From: Geitlerinema sp. BBD 1991-9
Lineage (GTDB): Bacteria > Cyanobacteriota > Cyanobacteriia > Cyanobacteriales > Geitlerinemataceae
DNA: 64,000 nt
Direction of reading: 5' to 3'
NCBI GenBank assembly: GCA_001657325.1
Contig: LWRO01000015.1
Span: forward strand, 1-64,000
The position numbers were made by a program, and so were the translations under genes. The first letter of the stretch is position 1, and every line of letters begins with the position of its first letter. This document shows, piece by piece, positions 1 through 64,000 of this stretch. The notes beneath the pieces were generated by a model. It had not been told where the DNA came from. It was given only the letters and a program-made list of their open reading frames with translations, and made no database searches.

Positions 1-322
1 GTCTAGCTGGCTGGCTGTGAAGCAGGAAATCTTTGGGGCGACCCAAGGAATCTCCACGCATAATCTTTGATTTGCGTGGAGAGGATGTCAATGGTGTCCG
101 GTGTGTCGCCAACAGAAAGAACTGTTTGGGACAACCGCCTATCGAGAAATTACCCGCATCGAGTGCGATCCGCGCGGGCGAAACGCCCAACCGCAGCTGT
201 GCGCCCGAGCCGATATCCAGGCTTATCCGACGTGGGAAATTAACGGACGCTTCTATCGTGGCGGACAGTCGCTCGATCGATTGGCCGCCCTATCGGGATA
301 TACCGGATCTCGCGAGTTTTGA
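1..322 (+). pseudogene. VKOR/thioredoxin-domain protein, C-terminal part, interrupted (partial at window edge)
   Basis: From about position 92 the frame reads a thioredoxin-like redox module: WCPVC, then QKELFG, a CDP segment and PTWEINGR, closing with LSGY. This matches the C-terminal thioredoxin domain of cyanobacterial vitamin K epoxide reductase homologues, which oxidise thiols of membrane and lumen proteins. The same frame carries a TGA at 68-70 and has no start codon before the CPVC motif, so it cannot make a normal domain as read. An inverted repeat (TCTCCACGCA at 51-60, TGCGTGGAGA at 73-82) surrounds the stop. The gene may be a pseudogene with a small palindromic insertion, or the first 70 bases may belong to another gene. 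The following gene is a CcdA-type thiol transporter, which suits a shared disulfide pathway. The domain identity is fairly sure; the cause of the interruption is inferred. Confidence 0.6.
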
Positions 323-394
323 AGCGGGGAAAACGATCTCGAACGATCGAACTCGAGTTCGTGTCTTGTCAGTTTTTCGCCTGCACGAGAAGAT

Positions 395-1258
395 ATGTCG
401 CTTGTCCAATTCTCCAATATGAAACGCGATCGAACGATGGTAAAACGAGGGTGGCGATACCTGGGAATTTTTATCGCGACTGTCAGTATTCTTGTTTTGG
501 CGAACGCTTTGCGACAAGCGGGGATGTTCCAAACCCTCGAAGCTTGGGCTTTCGACGTGGGAACGCGCTATCACCAATGGTACGAACGACAAGCGATCGA
601 TCGTGCGTCGGTCTTGCTGCCTCTGTCGTTCCTCGGCGGTCTCGCGGTGAGTTTGTCACCTTGCGTTCTCGGTTTACTTCCGATAAACCTCAGCTACATT
701 GGCACGCGGGAGATTGCCTCTCGCCGAGATGCATTAGTCAAAGCCAGTTGTTTCGTTCTCGGTGTCGTGACGATGTTGAGTGTGTTTGGGTTATTTTCAG
801 CGTTTGCTGCGGCAGTGTTGATTCAGTACGCGGGTTTCGTTCGTTTGGCAGTTGGATCGATCGTGGTGGTCATGGCCTTGAGTTTGATGGGAATTCTGCG
901 GTTGCCCTTGCCTCAAGGGTCGTTGCAACTTCCCGTGTCCGGATCGTTCGGGGTTGGTCTGACGTTTGCACTGGTTAGTTCTCCCTGTAGCAGTCCCGTC
1001 ATGTTCGCGGTACTGGCTGCTGGGGCGGAAACGGGTTCCCCCATACTCGGTGCGTTGGCGATGGCGAGTTTTGCCTTGGGGTTTACGACGATTATCTTTC
1101 TCGCGAGTTTGTTTGCCGGTTTAGCCAAGCAAACGCAGGCGTTGCTTCCCTATTCTGGCTCGATCGTGCGTTTTGCCAGCGTGTTGCTATTGGGTTTTGG
1201 CATTTTCTATCTCATTGATGGTGCGTGGTGGATTGTCGCTTGGCTGTCAGTTGCTTGA
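395..1258 (+). CDS. CcdA/DsbD-family thiol:disulfide transport membrane protein
   Basis: A 287-residue polytopic membrane protein. An N-terminal signal-anchor segment (about residues 20-40) is followed by six hydrophobic segments typical of the CcdA/DsbD transmembrane domain. Two SPC motifs (LSPCVLG near residue 88 and SPCSSPV near 198) are the expected pair of redox cysteines that pass electrons from cytoplasmic thioredoxin across the membrane, for example to cytochrome c maturation. The start at 395 has a GAGAAG sequence just upstream; in-frame ATGs at 419 and 437 are possible alternatives. It lies 72 bases after the VKOR/thioredoxin remnant. Two proteins of opposite redox direction side by side suggest a thiol homeostasis locus. 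Family assignment is strong; the exact substrate is not visible. Confidence 0.85.
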   Translation: MSLVQFSNMKRDRTMVKRGWRYLGIFIATVSILVLANALRQAGMFQTLEAWAFDVGTRYHQWYERQAIDRASVLLPLSFLGGLAVSLSPCVLGLLPINLSYIGTREIASRRDALVKASCFVLGVVTMLSVFGLFSAFAAAVLIQYAGFVRLAVGSIVVVMALSLMGILRLPLPQGSLQLPVSGSFGVGLTFALVSSPCSSPVMFAVLAAGAETGSPILGALAMASFALGFTTIIFLASLFAGLAKQTQALLPYSGSIVRFASVLLLGFGIFYLIDGAWWIVAWLSVA

Positions 1259-1350
1259 CAAAAAAGTAAAAAAGTGATAAATAGATACCCCACGTCATCT
1301 CCCCATCACCGCCCCCTCAAAATCCTGCAAACCCCAGTGGAGAACCGGGG

Positions 1351-1390
1351 TATAATAAGACAATCTGAGGCGTTCTGCGCTTCGGAACGC
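1351..1390 (+). promoter_or_regulatory. Candidate promoter and leader hairpin of the Rrf2 gene
   Basis: A consensus-like -10 TATAAT lies at 1351-1356, directly after a short inverted repeat (ACCCC/GGGGT). A hairpin GCGTTC/GAACGC occupies 1370-1390 in the expected leader. No convincing -35 box is present, as is common for activator-dependent promoters. Rrf2 proteins often bind their own promoter, so autoregulation is plausible but inferred. Confidence 0.4.
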
Positions 1391-1437
1391 TGTCTTTGAG
1401 ATTCTGCTTCGAGCCTGGAGCGGAACGGAGTTCTATC

Positions 1438-1875
1438 GTGGAACTGTCATGTAAAAGCGAGTACGCCCTACTCGCACTTATCGAACTCGCCACCCACTAC
1501 ACCAAGGGTGAGCCGTTGCAAATCCGACAAATTGCAGCGGGTCAAAACATTCCCGATCGTTACTTAGAGCAACTGCTCGCTACCTTACGGCGAGGCGGCC
1601 TCGTGCGTTCCCTGCGCGGTGCCAAAGGGGGATATCTCCTCGCTCGGGAACCGTGGAAAATTACACTGCTCGAAACCCTCGAATGTATCGAAGGCACGAA
1701 CGGCAAAGCGCTTCCCTCGACCGATCGACCCTCAACTATAGAAAGTGAAATCGTCCGAGATATCTGGCAAGAGGTTCGCGAACGCGCCAACGCTGTTTTA
1801 CAAAAATACACGCTGCAAGATCTCAAAGAACAGCGCGAAGCCCGACAGCAAGTCAATATTATGTATTACATCTAA
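1438..1875 (+). CDS. Rrf2-family transcriptional regulator
   Basis: The product shows the Rrf2 winged-helix pattern: ELSCKSEYALLALIELA at the N-terminus, the recognition region IPDRYLEQLLATLRRGGLV, and the wing RGAKGGYLLA. I take the GTG at 1438 as start (145 residues) because the fold begins there and a GGAG lies just upstream; the longer reading frame from 1396 adds an atypical leader. The three-cysteine cluster that binds an iron-sulfur centre in IscR is not seen, which makes it closer to CymR-type Rrf2 proteins. CymR represses cysteine synthesis genes together with CysK in Firmicutes, and here the next gene downstream is cysteine synthase. Control of cysK by this protein is therefore a reasonable inference, not shown. 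Confidence 0.85.
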   Translation: MELSCKSEYALLALIELATHYTKGEPLQIRQIAAGQNIPDRYLEQLLATLRRGGLVRSLRGAKGGYLLAREPWKITLLETLECIEGTNGKALPSTDRPSTIESEIVRDIWQEVRERANAVLQKYTLQDLKEQREARQQVNIMYYI

Positions 1876-1978
1876 CCTAGATTCTGGGACGATCGATCGA
1901 GACATCAATGCAATTGGCTAGATTGTCATCTCTCGAGCGCCTAGACCTGGTCATTCAACTTTGAACCTCAAACGATTT

Positions 1979-2941
1979 ATGAACATCGCAAACAATATCA
2001 CCGAACTGGTCGGACATACTCCCCTCGTCCAACTCAATCGGATTCCTCAAGCGGAAGGTTGTGTCGCTCGTCTCGTGATGAAGCTTGAAGGAATGAACCC
2101 AGCGGCATCAGTTAAAGACCGCATCGGGGTCAACATGATTAACGTCGCCGAACGGGAAGGACAGATTACACCCGGCCAAACTGTTCTCGTCGAACCGACT
2201 TCAGGAAATACGGGGATTGCGTTGGCAATGGTTGCCGCAGCCAGGGGATACCAACTGGTTTTGACGATGCCCGACACCATGAGTGTAGAGCGTCGAGCCA
2301 TGTTGCGGGCGTTCGGCGCACAACTCGAATTGACCCCAGGGGTTGAAGGAATGCGCGGCGCGATCGCTCGAGCGTCGGAAATTGTGGAAAACACGCCGAA
2401 CGCTTATATGTTGCAACAGTTCCAAAATCTTGCCAATCCAGACATTCACCGTAAAACGACCGCCGAGGAAATCTGGAACGACACCGACGGTCAAGTCGAT
2501 ATCCTCATCGCTGGCGTGGGAACGGGCGGTACGATTACCGGCATCGCTCAGGCGTTGAAGAAGCGCAAACCATCCTTTCAAGCAATTGCCGTCGAACCGA
2601 CGAACAGTCCGGTGTTGTCGGGAGGAAAACCGGGGCCTCACAAAATCCAAGGAATTGGTGCGGGTTTCGTGCCAGAAGTCCTCGATACTCAGCTCATTGA
2701 TGAAGTGGTGGCAGTTTCGGACGACGAAGCGATCGCCTACGGCCGCCGCCTGGCTGCGGAAGAGGGTTTACTGTCGGGGATTTCGAGCGGGGCAGCCTTG
2801 TGTGCGGCGATTCGCGTCGGACAGCGCCCAGAAAATGAAGGTAAACTAATCGTAGTCATTCAACCGAGCTTTGGCGAGCGATATTTGAGTACGCCGCTGT
2901 TTCAAGACCCACAGCTGACGATGGAAGCGATTCTGACGTAG
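1979..2941 (+). CDS. cysK: Cysteine synthase (O-acetylserine sulfhydrylase)
   Basis: A PLP-dependent enzyme making L-cysteine from O-acetylserine and sulfide in the cytoplasm. Family signatures are clear: [14 protein letters not shown] at the N-terminus, NPAASVKDR with the PLP-binding lysine, the substrate loop TSGNTG, the phosphate-binding loop GVGTGGT, and GISSGAA near the C-terminus. From the ATG at 1979 the protein is 320 residues, the usual length; an in-frame TTG at 1961 gives only an atypical extension. It lies about 100 bases downstream of the Rrf2 gene on the same strand, and 15 bases before the J-domain gene. The end is a little shorter than some CysK proteins. The choice of CysK over CysM rests on overall pattern only. 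Confidence 0.92.
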
Positions 2942-2955
2942 CCATTTCGAGGACG

Positions 2956-3660
2956 ATGGACGAGCGAAACCATTACGACGTTTTAAAGGTCGATCGAACG
3001 GCAACTCAGGTAGAGATCAAACAAGCCTACCGTCGTTTGGTGAAGCAGTTCCATCCCGATCGAAACCCCGATTCGGCAGCGAAAGAGGAGATGATTCGCA
3101 TTAATGCGGCCTACGAGGTTCTCGGCGATCGAACGGCACGCCAATCTTACGATCGACGTTGGGAAGGGTACGCAGGGCGGTCGTCTCCACGGGGGGCTTC
3201 GACGGCTTCGGCGACCACCTATCGCGACGAGTATCGCGTCACCCGTCAAGCTTCGCGGAACGCCGACGATTTCGTTGCCTTTTGGTTGAAACAAGTGTAT
3301 CGTCCGATCGATTTGGAACTCGATCGTATTCTCGATGCCCTCGACCCCCAAATCGACGACCTGTCAGCCGACCCGTTCGACGACATCTTGATGGAGAATT
3401 TCGCCGTTTATCTGAGTCAGTGTCGGGTGTTTCTCGATCGAGCGCAAGCGGCGTTTCGATCGTCTCCCAACCCGTCGTCGTTGGCGGGAGTTGCGGCTGA
3501 TATCTACTATTGTCTCAACCAAGTCGGGGACGGTCTCGAAGAGTTAGAATCGTTCACGCTCAACTACGACGACCGACACCTCCACGTCGGCCGGGAACTG
3601 TTTCGCATCGCGCGGGGATTGCAGGAAAACGCTTACGAGCGCATTCGACACGTGCTTTGA
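2956..3660 (+). CDS. J-domain (DnaJ-like) co-chaperone
   Basis: A 234-residue protein with an N-terminal J domain at about residues 5-67, including NHYDVLKV, the helix with KQAYRRLVKQF, the essential HPD at 33-35, and the closing YEVLGD..ARQSYDRRW. J domains stimulate ATP hydrolysis by DnaK. There is no Gly/Phe-rich region and no zinc-finger CXXCXGXG repeats, so this is a type III J protein and not housekeeping DnaJ. The remaining 150 residues are acidic and helical, with no recognised domain, and probably select a client. It follows cysK by 15 bases and precedes the TPR gene by 66 bases, so co-transcription is likely. Confidence 0.88.
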   Translation: MDERNHYDVLKVDRTATQVEIKQAYRRLVKQFHPDRNPDSAAKEEMIRINAAYEVLGDRTARQSYDRRWEGYAGRSSPRGASTASATTYRDEYRVTRQASRNADDFVAFWLKQVYRPIDLELDRILDALDPQIDDLSADPFDDILMENFAVYLSQCRVFLDRAQAAFRSSPNPSSLAGVAADIYYCLNQVGDGLEELESFTLNYDDRHLHVGRELFRIARGLQENAYERIRHVL

Positions 3661-3726
3661 GAATCGCGACAACCGGACGGCGCGATTAGAATTGTCAATA
3701 CACGGGTTAACGAGTTAGGTCAAACC

Positions 3727-5019
3727 ATGGAACAGCAATGGTTCGATCGAGGCGTCGAACGCGCCCAGCAGGGAGATTACGTCGGTGCGATCGAGGCACT
3801 GACTGAAGCCATCCGCGCGAATTCATCGTTCGCACCCGCTTACGATCGACGGGCTAGGGTCTATTTCGATTCGGGGCGGTTACACGATGCGATTTCCGAT
3901 TACACGCACGCGATCGAACTCGACGATCGCTTACTCAGTGCCTACTACGGCCGCGCCCTCGTGCGGTTGGCGTTGAAAAACTTTCCCGGTGCGCTGGCCG
4001 ATGTCGATCGTGCGATCGAACTCGACACAAACTACGCCGCTGCTTACCAACTGCGGGGAACGATTTGTCGCCGACTCGCCGATCGAAACGGGGCGATCGA
4101 GAGTTTCAAGCAAGCGGCACACTTGTATTTAGCTGCAAAGGATAAGGAGAGTTGCCAGCGCTGTCTCGATCGAGTCAAGGAGCTACAGCCGCCTCAACCG
4201 TCAGCGTCTACCCGAAAAATGCCGCAGTCTCCCATTCCCTCAGTCGAAGATTTTTACGCGCAACTGCTCGATCGCGTTCGTAAAGGCGACGCACGCAACG
4301 TTTTGCAAGATCTGAATTGGGCGATTCAAGCTGACGAAAACGACGCTCGGGCTTACTGCTGTCGGGGGATCGTGCGCCTCCAAATCGGCAATACGAGAGA
4401 AGCGCTCGAAGATTTCAACCGCGCGCTACAACTCGACGCCAACGATGCTCTCGCCTATCGCAATCGTGGAAAAGTCCGCTTGCAACTCGGCGATCGCGCT
4501 GGAGCGTTAGCAGATTTCGATCGAGCGTTGGAACTCGACCCCGAAGATCCTTTGGTGTACGTGGCGCGGGGTAACGCTTTTCGCGATGTCGGTGACTATC
4601 CTCGATCGCTCTCGGATTACGGTCGAGCGTTGGAACTCGACCCCGATAGCGCCCAGGCTTATCTCAATCGCGCTCTGGCCCATACGCGGTTAGAGGAAAC
4701 GCGCAAAGCGATCGAAGACTATCAAACCGCTGCCTCGAAATTTTGCGAACAGCAAGATTGGGACAATTATCACGACACCCTTGAAAAACTCCAACAATTG
4801 CAAGCCGGCGCGCCTAAATCCGTCGCTCGAGAGAGTTCGAGTGAGATTCCGAAAGATCGTTTGCGTCAGCGGTTGCTGTTATTGGTTGGGGGGCATTGGG
4901 AGTTAGCCGAGCGTCTCATCGCCCAAGCGAAACTGTACTATCCCAATCGATCGGAAGACTGGTACATTGAGAAAATCGTCTACGATATCGAGCGCGAACG
5001 GGGCATGGAGAACGGGTGA
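3727..5019 (+). CDS. Tetratricopeptide repeat (TPR) protein
   Basis: A 430-residue protein built from two blocks of TPRs: about four repeats in residues 1-135 and four in 205-335. Each shows the usual spacing of small and aromatic residues (for example AYYGRALVRLALKNFPGALAD and AYRNRGKVRLQLGDRAGALAD). The linker (about 155-175) is rich in Pro, Gln and Ser. The C-terminal 60 residues are helical and without repeats. There is no signal peptide or membrane segment, so it should be a cytoplasmic scaffold. With a J-domain gene directly upstream, a chaperone-related assembly role is possible. The client is unknown. Confidence 0.85.
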   Translation: MEQQWFDRGVERAQQGDYVGAIEALTEAIRANSSFAPAYDRRARVYFDSGRLHDAISDYTHAIELDDRLLSAYYGRALVRLALKNFPGALADVDRAIELDTNYAAAYQLRGTICRRLADRNGAIESFKQAAHLYLAAKDKESCQRCLDRVKELQPPQPSASTRKMPQSPIPSVEDFYAQLLDRVRKGDARNVLQDLNWAIQADENDARAYCCRGIVRLQIGNTREALEDFNRALQLDANDALAYRNRGKVRLQLGDRAGALADFDRALELDPEDPLVYVARGNAFRDVGDYPRSLSDYGRALELDPDSAQAYLNRALAHTRLEETRKAIEDYQTAASKFCEQQDWDNYHDTLEKLQQLQAGAPKSVARESSSEIPKDRLRQRLLLLVGGHWELAERLIAQAKLYYPNRSEDWYIEKIVYDIERERGMENG

Positions 5020-5046
5020 GAGAAACTCGGGGGAGAAAGACATTCT

Positions 5047-5099
5047 CTCAATTTGACTCAACGAACCCCCCGTTGAAGGCAGTTGGAAGTCAATTTGAG
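5047..5099. repeat. Nested inverted repeat between the TPR and zinc-ribbon genes
   Basis: Arms CTCAATTTGACT (5047-5058) and AGTCAATTTGAG (5088-5099) pair over 12 bases with one mismatch. An inner pair CAACG/CGTTG lies at 5059-5063 and 5071-5075. There is no T tract, so it is not a standard terminator. It may be a processing or regulatory hairpin in the leader of the downstream gene. Confidence 0.4.
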
Positions 5100-5193
5100 A
5101 ACTGTCACGATCGGGCCTCTGACGTTTGGACGGGCGTTCACACTGAAATTGAAAGAGGGCGCATCGTACCGAAATGTTAGAGGGAGTCGGGTC

Positions 5194-5490
5194 ATGAATA
5201 TGGCAAGAGCGCCGGAATGCCCGCGCTGTGGACGGCATACGATCGTGCAACAAAGCGAATCGCGTTGGACGTGTTTGAATTGTAATTTCTCGAAAGATTT
5301 ATCAAAACCTCGGTCTGAAGAATCGGAATCTAGTGGTTTTTTCACCGCCGTTTTGCTGGCTGGCGTGCTCGTGGCGGTCATGGTTGAAGTGGCTCAGGGA
5401 GCGCCCGTTTCCGATCGATCGGTTTCGATCGATCCTTGGACGACTCCCGCATTGACAATTGGACAAATTTCTGTGTCGATCGATCGCTAA
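5194..5490 (+). CDS. Small zinc-ribbon membrane protein, function unknown
   Basis: From the ATG at 5194 (98 residues) the protein begins with a short zinc ribbon, CPRC then CLNC about 17 residues later, followed by a polar linker and one hydrophobic segment (FFTAVLLAGVLVAVMVEVA). The topology suggests a membrane-anchored metal-binding or nucleic-acid-contacting head in the cytoplasm and a short tail outside. The open frame extends upstream to 5083 with a GTG-type start, but the zinc ribbon and ATG favour the shorter form. An intrinsic terminator follows at 5524-5546. I do not recognise a named family. Confidence 0.6.
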   Translation: MNMARAPECPRCGRHTIVQQSESRWTCLNCNFSKDLSKPRSEESESSGFFTAVLLAGVLVAVMVEVAQGAPVSDRSVSIDPWTTPALTIGQISVSIDR

Positions 5491-5523
5491 ATCGATTACG
5501 ATGGAACCATGAGAAGAGGAAGA

Positions 5524-5546
5524 AGGGACCGACGAGTCCCTTTTTT
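5524..5546 (+). terminator. Intrinsic terminator after the zinc-ribbon gene
   Basis: A GGGAC/GTCCC stem with a six-base loop is followed directly by six T residues (5541-5546). It is oriented to stop plus-strand transcription from the cysK-to-zinc-ribbon group. Confidence 0.8.
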
Positions 5547-5590
5547 CGTATCTGTTCGATCGTGGCAACTCGATCGCGTAGATGTCGATC

Positions 5591-6358
5591 TCAGTTGAAG
5601 AGAAACGACAATGGATTGCTCGGATCGGCCGCAAACCCCAAAATGCCTCGATCTCGATGTTCGTAGTGTAAGTTTCCTCGTGCGTCGAAGAGGAACGTTC
5701 CACCTCGCTGCGTCAAGTAGGTGGCATCGGGAACGTAGATTTTCCAATGGCTGAGAACTTCCATCATGTTCTGCAGTCGTAACGTTGCTAACTCGAAAGG
5801 ACGCTGAAAACCGCGACCGCCTGCGAAGCTGAAAAACGAGCCTTTGATGGGGGGAAGTGGAGACGCTTTAACAACTTCATCGTCACCGATGAGCTGAGGT
5901 GCGTTTCGATCGCCTCGATATCCCCGAATCACTTCAGCTAACGTTCCCGGACTGCCAATTCCCGCACACATCAGCAGCAGGTTCAGCCACGCGGATTGAC
6001 GATCGGACAATCTGGGGAGTTTCACGGAAAGACCTGGGTAAAGGTCGAGTTGGCGGTGTAGTTCAGCCTTCGGATCGACAAACAGCCCGTCAGCGGGAAA
6101 TCCTGTATAGTTGCAGAACTGTTTTCCTGAGTTGAGATCGCCTATCCCGATCGCGCGAATTGCTAAGTTTTGGTTTTTCAATGGTTCGGCTGTTCGTCGC
6201 AACCATCCTGCATATTCGAGACTGTCGAAATCGCCGAGTTGAGGCCAGACGAGGACGAGGGTGCGTGGAGAGTTCTCGCAGTTTTCTAAAACGGGCTGTG
6301 TCGTTCCGTCACTAACACGCTGGCGTTGCGTTTGCTTGAGAATGGTGTAAGGATTCAT
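5591..6358 (-). CDS. AhpC/TSA-type peroxiredoxin-like protein
   Basis: A 255-residue protein related to the Prx-like AhpC/TSA family found in cyanobacteria. Near residue 35 it has a thioredoxin-fold strand (TLVLVWPQLGDFDSLEYAGWLRR). The FCNYTGFPADGLFVDP stretch corresponds to the later part of the fold, and the C-terminus carries a conserved GGTFLFDARGNLHYEHRDRGILGFA, where the chain forms its last strands. The usual peroxidatic cysteine motif (TxxC) is not seen at the expected place (VWPQLGDFDS), so peroxidase activity is doubtful. I take the second ATG at 6358; one two codons upstream is equally possible. It is convergent with the zinc-ribbon gene. Confidence 0.7.
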   Translation of the reverse strand: MNPYTILKQTQRQRVSDGTTQPVLENCENSPRTLVLVWPQLGDFDSLEYAGWLRRTAEPLKNQNLAIRAIGIGDLNSGKQFCNYTGFPADGLFVDPKAELHRQLDLYPGLSVKLPRLSDRQSAWLNLLLMCAGIGSPGTLAEVIRGYRGDRNAPQLIGDDEVVKASPLPPIKGSFFSFAGGRGFQRPFELATLRLQNMMEVLSHWKIYVPDATYLTQRGGTFLFDARGNLHYEHRDRGILGFAADPSNPLSFLFN

Positions 6359-6912
6359 CTGCAATTTGCGGCGATGGTCGTTACGTTAGAATGTGTTCTC
6401 CAAGCATAACTGCTTTGCGAATTGAATTTCGATCGAAACTCAACTCATGTCATACTGCGTGTTGCTTCACAAAAGTCAATTTACTCAAAATCGATCGATC
6501 TAGGGTGCTTAGCTCGATCGTTATTTTCAACAAACATTCTATAAAATAACGATACAAAGAGATACTTGCAAGCCGACAAAAGCTATTATTAGGATGATAC
6601 CTTCTATCTCGATTAGACCCAGGAGAGAGTGGAAGGAGAGGCTTGGAAAATTTAGTGAATCATTTGGAATGTCGATTGCTAAAGCAATAGAAGGCGATTA
6701 TCGTGTCTGTTTTATTATCATAAAAACTATAAAAAAGCAACCGTTTTTTTAACAAGAATCAGTTGATTTAGGTTTTTGTTAATTTAAAGGTCTTGCTTTT
6801 GAATTAATTTTTGAATCAATTTTTAAAAGAATTGTGAGTTTAAATTTCAGCATATCCTAAAAATGAAATATACAAAAGAAATATACCAAAAATCAACAAA
6901 AGAGGTCTTATT
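6359..6912. other. AT-rich intergenic stretch upstream of the C1 peptidase
   Basis: About 550 bases of visibly lower GC than the flanking genes. It holds the small reading frame 6594-6752 described separately. T-rich and A-rich runs around 6720-6850 could include promoter elements for the peptidase gene, but no clear -35/-10 pair stands out. Otherwise nothing recognised. Confidence 0.5.
6594..6752 (+). CDS. Possible 52-residue ribbon-helix-helix-like small protein
   Basis: This short frame starts MIPSISIRPRREWKERLG and continues FSESFGMSIAKAIEG. A basic beta-strand with alternating residues, a helix, a turn with Gly and a second helix is the layout of ribbon-helix-helix (Arc/CopG-type) DNA-binding proteins, often antitoxins. 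The C-terminal tail is hydrophobic then lysine-rich. The ribosome-binding site is weak (AGG directly before ATG). No partner toxin is next to it; the next gene is the LysM-C1 peptidase. It could be the remains of a larger gene or a chance frame in AT-rich DNA. Confidence 0.35.
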   Translation: MIPSISIRPRREWKERLGKFSESFGMSIAKAIEGDYRVCFIIIKTIKKQPFF

Positions 6913-8292
6913 ATGAGTCGGCATAAGTTTGGTTGGATGCCAGACTACCCTAATCTTAGGGACTATACACTCAGTCATGCCCTTGAAACAATCGGAAAGG
7001 CTGAAATTCCGATAGGAATTGGCAAATTGGAACCGGATACTTGTCATCTTTCAAAAGTGCTTAAAGTACTTCAGTTCGCCACCAACGATCGAGGTGAGTT
7101 ATATCGCATTCACAAAGTTCGAGAAAACGAGATTTTGCGAAAAATTGCTGAGGATTATAAGGTAACACCACGGCAAATTCAACAAATTAATCCGGATGTC
7201 TCGATCGATGGAGAGCTTCCAGAAGGTCAAAGCATCAAAATTCCACCGAGACTTCCAGAAGAGTACTCGATCGTCGTTCCTCTTACAACATCTACAGAAG
7301 AAATTAATGAAAACTATGAGTTAAGCCTCGAACTTAAATCGAAGTACAAATATGACGAAATACTGTGGTCTCCCGTTGAAGATCAAGGTGAACTGAATTC
7401 CTGTACTGCTCAAGCCTGTGTGGCATTATTAGAATATTTCGATCGAAGAGCTTTGGGATACCATACAGATATTTCAAGACTTTTCCTGTATAAACTTACC
7501 CGTAAATTGATGGGTTTAAATGGAGATAGTGGCGCTTCGATCGGTGCGATGTTATCTGTTGTCAGGAGATTTGGGATTTGTGCTGAATCAGATCGTCCTT
7601 ACAAGATTGAAGATTTGGATAAGGAACCCTCAGAATTTGACTATCATATGACACGGCGAGTTGAAGGACTTGCATCGTTACGTCTCGATCGACCAATGCT
7701 TTCTATGAAGGGGCTATTGGTACAAATTCGAGTTTTCATTAGTGGTGGATTTCCTGCTATTTTTGGCTTTACAGTTTACGACTCGATCGAACAAGCTTCA
7801 GCGCAGAAACCTAAAAAACAGAAGAATTCTGGAAAAGGTAAGATTCCTTTCCCCACGTTTGTAGACAATCGCCGCGGCGGCCACTGTGTAGTTGCTGTGG
7901 GTTATGATGATGAAAAAATTATTCGGAATATCACTCCTATTCGATGGCAAGACGAATATAAATTTGAATTACTACAGAAATATATTGGTCAACCTTTTAT
8001 TAGATTAGATGACGATCGGTGCATTGTTACAAAAGGTGCATTTAGAGTTAGGAACTCTTGGGGCGTAGAGTGGGGAAAAGAAGGTTATGGTTGGTTGCCC
8101 TATGCCTATGTCCTCGCAGAGTTGACAAAAGATTGGTGGTCGCTTCTTAATGTTGAGTGGTTAGATCGAGGTTGGTTGGGTTTTAAAAACAACTACGATC
8201 TCTTAGAAGTCTGTAACCCTTATAAGGAGGATTGTGGTAATCCAAATAAAGGGGGTGAGAATACGAACACGGGTAGTGGGAGCAACCCATAA
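6913..8292 (+). CDS. LysM-containing papain-like (C1) cysteine peptidase
   Basis: A 459-residue protein. Residues 1-50 start MSRHKFGWMPDYPNLRDY, a form seen in bacterial C1A peptidases; 63-111 form a LysM-like module (YRIHKVRENEILRKIAEDY to LPEGQSIKIPP); and about 145-420 form the papain fold. The catalytic set is complete: Gln158 in the oxyanion hole, Cys164 in QGELNSCTA, His324 in GGHCVVAVGYDD, and Asn381 in RNSWGVEWG. There is no signal peptide, so it may act inside the cell or leave by an unusual route. The last 25 residues are Gly/Asn/Ser-rich. It converges on the caspase-nSTAND gene downstream. The gene is AT-richer than its surroundings, consistent with transfer. Peptidase call is firm; substrate unknown. 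Confidence 0.88.
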   Translation: MSRHKFGWMPDYPNLRDYTLSHALETIGKAEIPIGIGKLEPDTCHLSKVLKVLQFATNDRGELYRIHKVRENEILRKIAEDYKVTPRQIQQINPDVSIDGELPEGQSIKIPPRLPEEYSIVVPLTTSTEEINENYELSLELKSKYKYDEILWSPVEDQGELNSCTAQACVALLEYFDRRALGYHTDISRLFLYKLTRKLMGLNGDSGASIGAMLSVVRRFGICAESDRPYKIEDLDKEPSEFDYHMTRRVEGLASLRLDRPMLSMKGLLVQIRVFISGGFPAIFGFTVYDSIEQASAQKPKKQKNSGKGKIPFPTFVDNRRGGHCVVAVGYDDEKIIRNITPIRWQDEYKFELLQKYIGQPFIRLDDDRCIVTKGAFRVRNSWGVEWGKEGYGWLPYAYVLAELTKDWWSLLNVEWLDRGWLGFKNNYDLLEVCNPYKEDCGNPNKGGENTNTGSGSNP

Positions 8293-8639
8293 CTTTAATT
8301 TAAAACATTTATTTTTATTGACTCGATCGTACAGAATTCGGGATGAAAATCTTCTTTTGAGCTGCTATAATAGATTTTTTGGGTGCATCCCATTTTTGCA
8401 AGAAGCATGAGGCGTAGGGTTCGTTAGCGGGCTACAAAATTCGGCTGAAGTCGAGACGAATTAGATTGCCGCGTAATGCAATGACAACTATTTTTACATT
8501 TTTGAGATGCTATAATTGAGTTGTTTTTTGCGGCGAATTTTTCAAGTTTTCAGGTTTCACAGGGTATCTCTGAAAAAGAATTACGCAAACAAGGTTTATA
8601 TCTGCTAGATTTTGTTTAAAAATATGACATGAATTTAAT
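8293..8639. other. Intergenic region between convergent protease genes
   Basis: AT-rich, between the 3' ends of the C1 peptidase and the caspase-nSTAND gene. Two similar extended -10-like sequences occur: TGCTATAAT ending at 8371 and again ending at 8516, both on the plus strand and both preceded by GAG. After the second, an open stretch of about 38 codons (8506 to about 8620, ending LYLLDFV then stop) has protein-like composition but no start codon, and may be a gene remnant. No terminator is obvious. Confidence 0.4.
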
Positions 8640-11600
8640 TTATAAACATTCTTTAGGTGGATTTTCAAACCAATTAGGTAAGTTTTCTTTATTTGTTGTA
8701 TTTAGATATGCTTCTAAATGTTGACAGCTATATTCTAATAACCCATGTAAATCTCTTGCTTGAGGAGTTAAGTTCGTATTTATTTTCCAAAGCTTTACAG
8801 TTCGATCGTGGCTGGCAGAAGCCACCATCAAGAAATTTGAGTTTCGATCGTAAAAGGTGTCGATCGAATTTATCCAACTTTGATGGCTTCCTAATATTTG
8901 GAATTCTAAAGTATTTTCGGTATTAAAATTTTGAATCATTTTATCGACATTCCAAAGTTTTACAACTTCATCAGTGCCACTAGAAATAATAAACTTTCCA
9001 TTGGGACTGAACGCAAGTCCACCATAATTATACTCGCCAGTTTCAATTTTTCCAACTGGATTCCAGTTTTCTTCTTGCTTTTCCCAAATTTTTATCACAC
9101 CATCATAACTCGCAGAAGCTAAGCGATCTCCATCTCGGTTAAACCTGACGATAGCAACTCCATCTGGATGTCTACCAATTTCTATAGCACGGTTATTTTG
9201 ACAAAGTGAGACGATTCCTACTTCGTTGGAGTAAGCTATAACTGTTCGATCTGTTGGATGAAAATCAATACTGTTAATATCATTGGACATATTTTGAGGT
9301 GTTGAGTTTTCTTGCGACAAATTCATGGCTTCATTGCATACCTCTAAAGCTTGTTGACTACTATCGTTATTGAAACTCCATATTTTTATGATTCCATCTC
9401 TACCAGAAGCTGCAATCGCCTTGTTGTCGGGGCTAAAGCTAAGACCATAAACTGGCCCTCCACTATCAAAGGTTTCAGCTTCTACTAATTTTCGATCTTC
9501 GATCTTCCATAACTTTACCTTTCCATCTTTACCCCCTGAAGCAAGTAAAGATCCATCATCGTTAAACCGAACTTCCCAAACCATATCTGAATGAGCTTGA
9601 GGAACATTATCTAATTGCGAGCCATCTTGACTCCACAGTATGATATTTCCCTTCTCATGAGCAGTAACAATTTGACCGTTTTGAGGATGAAAACTTACAC
9701 TTTTAACTATTCCTGTTAGATCGTTTAATGTTTCAGGAAGCTCTAGCCGATTGTACTCATATATTTGTGTGATTATTGTGTTCAATGTTGTATTTACTAA
9801 TGATCTTCTATTTATAACTGTATTTTCGAGAGCGTCAAGTGCTTTTACACTGGCCATCATTGCTTCAAGTTGATTGCCCTGCTGAAGATAAATTTCGGCT
9901 GGAGAAATCCACGAGTCAGCCAAAAGCCTGTGCTGAAATTGGCTCCAAGATTCTACGAAAGCCAAAGCTGTAATGGTAAAGAGAATACTCGCTCCAATAG
10001 TCACTCTAGCGCGAGCTTTCTCTTGTTTGGCTCGTTCCGCTTCAAGTTCTGCCTTAGCCTCAGCAAGTTGTCGCAGTTCTGCTTCAGCTTTTGCTTTCTC
10101 TTCTGCCAGTCGTCGCAGTTGACGTTCCCGCTCTAACTCCGCTTCTCGATCTCGATCTCGCTTCTCTACACTTTTCTCGAAAAACTCCCGTTCCAACTCC
10201 AGCAGACGGGGATTCGTTCGTTCCACCCACTCCGTAACAGCCACCAACTTTGCCCCCGCCAGCAACGCCTCCTCTGACTTCTGATAACTGGCTTCCCATT
10301 CCCGAGCGTCAGCACTCAAACGCCGATTAAACCGCAGATTTTCTCGATCTGCCTCGATCCAACTCACCAATAACCGCCAATCGGACAGTAAGGCTTCGTG
10401 GGCAACTTCCACTTTATTTCGATCGGTCACAATTAGCCGTTGCTCTCGATCGGCCAACAGTCGAATCGTCCGCTGACACTGCTCGGTAGAGTCCGCAATT
10501 TGCCTCAAATGCTCTGGTGTAACTCGTCGGCGGGTCACTTGTCGATCCTCCCCAAGCTGCACCAACTCCAAAAACAGACGACGCACGAACTCTTTATCCG
10601 CAGGCGCTAAATTGTGATAAAGCTCGTCAGCGCGTTTTTCCAACGCACCCATAACACCGCCGATTTGCTGGTATCCCTGACACGTCAGCAAGGGTTGAGG
10701 AGAAGATACGTCGGTGATGCAGACGCGCCACAACTCAGCCAGAGCGTACTGCAACAGGGGTAACGCTCCCGCTCGATCGACTACGTCAGAGATAATTTGA
10801 CCCTCCAACCCCAATTCAAACCTTACCCCCTGTTTTTGAGCTGGCTTGACGATGGCTTGTTCCAATTCCGCTGGTGTGAGTGGCGTGACAAAATAAGTCG
10901 TCGGGGGGGTCTTGTTAATCAGAATTGCCGCCTCTTCGTAAGCCGCAATTCGATCGAGAAAATCCCCCCGAACGGCCACCACCACACGCATTTCCTGCCC
11001 TAGCTTCAATCGCTCTTCCATCACCCGACGAACGAACTGGCGGCGTTCGGCTTCGTCGTCGCAGAGGGTAAACACCTCCTCGAGTTGGTCGATAAAGAGT
11101 AAAAACGGTCGATCGAGCGATATTCCGGTTAACGCTTTCTCCAGTTCTTCTAAGGGACGAGTCCCAGGGGTAAACGTCCGTATTGGCCATTGGCTGCTCC
11201 CCGGTAAACAATTGTCGTGTAGCGCTGGAATTAATCCCGCTTTCACCAGAGAAGACTTGCCGCACCCCGAAGGACCGATGACTGCCAAAAAACGATTGCT
11301 TTGCAGTCGATCGATCGAGGCTCGAATTGCCCGTTCTCGTCCAAAAAAATAATCGGCTTGCTGTTGCTCGAAAGCCTTGAGTCCGAGATAGGGATTATTC
11401 CAATTTACCGCCGTTTCGGGAGAAGTTTCGATCGTTGGCGGTTGCAGTGGATACGCGACTAGACAGATCGATCGACCCCAACCTAACTTAATGGGTTCTT
11501 GCTGAGAACCTTTGAGTTCTCGGCTGACACAATCAAACAAGCGCTCTCCGCTAATTTCTCCGTCACTATCTGCATTGTCGGCTGATAGTCCATTCAACAA

Positions 11601-12206
11601 CGCCCCCGTAAACACGCTATGTTTGTCTTGTTGACGCGCGCGAGCGACCTGAAAGTTACGACAGGCTGTAATCAGATAGTAATCTTTTTGAGAACGAAAG
11701 GCATTAAAGCTGTGTTCTAATAGATTTCGCTCGATAAACTGACCGCTATGGCAACAGTCTAAGATGACAACTAAACTGCTCAGCTCAGAACGACTAATTA
11801 GCTCGTTTAAACCGTCTAGAGGAATGCCATACTTTTGCTCGACGATCTCTTCTCCGCGAAACTCAACTTCGCAATCTGAAGCCGCTAAGTATCCTCTTGG
11901 TTGCCCCAAGTTTTCAGACACTTTGATTCCATGTCCTGTAAAGTACAGGAGTGCCTCGCTTCTGTGAGCTTGCTCTAACAGAAGCGTCTGAACGGCTTTC
12001 CCCAGACTCGCCCCCGTTACAGGTTCGCCAATTATTTCCCGCTTCGAGGTTTCTCGATTGCGTCGGTCGGGAAAGCGCTTGACTTCGGTAAAGTTTCCAT
12101 AAGTTTCTAAGACGCGAGCGACGGCCTCTGCATCTGTCGTGGTCTTCGTCAACTTGCTGTAGTGTTGGTACTGAGAAATACCAACAACCAGTGCATAACG
12201 AGCCAT
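8640..12206 (-). CDS. Caspase-like/nSTAND NTPase/WD40 repeat giant protein
   Basis: An 1188-residue multidomain protein. Residues 1-255 are a caspase-like p20 domain with the catalytic dyad His92 (YFTGHG) and Cys152 (DCCHSG). Residues 270-650 are an nSTAND1-type P-loop NTPase beginning NPYLGLKAFEQQQADYFFGRE, with Walker A GPSGCGKS at 311-318 and Walker B FLLFIDQLEE. A charged coiled coil (about 690-765) leads to one hydrophobic segment (TIGASILFTITALAFV). From about 840 to the end are at least six WD40 repeats with KLW/KIW closings. In this architecture the WD40 part is thought to sense a ligand, the STAND module to oligomerise on NTP binding, and the peptidase to be the effector, in regulated cell death or antiphage defence. 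The WD40 part is AT-richer than the rest. The TRYPCO1 gene is divergent, 145 bases away. Confidence 0.9.
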   Translation of the reverse strand: MARYALVVGISQYQHYSKLTKTTTDAEAVARVLETYGNFTEVKRFPDRRNRETSKREIIGEPVTGASLGKAVQTLLLEQAHRSEALLYFTGHGIKVSENLGQPRGYLAASDCEVEFRGEEIVEQKYGIPLDGLNELISRSELSSLVVILDCCHSGQFIERNLLEHSFNAFRSQKDYYLITACRNFQVARARQQDKHSVFTGALLNGLSADNADSDGEISGERLFDCVSRELKGSQQEPIKLGWGRSICLVAYPLQPPTIETSPETAVNWNNPYLGLKAFEQQQADYFFGRERAIRASIDRLQSNRFLAVIGPSGCGKSSLVKAGLIPALHDNCLPGSSQWPIRTFTPGTRPLEELEKALTGISLDRPFLLFIDQLEEVFTLCDDEAERRQFVRRVMEERLKLGQEMRVVVAVRGDFLDRIAAYEEAAILINKTPPTTYFVTPLTPAELEQAIVKPAQKQGVRFELGLEGQIISDVVDRAGALPLLQYALAELWRVCITDVSSPQPLLTCQGYQQIGGVMGALEKRADELYHNLAPADKEFVRRLFLELVQLGEDRQVTRRRVTPEHLRQIADSTEQCQRTIRLLADREQRLIVTDRNKVEVAHEALLSDWRLLVSWIEADRENLRFNRRLSADAREWEASYQKSEEALLAGAKLVAVTEWVERTNPRLLELEREFFEKSVEKRDRDREAELERERQLRRLAEEKAKAEAELRQLAEAKAELEAERAKQEKARARVTIGASILFTITALAFVESWSQFQHRLLADSWISPAEIYLQQGNQLEAMMASVKALDALENTVINRRSLVNTTLNTIITQIYEYNRLELPETLNDLTGIVKSVSFHPQNGQIVTAHEKGNIILWSQDGSQLDNVPQAHSDMVWEVRFNDDGSLLASGGKDGKVKLWKIEDRKLVEAETFDSGGPVYGLSFSPDNKAIAASGRDGIIKIWSFNNDSSQQALEVCNEAMNLSQENSTPQNMSNDINSIDFHPTDRTVIAYSNEVGIVSLCQNNRAIEIGRHPDGVAIVRFNRDGDRLASASYDGVIKIWEKQEENWNPVGKIETGEYNYGGLAFSPNGKFIISSGTDEVVKLWNVDKMIQNFNTENTLEFQILGSHQSWINSIDTFYDRNSNFLMVASASHDRTVKLWKINTNLTPQARDLHGLLEYSCQHLEAYLNTTNKENLPNWFENPPKECL

Positions 12207-12351
12207 GAATTAAAGATTTTTATTGCTAAATGATAATTTTTATTTCGTTCGATCGTTTGATGGTTCGATCTACTCACTTAAAATAGCAAATTTCTGCTGG
12301 GGTTGCCTTTAATTCGCTTAAAATAGTTTTAAAACGTTACAGAGGTGAGTG
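12207..12351. promoter_or_regulatory. Divergent promoter region of caspase-nSTAND and TRYPCO1 genes
   Basis: A 145-base AT-rich spacer between divergent genes. The decamer CTTAAAATAG occurs twice (near 12279 and 12317) on the plus strand, each with an A/T-rich context that could act as a -10 region or operator. The plus-strand gene has AGAGG (12341-12345) seven bases before ATG 12352. Shared control of both genes is inferred from layout. Confidence 0.45.
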
Positions 12352-12720
12352 ATGTCAGAAGTTCAGCGTCTGTTACTCGACCTTGAAGGTGAAACCTACG
12401 AAATTTATATTGAATCTAAGGAAACGCCTCAAATGCCGACAGAGCCTGTATCTCTGGATTACCGGCAAGATGACGATGAGACTTATGCTTTAAGACCCGG
12501 AGAGGCAAGGGTCAAAATGCAGCAGGTTCGCAAAATGATTCGGGGTTACGCGATGTACGCGCTAAGTGCTTTCAAGGATTTTAGCTTGGCAACTGTCGAA
12601 GACGTGACTCTCAAATTTGGCATTAAAATGGGCGCAAAAACTGGAATTCCTTATATTACCGAAGGGACGATCGACAGTAACTTAGAAATTCAAGTCAAGT
12701 GTAAATTTCCGAACGAATAA
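12352..12720 (+). CDS. TRYPCO1 (CU044_2847-type) small protein
   Basis: A 122-residue beta-rich protein matching the CU044_2847 family, known as trypsin-co-occurring domain 1. It has an N-terminal strand pair (RLLLDLEGETYEIYIESKE), a central helix (QQVRKMIRGYAMYALSAFKD), and a C-terminal half with VTLKFGIKMGAKTGIPYITEG and EIQVKCKF. Comparative-genomic work placed this family beside proteases and STAND NTPases in predicted biological-conflict systems, where it may serve as an adaptor or regulated target. Here it is divergent from a caspase-nSTAND-WD40 gene, a fitting partner. The ATG at 12352 is preferred to the GTG one codon before because of the AGAGG spacing. The biochemical role is not known. 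Confidence 0.75.
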   Translation: MSEVQRLLLDLEGETYEIYIESKETPQMPTEPVSLDYRQDDDETYALRPGEARVKMQQVRKMIRGYAMYALSAFKDFSLATVEDVTLKFGIKMGAKTGIPYITEGTIDSNLEIQVKCKFPNE

Positions 12721-12736
12721 GCAACGTGGCTTAAAT

Positions 12737-13492
12737 TTAAATTTCGCCAGACAAGACCCGTTTCCCCGTTGGTACGGGCTGGACAGCTGCTGCATCTATG
12801 GTGACAAAAACCCCCGTTGCTTTCACGCCTTTGGGGGGAGTTTCAGGAGGCGTTAGTCGAATAAATACAGAACCTCGATCGTCAGTATTAAACTCCCCAC
12901 AAAATAAAGCTTGACCGTCCGCTAAGGCGAGCCACATCCGATAAACGCGCTCAGGAGGAAGTGGTGGTAAATCCCCCAGAGAAATCACAATTTCTTGCCA
13001 TCGACCTGGCGTAAACAACAGTGTTCCTGTACCCACTGAGTTTCCCTCACCTTCGAGTGCAATTAAGCGACTGGTCGGTTGTTGGAGAATGGCCGCAACC
13101 CGTTGCGTCTCGATCGATTGGGCGAGTTTTAATTGTCTGCGAAGCCAGATGTTCTGCACTCCTAAGACAAATGCTATAACGATCGAGATTGCAGCAACGA
13201 TCCTAGACCATAAAAAAGCGCGAGGTAAATCGATCGACGGTTCGGACGTTCGTTGTTTTTCTCGTATGACGTAAGCTTCGAGAATCGTGTCTTGTAAGCC
13301 AGAAGACGGTGCAACTTTGGGGAGTGCAGTCGGAAGCACGTTTAAGCTAACTTGTAAGGCTTTCACCTCTTGTGAAAATTCAGGGCATTGTTCCAACAAC
13401 TGCTCGACCTGGCTGAGTTCTTCCTCGCTCAGATCGCCGAGAACATAACCTGCTGCCAGCTCCTTTTCCGCCTCTGATAATAATCTGGGCAT
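12737..13492 (-). CDS. RskA-like anti-sigma factor
   Basis: A 251-residue single-pass membrane protein. The cytoplasmic N-terminus (LAAGYVLGDLSEEELSQVEQLLEQCPEF) is the anti-sigma helical domain, here without the HxxxCxxC zinc motif. A membrane helix lies near residues 95-115 (FLWSRIVAAISIVIAFVLGV). The outer part is an RskA-type beta domain (GTLLFTPGRWQEIVISLGDLPPLPP and YRMWLALADG). It holds an ECF sigma factor inactive until a signal reaches the outer domain. The upstream sigma gene ends 11 bases before this ATG, and AGGAGG lies in between, which fixes the start at 13492 and implies coupled translation. It converges with the TRYPCO1 gene. Confidence 0.87.
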   Translation of the reverse strand: MPRLLSEAEKELAAGYVLGDLSEEELSQVEQLLEQCPEFSQEVKALQVSLNVLPTALPKVAPSSGLQDTILEAYVIREKQRTSEPSIDLPRAFLWSRIVAAISIVIAFVLGVQNIWLRRQLKLAQSIETQRVAAILQQPTSRLIALEGEGNSVGTGTLLFTPGRWQEIVISLGDLPPLPPERVYRMWLALADGQALFCGEFNTDDRGSVFIRLTPPETPPKGVKATGVFVTIDAAAVQPVPTGKRVLSGEI

Positions 13493-13503
13493 CTTTTCCT
13501 CCT

Positions 13504-14070
13504 TCACCCGACTGCATCCCCCAGAATTTGCCGTAGTAACATCAGACCTTTACGGGCGTTGGTTTTAACAGTTCCTAAAGGTATCCCTAACTGCTGAGAG
13601 ATTTCACGATGACTCAGCCCTTGGTAGTAGTTCATCTCTAAAACTTGACGGTTCTTCTCAGGGAGCTGTGCGAGTGCGTCCCGCAGTGTCTCTTCCTTTT
13701 CCGAGCAGGATGCTTGCTCTAGAGGCGTTGGTGTTGATAGTTCGAGCGGTTCAAAACTTTGCAATCGTTCTAGGGTGCGTTGGCGACTATCGTTGCTTTT
13801 GAGCCGGTTCAGGGCCCGCGATCTGACCATCACACATAAGTAAGTACTGAGTGCGGCACGGTCTGGGTCGAATTTCTCGTTTTTCCAAAACGTCAAGAAT
13901 ACTTCTTGGGTTAAATCCTCCGCCTCAGTTGCATTATCGAGCATCTTAAATGCCAAGGAGTAGACCAGCCCGCAGTACCGTCCGTATAAAACCTTGAGCG
14001 CTGTTGCATCTCCAGCCCTCAACCTCCAAACTAACTCGGTATCAGGGACATCAGCAGGGATGCGAGTCAT
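13504..14070 (-). CDS. ECF-type RNA polymerase sigma factor
   Basis: A 188-residue sigma-70-family factor of the ECF group. Region 2 spans about residues 20-85 (ALKVLYGRYCGLVYSLAFKMLDNATEAEDLTQEVFLTFWKN) and region 4 about 125-180 (LAQLPEKNRQVLEMNYYQGLSHREISQQLGIPLGTVKTNARKGL). I choose the ATG at 14070 because GGAAG lies four bases upstream and the fold begins there; the frame is open to 14265 but the extra 65 residues do not look conserved. It is followed by its RskA-like anti-sigma gene, giving the usual two-gene module. Its targets cannot be read from sequence. The RTX gene, divergent on the other side, and the protease island are candidates by position only. Confidence 0.9.
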   Translation of the reverse strand: MTRIPADVPDTELVWRLRAGDATALKVLYGRYCGLVYSLAFKMLDNATEAEDLTQEVFLTFWKNEKFDPDRAALSTYLCVMVRSRALNRLKSNDSRQRTLERLQSFEPLELSTPTPLEQASCSEKEETLRDALAQLPEKNRQVLEMNYYQGLSHREISQQLGIPLGTVKTNARKGLMLLRQILGDAVG

Positions 14071-14487
14071 AAATCTTCCGTCGGAGAGTTCGCCTGTGCC
14101 CGATCGAATCCTAGCACCTTTCATTTTAAGAAGCGCTTCAGTCCGATTTCCGACTACAAGATCGAAACTCAAACGCGATCGATCGCGCTCTGGAAGCGGC
14201 ATTTCGGTATTGGGGACGTAGCATCTCGTCTCTTGAAAACCCGATCGATCTTCAAAAAAATTCAATTTTTTAAATCCAAGTTCACAGAACGCCTGTATCT
14301 AAATCGAAGCCAGTACACAAAGCTCGATCGTCGGCGATTCGAGTGGCTCGAGTGTGATTTTTTAACGGTACGAAAAGCAAAATACCAAGCCAGATCGTTT
14401 GTGTTTCTGGTTGCTTTCTCGTGCTTTCTTTCCTGCAAGTTCAGCCAATTATCTCGTTGACCAAACGCACAGATAGGAGAACTAGAG
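14071..14487. other. Divergent upstream region of ECF sigma and RTX genes
   Basis: About 415 bases. The part up to 14265 is open in the sigma frame on the minus strand but is probably not translated. An IR of A/T runs sits near 14255-14275. The plus-strand RTX gene has AGGAGAA 9-15 bases before its ATG. No clear promoter boxes were identified. An ECF autoregulatory promoter would be expected here. Confidence 0.4.
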
Positions 14488-16230
14488 ATGGATCTCATCA
14501 AACAAGTTGGAACCCGCTTTGACGACACGTTAATCGGAACTGACGGTGACGACAAGTTACTGGGCAAAAAGGGTAACGACCTTCTGTTCGGTCGTGCTGG
14601 AAACGATCGACTCAATGGAGGCGCGGGCAACGACGAACTCTTGGGAGAGGAGGGAGACGATACCCTACGCGGCGGAAAAGGCCGCGACGTCCTCGATGGT
14701 GGTTCGGGCAACGACGATCTCAAAGGGGGAGCAGGCGATGATGTCTTACTGAGCAGCGAAGGGATCGATCGACTCCTCGGGAATGCAGGAAACGACCGCT
14801 TTAAAATTGGAGTCTTTGAAGCGGGATACTTCCTCGACGGCGGCCGAGAAAATCGCGATGGCGACGAGAACGAAGCCGGGAGTGGTTTAACCGGCGATAC
14901 CCTCGATTTGTCAGAGTTGGATTTAACGAATGTCGATCGTGTTTTCGTCGATCTCGACATCGAAAATCAAGGTGCGCTGAATCCAGCTCCCCCCAGCCAA
15001 AATGGAATTTTACGCATCGATCGTGGGGGAATCGAGATCGAGATCGAAGTCGATAACGTAGAAAACATCATTGGTTCTTCTTTCGGCGAAACGCTATTCG
15101 GCAATCAGGAAAACAACGTGATTCTCGGCGGTGCGGGAGACGATCGAATTCATCCCTTTGGGGGTGTCGATTTTGTCGATGGCGGCGACGGCATCGATAC
15201 GTTCTTGCTCAATGCTGCACCTCAAGGAGTCTCGATCGATTTCGAGCGTGGCACGGCTGGCCCCAACACCTTCGTCAACTTTGAGAACGCCAATGGTAGC
15301 GCAGTGGGCGACGATGCCATTTTGGGCGATGCGAACGTCAACGTGCTAAACGGTCTCGGTGGCAACGACGAACTCAACGGCCGCGGTGGTGGAGACACCC
15401 TTGAAGGGGGGACAGGCTTCGATCGATTTGTTTTCGATGGCGATCCCTTTGATGGTATTGACGTCTCGGCCCCGGGACGGCAGATCGTCGGCAACGAAGA
15501 CTTTATCGTCGATTTCTCGCTTGCAGACGATCGAATTGTCCTCAACTCAGAGGATTTCGAGGTTTCAGGGGAATTGTCGTTCTTCAACGGCCTTGCCGAA
15601 GACTTACCCAGCGGTGGCGTCAACCTCATCGTTCTACAAAACAGCGACAACGATGACAATCCAGACACTCCCTTCCTCGCTGGTACGGCTGCTAACCTCA
15701 TCGCCGAACGAGTTGACGAGGCGGGTGCAGGCTTCTTCGTCTACTTCAACTCGAATCTCGGTTTAAACCGGCTCGTCTATTCGACCGATCTCAGCGATGC
15801 CAGCGCCGATCTAAAAATTGTCGCTCGCCTGACCAATTTAGAAGGAGAAGACGCGATCGATGCTTTGTCCGCGTTCGAGCGCGATAACTTTGCCTTCATT
15901 GGCGACAACGTCGACGAATTCGGTATCGGTGAGGATAGCGATCGAGAGGTGAGTGAAACGGAAGACAATCTCGGTCGATCTCTGACCGCTTCTTCGACCC
16001 ATAACCTCGATCGACTGACCGAAAGCGGAAGCAGCAATGTCAGCTTGGAACCCACAATCGAAGTGTTAGCAACCTTTGGCTCTCCAGCTTCGGGTTGGTT
16101 GGCTGAAGTCTACGAAAAAGCGAACGCTTCGGATGGGTTGGATGCTGAAACATCGCTCGTCCTCGCCGATGGCTTCACAAATCTAGATGCTTTTGTCATG
16201 GAAGACTTAATGTCTGGACTCGGCGTTTAA
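14488..16230 (+). CDS. RTX (hemolysin-type calcium-binding repeat) protein
   Basis: A 580-residue acidic protein. Residues 10-115 contain about nine glycine-rich nonapeptides of the GGxGxDxLx type (for example GKKGNDLLFGRAGNDRLNG), which fold into a calcium-binding beta-roll. More copies appear near 210-240 and 285-310. The central and C-terminal parts are beta-rich, with a calcium-dependent adhesin flavour. There is no N-terminal signal peptide, as usual for type I secretion where the signal is at the C-terminus. No type I exporter is in the window. A hairpin at 16253-16273 follows. Likely an extracellular or surface protein; activity (adhesin, lytic or structural) cannot be assigned. Confidence 0.87.
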   Translation: MDLIKQVGTRFDDTLIGTDGDDKLLGKKGNDLLFGRAGNDRLNGGAGNDELLGEEGDDTLRGGKGRDVLDGGSGNDDLKGGAGDDVLLSSEGIDRLLGNAGNDRFKIGVFEAGYFLDGGRENRDGDENEAGSGLTGDTLDLSELDLTNVDRVFVDLDIENQGALNPAPPSQNGILRIDRGGIEIEIEVDNVENIIGSSFGETLFGNQENNVILGGAGDDRIHPFGGVDFVDGGDGIDTFLLNAAPQGVSIDFERGTAGPNTFVNFENANGSAVGDDAILGDANVNVLNGLGGNDELNGRGGGDTLEGGTGFDRFVFDGDPFDGIDVSAPGRQIVGNEDFIVDFSLADDRIVLNSEDFEVSGELSFFNGLAEDLPSGGVNLIVLQNSDNDDNPDTPFLAGTAANLIAERVDEAGAGFFVYFNSNLGLNRLVYSTDLSDASADLKIVARLTNLEGEDAIDALSAFERDNFAFIGDNVDEFGIGEDSDREVSETEDNLGRSLTASSTHNLDRLTESGSSNVSLEPTIEVLATFGSPASGWLAEVYEKANASDGLDAETSLVLADGFTNLDAFVMEDLMSGLGV

Positions 16231-16252
16231 GTCGTATTGGGATGACTGAATC

Positions 16253-16273
16253 GGGGTGAGCCAAGCTCGCCCC
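16253..16273. terminator. Hairpin between convergent RTX and LapA-domain genes
   Basis: GGGGTGAGC pairs with GCTCGCCCC through a three-base loop, with one G-U pair. It sits between convergent genes and could stop transcription from both sides. The T tract downstream is poor, so its strength is uncertain. Confidence 0.5.
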
Positions 16274-16329
16274 ATCCTTTCGTCACACTCGACTTGGCCA
16301 AGAACGAATCGGTGTTTTAGATTTAGAAA

Positions 16330-17181
16330 TTACCAATCGCGATCTCGATTTCGGGGAGGATGTCTCCAATCGTCTCGGTCGGAAGGATTTCGATCTCGGC
16401 GACGATCGTCGATCGGTGGCTGCTCCTCGAATTCGTCCTCGTCAGGCGCTTCGATCTCCCAGGCTTCATCCTCGATCGTCGGTTCGACCTCTTTTTCGAC
16501 ATCTTTAATGTCCAAATCTTCGATCCCGATCGCGGTTTCTGGCGGGGGGGGTTCCTCGATGGGGGGCTGAGAATTGGGGGGTTTGTCGGCAGTTTGATAA
16601 CTGTAGGAATACACAGTCCCCTCACGATACGATTCGACGGGTTTCTGTTCGATTTCGTAGGTACGTCCGGTGTAATCGGAGGGAGCCGGTTCTTCAGCCT
16701 CGTACTCGTCGTATTCTTCCTCGTCCCACTCTTCCTCGTCGTCCCAAATTTCGGGGTCTGCCTGGTATGCTACGGTGGTCTCGATTTCCTCGACAGGAGG
16801 ACGGCGATGGCGAGGCGGTCGCCTCGGTTCGTCCTCGATCTCGTGAAATTCGTGAAGTTCGTCTCCCGTCTCGACCCAATTTCGATCGATCTCAGATTGG
16901 TTTAGGGCCGTACCACCTCGCTCCCTCGGTCGATCGACTTTCCGTTGTTCGCTGTCGAGTTGTCCCCACTGAAATAATCGATCGAACACCCAAGCCGTTA
17001 TCGCACCGGCCAAACCGGCCCCTGCCACCCACAGGCCCAACGGTAACGAGAGCGAAGTCGTTCCGAAAAAACGCAAGGCGATCGAGGGTGTTCCGTTCTG
17101 CACGACGAACACGGTTAGCAAGGCGATCGCCACCAACAACCCGACCGGAATATTAGATCGGACTTTAGAGTTTCGCTGCAT
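16330..17181 (-). CDS. LapA-domain membrane protein with long acidic tail
   Basis: A 283-residue protein. Two hydrophobic helices near residues 11-30 and 42-65 (VGLLVAIALLTVFVVQNG and LPLGLWVAGAGLAGAITAWVF) match the LapA/DUF1049 domain, which in other bacteria helps assemble lipopolysaccharide. From about residue 80 onward the chain is low-complexity and rich in Glu, Asp, Arg and Pro, probably disordered. The start codon overlaps the end of ubiX by 17 bases, so the two are co-translated. Membrane location is firm; the role of the tail is unknown. Confidence 0.75.
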   Translation of the reverse strand: MQRNSKVRSNIPVGLLVAIALLTVFVVQNGTPSIALRFFGTTSLSLPLGLWVAGAGLAGAITAWVFDRLFQWGQLDSEQRKVDRPRERGGTALNQSEIDRNWVETGDELHEFHEIEDEPRRPPRHRRPPVEEIETTVAYQADPEIWDDEEEWDEEEYDEYEAEEPAPSDYTGRTYEIEQKPVESYREGTVYSYSYQTADKPPNSQPPIEEPPPPETAIGIEDLDIKDVEKEVEPTIEDEAWEIEAPDEDEFEEQPPIDDRRRDRNPSDRDDWRHPPRNRDRDW

Positions 17182-17803
17182 CTTCCTTCCAACGCTCGAT
17201 CGGCACGCAGTCGATATCGAGCTGATCTAACGCGCGAGCGACGACGAAATCCACCAAATCCTCGATCGTTTGGGGATGGTGATACCAAGCGGGAATTGCC
17301 GGAACGATCCGAACGCCCACTTCGGCTAACGTCGTGAGGTTCCGTAGGTGAATCAAACTCAACGGCGTTTCGCGCGGTACGATTACCAGTTTACGGCCTT
17401 CTTTGATTTGCACGTCGGCTGCTCGTTCGAGTAAATCCGAACTCACCCCCGTGGCGAGTTTGGCAACGGTTCCCATACTGCACGGGACGATGAGAGTCCC
17501 CAAAGTCCGAAACGAACCGCTGGCAATGTTCGCACCGATATCGGTAGCAGAATGACAACGCAACAAGCCTCCCGTCGCCACCCCAGCCCGTTCCCGCCAA
17601 AACTGTTCCTGTTTGACGGGGTCGGCGGGCATTTGTACGCCCTCTTCGGCTTTCCAGACTTGGTAGCTGGCCTTGGAAGCGACCAGTTCGATGCGGTAGT
17701 TCGCCTCGAGGAGGTATTTCAGCGCACGCACGGCGTAGATCGTTCCCGATGCCCCCGACACGCCAACGATAAGGGGACGTTTGTTTTTGAGATCGTTCAT
17801 AGC
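17165..17803 (-). CDS. ubiX: Flavin prenyltransferase UbiX
   Basis: A 212-residue enzyme that attaches dimethylallyl to reduced FMN, making prenylated FMN for UbiD-type decarboxylases in quinone synthesis. Signatures are GVSGASGTIYAVRAL at the N-terminus (FMN binding), the IVPCSMGTVAKLATG loop, LVIVPRETPLSLIHLRNL, and PAIPAWYHHPQTIEDLVDF. I start at ATG 17803, where homology begins; an upstream in-frame ATG at 17848 lies within a hairpin-rich spacer. The gene is downstream of the Zam/RNase gene and overlaps the LapA-domain gene. No ubiD is in the window. Confidence 0.93.
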   Translation of the reverse strand, partial: AMNDLKNKRPLIVGVSGASGTIYAVRALKYLLEANYRIELVASKASYQVWKAEEGVQMPADPVKQEQFWRERAGVATGGLLRCHSATDIGANIASGSFRTLGTLIVPCSMGTVAKLATGVSSDLLERAADVQIKEGRKLVIVPRETPLSLIHLRNLTTLAEVGVRIVPAIPAWYHHPQTIEDLVDFVVARALDQLDIDCVPIERWKEDAAKL

Positions 17804-17823
17804 GTGAAACGTAAAAACTCTGA

Positions 17824-17861
17824 GGGCGGGGTGACCCCGCCCGTACACAGGCGAACGCCTG
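17824..17861. repeat. Two adjacent GC-rich hairpins between zam-like gene and ubiX
   Basis: GGGCGGGG pairs with CCCCGCCC at 17824-17842 with a three-base loop. CAGGCG pairs with CGCCTG at 17848-17861 with an AA loop. No T tract follows on either strand. The pair looks like a dispersed cyanobacterial intergenic repeat that may stabilise or process mRNA. Confidence 0.55.
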
Positions 17862-17889
17862 ACTTTCGAGAGTGTCTGTTCTGCTGGGT

Positions 17890-20202
17890 TTACTCTTCTT
17901 CGTCGAAGTAATCGTCAGTTAGCGGCGCTTCGCTGCCACCCCCCACTGGGGCGAGGTCGATCTGCTGGCGGTAATAATCGACGCTTTTGACTTGAACGTC
18001 AACGCGATCGCCGAGGCGGTACTGTTTGCGATTTTTGCGTCCGACGAGGGTTTGCTGGCGCGATCGATACTCGTACCAGTCGTCTTTCAGGGAAGACACG
18101 TGTACCAATCCTTCTAAACGCGGGGGGGCTGCACCGTTTTCGCCCGATTCGATCTCGACGAAGAAACCGTAAGACTGGACTCCCGTAATCAATCCCCGGA
18201 AAATTTCTCCCGTGCGTTCTTTCATCGCACCGGCCTTTTGCAAGCCCTTGAGATCGGTTTCGGCTTCGATCGCCAGTTGTTCCCGTTCGGTGAGGGCAAC
18301 GGGCAAACCCGACAGTCGCTCTTCGAGGTCGTGTTGGACGTCGGGCGGTAGAACGTTCCACGTAATCTTACCCTGACAGGAGGAATGACGTAGGTTCACG
18401 CATTCTTTGGAACGACTCGATCGACGCTCTCTTCCTTTCTCAAACACGGCGTGCAACACCCGTTGGATAAATAAGTCGGGATATCGGCGCAAGGGAGCGT
18501 TGAAGTGGGTGTAGCCTTCTTCGAGACCTAAGCTGAAGTGAAGGCCGATTTTGGTGCTGTAATGGCTCGGCCGTAAAATGGCTTCGAGAAGGTAGTTGAG
18601 AATTTTCTCGTCTTCGGATTCGGAAAACTGCTCGGAAAACTGCTTGAAGTCGCTCGGGTAAACTTCTTCTTCGTCTTCGAGCCACAGTTCGAGACCCATG
18701 TTACTGGCCAGCTTCATCGCATCCTGAACGTCGGCAATGTCCGGTGGCGGTTGGAGACAGTACAATGCGGGAACGTCGAGGGCGCTTAGATGCTCGGCAA
18801 CAGCTTGATTGCTGGCCCAGACAATTTCACAAAGTGCCACGCGACTGGCGGGGAGGGGTTCGAGGATGGGAACGCCCAGCGGGGTTTCGTCATCGAAGTG
18901 GTTGTTCGTTTCCGGTAGAAACAGGTCGAAAGACCCCCGTTGGTAGCGTTGCTCGCGCAGGGCCTGGCTGACTTTCCAAAAATCGTTGAGGGTAGCGGTG
19001 AGATCGGCGGGTAGGGTCGGGGTTTTTCCGTCGCCGGTGTCACTGGCTTCGCCTTCTAGAGCGCTGAATCGATCGAACGATGCTTGGGCGACTTCAGTGC
19101 TGACGAGTCGATCGAGACAGACGATACTGGGCTGAATCTCGAATTCAGTGATGTCGCCAGATTCGTCTACGCTCAGTAAAACGGAAATGCTTCGGCGATC
19201 GACACCGGGACGGAAGGACAGCCCTTCACAAACTTCTGCGGGGAATAGGGGCAGGAACGTCTCGCCCAAGTCAATGCTGGTTCCGCGTCGGAGGCTTTCT
19301 CGATCGAGGGGCGAGTCGGGTTTGACGACACTGGCCACATCCGTAACGTGAACGCCGAGTTGCCACGTTCCGTTATCTTGGTGCGTTAACGTAAAGGCGA
19401 GGTCGATCGTCGGTGGGTTTTCGGGATCGTCGCAGAACGTCAAGGTGTTCAAGTGACGCAGATCTAACCGCCCAGCCACATCCTTTTCCTCGGTGGAAGT
19501 CAAGGCTGACGCGATCGAGTCGAGGACTTTTTGCGAGAACTTGCGGGGAAGATCGTGTTTGCAGCAGACGATGTCGATGTCGTTCGCCGCTTCGGCATCA
19601 CTTCCGAGAACTTGCACGATGTGACCGATGGGAGGACTCGACCCGAGGGGATAGCGTCGGACTTCGACGTGAACGAGATAATCGATCGCATCGTGCAAGC
19701 GCTCGTCGTCTTCTAAGTCGATCTCGAACAGCAGTCGATCGTCGAGGGGAACGGCACGATATCCGTCTTCTGCAACGGCTTTGACTCGGGCGAGGACGGA
19801 GGGATTCGCTCGCTCGAGAATCAGTCGCACCTCTCCTTCGGGGGAGCGGCGGCGACTTCCTTCTTTGATGACTTTGACGAGAACTCGATCGCCGTTCCAA
19901 GCATTACTGAGATAAGATTCGCGAATATAAATGTCTTCAGCGCCTTCTGCATCTTGGATGGCAAAGCAAAATCCTTTACTCGAACAGCGCAGCTTTGCTT
20001 CGACGAGGGATTCTGTATCGTCTCTGCGGTAACGTCCTCGTTCTTTAACGAGAATACCGGATCGTTCGAGAGCGTCGAGAACGATGTGTAGATGGTTCAA
20101 GCTCGAAACGTCTTCGCACTCTAGTTTTTTTTCGAGGACTTTGGGCGCGACCGATTTATCGTCTGGAACGTTGGACAGGAGTGTTGCGATCGAAAAGTTC
20201 AT
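17890..20202 (-). CDS. RNB-domain exoribonuclease, Zam/RNase R-like
   Basis: A 770-residue protein. The N-terminal 60 residues form a winged-helix-like region (VAPKVLEKKLECEDVSSL), followed by a cold-shock/OB domain (AKLRCSSKGFCFAIQDAEG), the RNB catalytic domain (about 245-600, ending YTHFNAPLRRYPDLFIQRVLHAVF), and a C-terminal S1 domain (about 665-755, GEIFRGLITGVQSYGFFVEI). RNB enzymes degrade RNA from the 3' end. The first metal-binding motif reads FCDDPENPPTIDLAF, which does not fit the standard DxxxxxDxDD pattern. The sequence most resembles Zam, the Synechocystis protein linked to acetazolamide resistance, so nuclease activity is not certain. Two strong hairpins lie in the leader upstream. 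Confidence 0.85.
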   Translation of the reverse strand: MNFSIATLLSNVPDDKSVAPKVLEKKLECEDVSSLNHLHIVLDALERSGILVKERGRYRRDDTESLVEAKLRCSSKGFCFAIQDAEGAEDIYIRESYLSNAWNGDRVLVKVIKEGSRRRSPEGEVRLILERANPSVLARVKAVAEDGYRAVPLDDRLLFEIDLEDDERLHDAIDYLVHVEVRRYPLGSSPPIGHIVQVLGSDAEAANDIDIVCCKHDLPRKFSQKVLDSIASALTSTEEKDVAGRLDLRHLNTLTFCDDPENPPTIDLAFTLTHQDNGTWQLGVHVTDVASVVKPDSPLDRESLRRGTSIDLGETFLPLFPAEVCEGLSFRPGVDRRSISVLLSVDESGDITEFEIQPSIVCLDRLVSTEVAQASFDRFSALEGEASDTGDGKTPTLPADLTATLNDFWKVSQALREQRYQRGSFDLFLPETNNHFDDETPLGVPILEPLPASRVALCEIVWASNQAVAEHLSALDVPALYCLQPPPDIADVQDAMKLASNMGLELWLEDEEEVYPSDFKQFSEQFSESEDEKILNYLLEAILRPSHYSTKIGLHFSLGLEEGYTHFNAPLRRYPDLFIQRVLHAVFEKGRERRSSRSKECVNLRHSSCQGKITWNVLPPDVQHDLEERLSGLPVALTEREQLAIEAETDLKGLQKAGAMKERTGEIFRGLITGVQSYGFFVEIESGENGAAPPRLEGLVHVSSLKDDWYEYRSRQQTLVGRKNRKQYRLGDRVDVQVKSVDYYRQQIDLAPVGGGSEAPLTDDYFDEEE

Positions 20203-20616
20203 GCAGTCGTTTGTCCTTAAGTACTATTACGCTAATGCAGCAGAACCCGGAACCGGTGACCGACACGACAAAACCCTTTTGAAACGTGGGTTTTGCTGTT
20301 TGTCGCTCTCAGGCTGCCGCAGTCTGAGAGTTTCGTCAGTACGAGTTGCCCGCACGGAAAACGCCTACTTCGTCGAGGGGAAGTGATTTCGTGATGGGCG
20401 GTTGTGGGAACTCGACCCATTGCGGAAGTTCCGAGATCGATCGAAACGAGCGATGCCGAGGTGACTGTTGCTCGTTCGTCCTTATAACTTAACACCTCAG
20501 TTAGGGTAACACAATTGCCTCTCGATGCCAGATCGACCGAGATACAATTTCTTTCTCTGGATTATATCTCGGAACTTCAACCGCATCCTATTTGCTTTAG
20601 AAGTTGCTGCGATACT
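20203..20616. other. Leader and intergenic region upstream of the Zam-like gene
   Basis: About 410 bases. Two hairpins are described separately. On the minus strand AAGGA precedes the Zam-like start by 11 bases. The remainder (20340-20600) contains no recognised gene. Confidence 0.5.
20258..20330 (-). promoter_or_regulatory. Two-hairpin leader of the Zam-like RNase gene
   Basis: CTCTCAGGCTGC and GCAGTCTGAGAG (20306-20330) pair over 12 bases with one G-U pair and a one-base apex, so probably 11 pairs with a three-base loop. A second stem, AAAACCC/GGGTTTT, sits near 20271-20297. Both lie 70-130 bases upstream of the start codon. Other RNases control their own mRNA through 5' hairpins (RNase E, PNPase), so an autoregulatory leader is an attractive inference. 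Confidence 0.45.
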
Positions 20617-20898
20617 TTACGGTTTGCTGTCGTCCGCGCCTGGGTTTCGCCATTGGTAAATTAGGTATCCGATTGCTGTGGCGATCGCGAAGCTCGCGAT
20701 CCCACGATGGGATAACATGGCTATTTCTCGTGTCGGGAAAGGAATCAAAAAGCTGGCACAAAACAATCCGGCGGCAACCCAAAGTCCGTTATTTCGGAAT
20801 TGATAACCGATGAATCCTCCTGGAATCAAGACGATTAGGAATAACAGTCCGGAGAGGATCTCAGTCACTTGCTGTCTGGCTTCAGCGATCTCGTTCAT
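20617..20898 (-). CDS. Small three-helix membrane protein, unknown
   Basis: A 93-residue protein with three hydrophobic stretches: ILSGLLFLIVLIPGGFIGY, LWVAAGLFCASFLIPF, and IASFAIATAIGYLIYQW. The short N-terminus is acidic (MNEIAEARQQVTE) and the C-terminus polar. I do not recognise a family. It lies upstream of an ABC ATPase gene on the same strand, with about 275 bases between its start and the Zam-like leader region. Confidence 0.6.
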   Translation of the reverse strand: MNEIAEARQQVTEILSGLLFLIVLIPGGFIGYQFRNNGLWVAAGLFCASFLIPFPTREIAMLSHRGIASFAIATAIGYLIYQWRNPGADDSKP

Positions 20899-20992
20899 GA
20901 TTCACTTCGATCGAATCTCTGCTTTTGATTGTAAAGGGTTTGGGAGCGTCGATCGATTGCAACTCTGCGACGGCCGACATACCAGATTTTCC

Positions 20993-21664
20993 CTAAGACT
21001 TGACCCCTTGAGGCCGTTTCATTTTCCACGCCTGTGGGTCGATCTCGTCAACTTTCCCGCGCTCGATCGTCCACGCTCGATCGGCAACTTCCATCAACTC
21101 CCCCGCATCGTGCGTTACCACCAGCAGACTCCAGTGTTGTTTTAATTTTCCCAACAACGCCACCAACTGACGGCGCATCGACCAATCTAACCCTGCAGTC
21201 GGCTCGTCCAGTAACAAGATTTGGGGTTGGCGGATTAACTGAACGGCTAACGCCAAGCGTCGCTGTTGTCCCCCACTCAACGCATAGGGAGAAGTCAACC
21301 AGTTCAGATGGCTCAATCCCACCTCTTCTAATGCTATCTCGACCTGTTGAGTGGTGATTTCAGGGTGTCCGAGGCGCAATTCTTCGAGAATCGTTCCCCC
21401 ACAAAAATGGCGCTCGGGAAACTGAAACACTAAACCCGCCAATTGGCGCAATTGCTCTGGAAGTAGTTCTCGATCGCGCCACGAAATTTGTCCTGATGTG
21501 GGTTCTGCAAGTCCCGAGAGAATTTCGAGTAAGGTGGTTTTGCCCGAACCACTCGGCCCGATAATCAACCCTAGCGTTTGAGGAACGATTTCTAAATTCA
21601 CCGATCGAAGAATTTCGGTGTGACTGGCGGGCGGGTGATATCCCAAGTTTTTCAAATACAGCAT
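20993..21664 (-). CDS. ABC transporter ATP-binding protein
   Basis: A 223-residue nucleotide-binding subunit. Walker A is GPSGSGKT, the Q-loop region LAGLVFQFPERHF, the signature LSGGQQRR, Walker B ILLLDEPTAGLD, and the H-loop VVTHD. The FQFPERHFCGGT stretch resembles CbiO/EcfA ATPases of energy-coupling-factor importers for vitamins and metals. No membrane partner is adjacent; the neighbours are a SRPBCC protein and zds. It may pair with a permease encoded elsewhere. The substrate is unknown. Confidence 0.87.
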   Translation of the reverse strand: MLYLKNLGYHPPASHTEILRSVNLEIVPQTLGLIIGPSGSGKTTLLEILSGLAEPTSGQISWRDRELLPEQLRQLAGLVFQFPERHFCGGTILEELRLGHPEITTQQVEIALEEVGLSHLNWLTSPYALSGGQQRRLALAVQLIRQPQILLLDEPTAGLDWSMRRQLVALLGKLKQHWSLLVVTHDAGELMEVADRAWTIERGKVDEIDPQAWKMKRPQGVKS

Positions 21665-21686
21665 GAAAATCGATCGATCCGAACGC

Positions 21687-22136
21687 CTACTGATTCGCCG
21701 AACGTGCGTTTACAGCATATTCGCGAAATCGATCCATGTCTGCTTGAATCGTCGATTCCACAATACGCCCTAAAAATAGGTTGTCCATTAACTTACCCAC
21801 AATCCCAGGAATGGCATAGGCAACGCTCAAGCGAACGATGCTGTCGCCATGTCGATCGTAAAATCGCACGGCCCCTCGATTCGGCAATCCGTCTACCGAT
21901 TCCCATTGAATGATTTGATGGGGAATCACTCGCAACATTCGCGCCAACCAACTAAACTCAAGGCTGCGCGAGGCTAACTTCCAACGCGACAGAGACGGAT
22001 CGTCTTCCAGAACGTGAACTGAATCGATCCATTTCATCCAGCGGGGCATTTGTTCTAAATCCGACCAAAGCGACCACACGTCCTCAATCGGAACGGGGAC
22101 TTCAACTTGAACGCTATGTTCTAACCAATCTGCCAT
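21687..22136 (-). CDS. SRPBCC/START-like cyclase-dehydrase family protein
   Basis: A 149-residue protein of the SRPBCC (Bet v 1-like) hydrophobic-pocket fold: VEVPVPIEDVWSLWSDLEQMPRWMKWI at the N-terminus, the strand HQIIQWESVDGLPNRGAVRFYDR, and a long C-terminal helix (VESTIQADMDRFREYA). Such proteins bind lipids or isoprenoids. It is about 100 bases downstream of zds on the same strand, an arrangement I recall from other cyanobacteria, so a role in carotenoid handling is plausible but unproven. Confidence 0.83.
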   Translation of the reverse strand: MADWLEHSVQVEVPVPIEDVWSLWSDLEQMPRWMKWIDSVHVLEDDPSLSRWKLASRSLEFSWLARMLRVIPHQIIQWESVDGLPNRGAVRFYDRHGDSIVRLSVAYAIPGIVGKLMDNLFLGRIVESTIQADMDRFREYAVNARSANQ

Positions 22137-22238
22137 CGTTTCTTGCCTAAGCTTGTACAGTTATCCGTCACCAGTCACCAGCCGTCATCGATCGCGAGCC
22201 ATTTGTTGGAGGGGACTCTGGAGATCGATCGCTTGCCC

Positions 22239-23681
22239 TTAACCTTGTCCGAACTGCTCGATAATGGCACGGGCAGCGCGGTTACCCGAAATCGTCGCTC
22301 CTTCCATGCTATCGATGTAATCCTGTTGCGTGTAACTTCCGGCGAGGAAAAAGTTGTCGATGGGGGTCGCTTGCTGCGGACGGTAAGGGTCTATTCCCGG
22401 TGCTTCTCGATACAGCGATTGCGCGAGTTTCACCACGCTATACCACGTCATGTTTAAGTCTCGGGCGGAGGGGAACAGTTCGCGCACTTGTTCGAGGACG
22501 TGATGGGCGATCTGCTCGTTACTTTGTTTGATAAACGGATCTCCTGGTGTTAGCACTAACTGCATTAAGGAGCCTTCTCCTTCCTTATAGTAGTCACCGG
22601 GGCTGGTTAAGGCTAAATCGGCGAAACAGGAGAAATCTGCATCGGGGGTGTAGAGCAAGTTATCGAGTCCAGCCGCACGATCGAGTTGTTGGCGTTGTTC
22701 TCGTTCGTGCAGTTCTGTCACCCAACCGTCAAAGCGAAGTTGAACGGTGGCAACGGGGACGGTATCGAGTTTATAGATATTGTCGAATTCCGGCCACTGT
22801 CGCCATTCTTGGGGCAGGATTTTCTGAATTCCCGGTACGTCGCAGGCGAACACGTAAGCGTCTGCACTGACGATTTCTTCAGCTTCGCCTTGGGCGACGA
22901 CAACGCCGTCAACACGGGTTCGTCCGGCGGCTTCGCTGAATTTGATTTGACGGACGCGGCGGCGGGTGTAGATTTTAACCCCGCGTTCTTCGAGGTAGTT
23001 CAGGATGGGTTGGTGTAAGTATTCGTTCGGCGATCCTTCTAACATCCGCAAGACGGATGCTTCGCTGCGAGCGGCGAAAAATTGGAAAATCGTCAACATA
23101 CACCGGGCGGAAATGTTTTCGGTGTCGATGAAACCGAGGGCGTAGGCGATGGGATTCCACATCCGTTCGAGGCTGCCGTTATTCCCCCCGTGCGATCGAA
23201 ACCAATCGGCGAAACTGATTCGATCGAGATCGCGAATGGTTTTCATCGCACCTTCAAAATCGACTAACCCGCGCACGATGGGACTGATTCCGAGGGCGAT
23301 CGAGTTTCGCAGCTTATCGTGAAGGGAGAGTTGCGATGTCGTGAAGAAGGCTTTTAAACCGTTGAAGGGCGCACCCGTGAAAAAGCGAAAGTCGAGTTCG
23401 CCGACGCGCCCGCCTCGATTGATAAAGGTGTGGGTATGCTCTTTCAGGCGCAAATACTCTAACGCCCCCACTTTGTCCATGAGGGCGAACAGGTTGTAGT
23501 AGCATCCGAAGAAAACGTGCAACCCCATTTCGATGTGGTTGCCGTCTGCATCGACCCAACTACCGACTTTTCCACCCACAAAGGGACGAGACTCGAAAAT
23601 TTCGACTTCGTAACCGGCATCGGCTAAGTTCACAGCCGTTGCTAGTCCCGCTAATCCCGCACCGGCGATCGCAACTCGCAT
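22239..23681 (-). CDS. zds (crtQ): Zeta-carotene desaturase
   Basis: A 480-residue FAD-dependent desaturase that converts zeta-carotene to lycopene at the membrane. The N-terminus has the dinucleotide-binding motif [21 protein letters not shown] and the conserved [13 protein letters not shown]. The interior has [17 protein letters not shown], and the C-terminal signature [21 protein letters not shown] is diagnostic of plant-type PDS/ZDS enzymes. I start at ATG 23681, directly before the FAD motif; the frame is open for 51 more codons without homology. It leads a group with the SRPBCC gene. A structured spacer lies upstream (23755-23856). Confidence 0.95.
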
Positions 23682-23754
23682 TCTTAAATTTTTTCCTGAA
23701 TTGTCTCTGTTAAGTATTGTAATCTTATCCGACGCGGCAGTCGGGTTCGAACGC

Positions 23755-23856
23755 CAGTTTCTCGAAGAAACTGAGGTTCTATTTATTTTAGATTGTTGTA
23801 CAATAAATAGAGATGCTACGTCTAGGTTGTCCAACCCCCTGAATTGGGGGTTTTTT
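23755..23856 (+). ncRNA. Candidate small structured RNA with terminator, or zds leader
   Basis: Three inverted repeats in a row: CAGTTTCT/AGAAACTG (23755-23773), TCTATTTATT/AATAAATAGA (23778-23811), and AACCCCC/GGGGGTT (23833-23852), the last followed by T residues to 23856 on the plus strand. A -10-like TACAAT lies at 23799-23804. A short palindrome GGTTGtcCAACC (23825-23836) overlaps the terminator arm. The T tract sits on the plus strand, antisense to both flanking genes, which argues for a short plus-strand RNA. The hairpins could instead act in the zds leader. Confidence 0.4.
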
Positions 23857-23861
23857 GATGG

Positions 23862-24722
23862 CTAAGACAAGACTGTCGCTTGCATGGCTTCGAGAAGGTG
23901 TTGGTGGACGGTAGGAGACGACGCGATGACGAGTCCCGGTCGTTCGTAATTTTCGCAAGTGTGGAGGGGAGGGGGTACAGAACCGTCCCAGGTGGTGACG
24001 ATGCATCCGGCTTCCTGGGCGACGAACGCTAACGCCGCACCGTCAATAAACTTACCCGATTCGATAATGGCTCCTGTGAGTTCGCCAGCAAGCATTCCGC
24101 TAAAACCGGGAATCCGGACTTCGGGAGAGTAAGAGGTGGTTAAATCGACAACCGAGTAGCGATCGTTCAATCTCGGGACGAGGTGACTCAATCCCAAACC
24201 CAAGTAAACCTTCGGTTCCATCGGTGTGACGTGCAATCGACCGCAGGTATCGAGGCTGTCGTCAAGGGTTCCTCGGAATGCTCCCTGGCCCCGCAGAGCG
24301 TAATAATAGGCGTTCTCGCTGGGAGAGAGCGTGAGAACGGCTTCAAACTCGTCTCGATCGAGTACGGTGAGAATAATTTGATAGTTCGAGTGTCCGTCGA
24401 GATAGAATTTCGTTCCGTCGATGGGGTCGAGGGTAACCAGGTAATCTCCGGGTTCGCCGAGATCGATCGCGCGAAAATATTTAGTATTGGCAGAATGTTC
24501 GTATTCCTCGCCGTAAAAGCGAATCTGAGGAAACGTTCCCAGCAATGCGACTTCGATAAACGCCTGAATCGACAAATCCGCATCGCTGAGTGCGGCCGCA
24601 AAACTGTTGTCGGGATAATCTTTATCGGGACGAACGCCAATTCTCGATTGAATTTGACGGGCGTAAGCTCCAGCAACTTTGACGTAAGGTAGAAGCGTTT
24701 CAAGAATAAGACGAGGTGTCAT
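23862..24722 (-). CDS. Inositol monophosphatase-family phosphatase
   Basis: A 286-residue protein of the IMPase/FBPase/CysQ superfamily, which removes phosphate from inositol phosphate, PAP or sugar bisphosphates using Mg. The metal motif LDPIDGTKFYLDG and the upstream EEYE provide the metal-binding acids. The C-terminal part contains GAALAFVAQEAGCIVTTWDGS, the usual WDxAA-like region with a Gly-Ala change. I choose ATG 24722 because homology begins at MTPRL; the next upstream ATG adds seven residues. It is upstream of zds on the same strand, but with a 180-base structured spacer between. The exact substrate is uncertain. Confidence 0.82.
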   Translation of the reverse strand: MTPRLILETLLPYVKVAGAYARQIQSRIGVRPDKDYPDNSFAAALSDADLSIQAFIEVALLGTFPQIRFYGEEYEHSANTKYFRAIDLGEPGDYLVTLDPIDGTKFYLDGHSNYQIILTVLDRDEFEAVLTLSPSENAYYYALRGQGAFRGTLDDSLDTCGRLHVTPMEPKVYLGLGLSHLVPRLNDRYSVVDLTTSYSPEVRIPGFSGMLAGELTGAIIESGKFIDGAALAFVAQEAGCIVTTWDGSVPPPLHTCENYERPGLVIASSPTVHQHLLEAMQATVLS

Positions 24723-24871
24723 AGGAGATCGACTCGCATACAAAACACCAACAGTTTCACCCGAAAGCGGACGTTTCCGTGTAGCTCAGACAGCTGACTG
24801 GTAGAATACCTGGAAAACGCCAAAAAATAGCTTTAAACAGGTATTTAGAGTGGTAAATCCTCAAAAAAACT

Positions 24872-25180
24872 TTAAACGAACCACTCAGAAGCTCTCGCTC
24901 CGAGCTCGATGGGAATGCTAACCGCTTTACCGAGGCGAGGACGTTCTCGGGTGTTGAGAATGTACGATCGAACCGTTTCCGTTCCCCCCAGCGCCCGAAG
25001 GTACTCAGCAATCTCTTCGAGATGAGCGGCGTATTCTTCGGGTGAGAGGGGAAACGACACTTGCTCGAGATATTTCCACATCACTTGCACGAAGATCTTT
25101 CCTTGCAAACGACGTAGTTTCAAGTCGTAGGATCGCCCCCACTTCTCTAAGATGAGTTGATGTAGCTCGCGTCCAGTCAC
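24872..25180 (-). CDS. DUF3067 family protein
   Basis: A 102-residue protein of the cyanobacterial/plastid DUF3067 family, recognised from MTGRELHQLILEKWGRSYDLKLRR at the start, KIFVQVMWKYLEQ in the middle and RPRLGKAVSIPIELG near the end. It is divergent from petC across 336 bases, an arrangement I recall from other cyanobacteria. The function is not established; linkage to petC-petA hints at a photosynthetic role. Confidence 0.85.
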   Translation of the reverse strand: MTGRELHQLILEKWGRSYDLKLRRLQGKIFVQVMWKYLEQVSFPLSPEEYAAHLEEIAEYLRALGGTETVRSYILNTRERPRLGKAVSIPIELGARASEWFV

Positions 25181-25516
25181 GATCGAACTCCGTTACAGTG
25201 TAGGCTCAATTTCGGGGGTAAACCTGCTTTGGGTTCTATTTCAATCCCCTGGCCGATATTTTACATTTCTTCAAAACTGATGGCAGAAATGCCCTCTGGA
25301 AAATCCTTCAAGCCCCCAAAGCTAAAGAACCTTAACGTGTTAGTATGAATAACTGTTACGCGCGGCTCAGTATCGCGCTCTCGTGTATCTGAGGTCTCGT
25401 AAGATACGATCCTCTTCAACGTTGCCGTTTCCGCATCGATAGATGACAAAGGCAACAATTAAACAACGATACCGTTTGTTAAGGGAAATCACATAACATA
25501 ATACGCGAGTAGCTCA
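25181..25516. promoter_or_regulatory. Divergent DUF3067/petC promoter region
   Basis: 336 bases without a supported gene. On the plus strand, TTGTTA near 25478 and TAACAT or CATAAT near 25493-25502 are candidate -35 and -10 elements for petC. A short frame on the minus strand within it has no coding features and was not accepted. Confidence 0.4.
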
Positions 25517-26056
25517 ATGACTCAAGCTTCAGGATCGGCAGACGTCCCCTCCATGGGACGACGGCAATTTATGAACTTCCTCACGTTCGGGGCAGTCACC
25601 GGAACGGCACTCGGTGCGCTCTACCCGGTCGTGAACTATTTTATTCCGCCCTCTAGCGGTGGAAGCGGCGGTGGCATTATCGCCAAAGACGCTCTCGGTA
25701 ACGACATCAAAGCCAGCGAATTCCTGGCCAGCCACAACGTCGGCGATCGCGTTTTAGCTCAAGGCTTCAAAGGCGATCCCACCTACGTCATCGTCGAAGG
25801 CAAAGATGCCATTGGCGACTACGGCTTAAATGCCGTTTGCACGCACCTCGGTTGCGTCGTTCCCTGGAACACAAGCGCAGAAAAATTCATCTGCCCTTGC
25901 CACGGTTCGCAGTACGATAAGACCGGAAAAGTCGTTCGCGGTCCGGCTCCGTTGTCGCTGGCTTTGGTTCACGTCAACGTCGAAGACGACAAAGTGAAGT
26001 TAAACCAGTGGACGGAAACAGACTTCCGCACGGATGAAAATCCCTGGTGGACTTAA
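25517..26056 (+). CDS. petC: Cytochrome b6f Rieske iron-sulfur subunit
   Basis: A 179-residue protein that passes electrons from plastoquinol to cytochrome f in the thylakoid membrane. An N-terminal twin-arginine-like stretch ([12 protein letters not shown]) and one transmembrane helix (residues 20-43) anchor it. The flexible glycine hinge SSGGSGGG follows. The [2Fe-2S] ligands are in CTHLGC (Cys108, His110) and CPCHG (Cys126, His129), with Cys113 and Cys128 forming the disulfide. Length is typical. It is followed by petA after 216 bases, the standard petCA operon. Confidence 0.97.
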
Positions 26057-26059
26057 GAG

Positions 26060-26110
26060 ATCGAGAGATGATGAGATCGGGAGATGATGAGATAAGGAGA
26101 TTAAAGAAAC
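26060..26110. repeat. GA-rich short direct repeats between petC and petA
   Basis: GAGATGATGAGAT occurs twice, spaced 15-16 bases apart, just after petC. A C/T-rich stretch of complementary flavour (CATC/CTCACC units) follows at 26203-26235. Similar low-complexity stretches occur after rpsN. They resemble short tandem repetitive sequences common between cyanobacterial genes. Confidence 0.5.
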
Positions 26111-26272
26111 TTTTACAGCGAATTGCAGTGTAAGGGAGTTCCCTAGCAATTGCGATCGACACGAACCGCGATCGTCGCGATCGGGGGTTCGTTCCCAACT
26201 CATCCCCCATCCTCCATCACCTCACCCCCTCACTCCCGCTAGCCCTCGAAAGAAGAGAACGTTGTCTAACCG

Positions 26273-27262
26273 ATGAAATACAATCGTGCATTGGCGAGAT
26301 TGCATCGCTGCGTTGCACCCTTCGCCAAAGGAATGTTGGTGGCAGTCGTAGCTGTCGCCGTATTTTTTGCCAGCGACCTCGTCGCACCGAAAGCGGCTGC
26401 CGCTTATCCCTTCTGGGCGCAACAAACTGCTCCCGAAACACCCCGCGAGGCAACGGGTCGCATCGTTTGCGCCAACTGTCACTTAGCGGCTAAACCGACG
26501 GAAGTTGAAGTTCCGCAATCTGTTCTTCCCGACACAGTCTTTAAAGCAGTCGTTAAAGTTCCCTACGATACGAGCGTTCAACAAGTGCTCGGCGATGGAA
26601 GCAAAGGACCGTTGAACGTCGGAGCGGTGCTGATGTTACCGGAAGGCTTCAAAATTGCGCCGGAAGATCGCATCTCTGAAGAATTGAAAGAAGAAACAGA
26701 AGGTCTCTTCTATCAAACCTACACGCCCGAACAGGAAAACGTCATTATTATCGGACCGCTACCGGGTGACGACAAACAAGAAATTGTCTTCCCGGTTTTA
26801 TCTCCCGACCCCAGTACGGATAGCTCGATTCACTTCGGTAAATACGCCGTTCACGCTGGCGGAAACCGGGGACGCGGTCAGGTATACCCGGCCGGGAACA
26901 ACAGCAACAACACCGCTTATAAAACGGCTCGAGGCGGTGTCGTCACGAAAATTGCAGCCCCTGAATTCGGTGGCTATGAAGTGACGCTGAAAACTGATGA
27001 GGGAGAAGAAGTCGTCGAAACGATTCCCCCTGGCGCTGAACTCATTGTTTCGGAAGGCGAACAAGTGGCGGCTGGCGCTCTGCTGACTGACGATCCGAAC
27101 GTGGGTGGTTTCGGTCAGGACGATGCGGAAATCGTTCTGCAAAGTGCCGCACGGATTCAGGGTCTCTTGGCTTTCTTCGCGATCGTGATTCTGTCGCAAA
27201 TCATGTTGGTCTTGAAGAAGAAACAGGTGGAAAAAGTTCAAGCAGCCGAAATGAACTTCTAA
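26273..27262 (+). CDS. petA: Apocytochrome f
   Basis: A 329-residue c-type cytochrome of the b6f complex. The first 44 residues are a Sec signal (positive start, then [12 protein letters not shown]), with cleavage expected after AAAA so that Tyr45 of YPFWAQ becomes the N-terminus and axial heme ligand. The heme-binding CANCH is at 66-70. The lumenal domain runs to about residue 285, then a C-terminal membrane helix ([17 protein letters not shown]) and a short stromal tail (KKKQVEKVQ). It closes the petCA operon and is followed by a terminator. Confidence 0.97.
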
Positions 27263-27338
27263 CATCGATCGAGTTGGCATAGTCGAGTAGGACGTTGCCG
27301 ATGTGCTAACTCTTTCTTGAATCCACAAAAAAACATCG

Positions 27339-27374
27339 AGGGCGTTTCCAATTGTTGAGAAGCGTCCTTTTTTT
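27339..27374 (+). terminator. Intrinsic terminator of petCA
   Basis: AGGGCGTTTC pairs with GAAGCGTCCT (two G-U pairs) around a ten-base loop, followed by a run of T residues. It lies 77 bases after petA. Confidence 0.8.
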
Positions 27375-27475
27375 GTGGCACGAGGTTTTCAGATTGTCTC
27401 CTCCTCAGCAACCATTTGTTCCTACAGCGGGCTTGGTATCATAGATAACCAAATAACGACAATTTCCAGAGAAAC

Positions 27476-28012
27476 CTAAGAGTCATGCAATAGATATTCG
27501 TAGATATCCGCAAATGAAACCGTCTTGGGTTTCTCCATTAAAGCCGACAATTGATGGCAAGATTCTCGAAAATTGGTATAACCATCAAAAGGACTACAAC
27601 CGGCCACTGAGATCGAGCTAAATTGGTTTAATGAGATCGCCTTCTTGGGGATTGTCGAAAGGAGCGATAACCGTTTTGACAATCGTGTTATTAGGAATTC
27701 CTAATTGTTGATGTATAATCGAACGACGTTCTGTCTCTTGATAGGTTTCTTTTTCTGAGGATTTGATAATCGACATCTTATTTTGGAGATGAATGATTTT
27801 TCCGATTCCCTTAAATTTCTCTAGATAGCCTAACGATTCTCCCGTTTCAGGATCTATAATTTCTTCTGGACTTAAACGATATAAAATAAACCTCTGATTG
27901 GGTTTAAGCTGGTGTTCGTGTCCTCAATCGATCTCGACACGACAATGATTTAAAACCCTGACAACTGTTGCTGTAAAAATTTTGGGTGTCTCGTTTCGAT
28001 CGATCGTCCTTC
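27476..28012 (-). pseudogene. Degraded gene(s), in-frame stop and no start
   Basis: On the minus strand, the frame ending with TAG at 27618-27620 reads HQLKPNQRFILYRLSPEE, IIDPETGESLGYLE and KGIGKIIHLQNKMS. This looks like a real conserved domain, perhaps related to the FlgT C-terminal type. Upstream in the same frame a TGA at 27924-27926 splits it, after FTATVVRVLNHCRVEID, and no start codon is found before the overlapping Uma2 fragment. A further short frame (27476-27682) reads protein-like (DGYTNFRESCHQLSALMEKPK) but is isolated. I read this as debris of one or two genes. The two parts may be functional only if the TGA is a sequence error and a start was missed. Confidence 0.5.
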
Positions 28013-28141
28013 TTACTTTATTGGAAATTCGTCAATTCGCGATCGAAGCCAAATCAGTTCTCCATCGGCGAGTTCGTAACGAGGATCGTCGCCATATTGG
28101 GCGATGAATTCGTTAACGCGGAGGGCGTCGGCGCTTAACAT
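28013..28141 (-). pseudogene. Uma2-family nuclease, N-terminal fragment
   Basis: A 42-codon frame starting MLSADALRVNEFIAQYG and continuing DDPRYELADGELIWL, which is the N-terminus of Uma2-family (PD-(D/E)XK-like) proteins, usually about 190 residues. It stops at 28013 and the rest of the nuclease domain is absent. Its ATG overlaps the stop of the XisI-like gene, so it was once coupled to it. Uma2 proteins are numerous and often decayed in cyanobacteria. Confidence 0.55.
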
Positions 28142-28440
28142 ACAGATCTCGCTGACGTGACGATATGCTCGATCGCAACTCCGTTCGCAATGAGGATTTC
28201 AGTTAGACTTTCCTCGAAGTTATCTTCTTCAATGAAAATTTGTTGTCCCACTAGGCGAGCGTGAAATAGAATCGTGTCCATCCAGCGCTGTTTGTCCCAT
28301 CCAGTCGCGAGTACGAGGAAGTGGCCGGATTCAGTGTCGCAGACAGGATACAGTTTAATCGCCTGTAGGCGGGGTTGGTCTGCAACTGCGGCTTGTACGG
28401 TCTGTTTGAGAATGTTTGCGTAACTCAGGGTTCGATCCAT
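28135..28440 (-). CDS. XisI-like protein (element excision factor family)
   Basis: A 101-residue protein from ATG 28440. The central stretch VCDTESGHFLVLATGWDKQRWMD and the C-terminal LTEILIANGVAIEHIVT follow the XisI pattern, in which a Gly-Trp motif and an ending of the type LxxxGIxxxDIV recur. XisI was named for controlling excision of the fdxN element in heterocysts, and homologues are widespread without such elements. The usual partner XisH is not next to it. Assignment is moderate because the sequence is divergent. Confidence 0.55.
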   Translation of the reverse strand: MDRTLSYANILKQTVQAAVADQPRLQAIKLYPVCDTESGHFLVLATGWDKQRWMDTILFHARLVGQQIFIEEDNFEESLTEILIANGVAIEHIVTSARSVC

Positions 28441-28517
28441 TACAGGATAACCTCCCGGTTGGGGTCGAAGACTAACAGTTATCAATTAGCGATCGAAGCC
28501 AATCCTTCACTACACAA

Positions 28518-28546
28518 AGAGGTGGGTGATTTCTCAACCTACCTCT
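28518..28546 (-). terminator. Possible terminator between membrane-protein and XisI-like genes
   Basis: AGAGGTGGGT and ACCTACCTCT pair over ten bases with one internal mismatch. On the minus strand the hairpin is followed by TTTGTG, a weak T tract. It lies 85 bases downstream of the membrane-protein gene. Confidence 0.45.
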
Positions 28547-28630
28547 CTCAATTCAACCGAAGGAACTGATACGGAATTCGATTATCAAAGAGGCTTTTGA
28601 CTCGTTCCTCTGATACAGTGCCTTTGTATT

Positions 28631-29119
28631 TTAGATCGGTGGAATCATTAATTGCATTCCTGTTATTGTTGTAAACAAAGTGGCAAGTATTGTAAAAATC
28701 AATGATGCGATAAATCCAGTTATTCCTACATCTAGTCCATTTTCAATCCACTGAGGAAGTTTGTCTTTGTACGTTTTTTTGAGAAACAAAAGGATGGGTA
28801 TTAAAATAACATTGAGCCATCCTAAAGCAATATTAAAAAATATGGGTATATAGGCAAAAAATTCAGTAAGAATAAATGAGAATAACCAAATCAAAAAATT
28901 TATTCCACTATGTATTAGTCGCAAAATCAATGCGATCGATGCACCCAATATTGCACCGATTCCAGCTAACACTAAAAGGAGTATCGTGAAATCTCCTAGT
29001 GGCAATCCGGTTTCTGGGTAGACTAAGAATAAAATAACTATTACAGTGATAGCTACAGTGATAGCCCCCCAAAAACTACCATATGCCAAACTTTTAAGCC
29101 AAGTGACTTGGTTTTGCAT
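28631..29119 (-). CDS. Multi-pass membrane protein, unknown
   Basis: A 162-residue protein from ATG 29119 (MQNQVTWLKSLAYG). Four or five hydrophobic segments cover most of it: AITVAITVIVILFLVYP, FTILLLVLAGIGAILGASIALI, INFLIWLFSFILTEFFAYIPIFF, VILIPILLFL and FIASLIFTILATLFTTITG. There are no catalytic motifs that I recognise. The gene is AT-rich compared with petA and chlH. It belongs to the accessory block 27.4-29.9 kb. Confidence 0.6.
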   Translation of the reverse strand: MQNQVTWLKSLAYGSFWGAITVAITVIVILFLVYPETGLPLGDFTILLLVLAGIGAILGASIALILRLIHSGINFLIWLFSFILTEFFAYIPIFFNIALGWLNVILIPILLFLKKTYKDKLPQWIENGLDVGITGFIASLIFTILATLFTTITGMQLMIPPI

Positions 29120-29235
29120 AGCTAATACATTTTGGTAAAAAGAAAAAAGCAATATTATCTAGTATAGAATCTCGATTGTCAAATAATTCTAGCCAATTCA
29201 TGATGACCAACAGTTAATAATGATAAGAGCCGCAC

Positions 29236-29865
29236 CTAAAAATCATCATCCTCATCCTCAACCTCGATCGCCGTCCCCACAACCTCCCGCCACAACTCAA
29301 ACACCCCCTCATCCACCTCCATCTCAACCAACCGCTCCCAAACCACCCCACGCTCCACCTTCAACTCTGGAAACCGCAACAACAACATCGCCAAATCCCG
29401 CCAATCCGTCCCCGCCTTCGGCTTACCCCGCCGCCGAAAATACGCCACCACCTTACTCGCCACCAACTCCACCGGAGCCATCACCTGAATCCCCTCAATC
29501 TCCTGGCTCTCCGGCAACACTTCCACCTGACGAATATCCATCAAATGGCGATTTCCACCCTTCTGCCCCCGATCTAAACGATAACCCATTCCACCCTTCA
29601 CCACACGAACCCGCACCGCGATCAAAAAGCGATCGATCAAAAAAGCCTTCAACTCCTCCGCCAACACCGCCGCATCCGTCGCAATTACATCAATATCCTG
29701 CGTCATGCGCGGCTCACCTACATACGCATTCACCGCCTGCGCTCCGAATAGCACCACATCACGACGTCCCTGTAGCGTCTCTAGGATCGCACCGTGTAGT
29801 ATTGCGAGCGGCAAGGTTTCACGATTCATAAATTCTTGAAAACTGAGAGCATCGGCACTCAACAT
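29236..29865 (-). CDS. AbiEii/DUF6036-type nucleotidyltransferase-like protein
   Basis: A protein of 209 residues from the internal ATG at 29865, or 214 from 29880. The core VVLFGAQAVNAYVGEPRMTQDIDVIATD is the nucleotidyltransferase active-site region, with DID supplying metal-binding acids. Later, GIQVMAPVELVASKVVAYFRR and TDWRDLAMLLLRFPEL match the helical part of AbiEii/AbiGii-type toxins. Such proteins modify tRNA or other substrates and may be toxins. No AbiEi-like antitoxin is adjacent. The opposite strand shows a long proline-rich frame, which is only a shadow. Confidence 0.7.
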   Translation of the reverse strand: MLSADALSFQEFMNRETLPLAILHGAILETLQGRRDVVLFGAQAVNAYVGEPRMTQDIDVIATDAAVLAEELKAFLIDRFLIAVRVRVVKGGMGYRLDRGQKGGNRHLMDIRQVEVLPESQEIEGIQVMAPVELVASKVVAYFRRRGKPKAGTDWRDLAMLLLRFPELKVERGVVWERLVEMEVDEGVFELWREVVGTAIEVEDEDDDF

Positions 29866-29913
29866 CTGAAAGTATCTCAAGAAACAGCGCGTACTTCCAT
29901 TGAACAGTATTCA

Positions 29914-29947
29914 CAAAAAAGAGGACACCCACTGAAGGATGTCCCCT
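29914..29947 (-). terminator. Intrinsic terminator of chlH
   Basis: On the minus strand GGGGACATCC pairs with GGGTGTCCTC (two G-U pairs), followed by six T residues. It lies 56 bases after chlH. Confidence 0.8.
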
Positions 29948-30002
29948 TTCTCGTTAGCTAATCAGATACGACGAAGAGCGTCGAAACGATCGAGTGAGAG
30001 AA

Positions 30003-34001
<3,999 letters not shown>

Positions 34002-34482
34002 ACAGTGTGGCTCCTTCGTATCGGCGTGTTTCTAGTTCGAGACTGCAATGGGCTTCGGGGACAGTCGGTCTATAGGTGTTTGTAGCAAAAAATGCCTACG
34101 GCACTTCGGAGATTCGGACGATTTGAAACAATTTGATAGAAAAACCGAAATATTTTTTTACATTTTTTTACAAACACGGTAGTATTTACTCATTTTTTTA
34201 TTAAAGCAACCCAAGGGTTGCTTTAATGGGCGGTTTGAGTTTGTGGGACATGGGAGAGGAAGTTGAAAAATCCTCCTGACTGAAGGGCTTGAGGTGATGA
34301 GTCGGACGAGTCAGTCGTCAGGGTCTCAACAAACAGTGGTAATTCTTAATATAAAAAAATACTATTGAATCGAGGTGATTTTTATAATTAAGTCATAAAA
34401 AATAAGCTGTGTCTTCAGGTAAAAAACGTTAAAAAAATGGGTATAACCTGTAAAGCGATCCAGGGCGAGTGGGGTTAAGTCA
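34002..34482. promoter_or_regulatory. Divergent chlH / GAF-protein regulatory region
   Basis: 481 bases with A/T-rich runs (34150-34200 and 34345-34440). It contains the 28-base palindrome described separately and a hairpin CCTGAC/GTCAGG (34277-34321). No unambiguous promoter boxes. No gene is supported here. Confidence 0.45.
34200..34227. repeat. Perfect palindrome upstream of chlH
   Basis: ATTAAAGCAACCC (34200-34212) and GGGTTGCTTTAAT (34215-34227) pair perfectly around AA. A T run precedes it on the plus strand and none follows on either strand, so it is not a normal terminator. It is a good operator or RNA-structure candidate about 200 bases upstream of chlH. Confidence 0.6.
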
Positions 34483-36135
34483 ATGAGCAACTACTTATGT
34501 CCGTGTTGTTCTTATCCATTGCTATGTTATGTCAGAGGGGGAAAACCGTATTGGTTTTGTCCCCGATGTCATGAAGAAATGCCCTATGGTTTGAGTGGTG
34601 AGTTGCGATGTCCGTCGGTTGTCTCGTCGTCGATGGGCGATTCCAATCCTGCGATACTCGATCGAGATCCAGGTCAGCGGCCCAATCGGAGCTTGAAGGA
34701 CAAGGTGGAGAAGGAGATCCTTCCATCCGACAATCTAAGTAAAATCTTAAAAGAAATTGTTGTTGGAGTCCGAAAAGTCTTGCGGGTCGATCGCGCGATC
34801 GTTTGTCGAACGAGACGAAACTACGAAGCGGTTGCGATCGCGGAATCGATCGTTCCCGGTCGAAAATCGATGTTGAAGTGCCGTTTGGGGCGATTTTTCG
34901 GATCGCACGAGCTGGTACAATTTCGCGCGGGGAAACTCCAGGCGATCGAGGATTTGAGAAATGTCGATTTCGATCGATGCCCGACGAAGGTTTTAGAATG
35001 CTTTTTTGAAGTGAGCGCCAAGTTGGTGGTTCCGATTTTGCTCCCGGCGGCGAACGAGAACGAAAAACTGTCGTTGTGGGGATTGCTGATCGCGCATCAA
35101 TGCTTTACCCCCCACCGATGGACGCAGGTGGAAATCGATACGATGGTGTTGCTGGCGAATCAGTTAGCCCAGGATATCGATCGAGAACGACAGTATCGTG
35201 AATTGGAAGTGGCTCACGAGCAGTTGCAGCAACTGACCAGCGCCAACGAGATCGCCACCTTTCCCATTTCCCAGGAGGTTCTCGGGACAAACGGTCACTC
35301 CTCTATGATTGACAACGGCGAGCTTCCCGCGATCGAACCTGTTGTCAAAGCCGCACCAGCGCCACCTCCCAAAGTTCCCTCGATCGAACTGCTCAAAAGC
35401 TACATAGCGTATTATGTCAGTCGCGGAAAGTCGATCGTTTCTCCGGTGTTCGACGTTCTCCCATTTCAGGGCGTAACGTACAACTACAACGGCTATCACT
35501 TGAATTTTGAAAGTTTCTGGCGATGGCTGAAGCATCGTCCTGACTTCCAACAACTGTATTTAGTGGGAGATATGCGGTGTTTCGGACATTTCCTTGAGGG
35601 ACGCTATACCGTCTCCGAGTGCGAACGCTGTCACTTACCAATTCCTTCTTGTTATGGTGTCGCCTACGACGTTCCCGAATGTGCGCTGTGCGACGATGAA
35701 TGTCCAGTGAAGTTGCAGGAGTCGGGACGGGAATTTCCGATGACGAACGTGGTGGCGGTGGGAGATTCACCGTCAAACTGGTGGGAAGTCGGCCGGTTTT
35801 TTGAGAAAAACCGTTTTGACGTGACGTTTGTTGAGGAACCGGCGGAGATTGTCGCGCAGCGCCTTCGGAAAAACATCGATTTCGTCATGATTCGATCGAA
35901 TCTTGCGGAAACAGAGGCGTTAAACTGGGCGAGAGCGCTTCGCCAACACCCGCGTTTATCGAACGTTCCCATTGTTGCGCTGAGCGATCGAGCGGGATAC
36001 GGACTTCCGTGGTTGCAACATTCTCTCGATCTCGAAGATTACCTGTTACCACCGCTCAACGGGGAACATCTCGTGCGACATTTACAGTCGCAGCGGCAAT
36101 CTTACCAGTCCCTGTTAAGCTGGTTTCCTCGCTAG
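34483..36135 (+). CDS. Zinc-ribbon/GAF/receiver-like signalling protein
   Basis: A 550-residue protein. Residues 6-30 form a zinc ribbon (CPCC then CPRC). Residues 75-235 form a phytochrome-type GAF domain (LSKILKEIVVGVRKVLRVDRAIV, then LWGLLIAHQCFTPHRWTQVEIDTMVLLANQLA). A Pro/Ala linker follows, then a region with YYVSRGKSIVSPVFDVLPFQG and a cysteine cluster (CERCHLPIPSC...CALCDDEC). The last 120 residues resemble a receiver (NVVAVGDSPSNWWEVGRFFE to VPIVALSDRAG), but DFVMIRSNL lacks the phospho-accepting Asp. No chromophore-binding cysteine typical of cyanobacteriochromes was identified. It is probably a regulator that does not use phosphorylation. It converges on the dndC remnant, with the two stop codons overlapping. 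Confidence 0.72.
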   Translation: MSNYLCPCCSYPLLCYVRGGKPYWFCPRCHEEMPYGLSGELRCPSVVSSSMGDSNPAILDRDPGQRPNRSLKDKVEKEILPSDNLSKILKEIVVGVRKVLRVDRAIVCRTRRNYEAVAIAESIVPGRKSMLKCRLGRFFGSHELVQFRAGKLQAIEDLRNVDFDRCPTKVLECFFEVSAKLVVPILLPAANENEKLSLWGLLIAHQCFTPHRWTQVEIDTMVLLANQLAQDIDRERQYRELEVAHEQLQQLTSANEIATFPISQEVLGTNGHSSMIDNGELPAIEPVVKAAPAPPPKVPSIELLKSYIAYYVSRGKSIVSPVFDVLPFQGVTYNYNGYHLNFESFWRWLKHRPDFQQLYLVGDMRCFGHFLEGRYTVSECERCHLPIPSCYGVAYDVPECALCDDECPVKLQESGREFPMTNVVAVGDSPSNWWEVGRFFEKNRFDVTFVEEPAEIVAQRLRKNIDFVMIRSNLAETEALNWARALRQHPRLSNVPIVALSDRAGYGLPWLQHSLDLEDYLLPPLNGEHLVRHLQSQRQSYQSLLSWFPR

Positions 36136-37697
36136 TCGTCTGAATCGTCTTGCCCGAATTTCACATCGGCCCAGGTGAGTTGTTTGATTTTAGCGACATC
36201 TCCTGCTTTTGCTGCTTCTTGGAGATCTCGTTTTCGATATGCGTTCGCGATCGCCTCTTCTTTAGAACGAGAACTCGTCTCGAAGCATTTTTCGAGCGCT
36301 TTATAAATTCCGATGCGGCGACCTTTGGTATGGAACTGGCGTTCGGTATCGAGGAGTGTTGTCATCAGTTCTAGATGCATCTCGTCGCCGTTGGAGAGTT
36401 CCTCGAGGATGTTCCACTCATCGAGACCAAGCAGTCGGTTGTCTGCACCGGGACGAGGATCGATAAAGCGCTCTCCAGTAATTTCTTGGTAAATGCGAGG
36501 TAGTCGATCGTCGAATTCGTGTTTTTCTTCGAGCCAGATGCGTCGAATTTCGCTGAGTTCTTCGGTGGTGATGAGGGTGATATCCCGCATTTCTGGGGGA
36601 GCCGTTTTGCGAACGGTTTCCTGTGCTTCGAGAACGCGGCGTAACCAGTGTTCTCGCCATTTTTTGGTGTAGGGGCCGGGGATATTGTTAACGGTCACTT
36701 CACCATCTTTGGTTTGCCGTTCAAACAGTTGCACGTTTCCGTGTAGTCGTCGGAAGTCGCGGCGCTCTCGATCGTCTTTCAAATCGAGTTCGTTACGAAT
36801 ATCTAATAGAGGCTGCAACCATTCTTTTTCTTCGTCATTTTGAATCATTGCCTCCATCGATTTATCTTGATTGACGAGAGTACAGACCCAACAGCCAAAG
36901 CGAGAATCTCCACAACTAGGAGTAGACGTATCTACAACTAACGGACATTCATTATCCGCAGTAGCTCCCCGATACATGGTAAATAAATCTTTATTGTTAT
37001 TGCCCCAGGGATTCTCCCACTGCATCAAATACATCCAAACTTCATCAGTTGTCCAATCTTAAATTGGGCTGTAAATCAATGAGTTAACTAGGCTGGCATT
37101 GGGACTTAAACGCTCTCGGACTCGTTTAAGCTCGTGTTTTGCCATTGTTGCCGCACGTTTTGTACTTTCGGCCTTGCGAATCCCTAAAACCAGTATCGTT
37201 TCTCCGTTGTCTCTGACAACTTCCCTAATAAAACGATTTGAGGATTGAATTTTAAGTCTATCCGTACACCAGCGAAATTTATTCCTAGGAGCGGGATAAC
37301 CTTTTCCTATCAAGCAAACCCAAAATGTATTCTTGACTTCTGGATGAAGCAGATTAGATTCAAAAGGCAAGTTTTTGGCTTGCGCTGATCGAGACATCAA
37401 ATCCAAAGATTTTTTCACCCAAGATGATACAATAGGATTTTCAACAAGTGTATCAGTTGTAATGACATATACTTTTTTGGTTCGCTTGTCTATTGGTAAA
37501 TCTTCAATGGCATTCCAAATAAGTTGTAGTACTGCAGTACTGTCTTTGCCCCCAGAGTACCCAATCACCCACGGAATTTGGTCAGAACAGTAAAGTTTTT
37601 GTATTTCATTAGTTAGATATTGGACATCTTCAATAAATGCAGAAACGCTACGTTTTTCAGATTTCGATTTCGCTGTAGATTTACGTGAAGAAACCAT
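36132..37697 (-). pseudogene. dndC: dndC, DNA phosphorothioation sulfurtransferase, cut by one in-frame stop
   Basis: The frame from 37697 to 36132 is continuous (about 520 codons, normal DndC length) except for a single TAA at 37059-37061. The N-terminal part has the PP-loop SGGKDS at 48-53 (WVIGYSGGKDSTAVLQLIW). It ends SLIYSPI, then the stop, then DWTTDEVWMYLMQWENPWG in the same frame, exactly as intact DndC proteins continue. The C-terminal part has the cysteines for the iron-sulfur cluster (CGDSRFGCWVC). DndC activates DNA for sulfur insertion together with DndD and DndE. One base change (for example GAA to TAA) explains the break. An ATG at 37034 could start a separate C-terminal piece, without the PP-loop. 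The gene was probably inactivated recently. Confidence 0.88.
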
Positions 37698-37799
37698 AAT
37701 ATTTAAGCCGATACCATGAAATTAATGTAGATTTCTAGTGTAACCGAAAATAAAATTCAAACATACGGTAGACTAGCCTACTCTATCAGCTTAAGACCA
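37698..37799. promoter_or_regulatory. Divergent dndC/dndB spacer
   Basis: 102 AT-rich bases between divergently transcribed dndC and dndB. DndB is a repressor of dnd operons in other bacteria, so an operator here is expected. No clear palindrome longer than a few bases was seen. Confidence 0.4.
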
Positions 37800-39347
37800 A
37801 TGTCCTCCGCAAGCCAAACCCGCCAACTAGCCGATCTGCTTCAACCATACCTCGATCGAGACGAAACGCTACTCGTCCAAACCACCCAGATGGGGGACAC
37901 GGAAGCTTATATCGGTTCGGTAAAGCTGGCGTGGTTGGCGCATCGGGTCGGATTTGCGTCGCAGCTTCCTCTGTTTCGATCGAAACTCGATCCCAAAACG
38001 GGGAATATCCAACCCGACGAGGAAACCATTGAAGAATTATATCAACGTCCTTTAGATTGGTCGAGACAAGCACCACTGACGCGATATCTGGCGGCGCGAA
38101 CCGATCGAAAATTTCCACCGCTGCTGTTAGTGGTCAGTCCTGCTTGGGTCGACGATCCTCGATCGATGGCTTGGGATGAAAACGGACGCGCCAAATATTC
38201 GTCGATCGAATTCGTTCCCTTAGACGGCGATCGACGAGTTGGACTCATCGATCTATCCTTAAATGTATCGATCTTTGCCCTCGACGGACAACACCGCCTC
38301 ATGGGAATTCAGGGATTGATGGAATTGCTGGAAACGGGAACCCTACAACCGCTGACGAAAGCCAAGAAATCGATCGGAAAAGCCTTGACGCTAGAAGACA
38401 TGGCGCGAGAAGTGAACAAAACCCCGACGCAAATGCGGGATTTGGCGGAAGAAACGATCGGCGTTGAATTAATTCCGGCGGTGGTTCGCGGAGAAACACG
38501 GGAAGAGGCTTGGCGGCGAGTTCGATCGATCTTCGTTCACGTGAACCTGATGGCGGTTAAACTCAGCAAAGGACAGGTGGCGTTACTCAACGAAGATGAC
38601 GGATTCGCGATCGTAACGCGCCAAATTGCTGTCACCCATCCGATGCTGCGCCAAGAAGACGGATGGCTTCCTCGCGTCAACTGGGATGGCGCGTCGGTGT
38701 CAGCGAAATCGACTGCTTTGACGACATTACAGGCGCTTCGAGACATGGCGGTGGGATATCTCGGCGATCGATTTCCCCACTGGAAAAGTGCAAAACCCGG
38801 TGTCGTTCCCCAACGTCCCACCGCTGAAGAATTGGCGGATGGGTTGGCGGAGTTAATGCGATTGTGGGATGGGTTGGCGACGCTTCCGAGTTACCGAAAA
38901 CTCGATATTTTGGAAACGCCAAACTTGCGGCGGTTCAGTTTTGAACTCGGTGGCGGTGAGGGAAATTTGCTGTTTCGTCCTGTCGGACAAGTGGCGTTAG
39001 CGGAAGCGTTGGGAATTTTAGTCTTTCGTAAGCAAAAGCCGCTGACGGTGTTGTTGGAAAAATTGCGCCAGTTTGATGATGTGGAAGGTTTTAGTGGTAT
39101 TGAAAATCCCGAATCGATCTGGTATGGCGTATTGTACGATCCGAACAAACGCCGGATTCGGGTTGCAGGACGAGAGTTAGCCGCGAAACTGTTGGTTTAT
39201 CTTCTGGGTGGGATGACGGAACCGATGGAGTTGGCGGAGTTGCGAATGGCGGTGGCGAAAGCGAGGACGTTTGAAAATCGCGCTGTGAGTTTTCAAGGTC
39301 GGTTTGTTAAACCGAGAGAGGTGGGGTTGCCAAATCCTATTACTTAG
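37800..39347 (+). CDS. dndB: DndB-like DGQHR-domain protein
   Basis: A 515-residue protein with the family-defining DGQHR at 162-166 (SIFALDGQHRLMGIQ), preceded by VSPAWVDDPRSMAW and followed by FVHVNLMAVKLSKGQVALLNEDDGFAIVTRQ, typical of DndB/DGQHR proteins. DndB represses dnd transcription and influences modification frequency. It is intact and divergent from broken dndC. dndD, dndE and the dndFGH restriction genes are not in the window. It could act on a dnd locus elsewhere or be an orphan. Its stop overlaps the end of a decayed frame on the opposite strand. Confidence 0.82.
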   Translation: MSSASQTRQLADLLQPYLDRDETLLVQTTQMGDTEAYIGSVKLAWLAHRVGFASQLPLFRSKLDPKTGNIQPDEETIEELYQRPLDWSRQAPLTRYLAARTDRKFPPLLLVVSPAWVDDPRSMAWDENGRAKYSSIEFVPLDGDRRVGLIDLSLNVSIFALDGQHRLMGIQGLMELLETGTLQPLTKAKKSIGKALTLEDMAREVNKTPTQMRDLAEETIGVELIPAVVRGETREEAWRRVRSIFVHVNLMAVKLSKGQVALLNEDDGFAIVTRQIAVTHPMLRQEDGWLPRVNWDGASVSAKSTALTTLQALRDMAVGYLGDRFPHWKSAKPGVVPQRPTAEELADGLAELMRLWDGLATLPSYRKLDILETPNLRRFSFELGGGEGNLLFRPVGQVALAEALGILVFRKQKPLTVLLEKLRQFDDVEGFSGIENPESIWYGVLYDPNKRRIRVAGRELAAKLLVYLLGGMTEPMELAELRMAVAKARTFENRAVSFQGRFVKPREVGLPNPIT

Positions 39348-39520
39348 CTGGAATATGCAAAAACATCGACTTGCATGGATTGAACGGGTTTGGCTTCTCT
39401 GTGTAAAATTTTGCGAACTCTTTCAGTGGTATCGTTGCTAAAAACTTCTTCACTACATCGATCTCACACTAAAGCCGAAATGTATTCGATCGGAACGGAT
39501 TTTCCATCGATCTGAAAACT
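39344..39520 (-). pseudogene. Small decayed reading frame after dndB
   Basis: On the minus strand, the frame ending with TAA at 39344-39346 reads CSEEVFSNDTTERVRKILHR then EAKPVQSMQVDVFAYSS, with protein-like composition. A TGA at 39464-39466 interrupts it after FQIDGKSVPIEYISALV, and a further stop closes it at 39521. There is no start codon. I cannot name the family. It is probably the remains of an accessory gene. Confidence 0.35.
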
Positions 39521-39581
39521 TCATTCATTTCTTTGTGAGTCACTTCAGTCGATACGCAGACGTGACTTTTAAGCATCCAAG

Positions 39582-40826
39582 TTACCCCGCCTTCGCCACA
39601 ACTCCCGACTCTGTCAATAACTCCACCGCCGTCTGATAAGGCCGATCGATCTCCGTCCCCACCTCATCTCGCCGCACCGGATTCTGTTTCACCACGTAAT
39701 CCGGCATAATCCCTAACTTATTAATATCCTTATGATTCGGCGTTTCGTACTTCGCTACTGTCACCGCCAAACCGGAATCGTCCGACAAATCGAACAGCGA
39801 CTGAATTAACCCTTTCCCAAACGTCCGTTCTCCCACTAATTGTGCGCGGCCGTTATCCTGTAACGCACCTGCTAAAATCTCACTCGCACTCGCCGTTCCT
39901 TGATTCACCAACACCACCAACGGTGCATCCGTCAACGCCTCGTGTCCCGCGTCGAAACTGTCTAAAATCGCTTGTCGGTTCACGGTATAAACAATAGTGG
40001 AATCGTTCAACCACAATCGCGCGATTTCAATTCCCGTTTGTAACAACCCCCCGGGATTGTTTCGCAAATCCAATACGAACGCATCCGCACCTTGCGCGTC
40101 CAAAGATTCGATCGATTGCGCCATCTCTTCCGCTGCATTCGCACTAAACTGAGTCAGACGAATGTAACCGATCTGCATGTCCGGTGCGTCTTCCACCGTT
40201 CGCAAATCCGCCGTCACGGGATTGAGTGCAATCCGATCGCGCACGAGTACGATATCCTCGATCGATCCTCCCTCAAACCGTTCGATCGTCAGCTTCACCT
40301 CCGTTCCCGCCGGGCCGCGCATCCGTCCCGCCGCTTCGTCCAACGTCAGTGACTTTGTCGCAACTCCGTCGATCTCTAAAATCGCATCTCCCGGTTGAAT
40401 TCCCGCTATATCCGCAGGCGCACCCGCAATCGGCGCGATCGCCTTTAATTGCTTGGTCTCGACATCGATTGCAATTTGCAATCCTACCCCCGTTAACTCA
40501 CCGGAGGTATTCACCTGTAAATTACGGTATCGATCGGGACGCAGCAACCGCGTAAACGGATCGTCGAGTTTCGCTAACATTCCCTCAATCGTCTCGTAAG
40601 CCTCCTCGCGGTTTTGCATCGGCGATCGCAACGCGCGTTGTCGGACTTTCCACCAATTCCGTCCGTTAAACGTCTCGTCCACATAGGCGCGGTTGACAAT
40701 GCGCCAAACTTCCGATACTAACTTCTGTTCCTCCGTTAGTGCTAAAGCCGGCGGTGTCCATCCCAGCCAAACCAGGAACGTCAAGATAATGGGGAAGAGT
40801 CCTAGCCAGAAAGCGCGTTTGTGCAT
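39582..40826 (-). CDS. ctpA: Carboxyl-terminal processing peptidase (S41), CtpA-like
   Basis: A 414-residue S41 protease. Starting at ATG 40826 (MHKRAFWLGLFPIILTFLVWLG) it has a Sec signal ending near PPALA. A PDZ domain lies at about 95-185 (LTGVGLQIAIDVETKQLKAIAPIAGAPADIAGIQPGDAILEIDG). The catalytic domain contains FVLDLRNNPGG, the nucleophile Ser in GTASASEILAGALQD, and the general base Lys in GERTFGKGLIQ. Cyanobacterial CtpA trims the C-terminus of the D1 protein in the lumen, needed for assembling the oxygen-evolving cluster. It is divergent from petB across about 340 bases. Other Ctp paralogues (CtpB, CtpC) exist; the proximity to petBD is common for CtpA. Confidence 0.88.
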   Translation of the reverse strand: MHKRAFWLGLFPIILTFLVWLGWTPPALALTEEQKLVSEVWRIVNRAYVDETFNGRNWWKVRQRALRSPMQNREEAYETIEGMLAKLDDPFTRLLRPDRYRNLQVNTSGELTGVGLQIAIDVETKQLKAIAPIAGAPADIAGIQPGDAILEIDGVATKSLTLDEAAGRMRGPAGTEVKLTIERFEGGSIEDIVLVRDRIALNPVTADLRTVEDAPDMQIGYIRLTQFSANAAEEMAQSIESLDAQGADAFVLDLRNNPGGLLQTGIEIARLWLNDSTIVYTVNRQAILDSFDAGHEALTDAPLVVLVNQGTASASEILAGALQDNGRAQLVGERTFGKGLIQSLFDLSDDSGLAVTVAKYETPNHKDINKLGIMPDYVVKQNPVRRDEVGTEIDRPYQTAVELLTESGVVAKAG

Positions 40827-41168
40827 AAGAGAATCCAAGGCGTTAGAGTTAAAAATTTTAACGCGATTTCAGAATCGCTTGTCCCGTTCTGCCTAGCTTA
40901 CCCAATTCCCTTCTGTTGTTAGGTCGGCTTCTGACTCCGCTTCCTAAGCTGTGTTAAATTTTTTATAGGATTTTTTGCCGTGAAGTCTCCTGTCAGAAGT
41001 TTCGATCGAGTTGTTCTCGATTCGATCGGCTGTGGCGAAATTTCAGTCCAGTCAGTCACTTCACGGCTTTTGCCGAACCTCGGTAACGGCCTAATACTTC
41101 CTCAGCGACAGTCGATAAGGCTGTCGTGGTACACTTCACAAACCGAAACATTTCCCCCAACTGGCTTT
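40827..41168. promoter_or_regulatory. Divergent ctpA/petB promoter region
   Basis: 342 bases. The petB reading frame stays open upstream to 40980, but homology fixes the start at 41169. An AT-rich segment around 40955-40972 (TTTTTTATAGG) is a candidate promoter for petB. Nothing else recognised. Confidence 0.4.
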
Positions 41169-41837
41169 ATGTTCTCTAAGGAAGTCACTGACTCGAAAGT
41201 CTATAAGTGGTTCGACGAGCGCCTCGAGATTCAGGCGATCGCCGATGACATCACTGACAAATACGTTCCACCCCACGTTAACATTTTCTACTGTTTGGGT
41301 GGAATTACGCTCGTTTGCTTCCTAATCCAGTTTGCCACTGGATTTGCAATGACCTTCTACTACAAACCGACGGTCACGGAAGCTTACGCCTCGATTCAAT
41401 ATCTGATGACCGAAGTGAACTTCGGTTGGCTCATCCGTTCCATTCACCGCTGGTCTGCCAGCATGATGGTGCTGATGATGATCCTGCACGTTTTCCGAGT
41501 TTACCTGACCGGCGGTTTCAAAAAACCCCGCGAACTAACTTGGGTGACGGGTGTGGTTCTCGCCGTCATCACCGTTTCCTTCGGTGTCACGGGATACTCT
41601 CTCCCTTGGGATCAAGTGGGTTACTGGGCTGTGAAAATCGTGAGCGGCGTTCCCGAAGCCATCCCCGTCGTGGGTAGCTTTATGGTGGAAATGCTGCGCG
41701 GTGGTACCAGTGTCGGACAATCTACCCTGACCCGCTTCTACAGCCTGCATACCTTCGTGTTGCCTTGGCTGATTGCAGTCTTCATGCTGCTGCACTTCTT
41801 AATGATCCGCAAACAAGGGATCTCCGGTCCCTTATAA
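41169..41837 (+). CDS. petB: Cytochrome b6
   Basis: A 222-residue protein, exactly the family length when begun at ATG 41169 ([20 protein letters not shown]). It carries the two b-type hemes and the covalently bound heme c-n of the cytochrome b6f complex. Cys42 in NIFYCLGG is the heme c-n anchor. Four membrane helices are evident, and the heme-ligating His lie in [21 protein letters not shown] and [28 protein letters not shown]. The quinol-site stretch [21 protein letters not shown] is present. It is followed by petD 116 bases on. Confidence 0.97.
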
Positions 41838-41953
41838 TTCCGAAACGTTTGGAAAAAGGGATATTTGCTAGACTATCCCTAATCTAAAATGCTCGTCGGA
41901 ATTTTATATATCTTCCTTTCAGCTATCCTCGCAGAAGGAGAACACAGTTTACA

Positions 41954-42436
41954 ATGTCCATCCTTAAAAAGCCGGATCTCAGCGATCCTAAACTGCGGGC
42001 GAAACTCGCCCAAGGCATGGGTCACAACTACTACGGCGAACCTGCTTGGCCGAACGACCTGCTTTATGTCTTCCCCGTGGTTATTCTGGGGACGATCGCC
42101 TGCGTTACAGGCTTAGCCGTCCTCGACCCTGCAATGGTGGGCGAACCCGCCGATCCCTTCGCTACGCCGTTGGAAATTCTGCCGGAATGGTATCTCTATC
42201 CGGTGTTCCAGATTCTCCGTGTCGTCCCGAATAAATTGTTGGGAATTGCGTTACAAACGTTGGTTCCTCTGGGCTTGATGACGATTCCGTTCATCGAAAG
42301 CATCAACAAATTCCAAAACCCCTTCCGCCGTCCGGTTGCAACAACGGTTTTCCTCTTTGGAACCGCTGTTACGCTGTGGTTGGGTATCGGTGCGACGATG
42401 CCGATCGATAAATCTCTGACTCTCGGCTTGTTCTAA
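41954..42436 (+). CDS. petD: Cytochrome b6f subunit IV
   Basis: A 160-residue three-helix protein completing the cytochrome b module. It begins [38 protein letters not shown] and has the conserved quinol-site [13 protein letters not shown]. The helices are near 40-60, 95-115 and 128-148. AGGAGAA precedes the ATG by eight bases. It forms the standard petBD operon. Confidence 0.97.
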
Positions 42437-42868
42437 ATCGGCTGTGAGTTCGGAACAATTTACGCCTGTCAGTTTTTGTTGAAACGCGCCGATGGTGTGG
42501 CTGGTAACAAGAATTGATGGGCGTAGTTTTTTGAGAGTTGATAAGGTGGGAGTATAGAAAAATTACTAACGCCCAAATCCTCGCCACCGAACTATCCCTC
42601 GGTTTATCGCTTTGATGTTGCAGCGTATCAACAACTTGTCACAGCCGGAGTTGTGGCGGCAGACGATCGATTGGAACTCATCCAAGATTGTCAGTTCGTC
42701 GTTGCTCGATTTGTCCCCGTACAAAAGCCATCGTAGAATGTCTGGATGCGACGAACTCAGTCTGTTTTCGACACTTCAGATTGGGTTTGAGTTGGGTGTA
42801 TCTCGCTTTTGTAGATCGCCGATTCAAAAAAAGTATGTCTAAGGCTGCTTGCTGTTTTGGGTTTTTTC
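42437..42868. other. Intergenic region after petD
   Basis: 430 bases, containing the Uma2 fragment described separately. The rest has no recognised gene, and no strong terminator was seen after petD. Confidence 0.4.
42569..42736 (+). pseudogene. Uma2-family nuclease fragment
   Basis: A 55-codon frame without a start codon reads YRFDVAAYQQLVTAGVVAAD then DRLELIQDC. This matches the N-terminal motif of Uma2 proteins (a Tyr-containing helix, then DDRVELIEGE). It breaks after DCQF and stops at 42736. The catalytic core is missing. It is a second decayed Uma2 in this window. Confidence 0.5.
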
Positions 42869-44344
42869 ATGCAAGACTTTCCTCAACCCCTCGATAAAGT
42901 TGCCATTTCTTTATCGATCGTCTTACTGGTATTGACAGGATTGCTATTGCTGGGGGGAGATCGAAGCGTTCCTCGCGTGCGCGATTTCAGTTGGGACGAT
43001 CGAACGATCTCGGCGGGCGATCGAGCGTTTATCCTCACCTTCACGCGACCGATGAACCTCAACAGCGTGGAAGACAATTTATCGATCGATCCTCCCCTAC
43101 CGGGAAAAATCAGTTGGGCGGGGACGCGCATGGCTTACACCCTCGAATATCCCGCACCTTACGGTTCGGAGTACACCGTGCGACTGACGGGCGCTCGCGA
43201 TCGATTCACGGAAGCCGACGACGTACAACACCACATCGACCCCTTCCAAAACACCTTCCGGACTCGAGATCGTGCGTTTGTCTACTTAGGATCGCAAGAA
43301 GACGAGCGGGGACAACTCATGCTCTACAACTTCACCCGCGACGAAAAAATTCCCCTTACGCCCGCCGATCTGACGGTGATGGACTTTCAACTCTATCCCG
43401 ACGGCGATCGAGTCTTATTTTCCGCAATCGATCGACAAAGTCAAGATGCAGGACTGACAGATACGCAAATCTTCACGGTCACAACCGGCTTAGCCGCAAG
43501 TGAAACGCGCAAAACTGAAACCCCTGGAAGAGTCAACCGGATTCTCGACAACGAAACCTATCAAAACCTACAATTTGCCCTATCGCCCGACGGAAGTACC
43601 ATCGTCGTTCAGCGAGCGAACCGCAAAAATCCCGGTGCAGACTTCGGATTGTGGGTCGTTCGAGACGATAAAGCACCGCAAAAATTCGAGACGCAACCGG
43701 GGGGTGAATTCGCCATCGCACCCAACAGTCGCGAACTGGCGATCGCTCAAGGTCAAGGAGTCGCTTTACTTTCGATTGCGGACGGGGACGAAGGAAAAGA
43801 GCCGTTACAGTTTTTCCCGCAATACGGTCGCATCATGGGTTTCACCAACGACGGTGGGGCGGCGGTTATGGTGAAATTCAACATCGATTACACCCGATCG
43901 ATGGTTTTAGTCCCCAATACCGGCGAACCGCAAGAACTCCTCAAAACGACGGGTTCGATCTTGCAAGCTCAGTTCGATTCCACCGGACGCTATTTATATT
44001 GTTTGCTCACGGAACTCATTGAGGGTGAAGAATACGTCGAACGTCCCTATATTCTGGTTCTCGACTTAGAGACGAAACAGTCGAAAGAACTCTTGCGGTT
44101 CGATCGAAGCCCCCTCGATTTACAAATGAGCGTGTCCCCAGACGGCCAAGCGATCCTGTTCGATCGACTGCTGACGAATCCGCAAGCCATCCGCCCCAAC
44201 GTTCCGCTTACGAATTCCGGCGAAGCCATCGACAAAAGCGAGTTATGGGCGTTATTTCCCCTCGTCGATATCGATGGCGAACTCGCCCAGCCTCAGCCCA
44301 CTCAATTGCCCCTGAACGGCTTCCGCCCTCGTTGGCTACCGTGA
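42869..44344 (+). CDS. Ig-like/beta-propeller membrane-anchored protein
   Basis: A 491-residue protein with one N-terminal membrane helix (VAISLSIVLLVLTGLLLLGG), so most of it lies outside the cytoplasm. Residues 35-125 look like a bacterial Ig-like domain (FILTFTRPMNLNSVEDNLSIDPPLPGKISW). The remainder carries beta-propeller-like blades of the TolB/WD40 type (DFQLYPDGDRVLFSAIDRQSQ, FALSPDGSTIVVQRA, QMSVSPDGQAILFDR). The ATG at 42869 is chosen over an upstream non-ATG start in the same frame. The role is unknown; a scaffold or cell-envelope function is possible. Confidence 0.7.
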   Translation: MQDFPQPLDKVAISLSIVLLVLTGLLLLGGDRSVPRVRDFSWDDRTISAGDRAFILTFTRPMNLNSVEDNLSIDPPLPGKISWAGTRMAYTLEYPAPYGSEYTVRLTGARDRFTEADDVQHHIDPFQNTFRTRDRAFVYLGSQEDERGQLMLYNFTRDEKIPLTPADLTVMDFQLYPDGDRVLFSAIDRQSQDAGLTDTQIFTVTTGLAASETRKTETPGRVNRILDNETYQNLQFALSPDGSTIVVQRANRKNPGADFGLWVVRDDKAPQKFETQPGGEFAIAPNSRELAIAQGQGVALLSIADGDEGKEPLQFFPQYGRIMGFTNDGGAAVMVKFNIDYTRSMVLVPNTGEPQELLKTTGSILQAQFDSTGRYLYCLLTELIEGEEYVERPYILVLDLETKQSKELLRFDRSPLDLQMSVSPDGQAILFDRLLTNPQAIRPNVPLTNSGEAIDKSELWALFPLVDIDGELAQPQPTQLPLNGFRPRWLP

Positions 44345-44359
44345 GCCAGTCGATCGAGG

Positions 44360-45211
44360 TTACGTTGTGGACGAGCGGCGCAAAAAGGGAATTAACGCTT
44401 TACCCACGTCTTCCGACCAATGCTCTTGGGGATAATGCGCTGCTTCCTCGAGGCGCACGAACTGACCGTTTTCGAGTTCGTTAGCGAAGGCTTTCGCCGG
44501 TTCGACAGACAGCCAAGGATCGAGAACGCCCCAAACCACGAGACTGGGTTGCGTCCACTGGCGAAATCCGTTATCAATTTCTGCCATCGCGCTTTTTAAT
44601 TGCAGGTTTTGCAACGTGTACAGTAACGCTCGACCGGCATCGGAACTTTTCAACCAGGGACGGCGATATACATCGAGATCTTCATCGGGAATCACAAAGC
44701 CGCTGCCTTTTTCCAAGGTTCGATCGACCAATAGCGGATCTTGCGTCATCATATCCCCGACAAAGGGCAAACTCATCTGTTTGAACGTCCAAGGTAACGT
44801 TGCGTCTGGCGAAACGGGAGCGTTGAGAACGGCAATGCGATCGACTCGATCGGGATATCTCAAAGCGTATTGCAAGCCCACCGATCCTAAAAATCCTTGT
44901 ACGACCAAAGACACTCGATCGAGTTCCAGCGCGTCGAGAAACGCACCCAGCGCTTCAACAAACGCATCGGGGGTGTAAGCGAACTCTCGTTTTTCCGGCT
45001 TGCTCGATCGACCGTACCCCAACCAATCTGGCGCAACGCCGCGTACCCCCTGACTGGCGAGTTCGGGCATAATTGCACTCCAGCTATACCCGAGAGAGGG
45101 AATACCGTGTAAGAATACCGCAGTCGGTACGTCAGGTGGATTGACGGGGTTTGCTTCGCGATAAAACCAATCCCAAGATCCGACAGTAATAATTTTTTCT
45201 TCAACAGCCAC
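44360..45211 (-). CDS. Alpha/beta-fold hydrolase, nucleophile position changed
   Basis: A 283-residue alpha/beta-hydrolase of the haloalkane-dehalogenase/epoxide-hydrolase-like branch: FLHGIPSLGYSWSAIMPELA (oxyanion loop), APDWLGYGRS, the elbow VVQGFLGSVGLQYALRYPDR, the acid region VVWGVLDPWLSVEPA, and EEAAHYPQEHWSEDVG with the catalytic His. At the nucleophile elbow the residue expected as Asp or Ser aligns with Gly106. It may therefore be a non-hydrolytic family member or use Ser110. It converges with the Ig-like gene. Confidence 0.8.
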   Translation of the reverse strand: MAVEEKIITVGSWDWFYREANPVNPPDVPTAVFLHGIPSLGYSWSAIMPELASQGVRGVAPDWLGYGRSSKPEKREFAYTPDAFVEALGAFLDALELDRVSLVVQGFLGSVGLQYALRYPDRVDRIAVLNAPVSPDATLPWTFKQMSLPFVGDMMTQDPLLVDRTLEKGSGFVIPDEDLDVYRRPWLKSSDAGRALLYTLQNLQLKSAMAEIDNGFRQWTQPSLVVWGVLDPWLSVEPAKAFANELENGQFVRLEEAAHYPQEHWSEDVGKALIPFLRRSSTT

Positions 45212-45418
45212 AGTTTTTCGGTTCGATCTTAAACGTTTGCAAAAAGTTCTCAGTTCACGAGTTATATCACTTTTCGCGAAGTTCGATCGAAGAAGAGAGC
45301 GAGGGCCAAGACACCATAAGAGAGGCGATCGCTCCAGAAACAGTGCAGGTTAGGGCATGTCGTCAGTTCGGGGAGCAGAGGCTTGGCGCAAGGATTGACA
45401 GCCCGGACGCTGAGTTGA

Positions 45419-46282
45419 CTATGTCTTAGCCGTGACGACGTACCACATTCGATCGGGCAGTGTCCGCCTTCTCAGAAATGTCTCCTCTAGATCGCCTTGT
45501 TGTAAAACTTCGATATTCTGAAAACCTTTCTCTCTCAACCACGATTCCATTTCATCGGCATACATTCCAAAGCGATAAGGCTCGCCAATTTCCACAAGTC
45601 GATCGATATTTGAATGTATGCCTGGGATCGCGTGGTTCTTAAACGTCATGAGTGGCGAACAGCAATCAAATACAAAAACTGAAGACGGAGTCATTATATC
45701 TTCGATCCAGTCCAGCATATTGGAAACAATCTCTTTTTCTAAATAGTAACTAACGCCTTGCCAGATGTAAATTGTTGGGATTTTCCTGTTAAATCCATGT
45801 GCGAAAATATTATCGAGCTGGTCTAGATTGAAATTGCCAGGAATTAGCGATAATTCCTGAGGAATCTGGCCGATTTGTGCCAGTAAGCATTTTTTCTTAT
45901 CGTCGATTGTCTCGGGTAAATCAACTTCAAATGTCTTGACTGAGTTGTCTCGAATGGATGCAAGACGAAAAAATCTCGTATCGTAACCAGAACCGAGTAA
46001 GAGAAGCTGTTTGCATCCAGTGGCGATAGAGGATTCAATGACTTCGTCGCCGTATTTCTCTCTGAGGATTACATACCAGTAAGCAATTTGTTGAAAGTGT
46101 TCCGTTTCGTCTTTTGGCTCAGATTTCATATTGGGAGGGTTGGTTTTTAATCTGTCAATTAAAGATCGATCGAAAAACCAATGAAGGCAACCGTCAACAA
46201 AAAGAGTATCGTCTTGAAATTGATGTATAAGTTTTAGTAATGCGGTTCCTTTGTTTGTGGAATTAAGCCATTCAATATTCAT
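45419..46282 (-). CDS. LCM-type class I SAM-dependent methyltransferase
   Basis: A 287-residue protein of the leucine carboxyl methyltransferase/TIGR00027 group. It has the SAM-binding motif KQLLLLGSGYDTRFFRLA, the acidic turn FEVDLPETIDDKK, and IPTIYIWQGVSYYLEKEIVSNML. The C-terminal region has ESWLREKGFQNIEV. Relatives methylate carboxyl or hydroxyl groups in small molecules or peptides. No biosynthetic cluster surrounds it. The gene is AT-richer than its neighbours. Confidence 0.82.
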   Translation of the reverse strand: MNIEWLNSTNKGTALLKLIHQFQDDTLFVDGCLHWFFDRSLIDRLKTNPPNMKSEPKDETEHFQQIAYWYVILREKYGDEVIESSIATGCKQLLLLGSGYDTRFFRLASIRDNSVKTFEVDLPETIDDKKKCLLAQIGQIPQELSLIPGNFNLDQLDNIFAHGFNRKIPTIYIWQGVSYYLEKEIVSNMLDWIEDIMTPSSVFVFDCCSPLMTFKNHAIPGIHSNIDRLVEIGEPYRFGMYADEMESWLREKGFQNIEVLQQGDLEETFLRRRTLPDRMWYVVTAKT

Positions 46283-46700
46283 GTTTTTTATCTATCTTTC
46301 TAAAGACTAAACTACCAAGACATTCATCGTGCTGAGCTACTTAACATTTTGATTTTAACTTGTCAGCCTAAAAAATGCCATCTACAGTTAAACGACTAAG
46401 CTAAGGTTTCTGAAGAGAGTTGTAGACTATAAGTAACCGCCCCGCGATCCGAATAGACATTGGCTTCGAGAATTGGTTAAGCTGTTCGACATTCAAATTG
46501 CACAGTGCCAAATTCAAACGCCTATCACAATGGGGCTTACAGGACTAGAAATATGCAGTCCAAGAGTCGAATAGCTTATGGACACCTCGAAAAATTGATT
46601 CTGGCTCAAAATTCAATGGCTGAAACCCTTAAAATCTCGTTTTTGATTCTCGATAGTAGAGCCTATTTCTCAATAAGCTTGAATCGATCGAGGTACCCTT
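46283..46700. other. Intergenic region before the tandem GNAT gene
   Basis: 418 bases between divergent genes. No gene, repeat or clear promoter pair was recognised. A GAGG at 46690-46693 serves the GNAT gene as ribosome-binding site. Confidence 0.4.
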
Positions 46701-47858
46701 ATGCAGCTTTCATTTCCGAAGATCGAACTACCTGCCGATCGAGAACAGCTCGTTCGTTGGCTCTCTAGTGAAACCTGGCCGTTTCATATCAGCGAGCAGC
46801 TCAGCCGAGAAGTTGTCTTGGGATGGATTCAAGACGGGATATTCACTGGCACCGATCGCCAGACTTTTTGGATTGTTGCTGACTCGAATCAGCGGGTGGG
46901 GCTAATTCGCCTCTTTGACCTGGATGACATCGAGGATGGCTACCCATTCTTCGACTTAAGGATAAAGGCTGCCTACCGAGAACAGGGCATTGGTCAGCAA
47001 GCATTACAATGGCTAACTCGCTATCTGTTTGAAACCTGGCCGCAGCTCAAACGTATTGCTGGGACGACTCGGGAAGACAATTTGTCGATGCGGCACGTCT
47101 TTCGCAAATGTGGGTACGTCAAAGAAGGACACTTTCGGAAGGACTGGCCGACCGCTGAGGGGCAACGGTACGACACGATCCAGTACGCCATCCTACGGGA
47201 GGATTGGGTAAACCAAACCGTCACCCCCGTAAATTGGAACGATGACGGCGATCTTCTCTGGAAAATTCGACCTTACCGACAAGAAGATGAAGTGCAGTGG
47301 CTGCGCTGTCGCCTCCTAGCCTTTCTCGATACAGCTTATTTCGACAACGTACTACGGGCAAAAGAACGTTACGCTAACCCTGCGATCGAACTGGTGGCAG
47401 AACTCGATCGAAAAATTGTTGGTCTCATCGACATCGAATGTGAAGAGGAGCCGGGAACGGTCTGCTCGCCATCGTCCGATCCAGCGATAACGGGCAAAGC
47501 GGGTATGATTTGGCATATTGCAGTTCATCCGGACTTTCGCCGTCGAGGGATTGGCAGAGCCTTGCTACAAGCTGCAGTTTCGATCGCGAAACAGTCTCGT
47601 ATTCAGCGATTGGAAGCTTGGACGCGAGACGACGTACCAACTCAACAATGGTACGACGCTCAGGGATTTCAGAAAGTTGAGACCTACTTTCACGTTTACG
47701 TGCAAGACGATGAAGTAGAAGGTTGTATGAGCAGTCATGTTCCTGGACTGAAGCCAAGATCTGTCTTTGCTCACTATCAGGGAGAGAATACCCGCCACAT
47801 CGAACGACAATTTCGCCGCGTACACAGCTGCAATCGATACGATTTGTCTCTGATTTAA
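46701..47858 (+). CDS. Tandem GNAT acetyltransferase
   Basis: A 385-residue protein made of two GNAT domains. The first (about 1-170) is RimJ/RimL-like, with DLRIKAAYREQGIGQQALQWL as the acetyl-CoA loop and NLSMRHVFRKCGYVKEGHFRKDW. The second (about 185-345) has a canonical motif A, IWHIAVHPDFRRRGIGRALLQAA, and WYDAQGFQKVETYFHVY. Both acetyl-CoA loops are intact, so both may be active. GNATs acetylate proteins, antibiotics or small amines; the substrate cannot be read. The fusion of two different GNAT types is less usual. Confidence 0.82.
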   Translation: MQLSFPKIELPADREQLVRWLSSETWPFHISEQLSREVVLGWIQDGIFTGTDRQTFWIVADSNQRVGLIRLFDLDDIEDGYPFFDLRIKAAYREQGIGQQALQWLTRYLFETWPQLKRIAGTTREDNLSMRHVFRKCGYVKEGHFRKDWPTAEGQRYDTIQYAILREDWVNQTVTPVNWNDDGDLLWKIRPYRQEDEVQWLRCRLLAFLDTAYFDNVLRAKERYANPAIELVAELDRKIVGLIDIECEEEPGTVCSPSSDPAITGKAGMIWHIAVHPDFRRRGIGRALLQAAVSIAKQSRIQRLEAWTRDDVPTQQWYDAQGFQKVETYFHVYVQDDEVEGCMSSHVPGLKPRSVFAHYQGENTRHIERQFRRVHSCNRYDLSLI

Positions 47859-48012
47859 CGCGCGAGCGCTCGGTGGTGACAGCTGTCACCAAAGCTTCTT
47901 CGTTTCGATCGCCAGTCGGACACCTGAAACGTCATGCCGAACAACCCGAACGAGTCACCGTGACGACTGCGAGATGGGAAGATACTAAAACTATCGAGTT
48001 CAGTCCAGCGCG

Positions 48013-48228
48013 ATGTTCCCTCAACTCCAACTTCTCCCCGGTGCCATCTCTGACATTCTCGCTTCCGTGACAGAAACTGGATATCTCACCGTTGCCGATC
48101 GTTACGGGTTGATGGCTGCAACGCTCGATGACACCCTTGACGAGATCGATCGACGCTCTGCTAACCGCCTCCTGCGAGCTGTCCTGCACGGACGGGTACA
48201 GTTGGTTGACGAGCTGTGCTTGGCTTGA
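48013..48228 (+). CDS. Small conserved-looking protein, unknown
   Basis: A 71-residue helical protein. The stretch VTETGYLTVADRYGLMAATL then DEIDRRSANRLLRAVLHGRVQ and VDELCLA resembles small cyanobacterial hypothetical proteins I have seen, with no known function. It has no membrane segment. The start ATG lacks a strong ribosome-binding site. Confidence 0.55.
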   Translation: MFPQLQLLPGAISDILASVTETGYLTVADRYGLMAATLDDTLDEIDRRSANRLLRAVLHGRVQLVDELCLA

Positions 48229-48640
48229 ACTCGAATCGATTTTTTGATGTAATGCACGGTTGTGATTGGCACGTTCGAGAAATCCTGGTACTGTCGTAAT
48301 TTGAAAGCTGGACAAGAGGCTGGAAGAAACGATCGCAATAGCTTTTAGATTTGTTAACCGATCGATTTTCAATATTCGAGCTTGTTAATCAGATCGAAAA
48401 AAGTCAACATATATTGAAAAGATAATGAATTTACGTTTTTTGGAAAAGAAAAAACTGTGCGTATCAAGCAAGAAGTTCTTCTCTTGACGAGTGCGAGGCT
48501 TTATATCAAACGAGAATTGCAAATTAATTTATAGGGTATCCTATTTTAAAAGTTTCGTCGTTTTGTGGTTTAAGTTTGGTGTTGCCGGTTTTTGGTTCTT
48601 GCTTTTTAATAGAAATAGAGCGCTTGGCAGGATCGCAGCA
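48229..48640. other. Leader region of the DUF2808 gene
   Basis: About 410 AT-rich bases. An imperfect palindrome (TCAAG and AAGAA arms with TTCTT and CTTGA) lies at 48464-48487. The downstream frame is open from 48491, but this part lacks homology. No other gene recognised. Confidence 0.35.
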
Positions 48641-49261
48641 ATGCTTTTTGGGCTTCAATTTAACAGGTGTTCGAGAATAGAGATCGAGGAAAATTCCAGT
48701 ACCTCAACATTTTCGTCTCCCCTTCTACCCCTCTTGCTATTGGGATCGATCGTGTTGTCCCCTGGGGTGGAAGCCGTCCAAGTTGCTGACGGAACCGTTT
48801 ATTTCGATCGACCACCGACCCTCGTCAGTGCCAGTACGACCTTTGACGGGGTGCGCGACTGGAATTCAACGTATTTTTTTACCCTCGATCTTCCTGAAGA
48901 TGCAGGAGAGTCGTTACGACAGATTTCGATCGTGCAACACGAACGGCTCGACCCGAACTTGCGGTATCGTCTCGACGACAGCTACAGTTTCGAGGGAACG
49001 CGGCGCAACCGAGGTGAAAACATCGCACTCGGAAACGTTGCCCACGACGAAGATACACAAACCGTCACCATCACCTTCGAGCCGCCCGTCGAACCTGGAA
49101 CCACCTTGACGGTCGCCTTGCGCCCCATTCGCAATCCCATATTTTCCGGCGTGTATCTGTTTGGCGTGACCGCTTATCCTGATGGAGATCGAGCCTACGG
49201 TCAGTTTCTCGGCTTCGGACGGTTGCACTTTTACAGCAGCGATCGATTCGGTTGGTGGTAA
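48641..49261 (+). CDS. DUF2808 domain-containing secreted protein
   Basis: A 206-residue protein from ATG 48641, preceded by GGCAGG. A hydrophobic stretch ([18 protein letters not shown]) is a Sec signal with cleavage after VEA. The mature part reads [40 protein letters not shown], then [25 protein letters not shown], the DUF2808 pattern, found almost only in cyanobacteria. It is probably periplasmic or envelope-located; function unknown. rpsN follows on the same strand after 97 bases. Confidence 0.83.
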
Positions 49262-49358
49262 TTTCTCGTTGCCTTTGAATTGCCTCTTTTCACACTGGAG
49301 CAAAATCGCTTATCATAGGAGTTTGGTATCTTGCACGCGAGAACAAACAAATTCGCTC

Positions 49359-49661
49359 ATGGCTAAGAAAAGTGCGATCGAGCGCCACAAAAAGCGCAAA
49401 AAATTAGTTGAGAAATACGCCGAAAAACGGGCAGAACTGAAAGAACAGTTCCGAGTTGCGCCCAATCAAGCGGAGAAAATGGAAATTCACCGCAAATTGC
49501 AGCAATTACCTCGCAATAGCTCGAGAACGCGGTTCAAAAACCGCTGCTGGGCGACGGGTCGTCCGAGAGGCTACTATCGCGATTTCGGGCTGTGCCGCAA
49601 TATGCTGCGCGAAATGGCTCACCAGGGTTTACTCCCGGGTGTCGTCAAATCGAGCTGGTAA
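49359..49661 (+). CDS. rpsN: 30S ribosomal protein S14 (zinc-independent form)
   Basis: A 100-residue protein beginning [20 protein letters not shown] and ending [20 protein letters not shown] then [11 protein letters not shown]14 binds the head of the 30S subunit. It lacks the CXXC...CXXC zinc motif, so it is the longer, zinc-independent type, as usual in cyanobacteria. The open frame extends upstream, but homology fixes the start at 49359. It stands alone, outside the main ribosomal operon, which is also normal for cyanobacteria. Confidence 0.96.
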
Positions 49662-49669
49662 GCACCAGG

Positions 49670-49793
49670 TGAGGAGATGACTGGGTGTGTACAGTGGAGC
49701 GTGAAGGGCGAAGCGTGAAGAGTTGAAACAGTTTTTCGTTTGTTCTCATCACCTCATCATCACCTCACGTCATTACCCTCTCATCTCATCACT
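49670..49793. repeat. Short CT-rich low-complexity repeats after rpsN
   Basis: Units such as CATCACCT and CTCATCA recur at 49741-49793, with complementary GTGAGGAGATGA at 49670-49681. They resemble the repeats between petC and petA. No gene. Confidence 0.45.
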
Positions 49794-50138
49794 TTATTCT
49801 CCACAACAGCGTTCGATACCCAAACTATCGAGAAGTAGGTCGCTGACTGCATTGGCAACGGCGAACTCTCCATAAAAGCTTTGTGAAAAATCAAATGCCT
49901 GCATTTCCGTCACGATCGCGAGAACGAGCGCTCCAACATCGTTTTCTCCTTCCATTCGATGACGGACGTAAACGTTGGCAGCGCGTTCTGCAATATCTCG
50001 ATTAATGGTTTCAGGGAGAAACTCCTCGTCCAGCCACTTGTGCAGCGTAGCTGTTAACCACTTTCCTTCCTGGCTCGGGTTTTTGGCAGGAGGTAGGGTG
50101 ACTGGTGGAATCGGTTGTGGTGCGTTCGACTCAGACAC
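49794..50138 (-). CDS. Conserved hypothetical protein
   Basis: A protein of about 114 residues from GTG 50138 (reading SESNAPQPIPPVTLPPAKNP). A Pro-rich N-terminus is followed by a helical domain: WLTATLHKWLDEEFLPETINRDIAERAANVYVRHRM, then NDVGALVLAIVTEMQAFDFSQSFYGEFAVANAVSDLLLDS. The pattern looks like a compact cytoplasmic protein; I cannot name the family. The start is uncertain because a 17-base sequence carrying the GTG is duplicated just upstream. Confidence 0.6.
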   Translation of the reverse strand: MSESNAPQPIPPVTLPPAKNPSQEGKWLTATLHKWLDEEFLPETINRDIAERAANVYVRHRMEGENDVGALVLAIVTEMQAFDFSQSFYGEFAVANAVSDLLLDSLGIERCCGE

Positions 50139-50165
50139 GATAGTGAAACTCAGACACGATAGTGA
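50130..50165. repeat. 17-base direct repeat at a gene start
   Basis: CTCAGACACGATAGTGA occurs at 50130-50146 and 50149-50165. The first copy contains the GTG start of the minus-strand gene. The upstream copy gives a second GTGTCTGAG that reads into a stop after nine codons, so the duplication adds a decoy start. Confidence 0.7.
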
Positions 50166-50297
50166 GACGTGTAGTAGCATACCCAAGATATAACACGATG
50201 CTCCGATCTCGCTCGTTTCCCGGATTCACCTCACGTTGACAGAAGACGATCGAGTTTTCATCCTTCGCTGTATCTTGTTTTTAGAGCCGTGTCAATT

Positions 50298-50315
50298 CTC
50301 TGAGAATTCTCAGAG
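50298..50315. promoter_or_regulatory. Perfect 18-base palindrome upstream of aat
   Basis: CTCTGAGAATTCTCAGAG is its own reverse complement, 27 bases before the aat start codon. Its symmetry and position suggest an operator for a dimeric regulator. It could also fold as a hairpin covering the leader, but there is no T tract. Confidence 0.5.
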
Positions 50316-50342
50316 CTACCCCCACTGTTGCCATCGAGTGCT

Positions 50343-50933
50343 ATGGATTTAGACATTTCAACCATTGTCTCTGGATACGCACAGGGATATTTTTTGATGG
50401 CCAGCGAGAGTAATGGCGACACTTCGGACAGTTTGGGATGGTACAGCAGTCGAGAGCGAGCCTTAGTACCCCTAGACGATCGATTTCACTATCCTAAGTC
50501 CCTGCGCCGCGTCCTCAACCAGAATCGCTTTCGTGTTGCAGTCGATCGAGATTTCCCTGCTGTTGTTGAAGGATGTGCCAACCGTGAAACGACTTGGATT
50601 TCTCCGCAACTCAAACAAATCTATTTAACCCTCAATCAAGCTGGGTGGGCGCATAGTTTCGAGGCTTGGGAAGGCGATCGATTGGCGGGTGGAATTTTGG
50701 GGATCGTTATCGGCGGTGCGTTTATCGGCGAGTCGATGTTCTATCAAGTCCCCGATGGGTCGAAAGTTGCTATGGTGAAGTTGGTAGAACACTTGCGAAA
50801 CCGAAATTTCTTGCTGTTTGACGCACAATTGAACAATCCTCATTTGGCACGATTTGGCACTTATACTGTCAGTGAACGGGAGTACCAAAAGCTTTTATAC
50901 AAGGCATTGCAACGTCAGTGTAAACTATTTTAA
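50343..50933 (+). CDS. aat: Leucyl/phenylalanyl-tRNA-protein transferase
   Basis: A 196-residue enzyme that adds Leu or Phe from tRNA to proteins with basic N-termini, marking them for ClpS/ClpAP degradation. Family features: [10 protein letters not shown] near the start (in place of YxxGxFPM), [70 protein letters not shown], and [27 protein letters not shown]. It starts at ATG 50343; five residues upstream (50328) is another possible start. Length is typical of cyanobacterial Aat. Confidence 0.9.
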
Positions 50934-51525
50934 ATGATTCTATTGGAGTTTTCGGTTCTGTTGGGGTTGGGCTGCAACGGGTATCAACCAGTCACCTTTT
51001 ACAGTGAGCAGTGAGCAGTGAGCAGTGAGCAGTGAGCAGTTACCAGTTATCAGTTATCAGTCGTCAGTGGGTGAAGGTTTGCGGTTGCTCTCTCGTTACC
51101 TCATAACCCCTCGATTTGATGTCCGTCATAGGACGTTCGGCCTCGATCGGGTTCAGCCATACACACGTTTTTGTGTCGATCGAAATACAGCTCCATATAT
51201 TGCTCTATATATATCTATATACACCGGTCGAGATTAATTTCTCGATCGAAAGCGTAAGAGATGGCTAAGAGAGATGGGAGAGGCGAGCGGTTGAGATGGA
51301 CGGTTCTCCCATCCCGATCGACTTTTGGATCGTCGTTATCCCTAGAAACACCTGTGAGAAGGGGTTTTTGGGAAAATGCCCGGGTGTCTGGGCTGTTGGC
51401 AGTTCCCTCGGAACCGTTATCAATCCGAAAGAGATTTGTTACCATCGAATGGGCAAGTCTGTCGAAACTGCTCTGACGATGACGGCTCGAGGTTCAGCAA
51501 CACTTAGAGGGTAGGCGCGTTCGCT
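50934..51525. other. Intergenic region upstream of the PAS kinase
   Basis: About 590 bases. It holds the heptad repeat at 51002-51071 and an A/T-alternating stretch near 51200-51225. Several reading frames are open but none has protein-like conservation. A possible ribosome-binding AGAGGG lies at 51507-51512. Confidence 0.4.
51002..51071. repeat. Ten tandem heptads of the CAGTNNN type
   Basis: CAGTGAG occurs five times in a row (51002-51036), followed by CAGTTAC, CAGTTAT twice, CAGTCGT and CAGTGGG. This is the short tandemly repeated repetitive (STRR) style of cyanobacterial intergenic DNA. A short degenerate relative occurs near 22155-22180. Confidence 0.85.
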
Positions 51526-53190
51526 GTGGAGAACTCGCAGGCTATCAATTCAAATCGGTTTCGCTACGCGATCGAACAGTCTCCCGCCTCGATCGCGATC
51601 TTTGACCTACAAACTGCCTTAGTCACCTGTAGTCAACAGTGGCGCGAGGATTTGGGTTGGGATGGAACACCTGTTGAAGGTCAGCGCTACAGCTATCTCG
51701 TTCCCCAAGCTCCCCATCAGTGGAACGACGCTTACCAAACTGCTTTACGGGGTCAATCCGCTCGCTGCGAAGCGCACCTTCTCGTCCGAGCAGACGATAC
51801 GCAACAATGGATTCAGGGAAAATTTAACCCTTGGTACGACGAAACCGGCGAACTGTGTGGGGTTCTATGGATGACGGAAGCGCTCTCGGAACAAGAGGGA
51901 GACGATTTCAGTTGGAATCGCGTCTTGCAACTGTCGCCGGACTTATATTGCATTGCAGGGTTTGATGGTTATTTCAAGCGGCTCAATCTTGCCTGGGAAA
52001 AGGTTTTGGGATATACCCTAAGCGATCTCAAAGCGAAACCGTTTATCGAGTTTGTCCATCCTGACGATCGAGGTCAGACCTTAACCTGCGCTCGATCGTT
52101 AACCGATGGGGGAATCGTTCAAACTTTTGAAAATCGCTATCGTTGCCGAGATGGCTCTCATCGATGGTTGCAATGGACTTCAGTGTCTGTTGTCGAACGT
52201 CAACTCTCCTATGCCATCGCGCGGGATATGACCGATCGAAAGAAAACAGAACTCGTGCTACGGGAAAACGAAGCGAAATTACAACAGCAAACGGTCGATC
52301 TCACGCGCACCTTACAAGAACTGCGTCAAACGCAAATGCAACTGGTGCAAACGGAAAAGATGTCGAGCTTGGGACAGCTCATTGCCGGAGTTGCCCATGA
52401 AATTAACAACCCTGTGAATTTCATCTACGGAAATCTCGTTCACGCGAAGGAATACACTGAAGATATTCTCGGACTGTTAGAACTCTATCAAGAGTTTTAC
52501 CAGCAACCTGCACCTGAAATTCAAGAAGAAGCGGAGTCGATCGATCTGGAATTTTTGGTTGACGATTTACCACAGTTGTTGTCGTCGATGACGGTGGGTG
52601 CAAACCGAATTAAAGAAATTGTTGCGTCCTTGCGAAACTTCTCTCGGATGGACGAAGTCGAAATGACGCGGGTTGACTTGCACGAGGGGATTGATAGTAC
52701 TCTGACCATTCTGCAAAATCGCCTCAAAGCAAAACATACGCGCCCAGAAATCGAAATCGTGAAAGAATACGGCGAGCTGCCGAAGGTGCAGTGTTTTGCC
52801 GGACAGATCAACCAAGTCTTTATGAATATTATTAGTAATGCGGTCGATGCTCTTGAGGAGCGCGATAAAGATCGTACTTATAGGGAAATCGAGAAGAATC
52901 CCAGTGCAATCCGGATTTGTACGCTCCAACCCGACCCCGATACGATTGCTATTCGGATTATCGATAACGGACCGGGTATTTCGGACGATTTGATCGGTCA
53001 ACTGTTCGACCCGTTTTTTACAACGAAACCCATGGGGAAAGGAACGGGTTTAGGTTTGTCGATTAGCTATCAAATTATTACTGAAAAACATGGGGGGACG
53101 CTCTCGTGTCGATCGGCAGTCGGAGAAGGAACGGAGTTTTCCATCTCGATTCCTGTCGAACACGAGCGTGAGGACGAACCGTCTGAGTAG
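51526..53190 (+). CDS. PAS-PAS sensor histidine kinase
   Basis: A 554-residue soluble kinase. Two PAS domains lie at about 10-120 and 128-245 (LYCIAGFDGYFKRLNLAWEKVLGYT is the second start). A coiled linker (LVLRENEAKLQQQTVDLTRTLQELRQTQMQL) leads to the dimerisation domain with the phosphorylated His291 in [12 protein letters not shown]. The ATPase has the N box VFMNIISNAVDAL, the G1 box IIDNGPGIS, and [19 protein letters not shown]. The start is GTG. There is no membrane segment and no receiver. The kinase core is very similar to that of the next gene (53774), evidence of duplication. The partner regulator is not adjacent. Confidence 0.92.
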   Translation: MENSQAINSNRFRYAIEQSPASIAIFDLQTALVTCSQQWREDLGWDGTPVEGQRYSYLVPQAPHQWNDAYQTALRGQSARCEAHLLVRADDTQQWIQGKFNPWYDETGELCGVLWMTEALSEQEGDDFSWNRVLQLSPDLYCIAGFDGYFKRLNLAWEKVLGYTLSDLKAKPFIEFVHPDDRGQTLTCARSLTDGGIVQTFENRYRCRDGSHRWLQWTSVSVVERQLSYAIARDMTDRKKTELVLRENEAKLQQQTVDLTRTLQELRQTQMQLVQTEKMSSLGQLIAGVAHEINNPVNFIYGNLVHAKEYTEDILGLLELYQEFYQQPAPEIQEEAESIDLEFLVDDLPQLLSSMTVGANRIKEIVASLRNFSRMDEVEMTRVDLHEGIDSTLTILQNRLKAKHTRPEIEIVKEYGELPKVQCFAGQINQVFMNIISNAVDALEERDKDRTYREIEKNPSAIRICTLQPDPDTIAIRIIDNGPGISDDLIGQLFDPFFTTKPMGKGTGLGLSISYQIITEKHGGTLSCRSAVGEGTEFSISIPVEHEREDEPSE

Positions 53191-53773
53191 GAGGTCGATC
53201 GATCTTTGACCGTTTCTGACCTACACGACACGATTTGCAACGAACATTGTTGCAAAATTCTCAGATTCCGCATCGATCGATCTTACGAGTGACACTCTCT
53301 CAGAACGCTGCGAGTGCTTTGCTATCTTACGATCGAGCTGAAACACTTAAATATTACTACATGCTTGAGTGGTAATACTGGCGTAAAGTTCAGTATTTTC
53401 AACGTTGTTGATAAATAGCCGGCTTGGCTAAGGTAATATTGTACTATTTCATCTGTTTCCGATCGAAGCTCTGATGTTTGCATCACAGGCTCAAACATTC
53501 AAAAGCCGTATCTGTTATTTAATGAAGTCTTTATATTTTTGTGACAAGCCTCAAAATTTGTCTGGAATCGATCGCAAACAGAAATGCACTTCAAGGCAAT
53601 TCGCTCGATCTTAAATCGTGCCATCGGTTAAGCGAGAATATTGAGTTATTGCTTACTATCCGGGCATCTTGCTTGAATGCTTCGATCTTCTATCTTATAA
53701 CATCCTTAAACTTCAATACTCCGTTCGAGTATCTTCTTGGATTTAACCTGAAGTTTGAGCGAGAAATCTTGCT
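53191..53773. other. Intergenic region between the two kinase genes
   Basis: 583 bases, AT-rich toward the 3' half. A hairpin TTTGCAAC/GTTGCAAA (53234-53256) lies 44 bases after the first kinase gene and may contribute to termination, though the T tract is weak. No supported gene. The length argues that the two kinases are separate transcription units. Confidence 0.45.
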
Positions 53774-56719
53774 ATGGCATCGCATTCAAAAATTTTGAAA
53801 GAACGACGCGAGTATAATACTTGGGTCGCCAATGAAACTCTAGAGGACTATTCCTTACGCTACGCACCCCAATCATTTCGTAAGTGGCCAGAACTCCTCG
53901 TCGCCAACACTGCCTTGGGCGGAATCTCGTTCCTTGCCCTAGAAGCAATTGGTGGATCTCTTGCTATCAATTACGGTTTTACCAACTCATTCTGGGCGAT
54001 TACGATTGTCGGTGCAATTATTTTTCTAGCCGGAATTCCCATTACCTACTACGCCGCTAAATACAACATCGACATGGATTTGTTAACGCGCGGTGCAGGA
54101 TTTGGTTATATCGGTTCGACCATTACCTCCGTCATTTACGCTTCCTTTACCTTTATCTTTTTCGCGCTCGAAGCAGCGATTATGGCCCAGGCGTTGGAGT
54201 TGTACTTTCACCTTCCCTTGCCCTGGGGATACCTGCTGTGTTCCCTGATTATCATCCCGATGGTGTTTTACGGGGTCACCTTCATCAATCGACTGCAACT
54301 GTGGACCCAACCCCTATGGCTGGTGTTGATGGTGTCTCCATACCTCTTCGTCCTGTACAAAGAACCCGAGGCATTTTCAAACTGGCTGAACTTTAGCGGA
54401 AACTCCCCCAGTGGTACTGCGTTCGAGCCGTTACTGTTCGGCGCGGCAGCGACTGTATCGTTTTCGCTCATCGCCCAGTTGGGAGAACAAGTCGATTATT
54501 TAAGGTTTGTCCCCGATCGAGAAAAACACAATCGCGTTCGGTGGTGGGTGTCTGTGATGGCCGCCGGGCCGGGTTGGATCGTGTTGGGATGGGCCAAACA
54601 AATTGGCGGGGCGTTTCTCGCGTCCCTGGCCATTTACCACGGTGTATCGTTTGCAAAGGCGAAAGAGCCAATTCAAATGTATTTGGCGGGATTTTCCGAT
54701 ATGTTCGGCGATCCGGCGGTGGTCTTAGCCATCGGGACGCTGTTTGTGGTTGTTTCCCAAATCAAAATTAACGTTACCAACGCTTACGCCGGATCGTTAG
54801 CGTGGTCGAACTTCTTTTCGCGCCTGACCCACAACCACCCCGGTCGCGTCGTGTGGCTGGTGTTTAACGTGGCGATTTCCCTGTTGTTGATGGAATTAGG
54901 GGTTTTTGAAACCCTTGAAGCGGTTTTAGGGCTGTATTCCAACGTCGCAATTGCCTGGGTGGGGGCGTTAGTGGCTGACTTGGTTGTCAACAAGCCATTG
55001 GGATTGAGTCCGTCCTATATCGAATTCAAACGCGCTCACCTATACAACATCAATCCCGTCGGGTTTGGGTCGACGGTCATCGCCTCGCTGATTTCGATCG
55101 CGGCGTTCGTGGGAGCGTTTGGGGACTACGCCCAAGCTTACGCCCCGTTTCTCGCTTTGGGTATGGCTTTTGTCTTGTCTCCCATCATTGCGTTTGTCAC
55201 GGAAGGGAAATATTACATCGCTCGCGAAAATCACTACGCCAATCCCAACGCCAACGTACAGACGTTAGACGGTCGCGATCTCATCGCCTGTTGCTTGTGC
55301 GAACAGTCTTACGAACCGGCGGATATGGCCTATTGTCCGGTGTACGACGGCTCGATTTGTTCGTTGTGTTGTAGTCTCGACTCGCGATGTCACGATCGAT
55401 GCAAACCCGAACCCGATTTCATCGAACATCCGATTTTCAAGCAATTGCAAGCGGAGTTTCGGGAAAAAATCGCCCCTCACCTCGATCGAAAGCTCGTCCG
55501 GTTTCTGGGAAGTTATGCCTTGGTGGCTGGGGTGACAGCGGTTATTTTCGTCGTCGTCTACTGCTTCAGCATCCCCAGTTTTGGCGAACTGTCTCCTGAA
55601 ATGTCTGAAACGTTATTCGCTGCGTTTGTCGAACTGTACGCCCCATTAATTGTCATTTTAGGGATTGCATCGTGGTGGTACGTTCTGAGTGAAGATAGCC
55701 GAGAACTAGCGGAAGAAGAGCTCGACAAGCAAAACCAACAACTGCAACAAGAAATCCTCGATCGAACGGCAGCCGAAGAAGCTCTGCAACAACTCACGCG
55801 CGATCTAGAAGATCGCGTCCAACAACGGACGATCGAGTTATCGAGGGCGTTGAAAACGCTACAAGATACGCAGTCGCAACTGGTACAGACAGAAAAAATG
55901 TCCAGTTTGGGGCAACTGGTGGCGGGCGTCGCCCACGAAATCAACAACCCCGTGAATTTTATTTACGGTAACCTCGTTCATGCCGAGGAGTACATTCGAG
56001 ATATCTTGGATTTACTGGTGGTATACGAGGAAAAATATCCAACTCCCGACCCGGAAGTCGCCGAGAAAATCGAGGAGATCGAACTCGACTTTATTTCAGA
56101 CGACCTCCTCAATTTGCTTCGATCGATGAAAGTTGGGGCGCAGCGTATTCGGGAAATTGTCTTGAGTTTGCGGAATTTCAGCCGCCTCGACGAGTCGGAT
56201 GTCAAACCCGTGGATTTACACGAAGGGATTGACAGTACGCTGATGATTCTCAGCAACCGCTTGAAGGCCAAATCCGATCGTCCGGCGATCGAGGTGGTGA
56301 AGGATTACGGCGATTTACCTCTTGTCGAATGTTATGCCGGATCGCTCAACCAAGTGTTTATGAACGTGTTGACGAACGCTATCGATGCTTTGGAAGAGTA
56401 CGATCGAAATCGATCGATCGAAGACAAACGACGCGACCCTAGTCAACTTCGCATTTGCACGCAAGCTAACGCAACCCATGTCACCATTTCGATCGAAGAC
56501 AACGGCCCGGGCATTCCCAAGTCGCTACGATCGAAAATTTTCGATCCGTTCTTTACCACTAAACCGATGGGCAAAGGGACGGGTTTGGGAATGTCGATCA
56601 GCTATCAGATCGTCACCGAAAAACACGGTGGATCGTTGATCTGCTGTCCAGAAACCGATCGCGGTGCGAAGTTTGTCCTGGAGTTACCACTCCACGCAGA
56701 GCGCCTTAAGAGCGCCTAA
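53774..56719 (+). CDS. NCS1-type permease fused to histidine kinase
   Basis: A 981-residue fusion. Residues 30-475 form about 12 membrane helices with the pattern of NCS1 (purine/cytosine/allantoin) permeases: [33 protein letters not shown], and [17 protein letters not shown]. Residues 480-550 are cytoplasmic and cysteine-rich, with nine Cys between 506 and 543 ([28 protein letters not shown]), probably a zinc- or redox-binding module. Two more membrane helices (about 578-600 and 617-638) precede a coiled coil (645-705) and a kinase core with His721 ([12 protein letters not shown]) and [15 protein letters not shown]. The transporter may act as sensor for its substrate, as in CbrA. No receiver is adjacent. 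Confidence 0.88.
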
Positions 56720-56929
56720 CCTATTGCAAGCGGTGCTGAAATTCGATGAATGCCTCGAAATCGGGAATAAAAACGGGGGTGAGACGTTCGGTTCGCACGA
56801 GGCGATCGAGTTCTATCAGGCAGACTCGAACTCTTAACTTTAGAGTTTAGCGCTCGCCGAGATCGATCGAAAACCGTCCGTATTCTGTTCTAAACCATCC
56901 CACTCAGTATAAAGTTTCAACCTAACCCC

Positions 56930-56959
56930 GGTCGAGTCGTTGCTGACAACGACTCGACC
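56930..56959. repeat. 13-base perfect stem between convergent genes
   Basis: GGTCGAGTCGTTG pairs perfectly with CAACGACTCGACC around the loop CTGA. It lies between the 3' ends of the permease-kinase and aldo/keto reductase genes. A run of six T residues occurs about 20 bases further on the plus strand, too far for a classic terminator. It may still act as a bidirectional transcription stop. Confidence 0.6.
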
Positions 56960-57004
56960 TCGGAAATTGTCAAGGGTTTTTTGTAAACCCCAACGCCATG
57001 CGAG

Positions 57005-57982
<978 letters not shown>

Positions 57983-58047
57983 GATTTGATACCTCTTTAT
58001 TGATATCGATGAAATGACTGTCGTGCTGTTGAGGGTCTAGAGGCGAT

Positions 58048-58512
58048 TTAGGATCGACGACTTGCTGACGCTGGCCTGTTGTTCTGCGTTTCCTCCGCAG
58101 ATAGGCTGTTGTCAGATGTTGGAAACAAGCCGCTGGCTTGGGCTTTCGCCTCTAGTTCCGCATAATGTTGAATTTTCCAATCGATAATGGCGAGATTTTC
58201 CTGAAGTTGTTGGATTTGCTTCACCACCACTTCCCGATGTGCCTCGAGGAGCTGTCGTCGCTCCTGAGCCGTTTCGTCGGGGGGTTGTCTCATCAGCGCT
58301 GCGTACTGCTGCATCTGACGGATCGACATCCCCGTCAGTCGCATTCGGTTCAAAAACTCGATCCAGCGGATATCTCGGGCTGAATATCGACGGTGTCCGT
58401 TGGGTAGCCGTTGAATCGATGCGATTAAGTCGCAACGTTCGTAGTAACGCAGCGTGTGGACGCTGAGTCCGGTGGCTTCTGCAACCTGCTGAATCGTGAG
58501 TTCCTGTTCCAT
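58048..58512 (-). CDS. MerR-family transcriptional regulator
   Basis: A 154-residue regulator from ATG 58512. The N-terminal winged helix reads LTIQQVAEATGLSVHTLRYYERCDLI, then RLPNGHRRYSARDIRWIEFLNRMRLTGMSIRQMQQYA. A long dimerisation helix follows (LLEAHREVVVKQIQQLQENLAIIDWKIQHY). No effector cysteines are seen near the C-terminus, so it is not a metal-sensing CueR/ZntR type; it belongs with the aldehyde or drug-linked group. Its promoter has the stretched spacer of MerR control, suggesting autoregulation together with the downstream aldo/keto reductase. Confidence 0.92.
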   Translation of the reverse strand: MEQELTIQQVAEATGLSVHTLRYYERCDLIASIQRLPNGHRRYSARDIRWIEFLNRMRLTGMSIRQMQQYAALMRQPPDETAQERRQLLEAHREVVVKQIQQLQENLAIIDWKIQHYAELEAKAQASGLFPTSDNSLSAEETQNNRPASASRRS

Positions 58513-58518
58513 ATCTGC

Positions 58519-58549
58519 AAGGTACAAGTTAGAGCGCACTCTAAGTCAA
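58519..58549 (-). promoter_or_regulatory. MerR-type promoter with 19-base spacer and dyad operator
   Basis: On the minus strand, -35 TTGACT (58549-58544) and -10 TACCTT (58524-58519) are 19 bases apart, longer than the usual 17, as in promoters twisted into activity by MerR proteins. The dyad TTAGAGTGCGCTCTAA (58529-58544) fills the spacer. Transcription should start about at 58512, the A of the start codon, giving a leaderless mRNA. Confidence 0.75.
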
Positions 58550-58600
58550 GCAAAAATATCGAACGTTTTGGGGAAACGTCAGATCTAGCTTATGCAGGAG

Positions 58601-61600
58601 TTATGCAGGAGTGAGTAATGCGACGGTTTGAGGCGATCGACGGACGATCGATAGGTAAGCGCAAGGTACGAAATACAACGCCAATAACGTCGCGCCCACA
58701 ATTCCCCCAGAAATCGCCACAGCCAGTGGCGGCCAGAATCCTCCGCCTTCCAAGACCAACGGAACGAAGCCGATCGCGGTGGTTAGCGTCGTCGCCACGA
58801 CGTGACGGCTCGATCGAATCACCACCTCCCGAATGGCGCGACGGTTCCCCACTCGGGCTTCTGAATCTTCGCGCAACGCCACCAACACCACTACGGAATC
58901 GTTCACCGCAACGCCCACTAAACCAAAGGTTCCGACAATTCCCATAAACCCGAAGGGATAGCCGAACAACCACAGGGAAAACAACCCCAACCCGATCGAT
59001 CCGACTCCAACTGCACCAATGAGCGCAGCCATGCGGAACGAACGCAGCGACAGCACCAACGTAGCCACCATCAATACGCCGAGAACGCCGACACTAGAAA
59101 GCATTCCCCCCAATGCACTATCTCGTTCTTCAGCTTCGCCGCCGATTTCCGTGGAATATCCGGCCGGTAGTACGAAATCGGACGCAGCGAGTTTCGATCG
59201 AAACTGTCCCAACACCTCGGCGGGTAAGACTCCGGCAGAAATGTAAGCTTGAATGAGGTTAAACCGCCGTCCGTTGCGTCGCGTAATCGTCGAAAGCTCT
59301 GGTTGTAGCGCCAACTTGCCCAATGCAGAGAGGGGAACCGTATCGATCGAGCCGGGAAGATTGCGATCGCGCGTTTCTGCGGTGGGAAGCAATCCCAACG
59401 AGGTTACTTGCTCTAAATTCCCGCGATCGAGATCGCCAACCCGAACGCGCACGGGTAATTCTTCCATCTCTTCTAAGATCGATCCCCCCACTTGTCCCTC
59501 GAGGGTTGCATCTAACTGTCGGGAAATTGCAGCGTTGTCCAATCCCGCTAAACGCGCTTCCTCTTCATCGATTTGTAAGGTCAGTTGCGGGATGACTTCG
59601 CTGAGACTGTCCCGTGTATGGGTGACTTGGGGAATATTGGTGAGAATCGATCGAGCTTGTTCGCCCAAGATTTGTAGGCGTTCGAGGTCGGAACCGTAAA
59701 TCCGTAACTCGACGGGAGCATCGAACGGCGGCCCCTGTTCGAGCTGTCGCACGATCGATCGTGCTTCTGGAAAGGCTCGGTCTAACTGCGATTGCAACGA
59801 TCGAACGAGATCGAGGCTCACGCGATCGCTCAATTGAACGAGACCTTGGGCGTAATTGGCATACTGTTCTCGACCGCCGGTTAAGTTGTAGTAAAACCGA
59901 GGTGCGCTGCGACCGAGAAACCAGTGAACGTCTGTCACGCCAGGGTCAGCTACCATCAGCGTTCTGACGCGATCGACTGCGTACTGTGTTTGCTGTAGGG
60001 AGGCGGAAGCGGGGAGTTCGATCTCGATTTGTAACTGATCGCGATCGGTGGGTGGAAAAAACTGTTCGGTGAGCGTCGCCGCGCCGACAAATCCTGCAAC
60101 GGGTAAACTCATTGACAGTAAAATGCCGAGTGCGGGTCGTGCTAACGTCCGACGCAAGCTGCGTCGATACAGTTGGGTCAGCCAAGGATGGGAATATCCC
60201 ACGTTCCACCACGCATTTGATGTATTCGATCGAGGGTTGGTATGTCGGTTTTCGATCGTCGATCGACGCATCCAAACAGTTAACGCCGGAAGTACCGTAA
60301 GCGAGAGAAACAGCGAGGAGGATACGGCTAAAATAACGCCGATGGCGATGGTTCCGACAAATTCTCCCGGGCCACCGGGCATTAACACGATCGGGACAAA
60401 TGCCAAAATTGTGGTGATGGTCGAGCCGAGTAATGGTGCGCTGAGATGCTGAATACTTTGGGAAATTGCAGCTTTCGGCGGTGCGCCCGCATTGAGGTGG
60501 TGGTTGACTTCATCGACGACGACAATCGCGGTATCGATGAGCAATCCCAGGGCGACGATTAACCCCGTAATTGACATTTGGTGAAGGGGAATTCCGAGAA
60601 TTTGCATCCATCCCAACACCATGTAACTCGAGAGCGGCAGGGCAATTCCAACGACAATCGCGGATTGCCAACCCATAACGAAAAAGGTTACGCCAAAGAC
60701 CAATCCTGCACCTAAAAGCAAATTAAAAATTAAACTTTGCAGTCTAGTTTCAACGTAATTACTTTGGTTGAAAATAACCTGAATTTCCAGGTCTGAAGGT
60801 AGCTGGTTTTGAAATCGATCGAATGTTTTTTCGACTGCTTTTCCCCATCGATCGATCCGGTAGTTCGATTCGACAAAACTTGCTAAAACAATGGCGGGAC
60901 GACCGCTCGTTACAGCTAGTTCGGTAGGTGGTTGTGCGATACCCTTGCTAATGCTGGCCATGTCTCCTAAACGCACGAACTGGCCGTCGTTTCCAAAGCG
61001 GATGGGAATATTGCGAACGCGCTCGATCGAATCGAGTTCAGATTCGACTTCGATCGAGCGATCGCTTCGATCGCTGCGAAATTGCCCCGCACTGAGTTTG
61101 GCATCGCTTTGAAAAATTTGTTGAGAAACGGCTGAAGCGGTGAGATCGATCGAAGTCAGGGCGGACGGTTCGATTTCAACGGTAATTTCTTCGCTCGGAT
61201 CGCCAAAAATTTCAACTTTTTCGGTTCCGTTCAAGCCTTCAATTTCATCTTTCAGGGATTCCGCTAAACGTCGTAAAATCGCATAATTCGGCGGATCGTC
61301 TCGATTCCAAGTCAACGCCGCGATCGAGGCGTAAGCTTTGACTTCAAATTCTTCGAGTTCGGGATCGGTAGTTCCAGGTGGTAACTCACTAGCGGCTTCG
61401 TCGAGTTTATCGCGAACTCTCGACCAAATATTATCGACGCGATCGCCTTTGATTCGATCGAATAATTCAATTTGAATAATCGAACTGCCCGCTCTCGATG
61501 CAGATTCGTAAGTTTCAATTTCTTCAATTTCAGACAGTCGATCTTCAATCTTTTCAGTAACCAGAGCTTCGATCCGTTCTGCATCTGCTCCTGGTAAAAA

Positions 61601-61741
61601 GGTTTTGACAATAGCGTTACGTGAGGTGAGTTCGGGATCTTCTAATCTGGGAAGTGTGAAAAACGAAGATAATCCCCAAACCAGGATGAGGACGATCGAA
61701 AGGACGAGCAGTCGAGCATTTCGATAAAATAAGGAACTCAC
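58601..61741 (-). CDS. RND-family efflux pump inner-membrane transporter
   Basis: A 1046-residue AcrB/MdtB-type transporter, normal length. A first membrane helix (LLVLSIVLILVWGLSSFFTLPRLEDPEL) is followed by two large periplasmic loops and two blocks of membrane helices: TGLIVALGLLIDTAIVVVDEVNHHL in the first block, with proton-relay acids, and FMGIVGTFGLVGVAVNDSVVVLVALRE in the second. The second block keeps fewer acidic relay residues, as is usual. Upstream on the same strand are a glutathione transferase and a HlyD adaptor, together a tripartite export system lacking only an outer-membrane channel in this window. Substrate unknown. Confidence 0.93.
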   Translation of the reverse strand: MSSLFYRNARLLVLSIVLILVWGLSSFFTLPRLEDPELTSRNAIVKTFLPGADAERIEALVTEKIEDRLSEIEEIETYESASRAGSSIIQIELFDRIKGDRVDNIWSRVRDKLDEAASELPPGTTDPELEEFEVKAYASIAALTWNRDDPPNYAILRRLAESLKDEIEGLNGTEKVEIFGDPSEEITVEIEPSALTSIDLTASAVSQQIFQSDAKLSAGQFRSDRSDRSIEVESELDSIERVRNIPIRFGNDGQFVRLGDMASISKGIAQPPTELAVTSGRPAIVLASFVESNYRIDRWGKAVEKTFDRFQNQLPSDLEIQVIFNQSNYVETRLQSLIFNLLLGAGLVFGVTFFVMGWQSAIVVGIALPLSSYMVLGWMQILGIPLHQMSITGLIVALGLLIDTAIVVVDEVNHHLNAGAPPKAAISQSIQHLSAPLLGSTITTILAFVPIVLMPGGPGEFVGTIAIGVILAVSSSLFLSLTVLPALTVWMRRSTIENRHTNPRSNTSNAWWNVGYSHPWLTQLYRRSLRRTLARPALGILLSMSLPVAGFVGAATLTEQFFPPTDRDQLQIEIELPASASLQQTQYAVDRVRTLMVADPGVTDVHWFLGRSAPRFYYNLTGGREQYANYAQGLVQLSDRVSLDLVRSLQSQLDRAFPEARSIVRQLEQGPPFDAPVELRIYGSDLERLQILGEQARSILTNIPQVTHTRDSLSEVIPQLTLQIDEEEARLAGLDNAAISRQLDATLEGQVGGSILEEMEELPVRVRVGDLDRGNLEQVTSLGLLPTAETRDRNLPGSIDTVPLSALGKLALQPELSTITRRNGRRFNLIQAYISAGVLPAEVLGQFRSKLAASDFVLPAGYSTEIGGEAEERDSALGGMLSSVGVLGVLMVATLVLSLRSFRMAALIGAVGVGSIGLGLFSLWLFGYPFGFMGIVGTFGLVGVAVNDSVVVLVALREDSEARVGNRRAIREVVIRSSRHVVATTLTTAIGFVPLVLEGGGFWPPLAVAISGGIVGATLLALYFVPCAYLSIVRRSPQTVALLTPA

Positions 61742-61786
61742 GGAAAGACACTCCTGTTTGAGTTTTGGCTTTTGAGTTTTAGCTTT

Positions 61787-62488
61787 TTAGCTTTGAAGCT
61801 CGAGTTTTGAATTCTCGATCGAATTTAAATACTGGCGACGGCGTTTCAACCAAGCTTTGACAGCAACTTTTAAAACACGCTTAAATCGAGTCCATCCCTG
61901 TTCCGTGAGTTCGATCTCTTGCCAGGATGACCGTGATTTTAGGTGCTTCAACCAAGTATTGACTCGAGGATAGTTTGTCAGTGAAACGCCTAAATCTTCT
62001 AGGTTTGGGGCAAGCGTTCCCGCAACCAGATCGGCAACACTCAAGCGATCTCCTGCAAAAAATGTTTTACCTTCCAAGAGATTCTCGAAAAAATTCAGAA
62101 TATTTATCGATCGCTTGCAAGCATAATTAAACTCCTCTGAATCGTCTTGCTTGAGAATCAGCGTCACCATTGCTGGCAATAGTTCGTTAAAAGAAACAGA
62201 CTGCACCATGCGGACATTTGCTAAAGTTTTTGCATCTTTGGGCAACAAACTCGGCTGAGGATATTTGACTTCTAAATAGTCGAGAATTGCAGCAGATTCA
62301 AAAACCTTAAAATCTCCATCGGTTAAAACGGGAACGTGACAGAACGGGTTAATATCTCGAAATTCATCTGTAAACTGATCGCCGTCGAGTTGGACGGGGA
62401 CGAGTTGAAAGTCCAGTTGCTTTTCCAACAAAGCCAGCCAAACTGGACGAGAGTAGAGCGACGGACGGGCGTAATACAGTTTCAACAT
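61787..62488 (-). CDS. Glutathione S-transferase-like protein
   Basis: A 233-residue GST. The thioredoxin-like N-terminus reads MLKLYYARPSLYSRPVWLALLEKQLDF, with NPFCHVPVLTDGDFKVFESAAILDYLE as the glutathione-binding stretch. The helical C-terminal domain has GKTFFAGDRLSVADLVAGTLAP. A basic tail (VAVKAWLKRRRQYL) follows. It lies between the HlyD adaptor and the RND pump, so conjugation and export of electrophiles may be linked. The short spacer to the RND gene (61742-61786) is made of heptad-like TTTGAG/TTTTAG units. Confidence 0.88.
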   Translation of the reverse strand: MLKLYYARPSLYSRPVWLALLEKQLDFQLVPVQLDGDQFTDEFRDINPFCHVPVLTDGDFKVFESAAILDYLEVKYPQPSLLPKDAKTLANVRMVQSVSFNELLPAMVTLILKQDDSEEFNYACKRSINILNFFENLLEGKTFFAGDRLSVADLVAGTLAPNLEDLGVSLTNYPRVNTWLKHLKSRSSWQEIELTEQGWTRFKRVLKVAVKAWLKRRRQYLNSIENSKLELQS

Positions 62489-62532
62489 GGTTGGTTCTCG
62501 CTAAATTTCAGATAAGACGTTTAATGAACCTC

Positions 62533-62677
62533 CCTTAATCCCCCCTTAATCCCCCCTTCACAAGAGGGGAAACTCGCTCCCTCCCCTTCACAAGAGGGGA
62601 AACTCGCTCCCTCCCCTTCACAAGAGGGGAAACTCGCTCCCTCCCCTTCACAAGAGGGGATTAAGGGGGGATTAAGG
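62533..62677. repeat. 30-base tandem repeat array inside long inverted arms
   Basis: A 30-base unit (CTCCCCTTCACAAGAGGGGA then AACTCGCTCC) is repeated, with copies at 62581 and 62611, a slightly changed one at 62551, and a partial one at 62641. Each has a hairpin CCCCT/AGGGG. The array is bounded by perfect 22-base inverted arms at 62533-62554 and 62656-62677, built of CCTTAATCCC-type units. It sits between the HlyD and GST genes, in the predicted operon. Confidence 0.9.
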
Positions 62678-62716
62678 GGTGGGTTCAGAAATATTTATGC
62701 AGGAGGTCTAATGGAC

Positions 62717-64000
62717 TTAAAAATTCAAAGCCACTAATTGCCCTGGTACTAAACGCTGAGTCCTGTTACTCACCACGACTTCGCCGGATTGCAACGTACC
62801 GCGCACGAACACGAGATCGCCCTGTTCGTGAATCACTTCAACCACTCGGCGCTCGATGCGATACACCGACTCGGATGCAGGCGTTTCAGCTTCGATGGGG
62901 ACGTAGCACGCCCACAACCCCCGATCCGCGCGAACCAGTGCCGCTGTAGGCAGCCAAAATCCTTCGATCGATTGGGTTTGCGTGAGTTCTAATCGCGCGA
63001 CGACACCCGGCGCAATTTCGATCGTCGCTGGTGTCTCTAGCTGCAAGATGACGGTTTGGGTACGTGTCGCCGCATCGACTTCGGGCAAGATCGATCGAAT
63101 GTCAGCGGAATAGGTTCGATCGCCAACGTTGACGCGATGGCGTTCCCCGACATTCAACATCGCCGCTACGTCAGTGGGAACCCCCACCCGCACCTCGGGA
63201 CGAGTGTTTTCCACCAACCGCACGATCGATTCTCCTTCTCCAACGACGGTTCCTTCGTCGAGGTAGCGAACGGACACGGTTCCTGAAAAGGGTGCGTCGA
63301 TCGAGCTTTTACGGCGTTCGATGTCGAGACTGGCAATTTGTGCGTCGATTTGTTGCACGATCGCAGCTTGTGCGTCGATTTGCTCGATGCGGGTTCCCGT
63401 CAGCAATTCGTCAAGCTGGCTGCGAGCAGCGTCTACCCGTGCGGCTTGTGCGTCGATTTGCTCGACTCGGGTTCCTGTCAGCAATTCGTCGAGTTGTCGG
63501 CGAGCGGCGTTCAGTTCGGCTTGCAGCGCATCGGCGGCGGTGGCGGCTTCGTCGAACTGCTCCCGAGAAACGGCTCCCCCTCGGTACAGTCGCTCGCGGC
63601 GGTTGGCTTGCAATTGTGCCAGTTGCAATCGTTCTTCGATATTTCGGACGTTGGCGCGGGCGGTATCGATGGTTTCACGGCGCGGCCCGGCTTGGAGTTC
63701 TTGCAGGATGGCGGTTTCCTGGGCGAGTACCGCTTGTGCGGTGGCGATGTCTTCAGTTCTGGGCCCGGCTTCGAGTTCTTGCAGTCGCGCGGTGGCTTGG
63801 GCTTTTTGGGCGATGAGTTCCAATCGCTGGCTGTCTAAACGACTCGTATCGAGTTGGGCGATCGGCGTTCCTGCTTCGATCGAATCGCCTTCGTTGACGA
63901 ACAGCGAAACCACGAGTCCCGATCGCTCGAAACTCAGATTGCTGGTTCGGGGTGCTTCGATTTCTCCCGTGTAGCTTTGCGAAACCTCATAAGAATTAAC
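62717..64000 (-). CDS. HlyD/RND periplasmic adaptor protein (partial, start beyond window)
   Basis: The visible 427 codons run off the right edge. A lipoyl half-motif (IEAPRTSNLSFERSGLVVSLFVNEGDSIEAGTPIAQLD) is followed by long coiled-coil hairpin helices with internal repeats (LQELEAGPRTEDI and LQELQAGPRRETI; two copies of a segment ending LDELLTGTR.EQIDAQAA), then the second lipoyl half (SSIDAPFSGTVSVRYLDEGTVVGEGESIVRLVE), and a beta-barrel. Such adaptors bridge an RND pump to an outer-membrane channel. The GST and RND genes follow on the same strand. The frame continues to base 64000 without a stop, so the true start lies outside. Confidence 0.9.
   Translation of the reverse strand, partial: VNSYEVSQSYTGEIEAPRTSNLSFERSGLVVSLFVNEGDSIEAGTPIAQLDTSRLDSQRLELIAQKAQATARLQELEAGPRTEDIATAQAVLAQETAILQELQAGPRRETIDTARANVRNIEERLQLAQLQANRRERLYRGGAVSREQFDEAATAADALQAELNAARRQLDELLTGTRVEQIDAQAARVDAARSQLDELLTGTRIEQIDAQAAIVQQIDAQIASLDIERRKSSIDAPFSGTVSVRYLDEGTVVGEGESIVRLVENTRPEVRVGVPTDVAAMLNVGERHRVNVGDRTYSADIRSILPEVDAATRTQTVILQLETPATIEIAPGVVARLELTQTQSIEGFWLPTAALVRADRGLWACYVPIEAETPASESVYRIERRVVEVIHEQGDLVFVRGTLQSGEVVVSNRTQRLVPGQLVALNF

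Follow-up and report, generated by a model that had tools for sequence, protein, structure and literature searches.

An NCS1-type transporter domain joined by a cysteine module to a histidine kinase in Geitlerinema: a predicted receptor for urea or short-chain amides

Results

Gene and domain layout

The window, the whole stretch of 64,000 nucleotides from Geitlerinema sp. BBD 1991-9 that we analysed, contains an open reading frame of 981 amino acids, free of internal stops and with a start codon consistent with its homologues, in which transporter, cysteine-rich, helical and kinase parts follow one another. The features discussed below are:

51526..53190, + strand: upstream neighbour, a PAS-PAS histidine kinase whose kinase core falls in the same subfamily, ending 583 bases before the gene
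53774..56719, + strand: whole gene, NCS1-type transporter/Cys module/two transmembrane helices/histidine kinase, 981 aa
53774..55243, + strand: NCS1-type transporter domain, residues 1-490 (hhalign, fold comparison)
54170..54172, + strand: E133 in TM3 (profile alignment, read by hand)
54476..54496, + strand: Q235-x-GEQ-x-D241 motif in the TM6 region, with Q235, G237, E238, Q239 and D241 invariant
54764..54781, + strand: K331-I-N-x-x-N336, putatively in TM8 (from the profile alignment)
55289..55402, + strand: Cys module, residues 506-543, CX2CX11CX7CX2CCX5CX3C (eight invariant Cys plus C507)
55484..55717, + strand: two additional helices, TM13-TM14, the linker to the kinase (AlphaFold model, hydropathy)
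55889..56143, + strand: dimerisation and phospho-acceptor region with H721 (Pfam HisKA 9e-4, HEINNP motif)
55934-55936, + strand: H721 codon
56342..56695, + strand: ATP-binding domain HATPase_c, residues 857-974 (Pfam 1.1e-22)

A first-pass annotation of this gene had proposed the same layout, and its parts stand. The nine cysteines that it counted in 38 residues lie at positions 506, 507, 509, 521, 529, 532, 533, 539 and 543, a span of exactly that length, and in 20000 shuffled versions of the protein nine were never packed so closely. The two extra helices are seen at residues 571-602 and 608-648, and the kinase core is complete, with the HEINNP motif around H721, the N box (N864/N868), D909-G911-G913 and G935/G937 all present. 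Pfam recognises the kinase part alone in the 981 residues (HATPase_c; HisKA weakly). The same fusion turns up again in 10 of the 194 genomes of cyanobacteria, where the input modules are 70-81% identical, and we therefore exclude an assembly artefact or a chance reading frame.

The Geitlerinema gene is an orphan, with genes for a response regulator, urt, urease or amidase all missing from the positions next to it, and the formamidase and urtA genes of this genome both lie on other contigs. No NtcA box (GTA-N8-TAC) occurs at 53190-53773, and the whole window has six where 4.9 are expected by chance; a scan for sigma-70 promoters and terminators returned nothing near the gene above shuffles. Elsewhere in the window we noted by eye a 1188-aa protein (8640..12206, - strand) with a caspase-like protease domain, then ATPase-like and WD40-like repeats, and a 580-aa protein (14488..16230, + strand) with GGxGxD-type calcium-binding repeats.

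Relationship of the transporter domain

With hmmscan, residues 1-650 have no Pfam or NCBIfam match, Transp_cyt_pur (PF02133) not being reached even at E 0.1, so that by Pfam's rule the protein falls in a distant NCS1 branch outside PF02133. The NCS1 assignment of residues 1-490 comes from profile-profile comparison and from the fold of a predicted model, not from Pfam. Using hhalign, a profile of 45 relatives aligned over 431 columns with PF02133 members from proteobacterial genomes (probability 99.3%, E 3.2e-20), as against a probability of 0.6% for SSS/SLC5 proteins, included as a control. The model that AlphaFold gave for residues 1-650 (mean pLDDT 81.8, pTM 0.80) has an N-terminal helix pattern compatible with an NCS1/LeuT-type transporter, and it scores Z 32.7 against CodB (7qoa) and 24.2-27.3 against Mhp1 (2jln), compared with about 23 or less for the remaining LeuT-fold families (next best 23.1). 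Profile and fold both put the domain with NCS1 and not with SLC5, which bears out the earlier view of an N-terminus distinct from the SLC5-based CbrA type. SLC5 ancestry is ruled out by the two hhalign probabilities and by the lack of any Pfam SSF (PF00474) match. A sequence search of the PDB with the module profile gave no significant match.

Correspondences with Mhp1 are readings of the profile alignment, not structural measurements. Of the four substrate residues of Mhp1 (W117, Q121, W220 and N318), N318 alone is kept, aligned with the invariant N336; pockets differ within NCS1. The substrate-binding Q121 of Mhp1 is aligned with E133, which is invariant in the sensors and in the stand-alone permease; W117 corresponds to F129 and W220 to about L232. 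By the same alignment the invariant K331 would lie close to S312/T313 of the Na2 site. The putative pocket residues E133, Q235-D241, K331 and N336 are common to sensors and stand-alone permease.

Cysteine module

All 81 fusions (from the best 80 of at least 593 genome loci) keep every one of the eight cysteines of the CX2CX11CX7CX2CCX5CX3C pattern; C507 is not invariant. Stand-alone permeases of Acinetobacter, Klebsiella and Moraxella have equivalents of C506, C509, C529 and C532 only, in a zinc-ribbon-like CX2C...CX2C arrangement; the Streptomyces homologue has these and C521, and in Arthrobacter and Tsukamurella nearly all eight are gone (0-1 in several Actinomycetota). A kinase-less Methylovirgula gene has all eight, and it clusters with the sensors in the tree. 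We infer two putative four-Cys sites, 506/509/529/532 and 521/533/539/543, and since the eight cysteines are fixed in every fusion but only about half occur in stand-alone permeases, we link the second site to signalling.

In the model of residues 480-650 the Cys region has short beta hairpins. Foldseek returned no match for the module at E<=0.001, just weak zinc-finger-like ones (RING/PHD/LIM-type), and the alignments of a further comparison, with VIA-align 2, fell mainly on the helices. A metal site is plausible from the zinc-ribbon spacing and the half-site kept in stand-alone permeases, and judged on spacing alone zinc appears more likely than Fe-S.

Distribution and exchange of outputs

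Scanning 84,980 species genomes yielded at least 593 relatives, Myxococcota and Sulfurimonas among them; the 80 genome loci that we analysed are the best-scoring of these, not a random sample. In a plasmid collection, tblastn matched 553 records, nearly all proteobacterial and mostly 45-62% identical over residues 1-541. Klebsiella plasmids often carry the sensor (342 Klebsiella records), annotated there as 'ATP-binding protein' or ArcB; one IncFIB plasmid (L018, NZ_MH745929.1) has it with urtABCDE and formamidase genes, near clpK/hsp20 and creatininase genes. Two records listed as plasmids, NZ_CP077849.1 (3.7 Mb) and CP125156.1 (5.4 Mb, with rpoD, rpsU and tsaD), are probably mislabelled chromosomes.

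Identity of the Geitlerinema protein to three Burkholderiaceae/Rhodobacteraceae orthologues is high in the transporter domain (56-62%) and the Cys module (52-64%) and low in the helix pair (17-19%) and the kinase (22-24%); within cyanobacteria the transporter domain is 77-84% identical. The outputs joined to the module include the cyanobacterial kinase, hybrid HK-REC(-Hpt), GGDEF and GGDEF-EAL. Because the transporter and Cys unit is well conserved yet fused to such differing outputs, we regard it as an input module. In Sulfurimonas (L042, L043, L064, L077) the fusion to GGDEF or GGDEF-EAL would tie the ligand to c-di-GMP. The cyanobacterial sequences form a single clade in the tree, neighbouring two myxobacterial sequences, and urease- or urt-associated clades are nested inside formamidase (fmdA)-associated loci.

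Gene neighbourhoods

Proteobacteria account for 68 loci among the best 80 of at least 593 relatives. Genes for a urea/amide ABC transporter (UrtA), formamidase or aliphatic amidase (FmdA/AmiE) or urease lie within 10 kb at 61 of these, and a LuxR-type response regulator is encoded downstream of the sensor at 64; the flanks of ordinary NCS1 and SSS genes in a subset of these genomes served as controls, and urea/amide genes were found at 0 of 20 such loci. Of the seven proteobacterial sensor loci without urea/amide genes, most sit on short contigs or have sister loci that carry them. On annotated plasmids, sensor and LuxR-type regulator stand divergent from urtABCDE-like genes and a formamidase gene (the regulator is not annotated in one Klebsiella plasmid record with this arrangement), or else the sensor lies beside a urease operon or beside urtABCDE alone. 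The association is absent from the flanks read for myxobacterial and Sulfurimonas relatives. Purine, pyrimidine, hydantoin and allantoin genes were absent from the annotated neighbourhoods read, around sensors and stand-alone homologues alike.

The stand-alone homologues, named 'allantoin/cytosine permease' (e.g. A. ursingii WP_052024140.1), show 44-48% identity across the transporter domain and the first part of the Cys module; they differ from the Geitlerinema protein in having no kinase and about four of the eight cysteines. They lie within a urease operon in Acinetobacter and Klebsiella, beside fmdA in Moraxella and Tsukamurella, and directly before an aliphatic amidase gene in Arthrobacter U41; those of Streptomyces and two other Arthrobacter have no urease, formamidase or amidase neighbour. 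A. baumannii carries a stand-alone permease gene transcribed divergently from those of a fused sensor and its regulator, which suggests a permease and a receptor for one compound. Among 185 genomes from the class of P. putida there is no stand-alone homologue, all matches falling within long fused frames. A search of the open-licence literature found no publication on the substrate of the stand-alone proteins.

The link to urea and amides is weaker in cyanobacteria than in proteobacteria. FmdA-type formamidase occurs in 6 of the 10 cyanobacteria with the sensor, being absent in four, and in 8 of the 184 without it (Fisher p 8e-6, kinship ignored); for urtA the counts are 9 of 10 and 52 of 184 (p 1.5e-4, kinship ignored), and AmiE is absent in all ten with the sensor. 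At MAG locus L033 urtABCD is divergent, and downstream comes an aliphatic amidase gene (AmiE; 79% to the Azospirillum enzyme). Apart from this locus no conserved cyanobacterial neighbour is convincing: other kinases, ORF shadows and genes common to close relatives recur, and a glutathione-transferase-like gene is found near four sensor loci.

Some cyanobacterial UrtA-like domains sit in frames of ~930-1610 aa (G008:C38:98997, G172:C90:7565, G172:C9:73322, G116:C283:18368, G039:C174:2918, G099:C1:5588335); they look fused to further domains and may be another type of urea/amide receptor, in some sensor-bearing genomes. Separately, formamidase genes about 0.6-7 kb from urtA (G172:C117, G193:C81, G175:C35) suggest amide-use clusters in cyanobacteria.

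Discussion

Ligand and mechanism

The architecture, the NCS1 relationship, the conservation and swapping of the module and the neighbourhood link were obtained by computation; ligand, zinc, signalling direction and regulon we infer. On balance we consider it probable that the protein is a transporter-derived receptor (a "transceptor") with a predicted urea or short-chain amide ligand and a probable zinc module. Because its relatives adjoin genes for urea and amide use, urea or small amides such as formamide are likelier ligands than nucleobases; gene neighbourhood has no power to tell urea from formamide or acetamide.

We propose that residues 1-490 would hold urea, or a short-chain amide such as formamide or acetamide, in their NCS1-type, LeuT-fold pocket, and that this binding, with or without transport, would switch the conformation of the transporter. 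The change would be relayed through the cytosolic Cys module, probably with two zinc sites, and the two further membrane helices to the coiled-coil/HisKA dimer, where autophosphorylation of H721 would be altered. The phosphoryl group would then pass to a response regulator whose gene lies elsewhere in the Geitlerinema genome, and the output would probably adjust uptake and hydrolysis of urea and amides as nitrogen sources. This relay is proposed by analogy with CbrA, in which the SLC5 domain is a histidine transporter and the kinase is thought to read its conformations (PMC13022988, PMC7096432).

A compatible variant, on the unlikely side in our judgement, makes the protein an active urea/amide permease whose kinase mainly reports flux, in which case loss of the gene would impair uptake too. 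Permease-like stand-alone homologues in urease operons favour it, as does the independence of histidine transport by CbrA from its kinase domains (PMC7096432), but the proteobacterial sensors already have beside them an ABC transporter dedicated to these compounds, and the invariant K331, placed near the Na2 site by alignment, suggests altered coupling.

The first-pass annotation had proposed a nucleobase-like ligand, and this part of it is not supported. An NCS1 domain that binds purine, pyrimidine, hydantoin or allantoin would fit the nearest solved folds, which are cytosine and hydantoin transporters, the weak match of a stand-alone homologue to the cytosine permease model (E 3e-4) and the automatic annotation of such homologues as allantoin/cytosine permeases; urea is also a possible end product of purine or allantoin breakdown, so a link is conceivable. 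However, orthologues and stand-alone homologues adjoin genes for urea/amide uptake and hydrolysis, the annotated regions read have no nucleobase, hydantoin or allantoin genes, and the Mhp1 Q121 and W117 positions are Glu and Phe. We regard a nucleobase or ureide transceptor as improbable. There is also little likelihood of an activity sensor in which an inert transporter domain accompanies a Cys module that responds to metal (zinc, or nickel for urease, a nickel-dependent enzyme) or redox state: the retention of eight cysteines in all 81 fusions and about half in stand-alone permeases would suit such a sensor, as would the nickel requirement, but among the large parts of the protein the transporter domain is the most conserved, unlike an inert membrane anchor, nickel is not needed at formamidase loci, and the Cys spacing is like that of structural zinc knuckles, with weak RING/PHD/LIM-type matches only.

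Beyond the transporter-derived receptor in Geitlerinema, a broader proposal is one we advance tentatively, as something that may or may not hold: an uncatalogued NCS1 branch for urea and short-chain amides, whose stand-alone members would be a novel type of urea/amide permease and whose fusions with a doubled Cys-metal site would be the missing inducer receptors of urea/formamide operons, in Proteobacteria and as cyanobacterial orphans, plugged into kinases and c-di-GMP enzymes. Since this widespread branch has no Pfam or NCBIfam model, its members are labelled merely 'ATP-binding protein'; NCBI CDD may contain an 'uncharacterised NCS1' subfamily that takes in part of the sensor family. The family offers a concrete candidate for bacterial urea/formamide sensing to switch on urt, fmdA and urease genes, and it leads us to expect urea/amide permeases of NCS1 type within urease operons.

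Comparison with known systems

In control of aliphatic amidase by short amides, AmiC/AmiR (PMC13209695) combines a soluble sensor of binding-protein type with an antiterminator, and is unrelated to the Geitlerinema protein. Closer in gene context is fmdCABDEF of Methylophilus methylotrophus, which serves uptake of short-chain amides and urea together with formamidase and is induced by formamide and urea; the cited review passage leaves the inducer sensor unnamed and mentions a putative positive regulator alone (PMC10781810). An fmdCABDEF-like cluster stands divergent to the proteobacterial sensor, and the sensor family is a candidate for the inducer sensor of such clusters. In the open-licence literature we found neither an NCS1-kinase fusion nor a urea/formamide sensor kinase, nor any biochemical result on a member of the family.

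With CodB (7qoa) and Mhp1 (2jln) the Geitlerinema family shares the fold, a whole-length profile match and the Asn equivalent to N318. It differs from them in having Glu for Q121, Phe for W117 and no PF02133 match, and in its C-terminal Cys module, fused output and urea/amide gene neighbours. CbrA, CrbS and RpuS (SLC5/STAC) likewise join a LeuT-fold transporter to a C-terminal kinase in nutrient-linked regulation, so that transporter-kinase fusions as such are already known. Their transporter is of SLC5 type, with a STAC four-helix linker domain as a mark of the class, and their ligands are histidine, acetate or pyruvate, whereas the Geitlerinema protein has an NCS1-type transporter, what appears to be a different linker, made of the eight-Cys module and two hydrophobic membrane helices, and a predicted urea or amide ligand. 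The NCS1 type, the eight-Cys module and that predicted ligand are new with respect to the open-licence literature searched: among fusions described as rare and mainly of the SLC5 kind, NCS1 makes a second branch.
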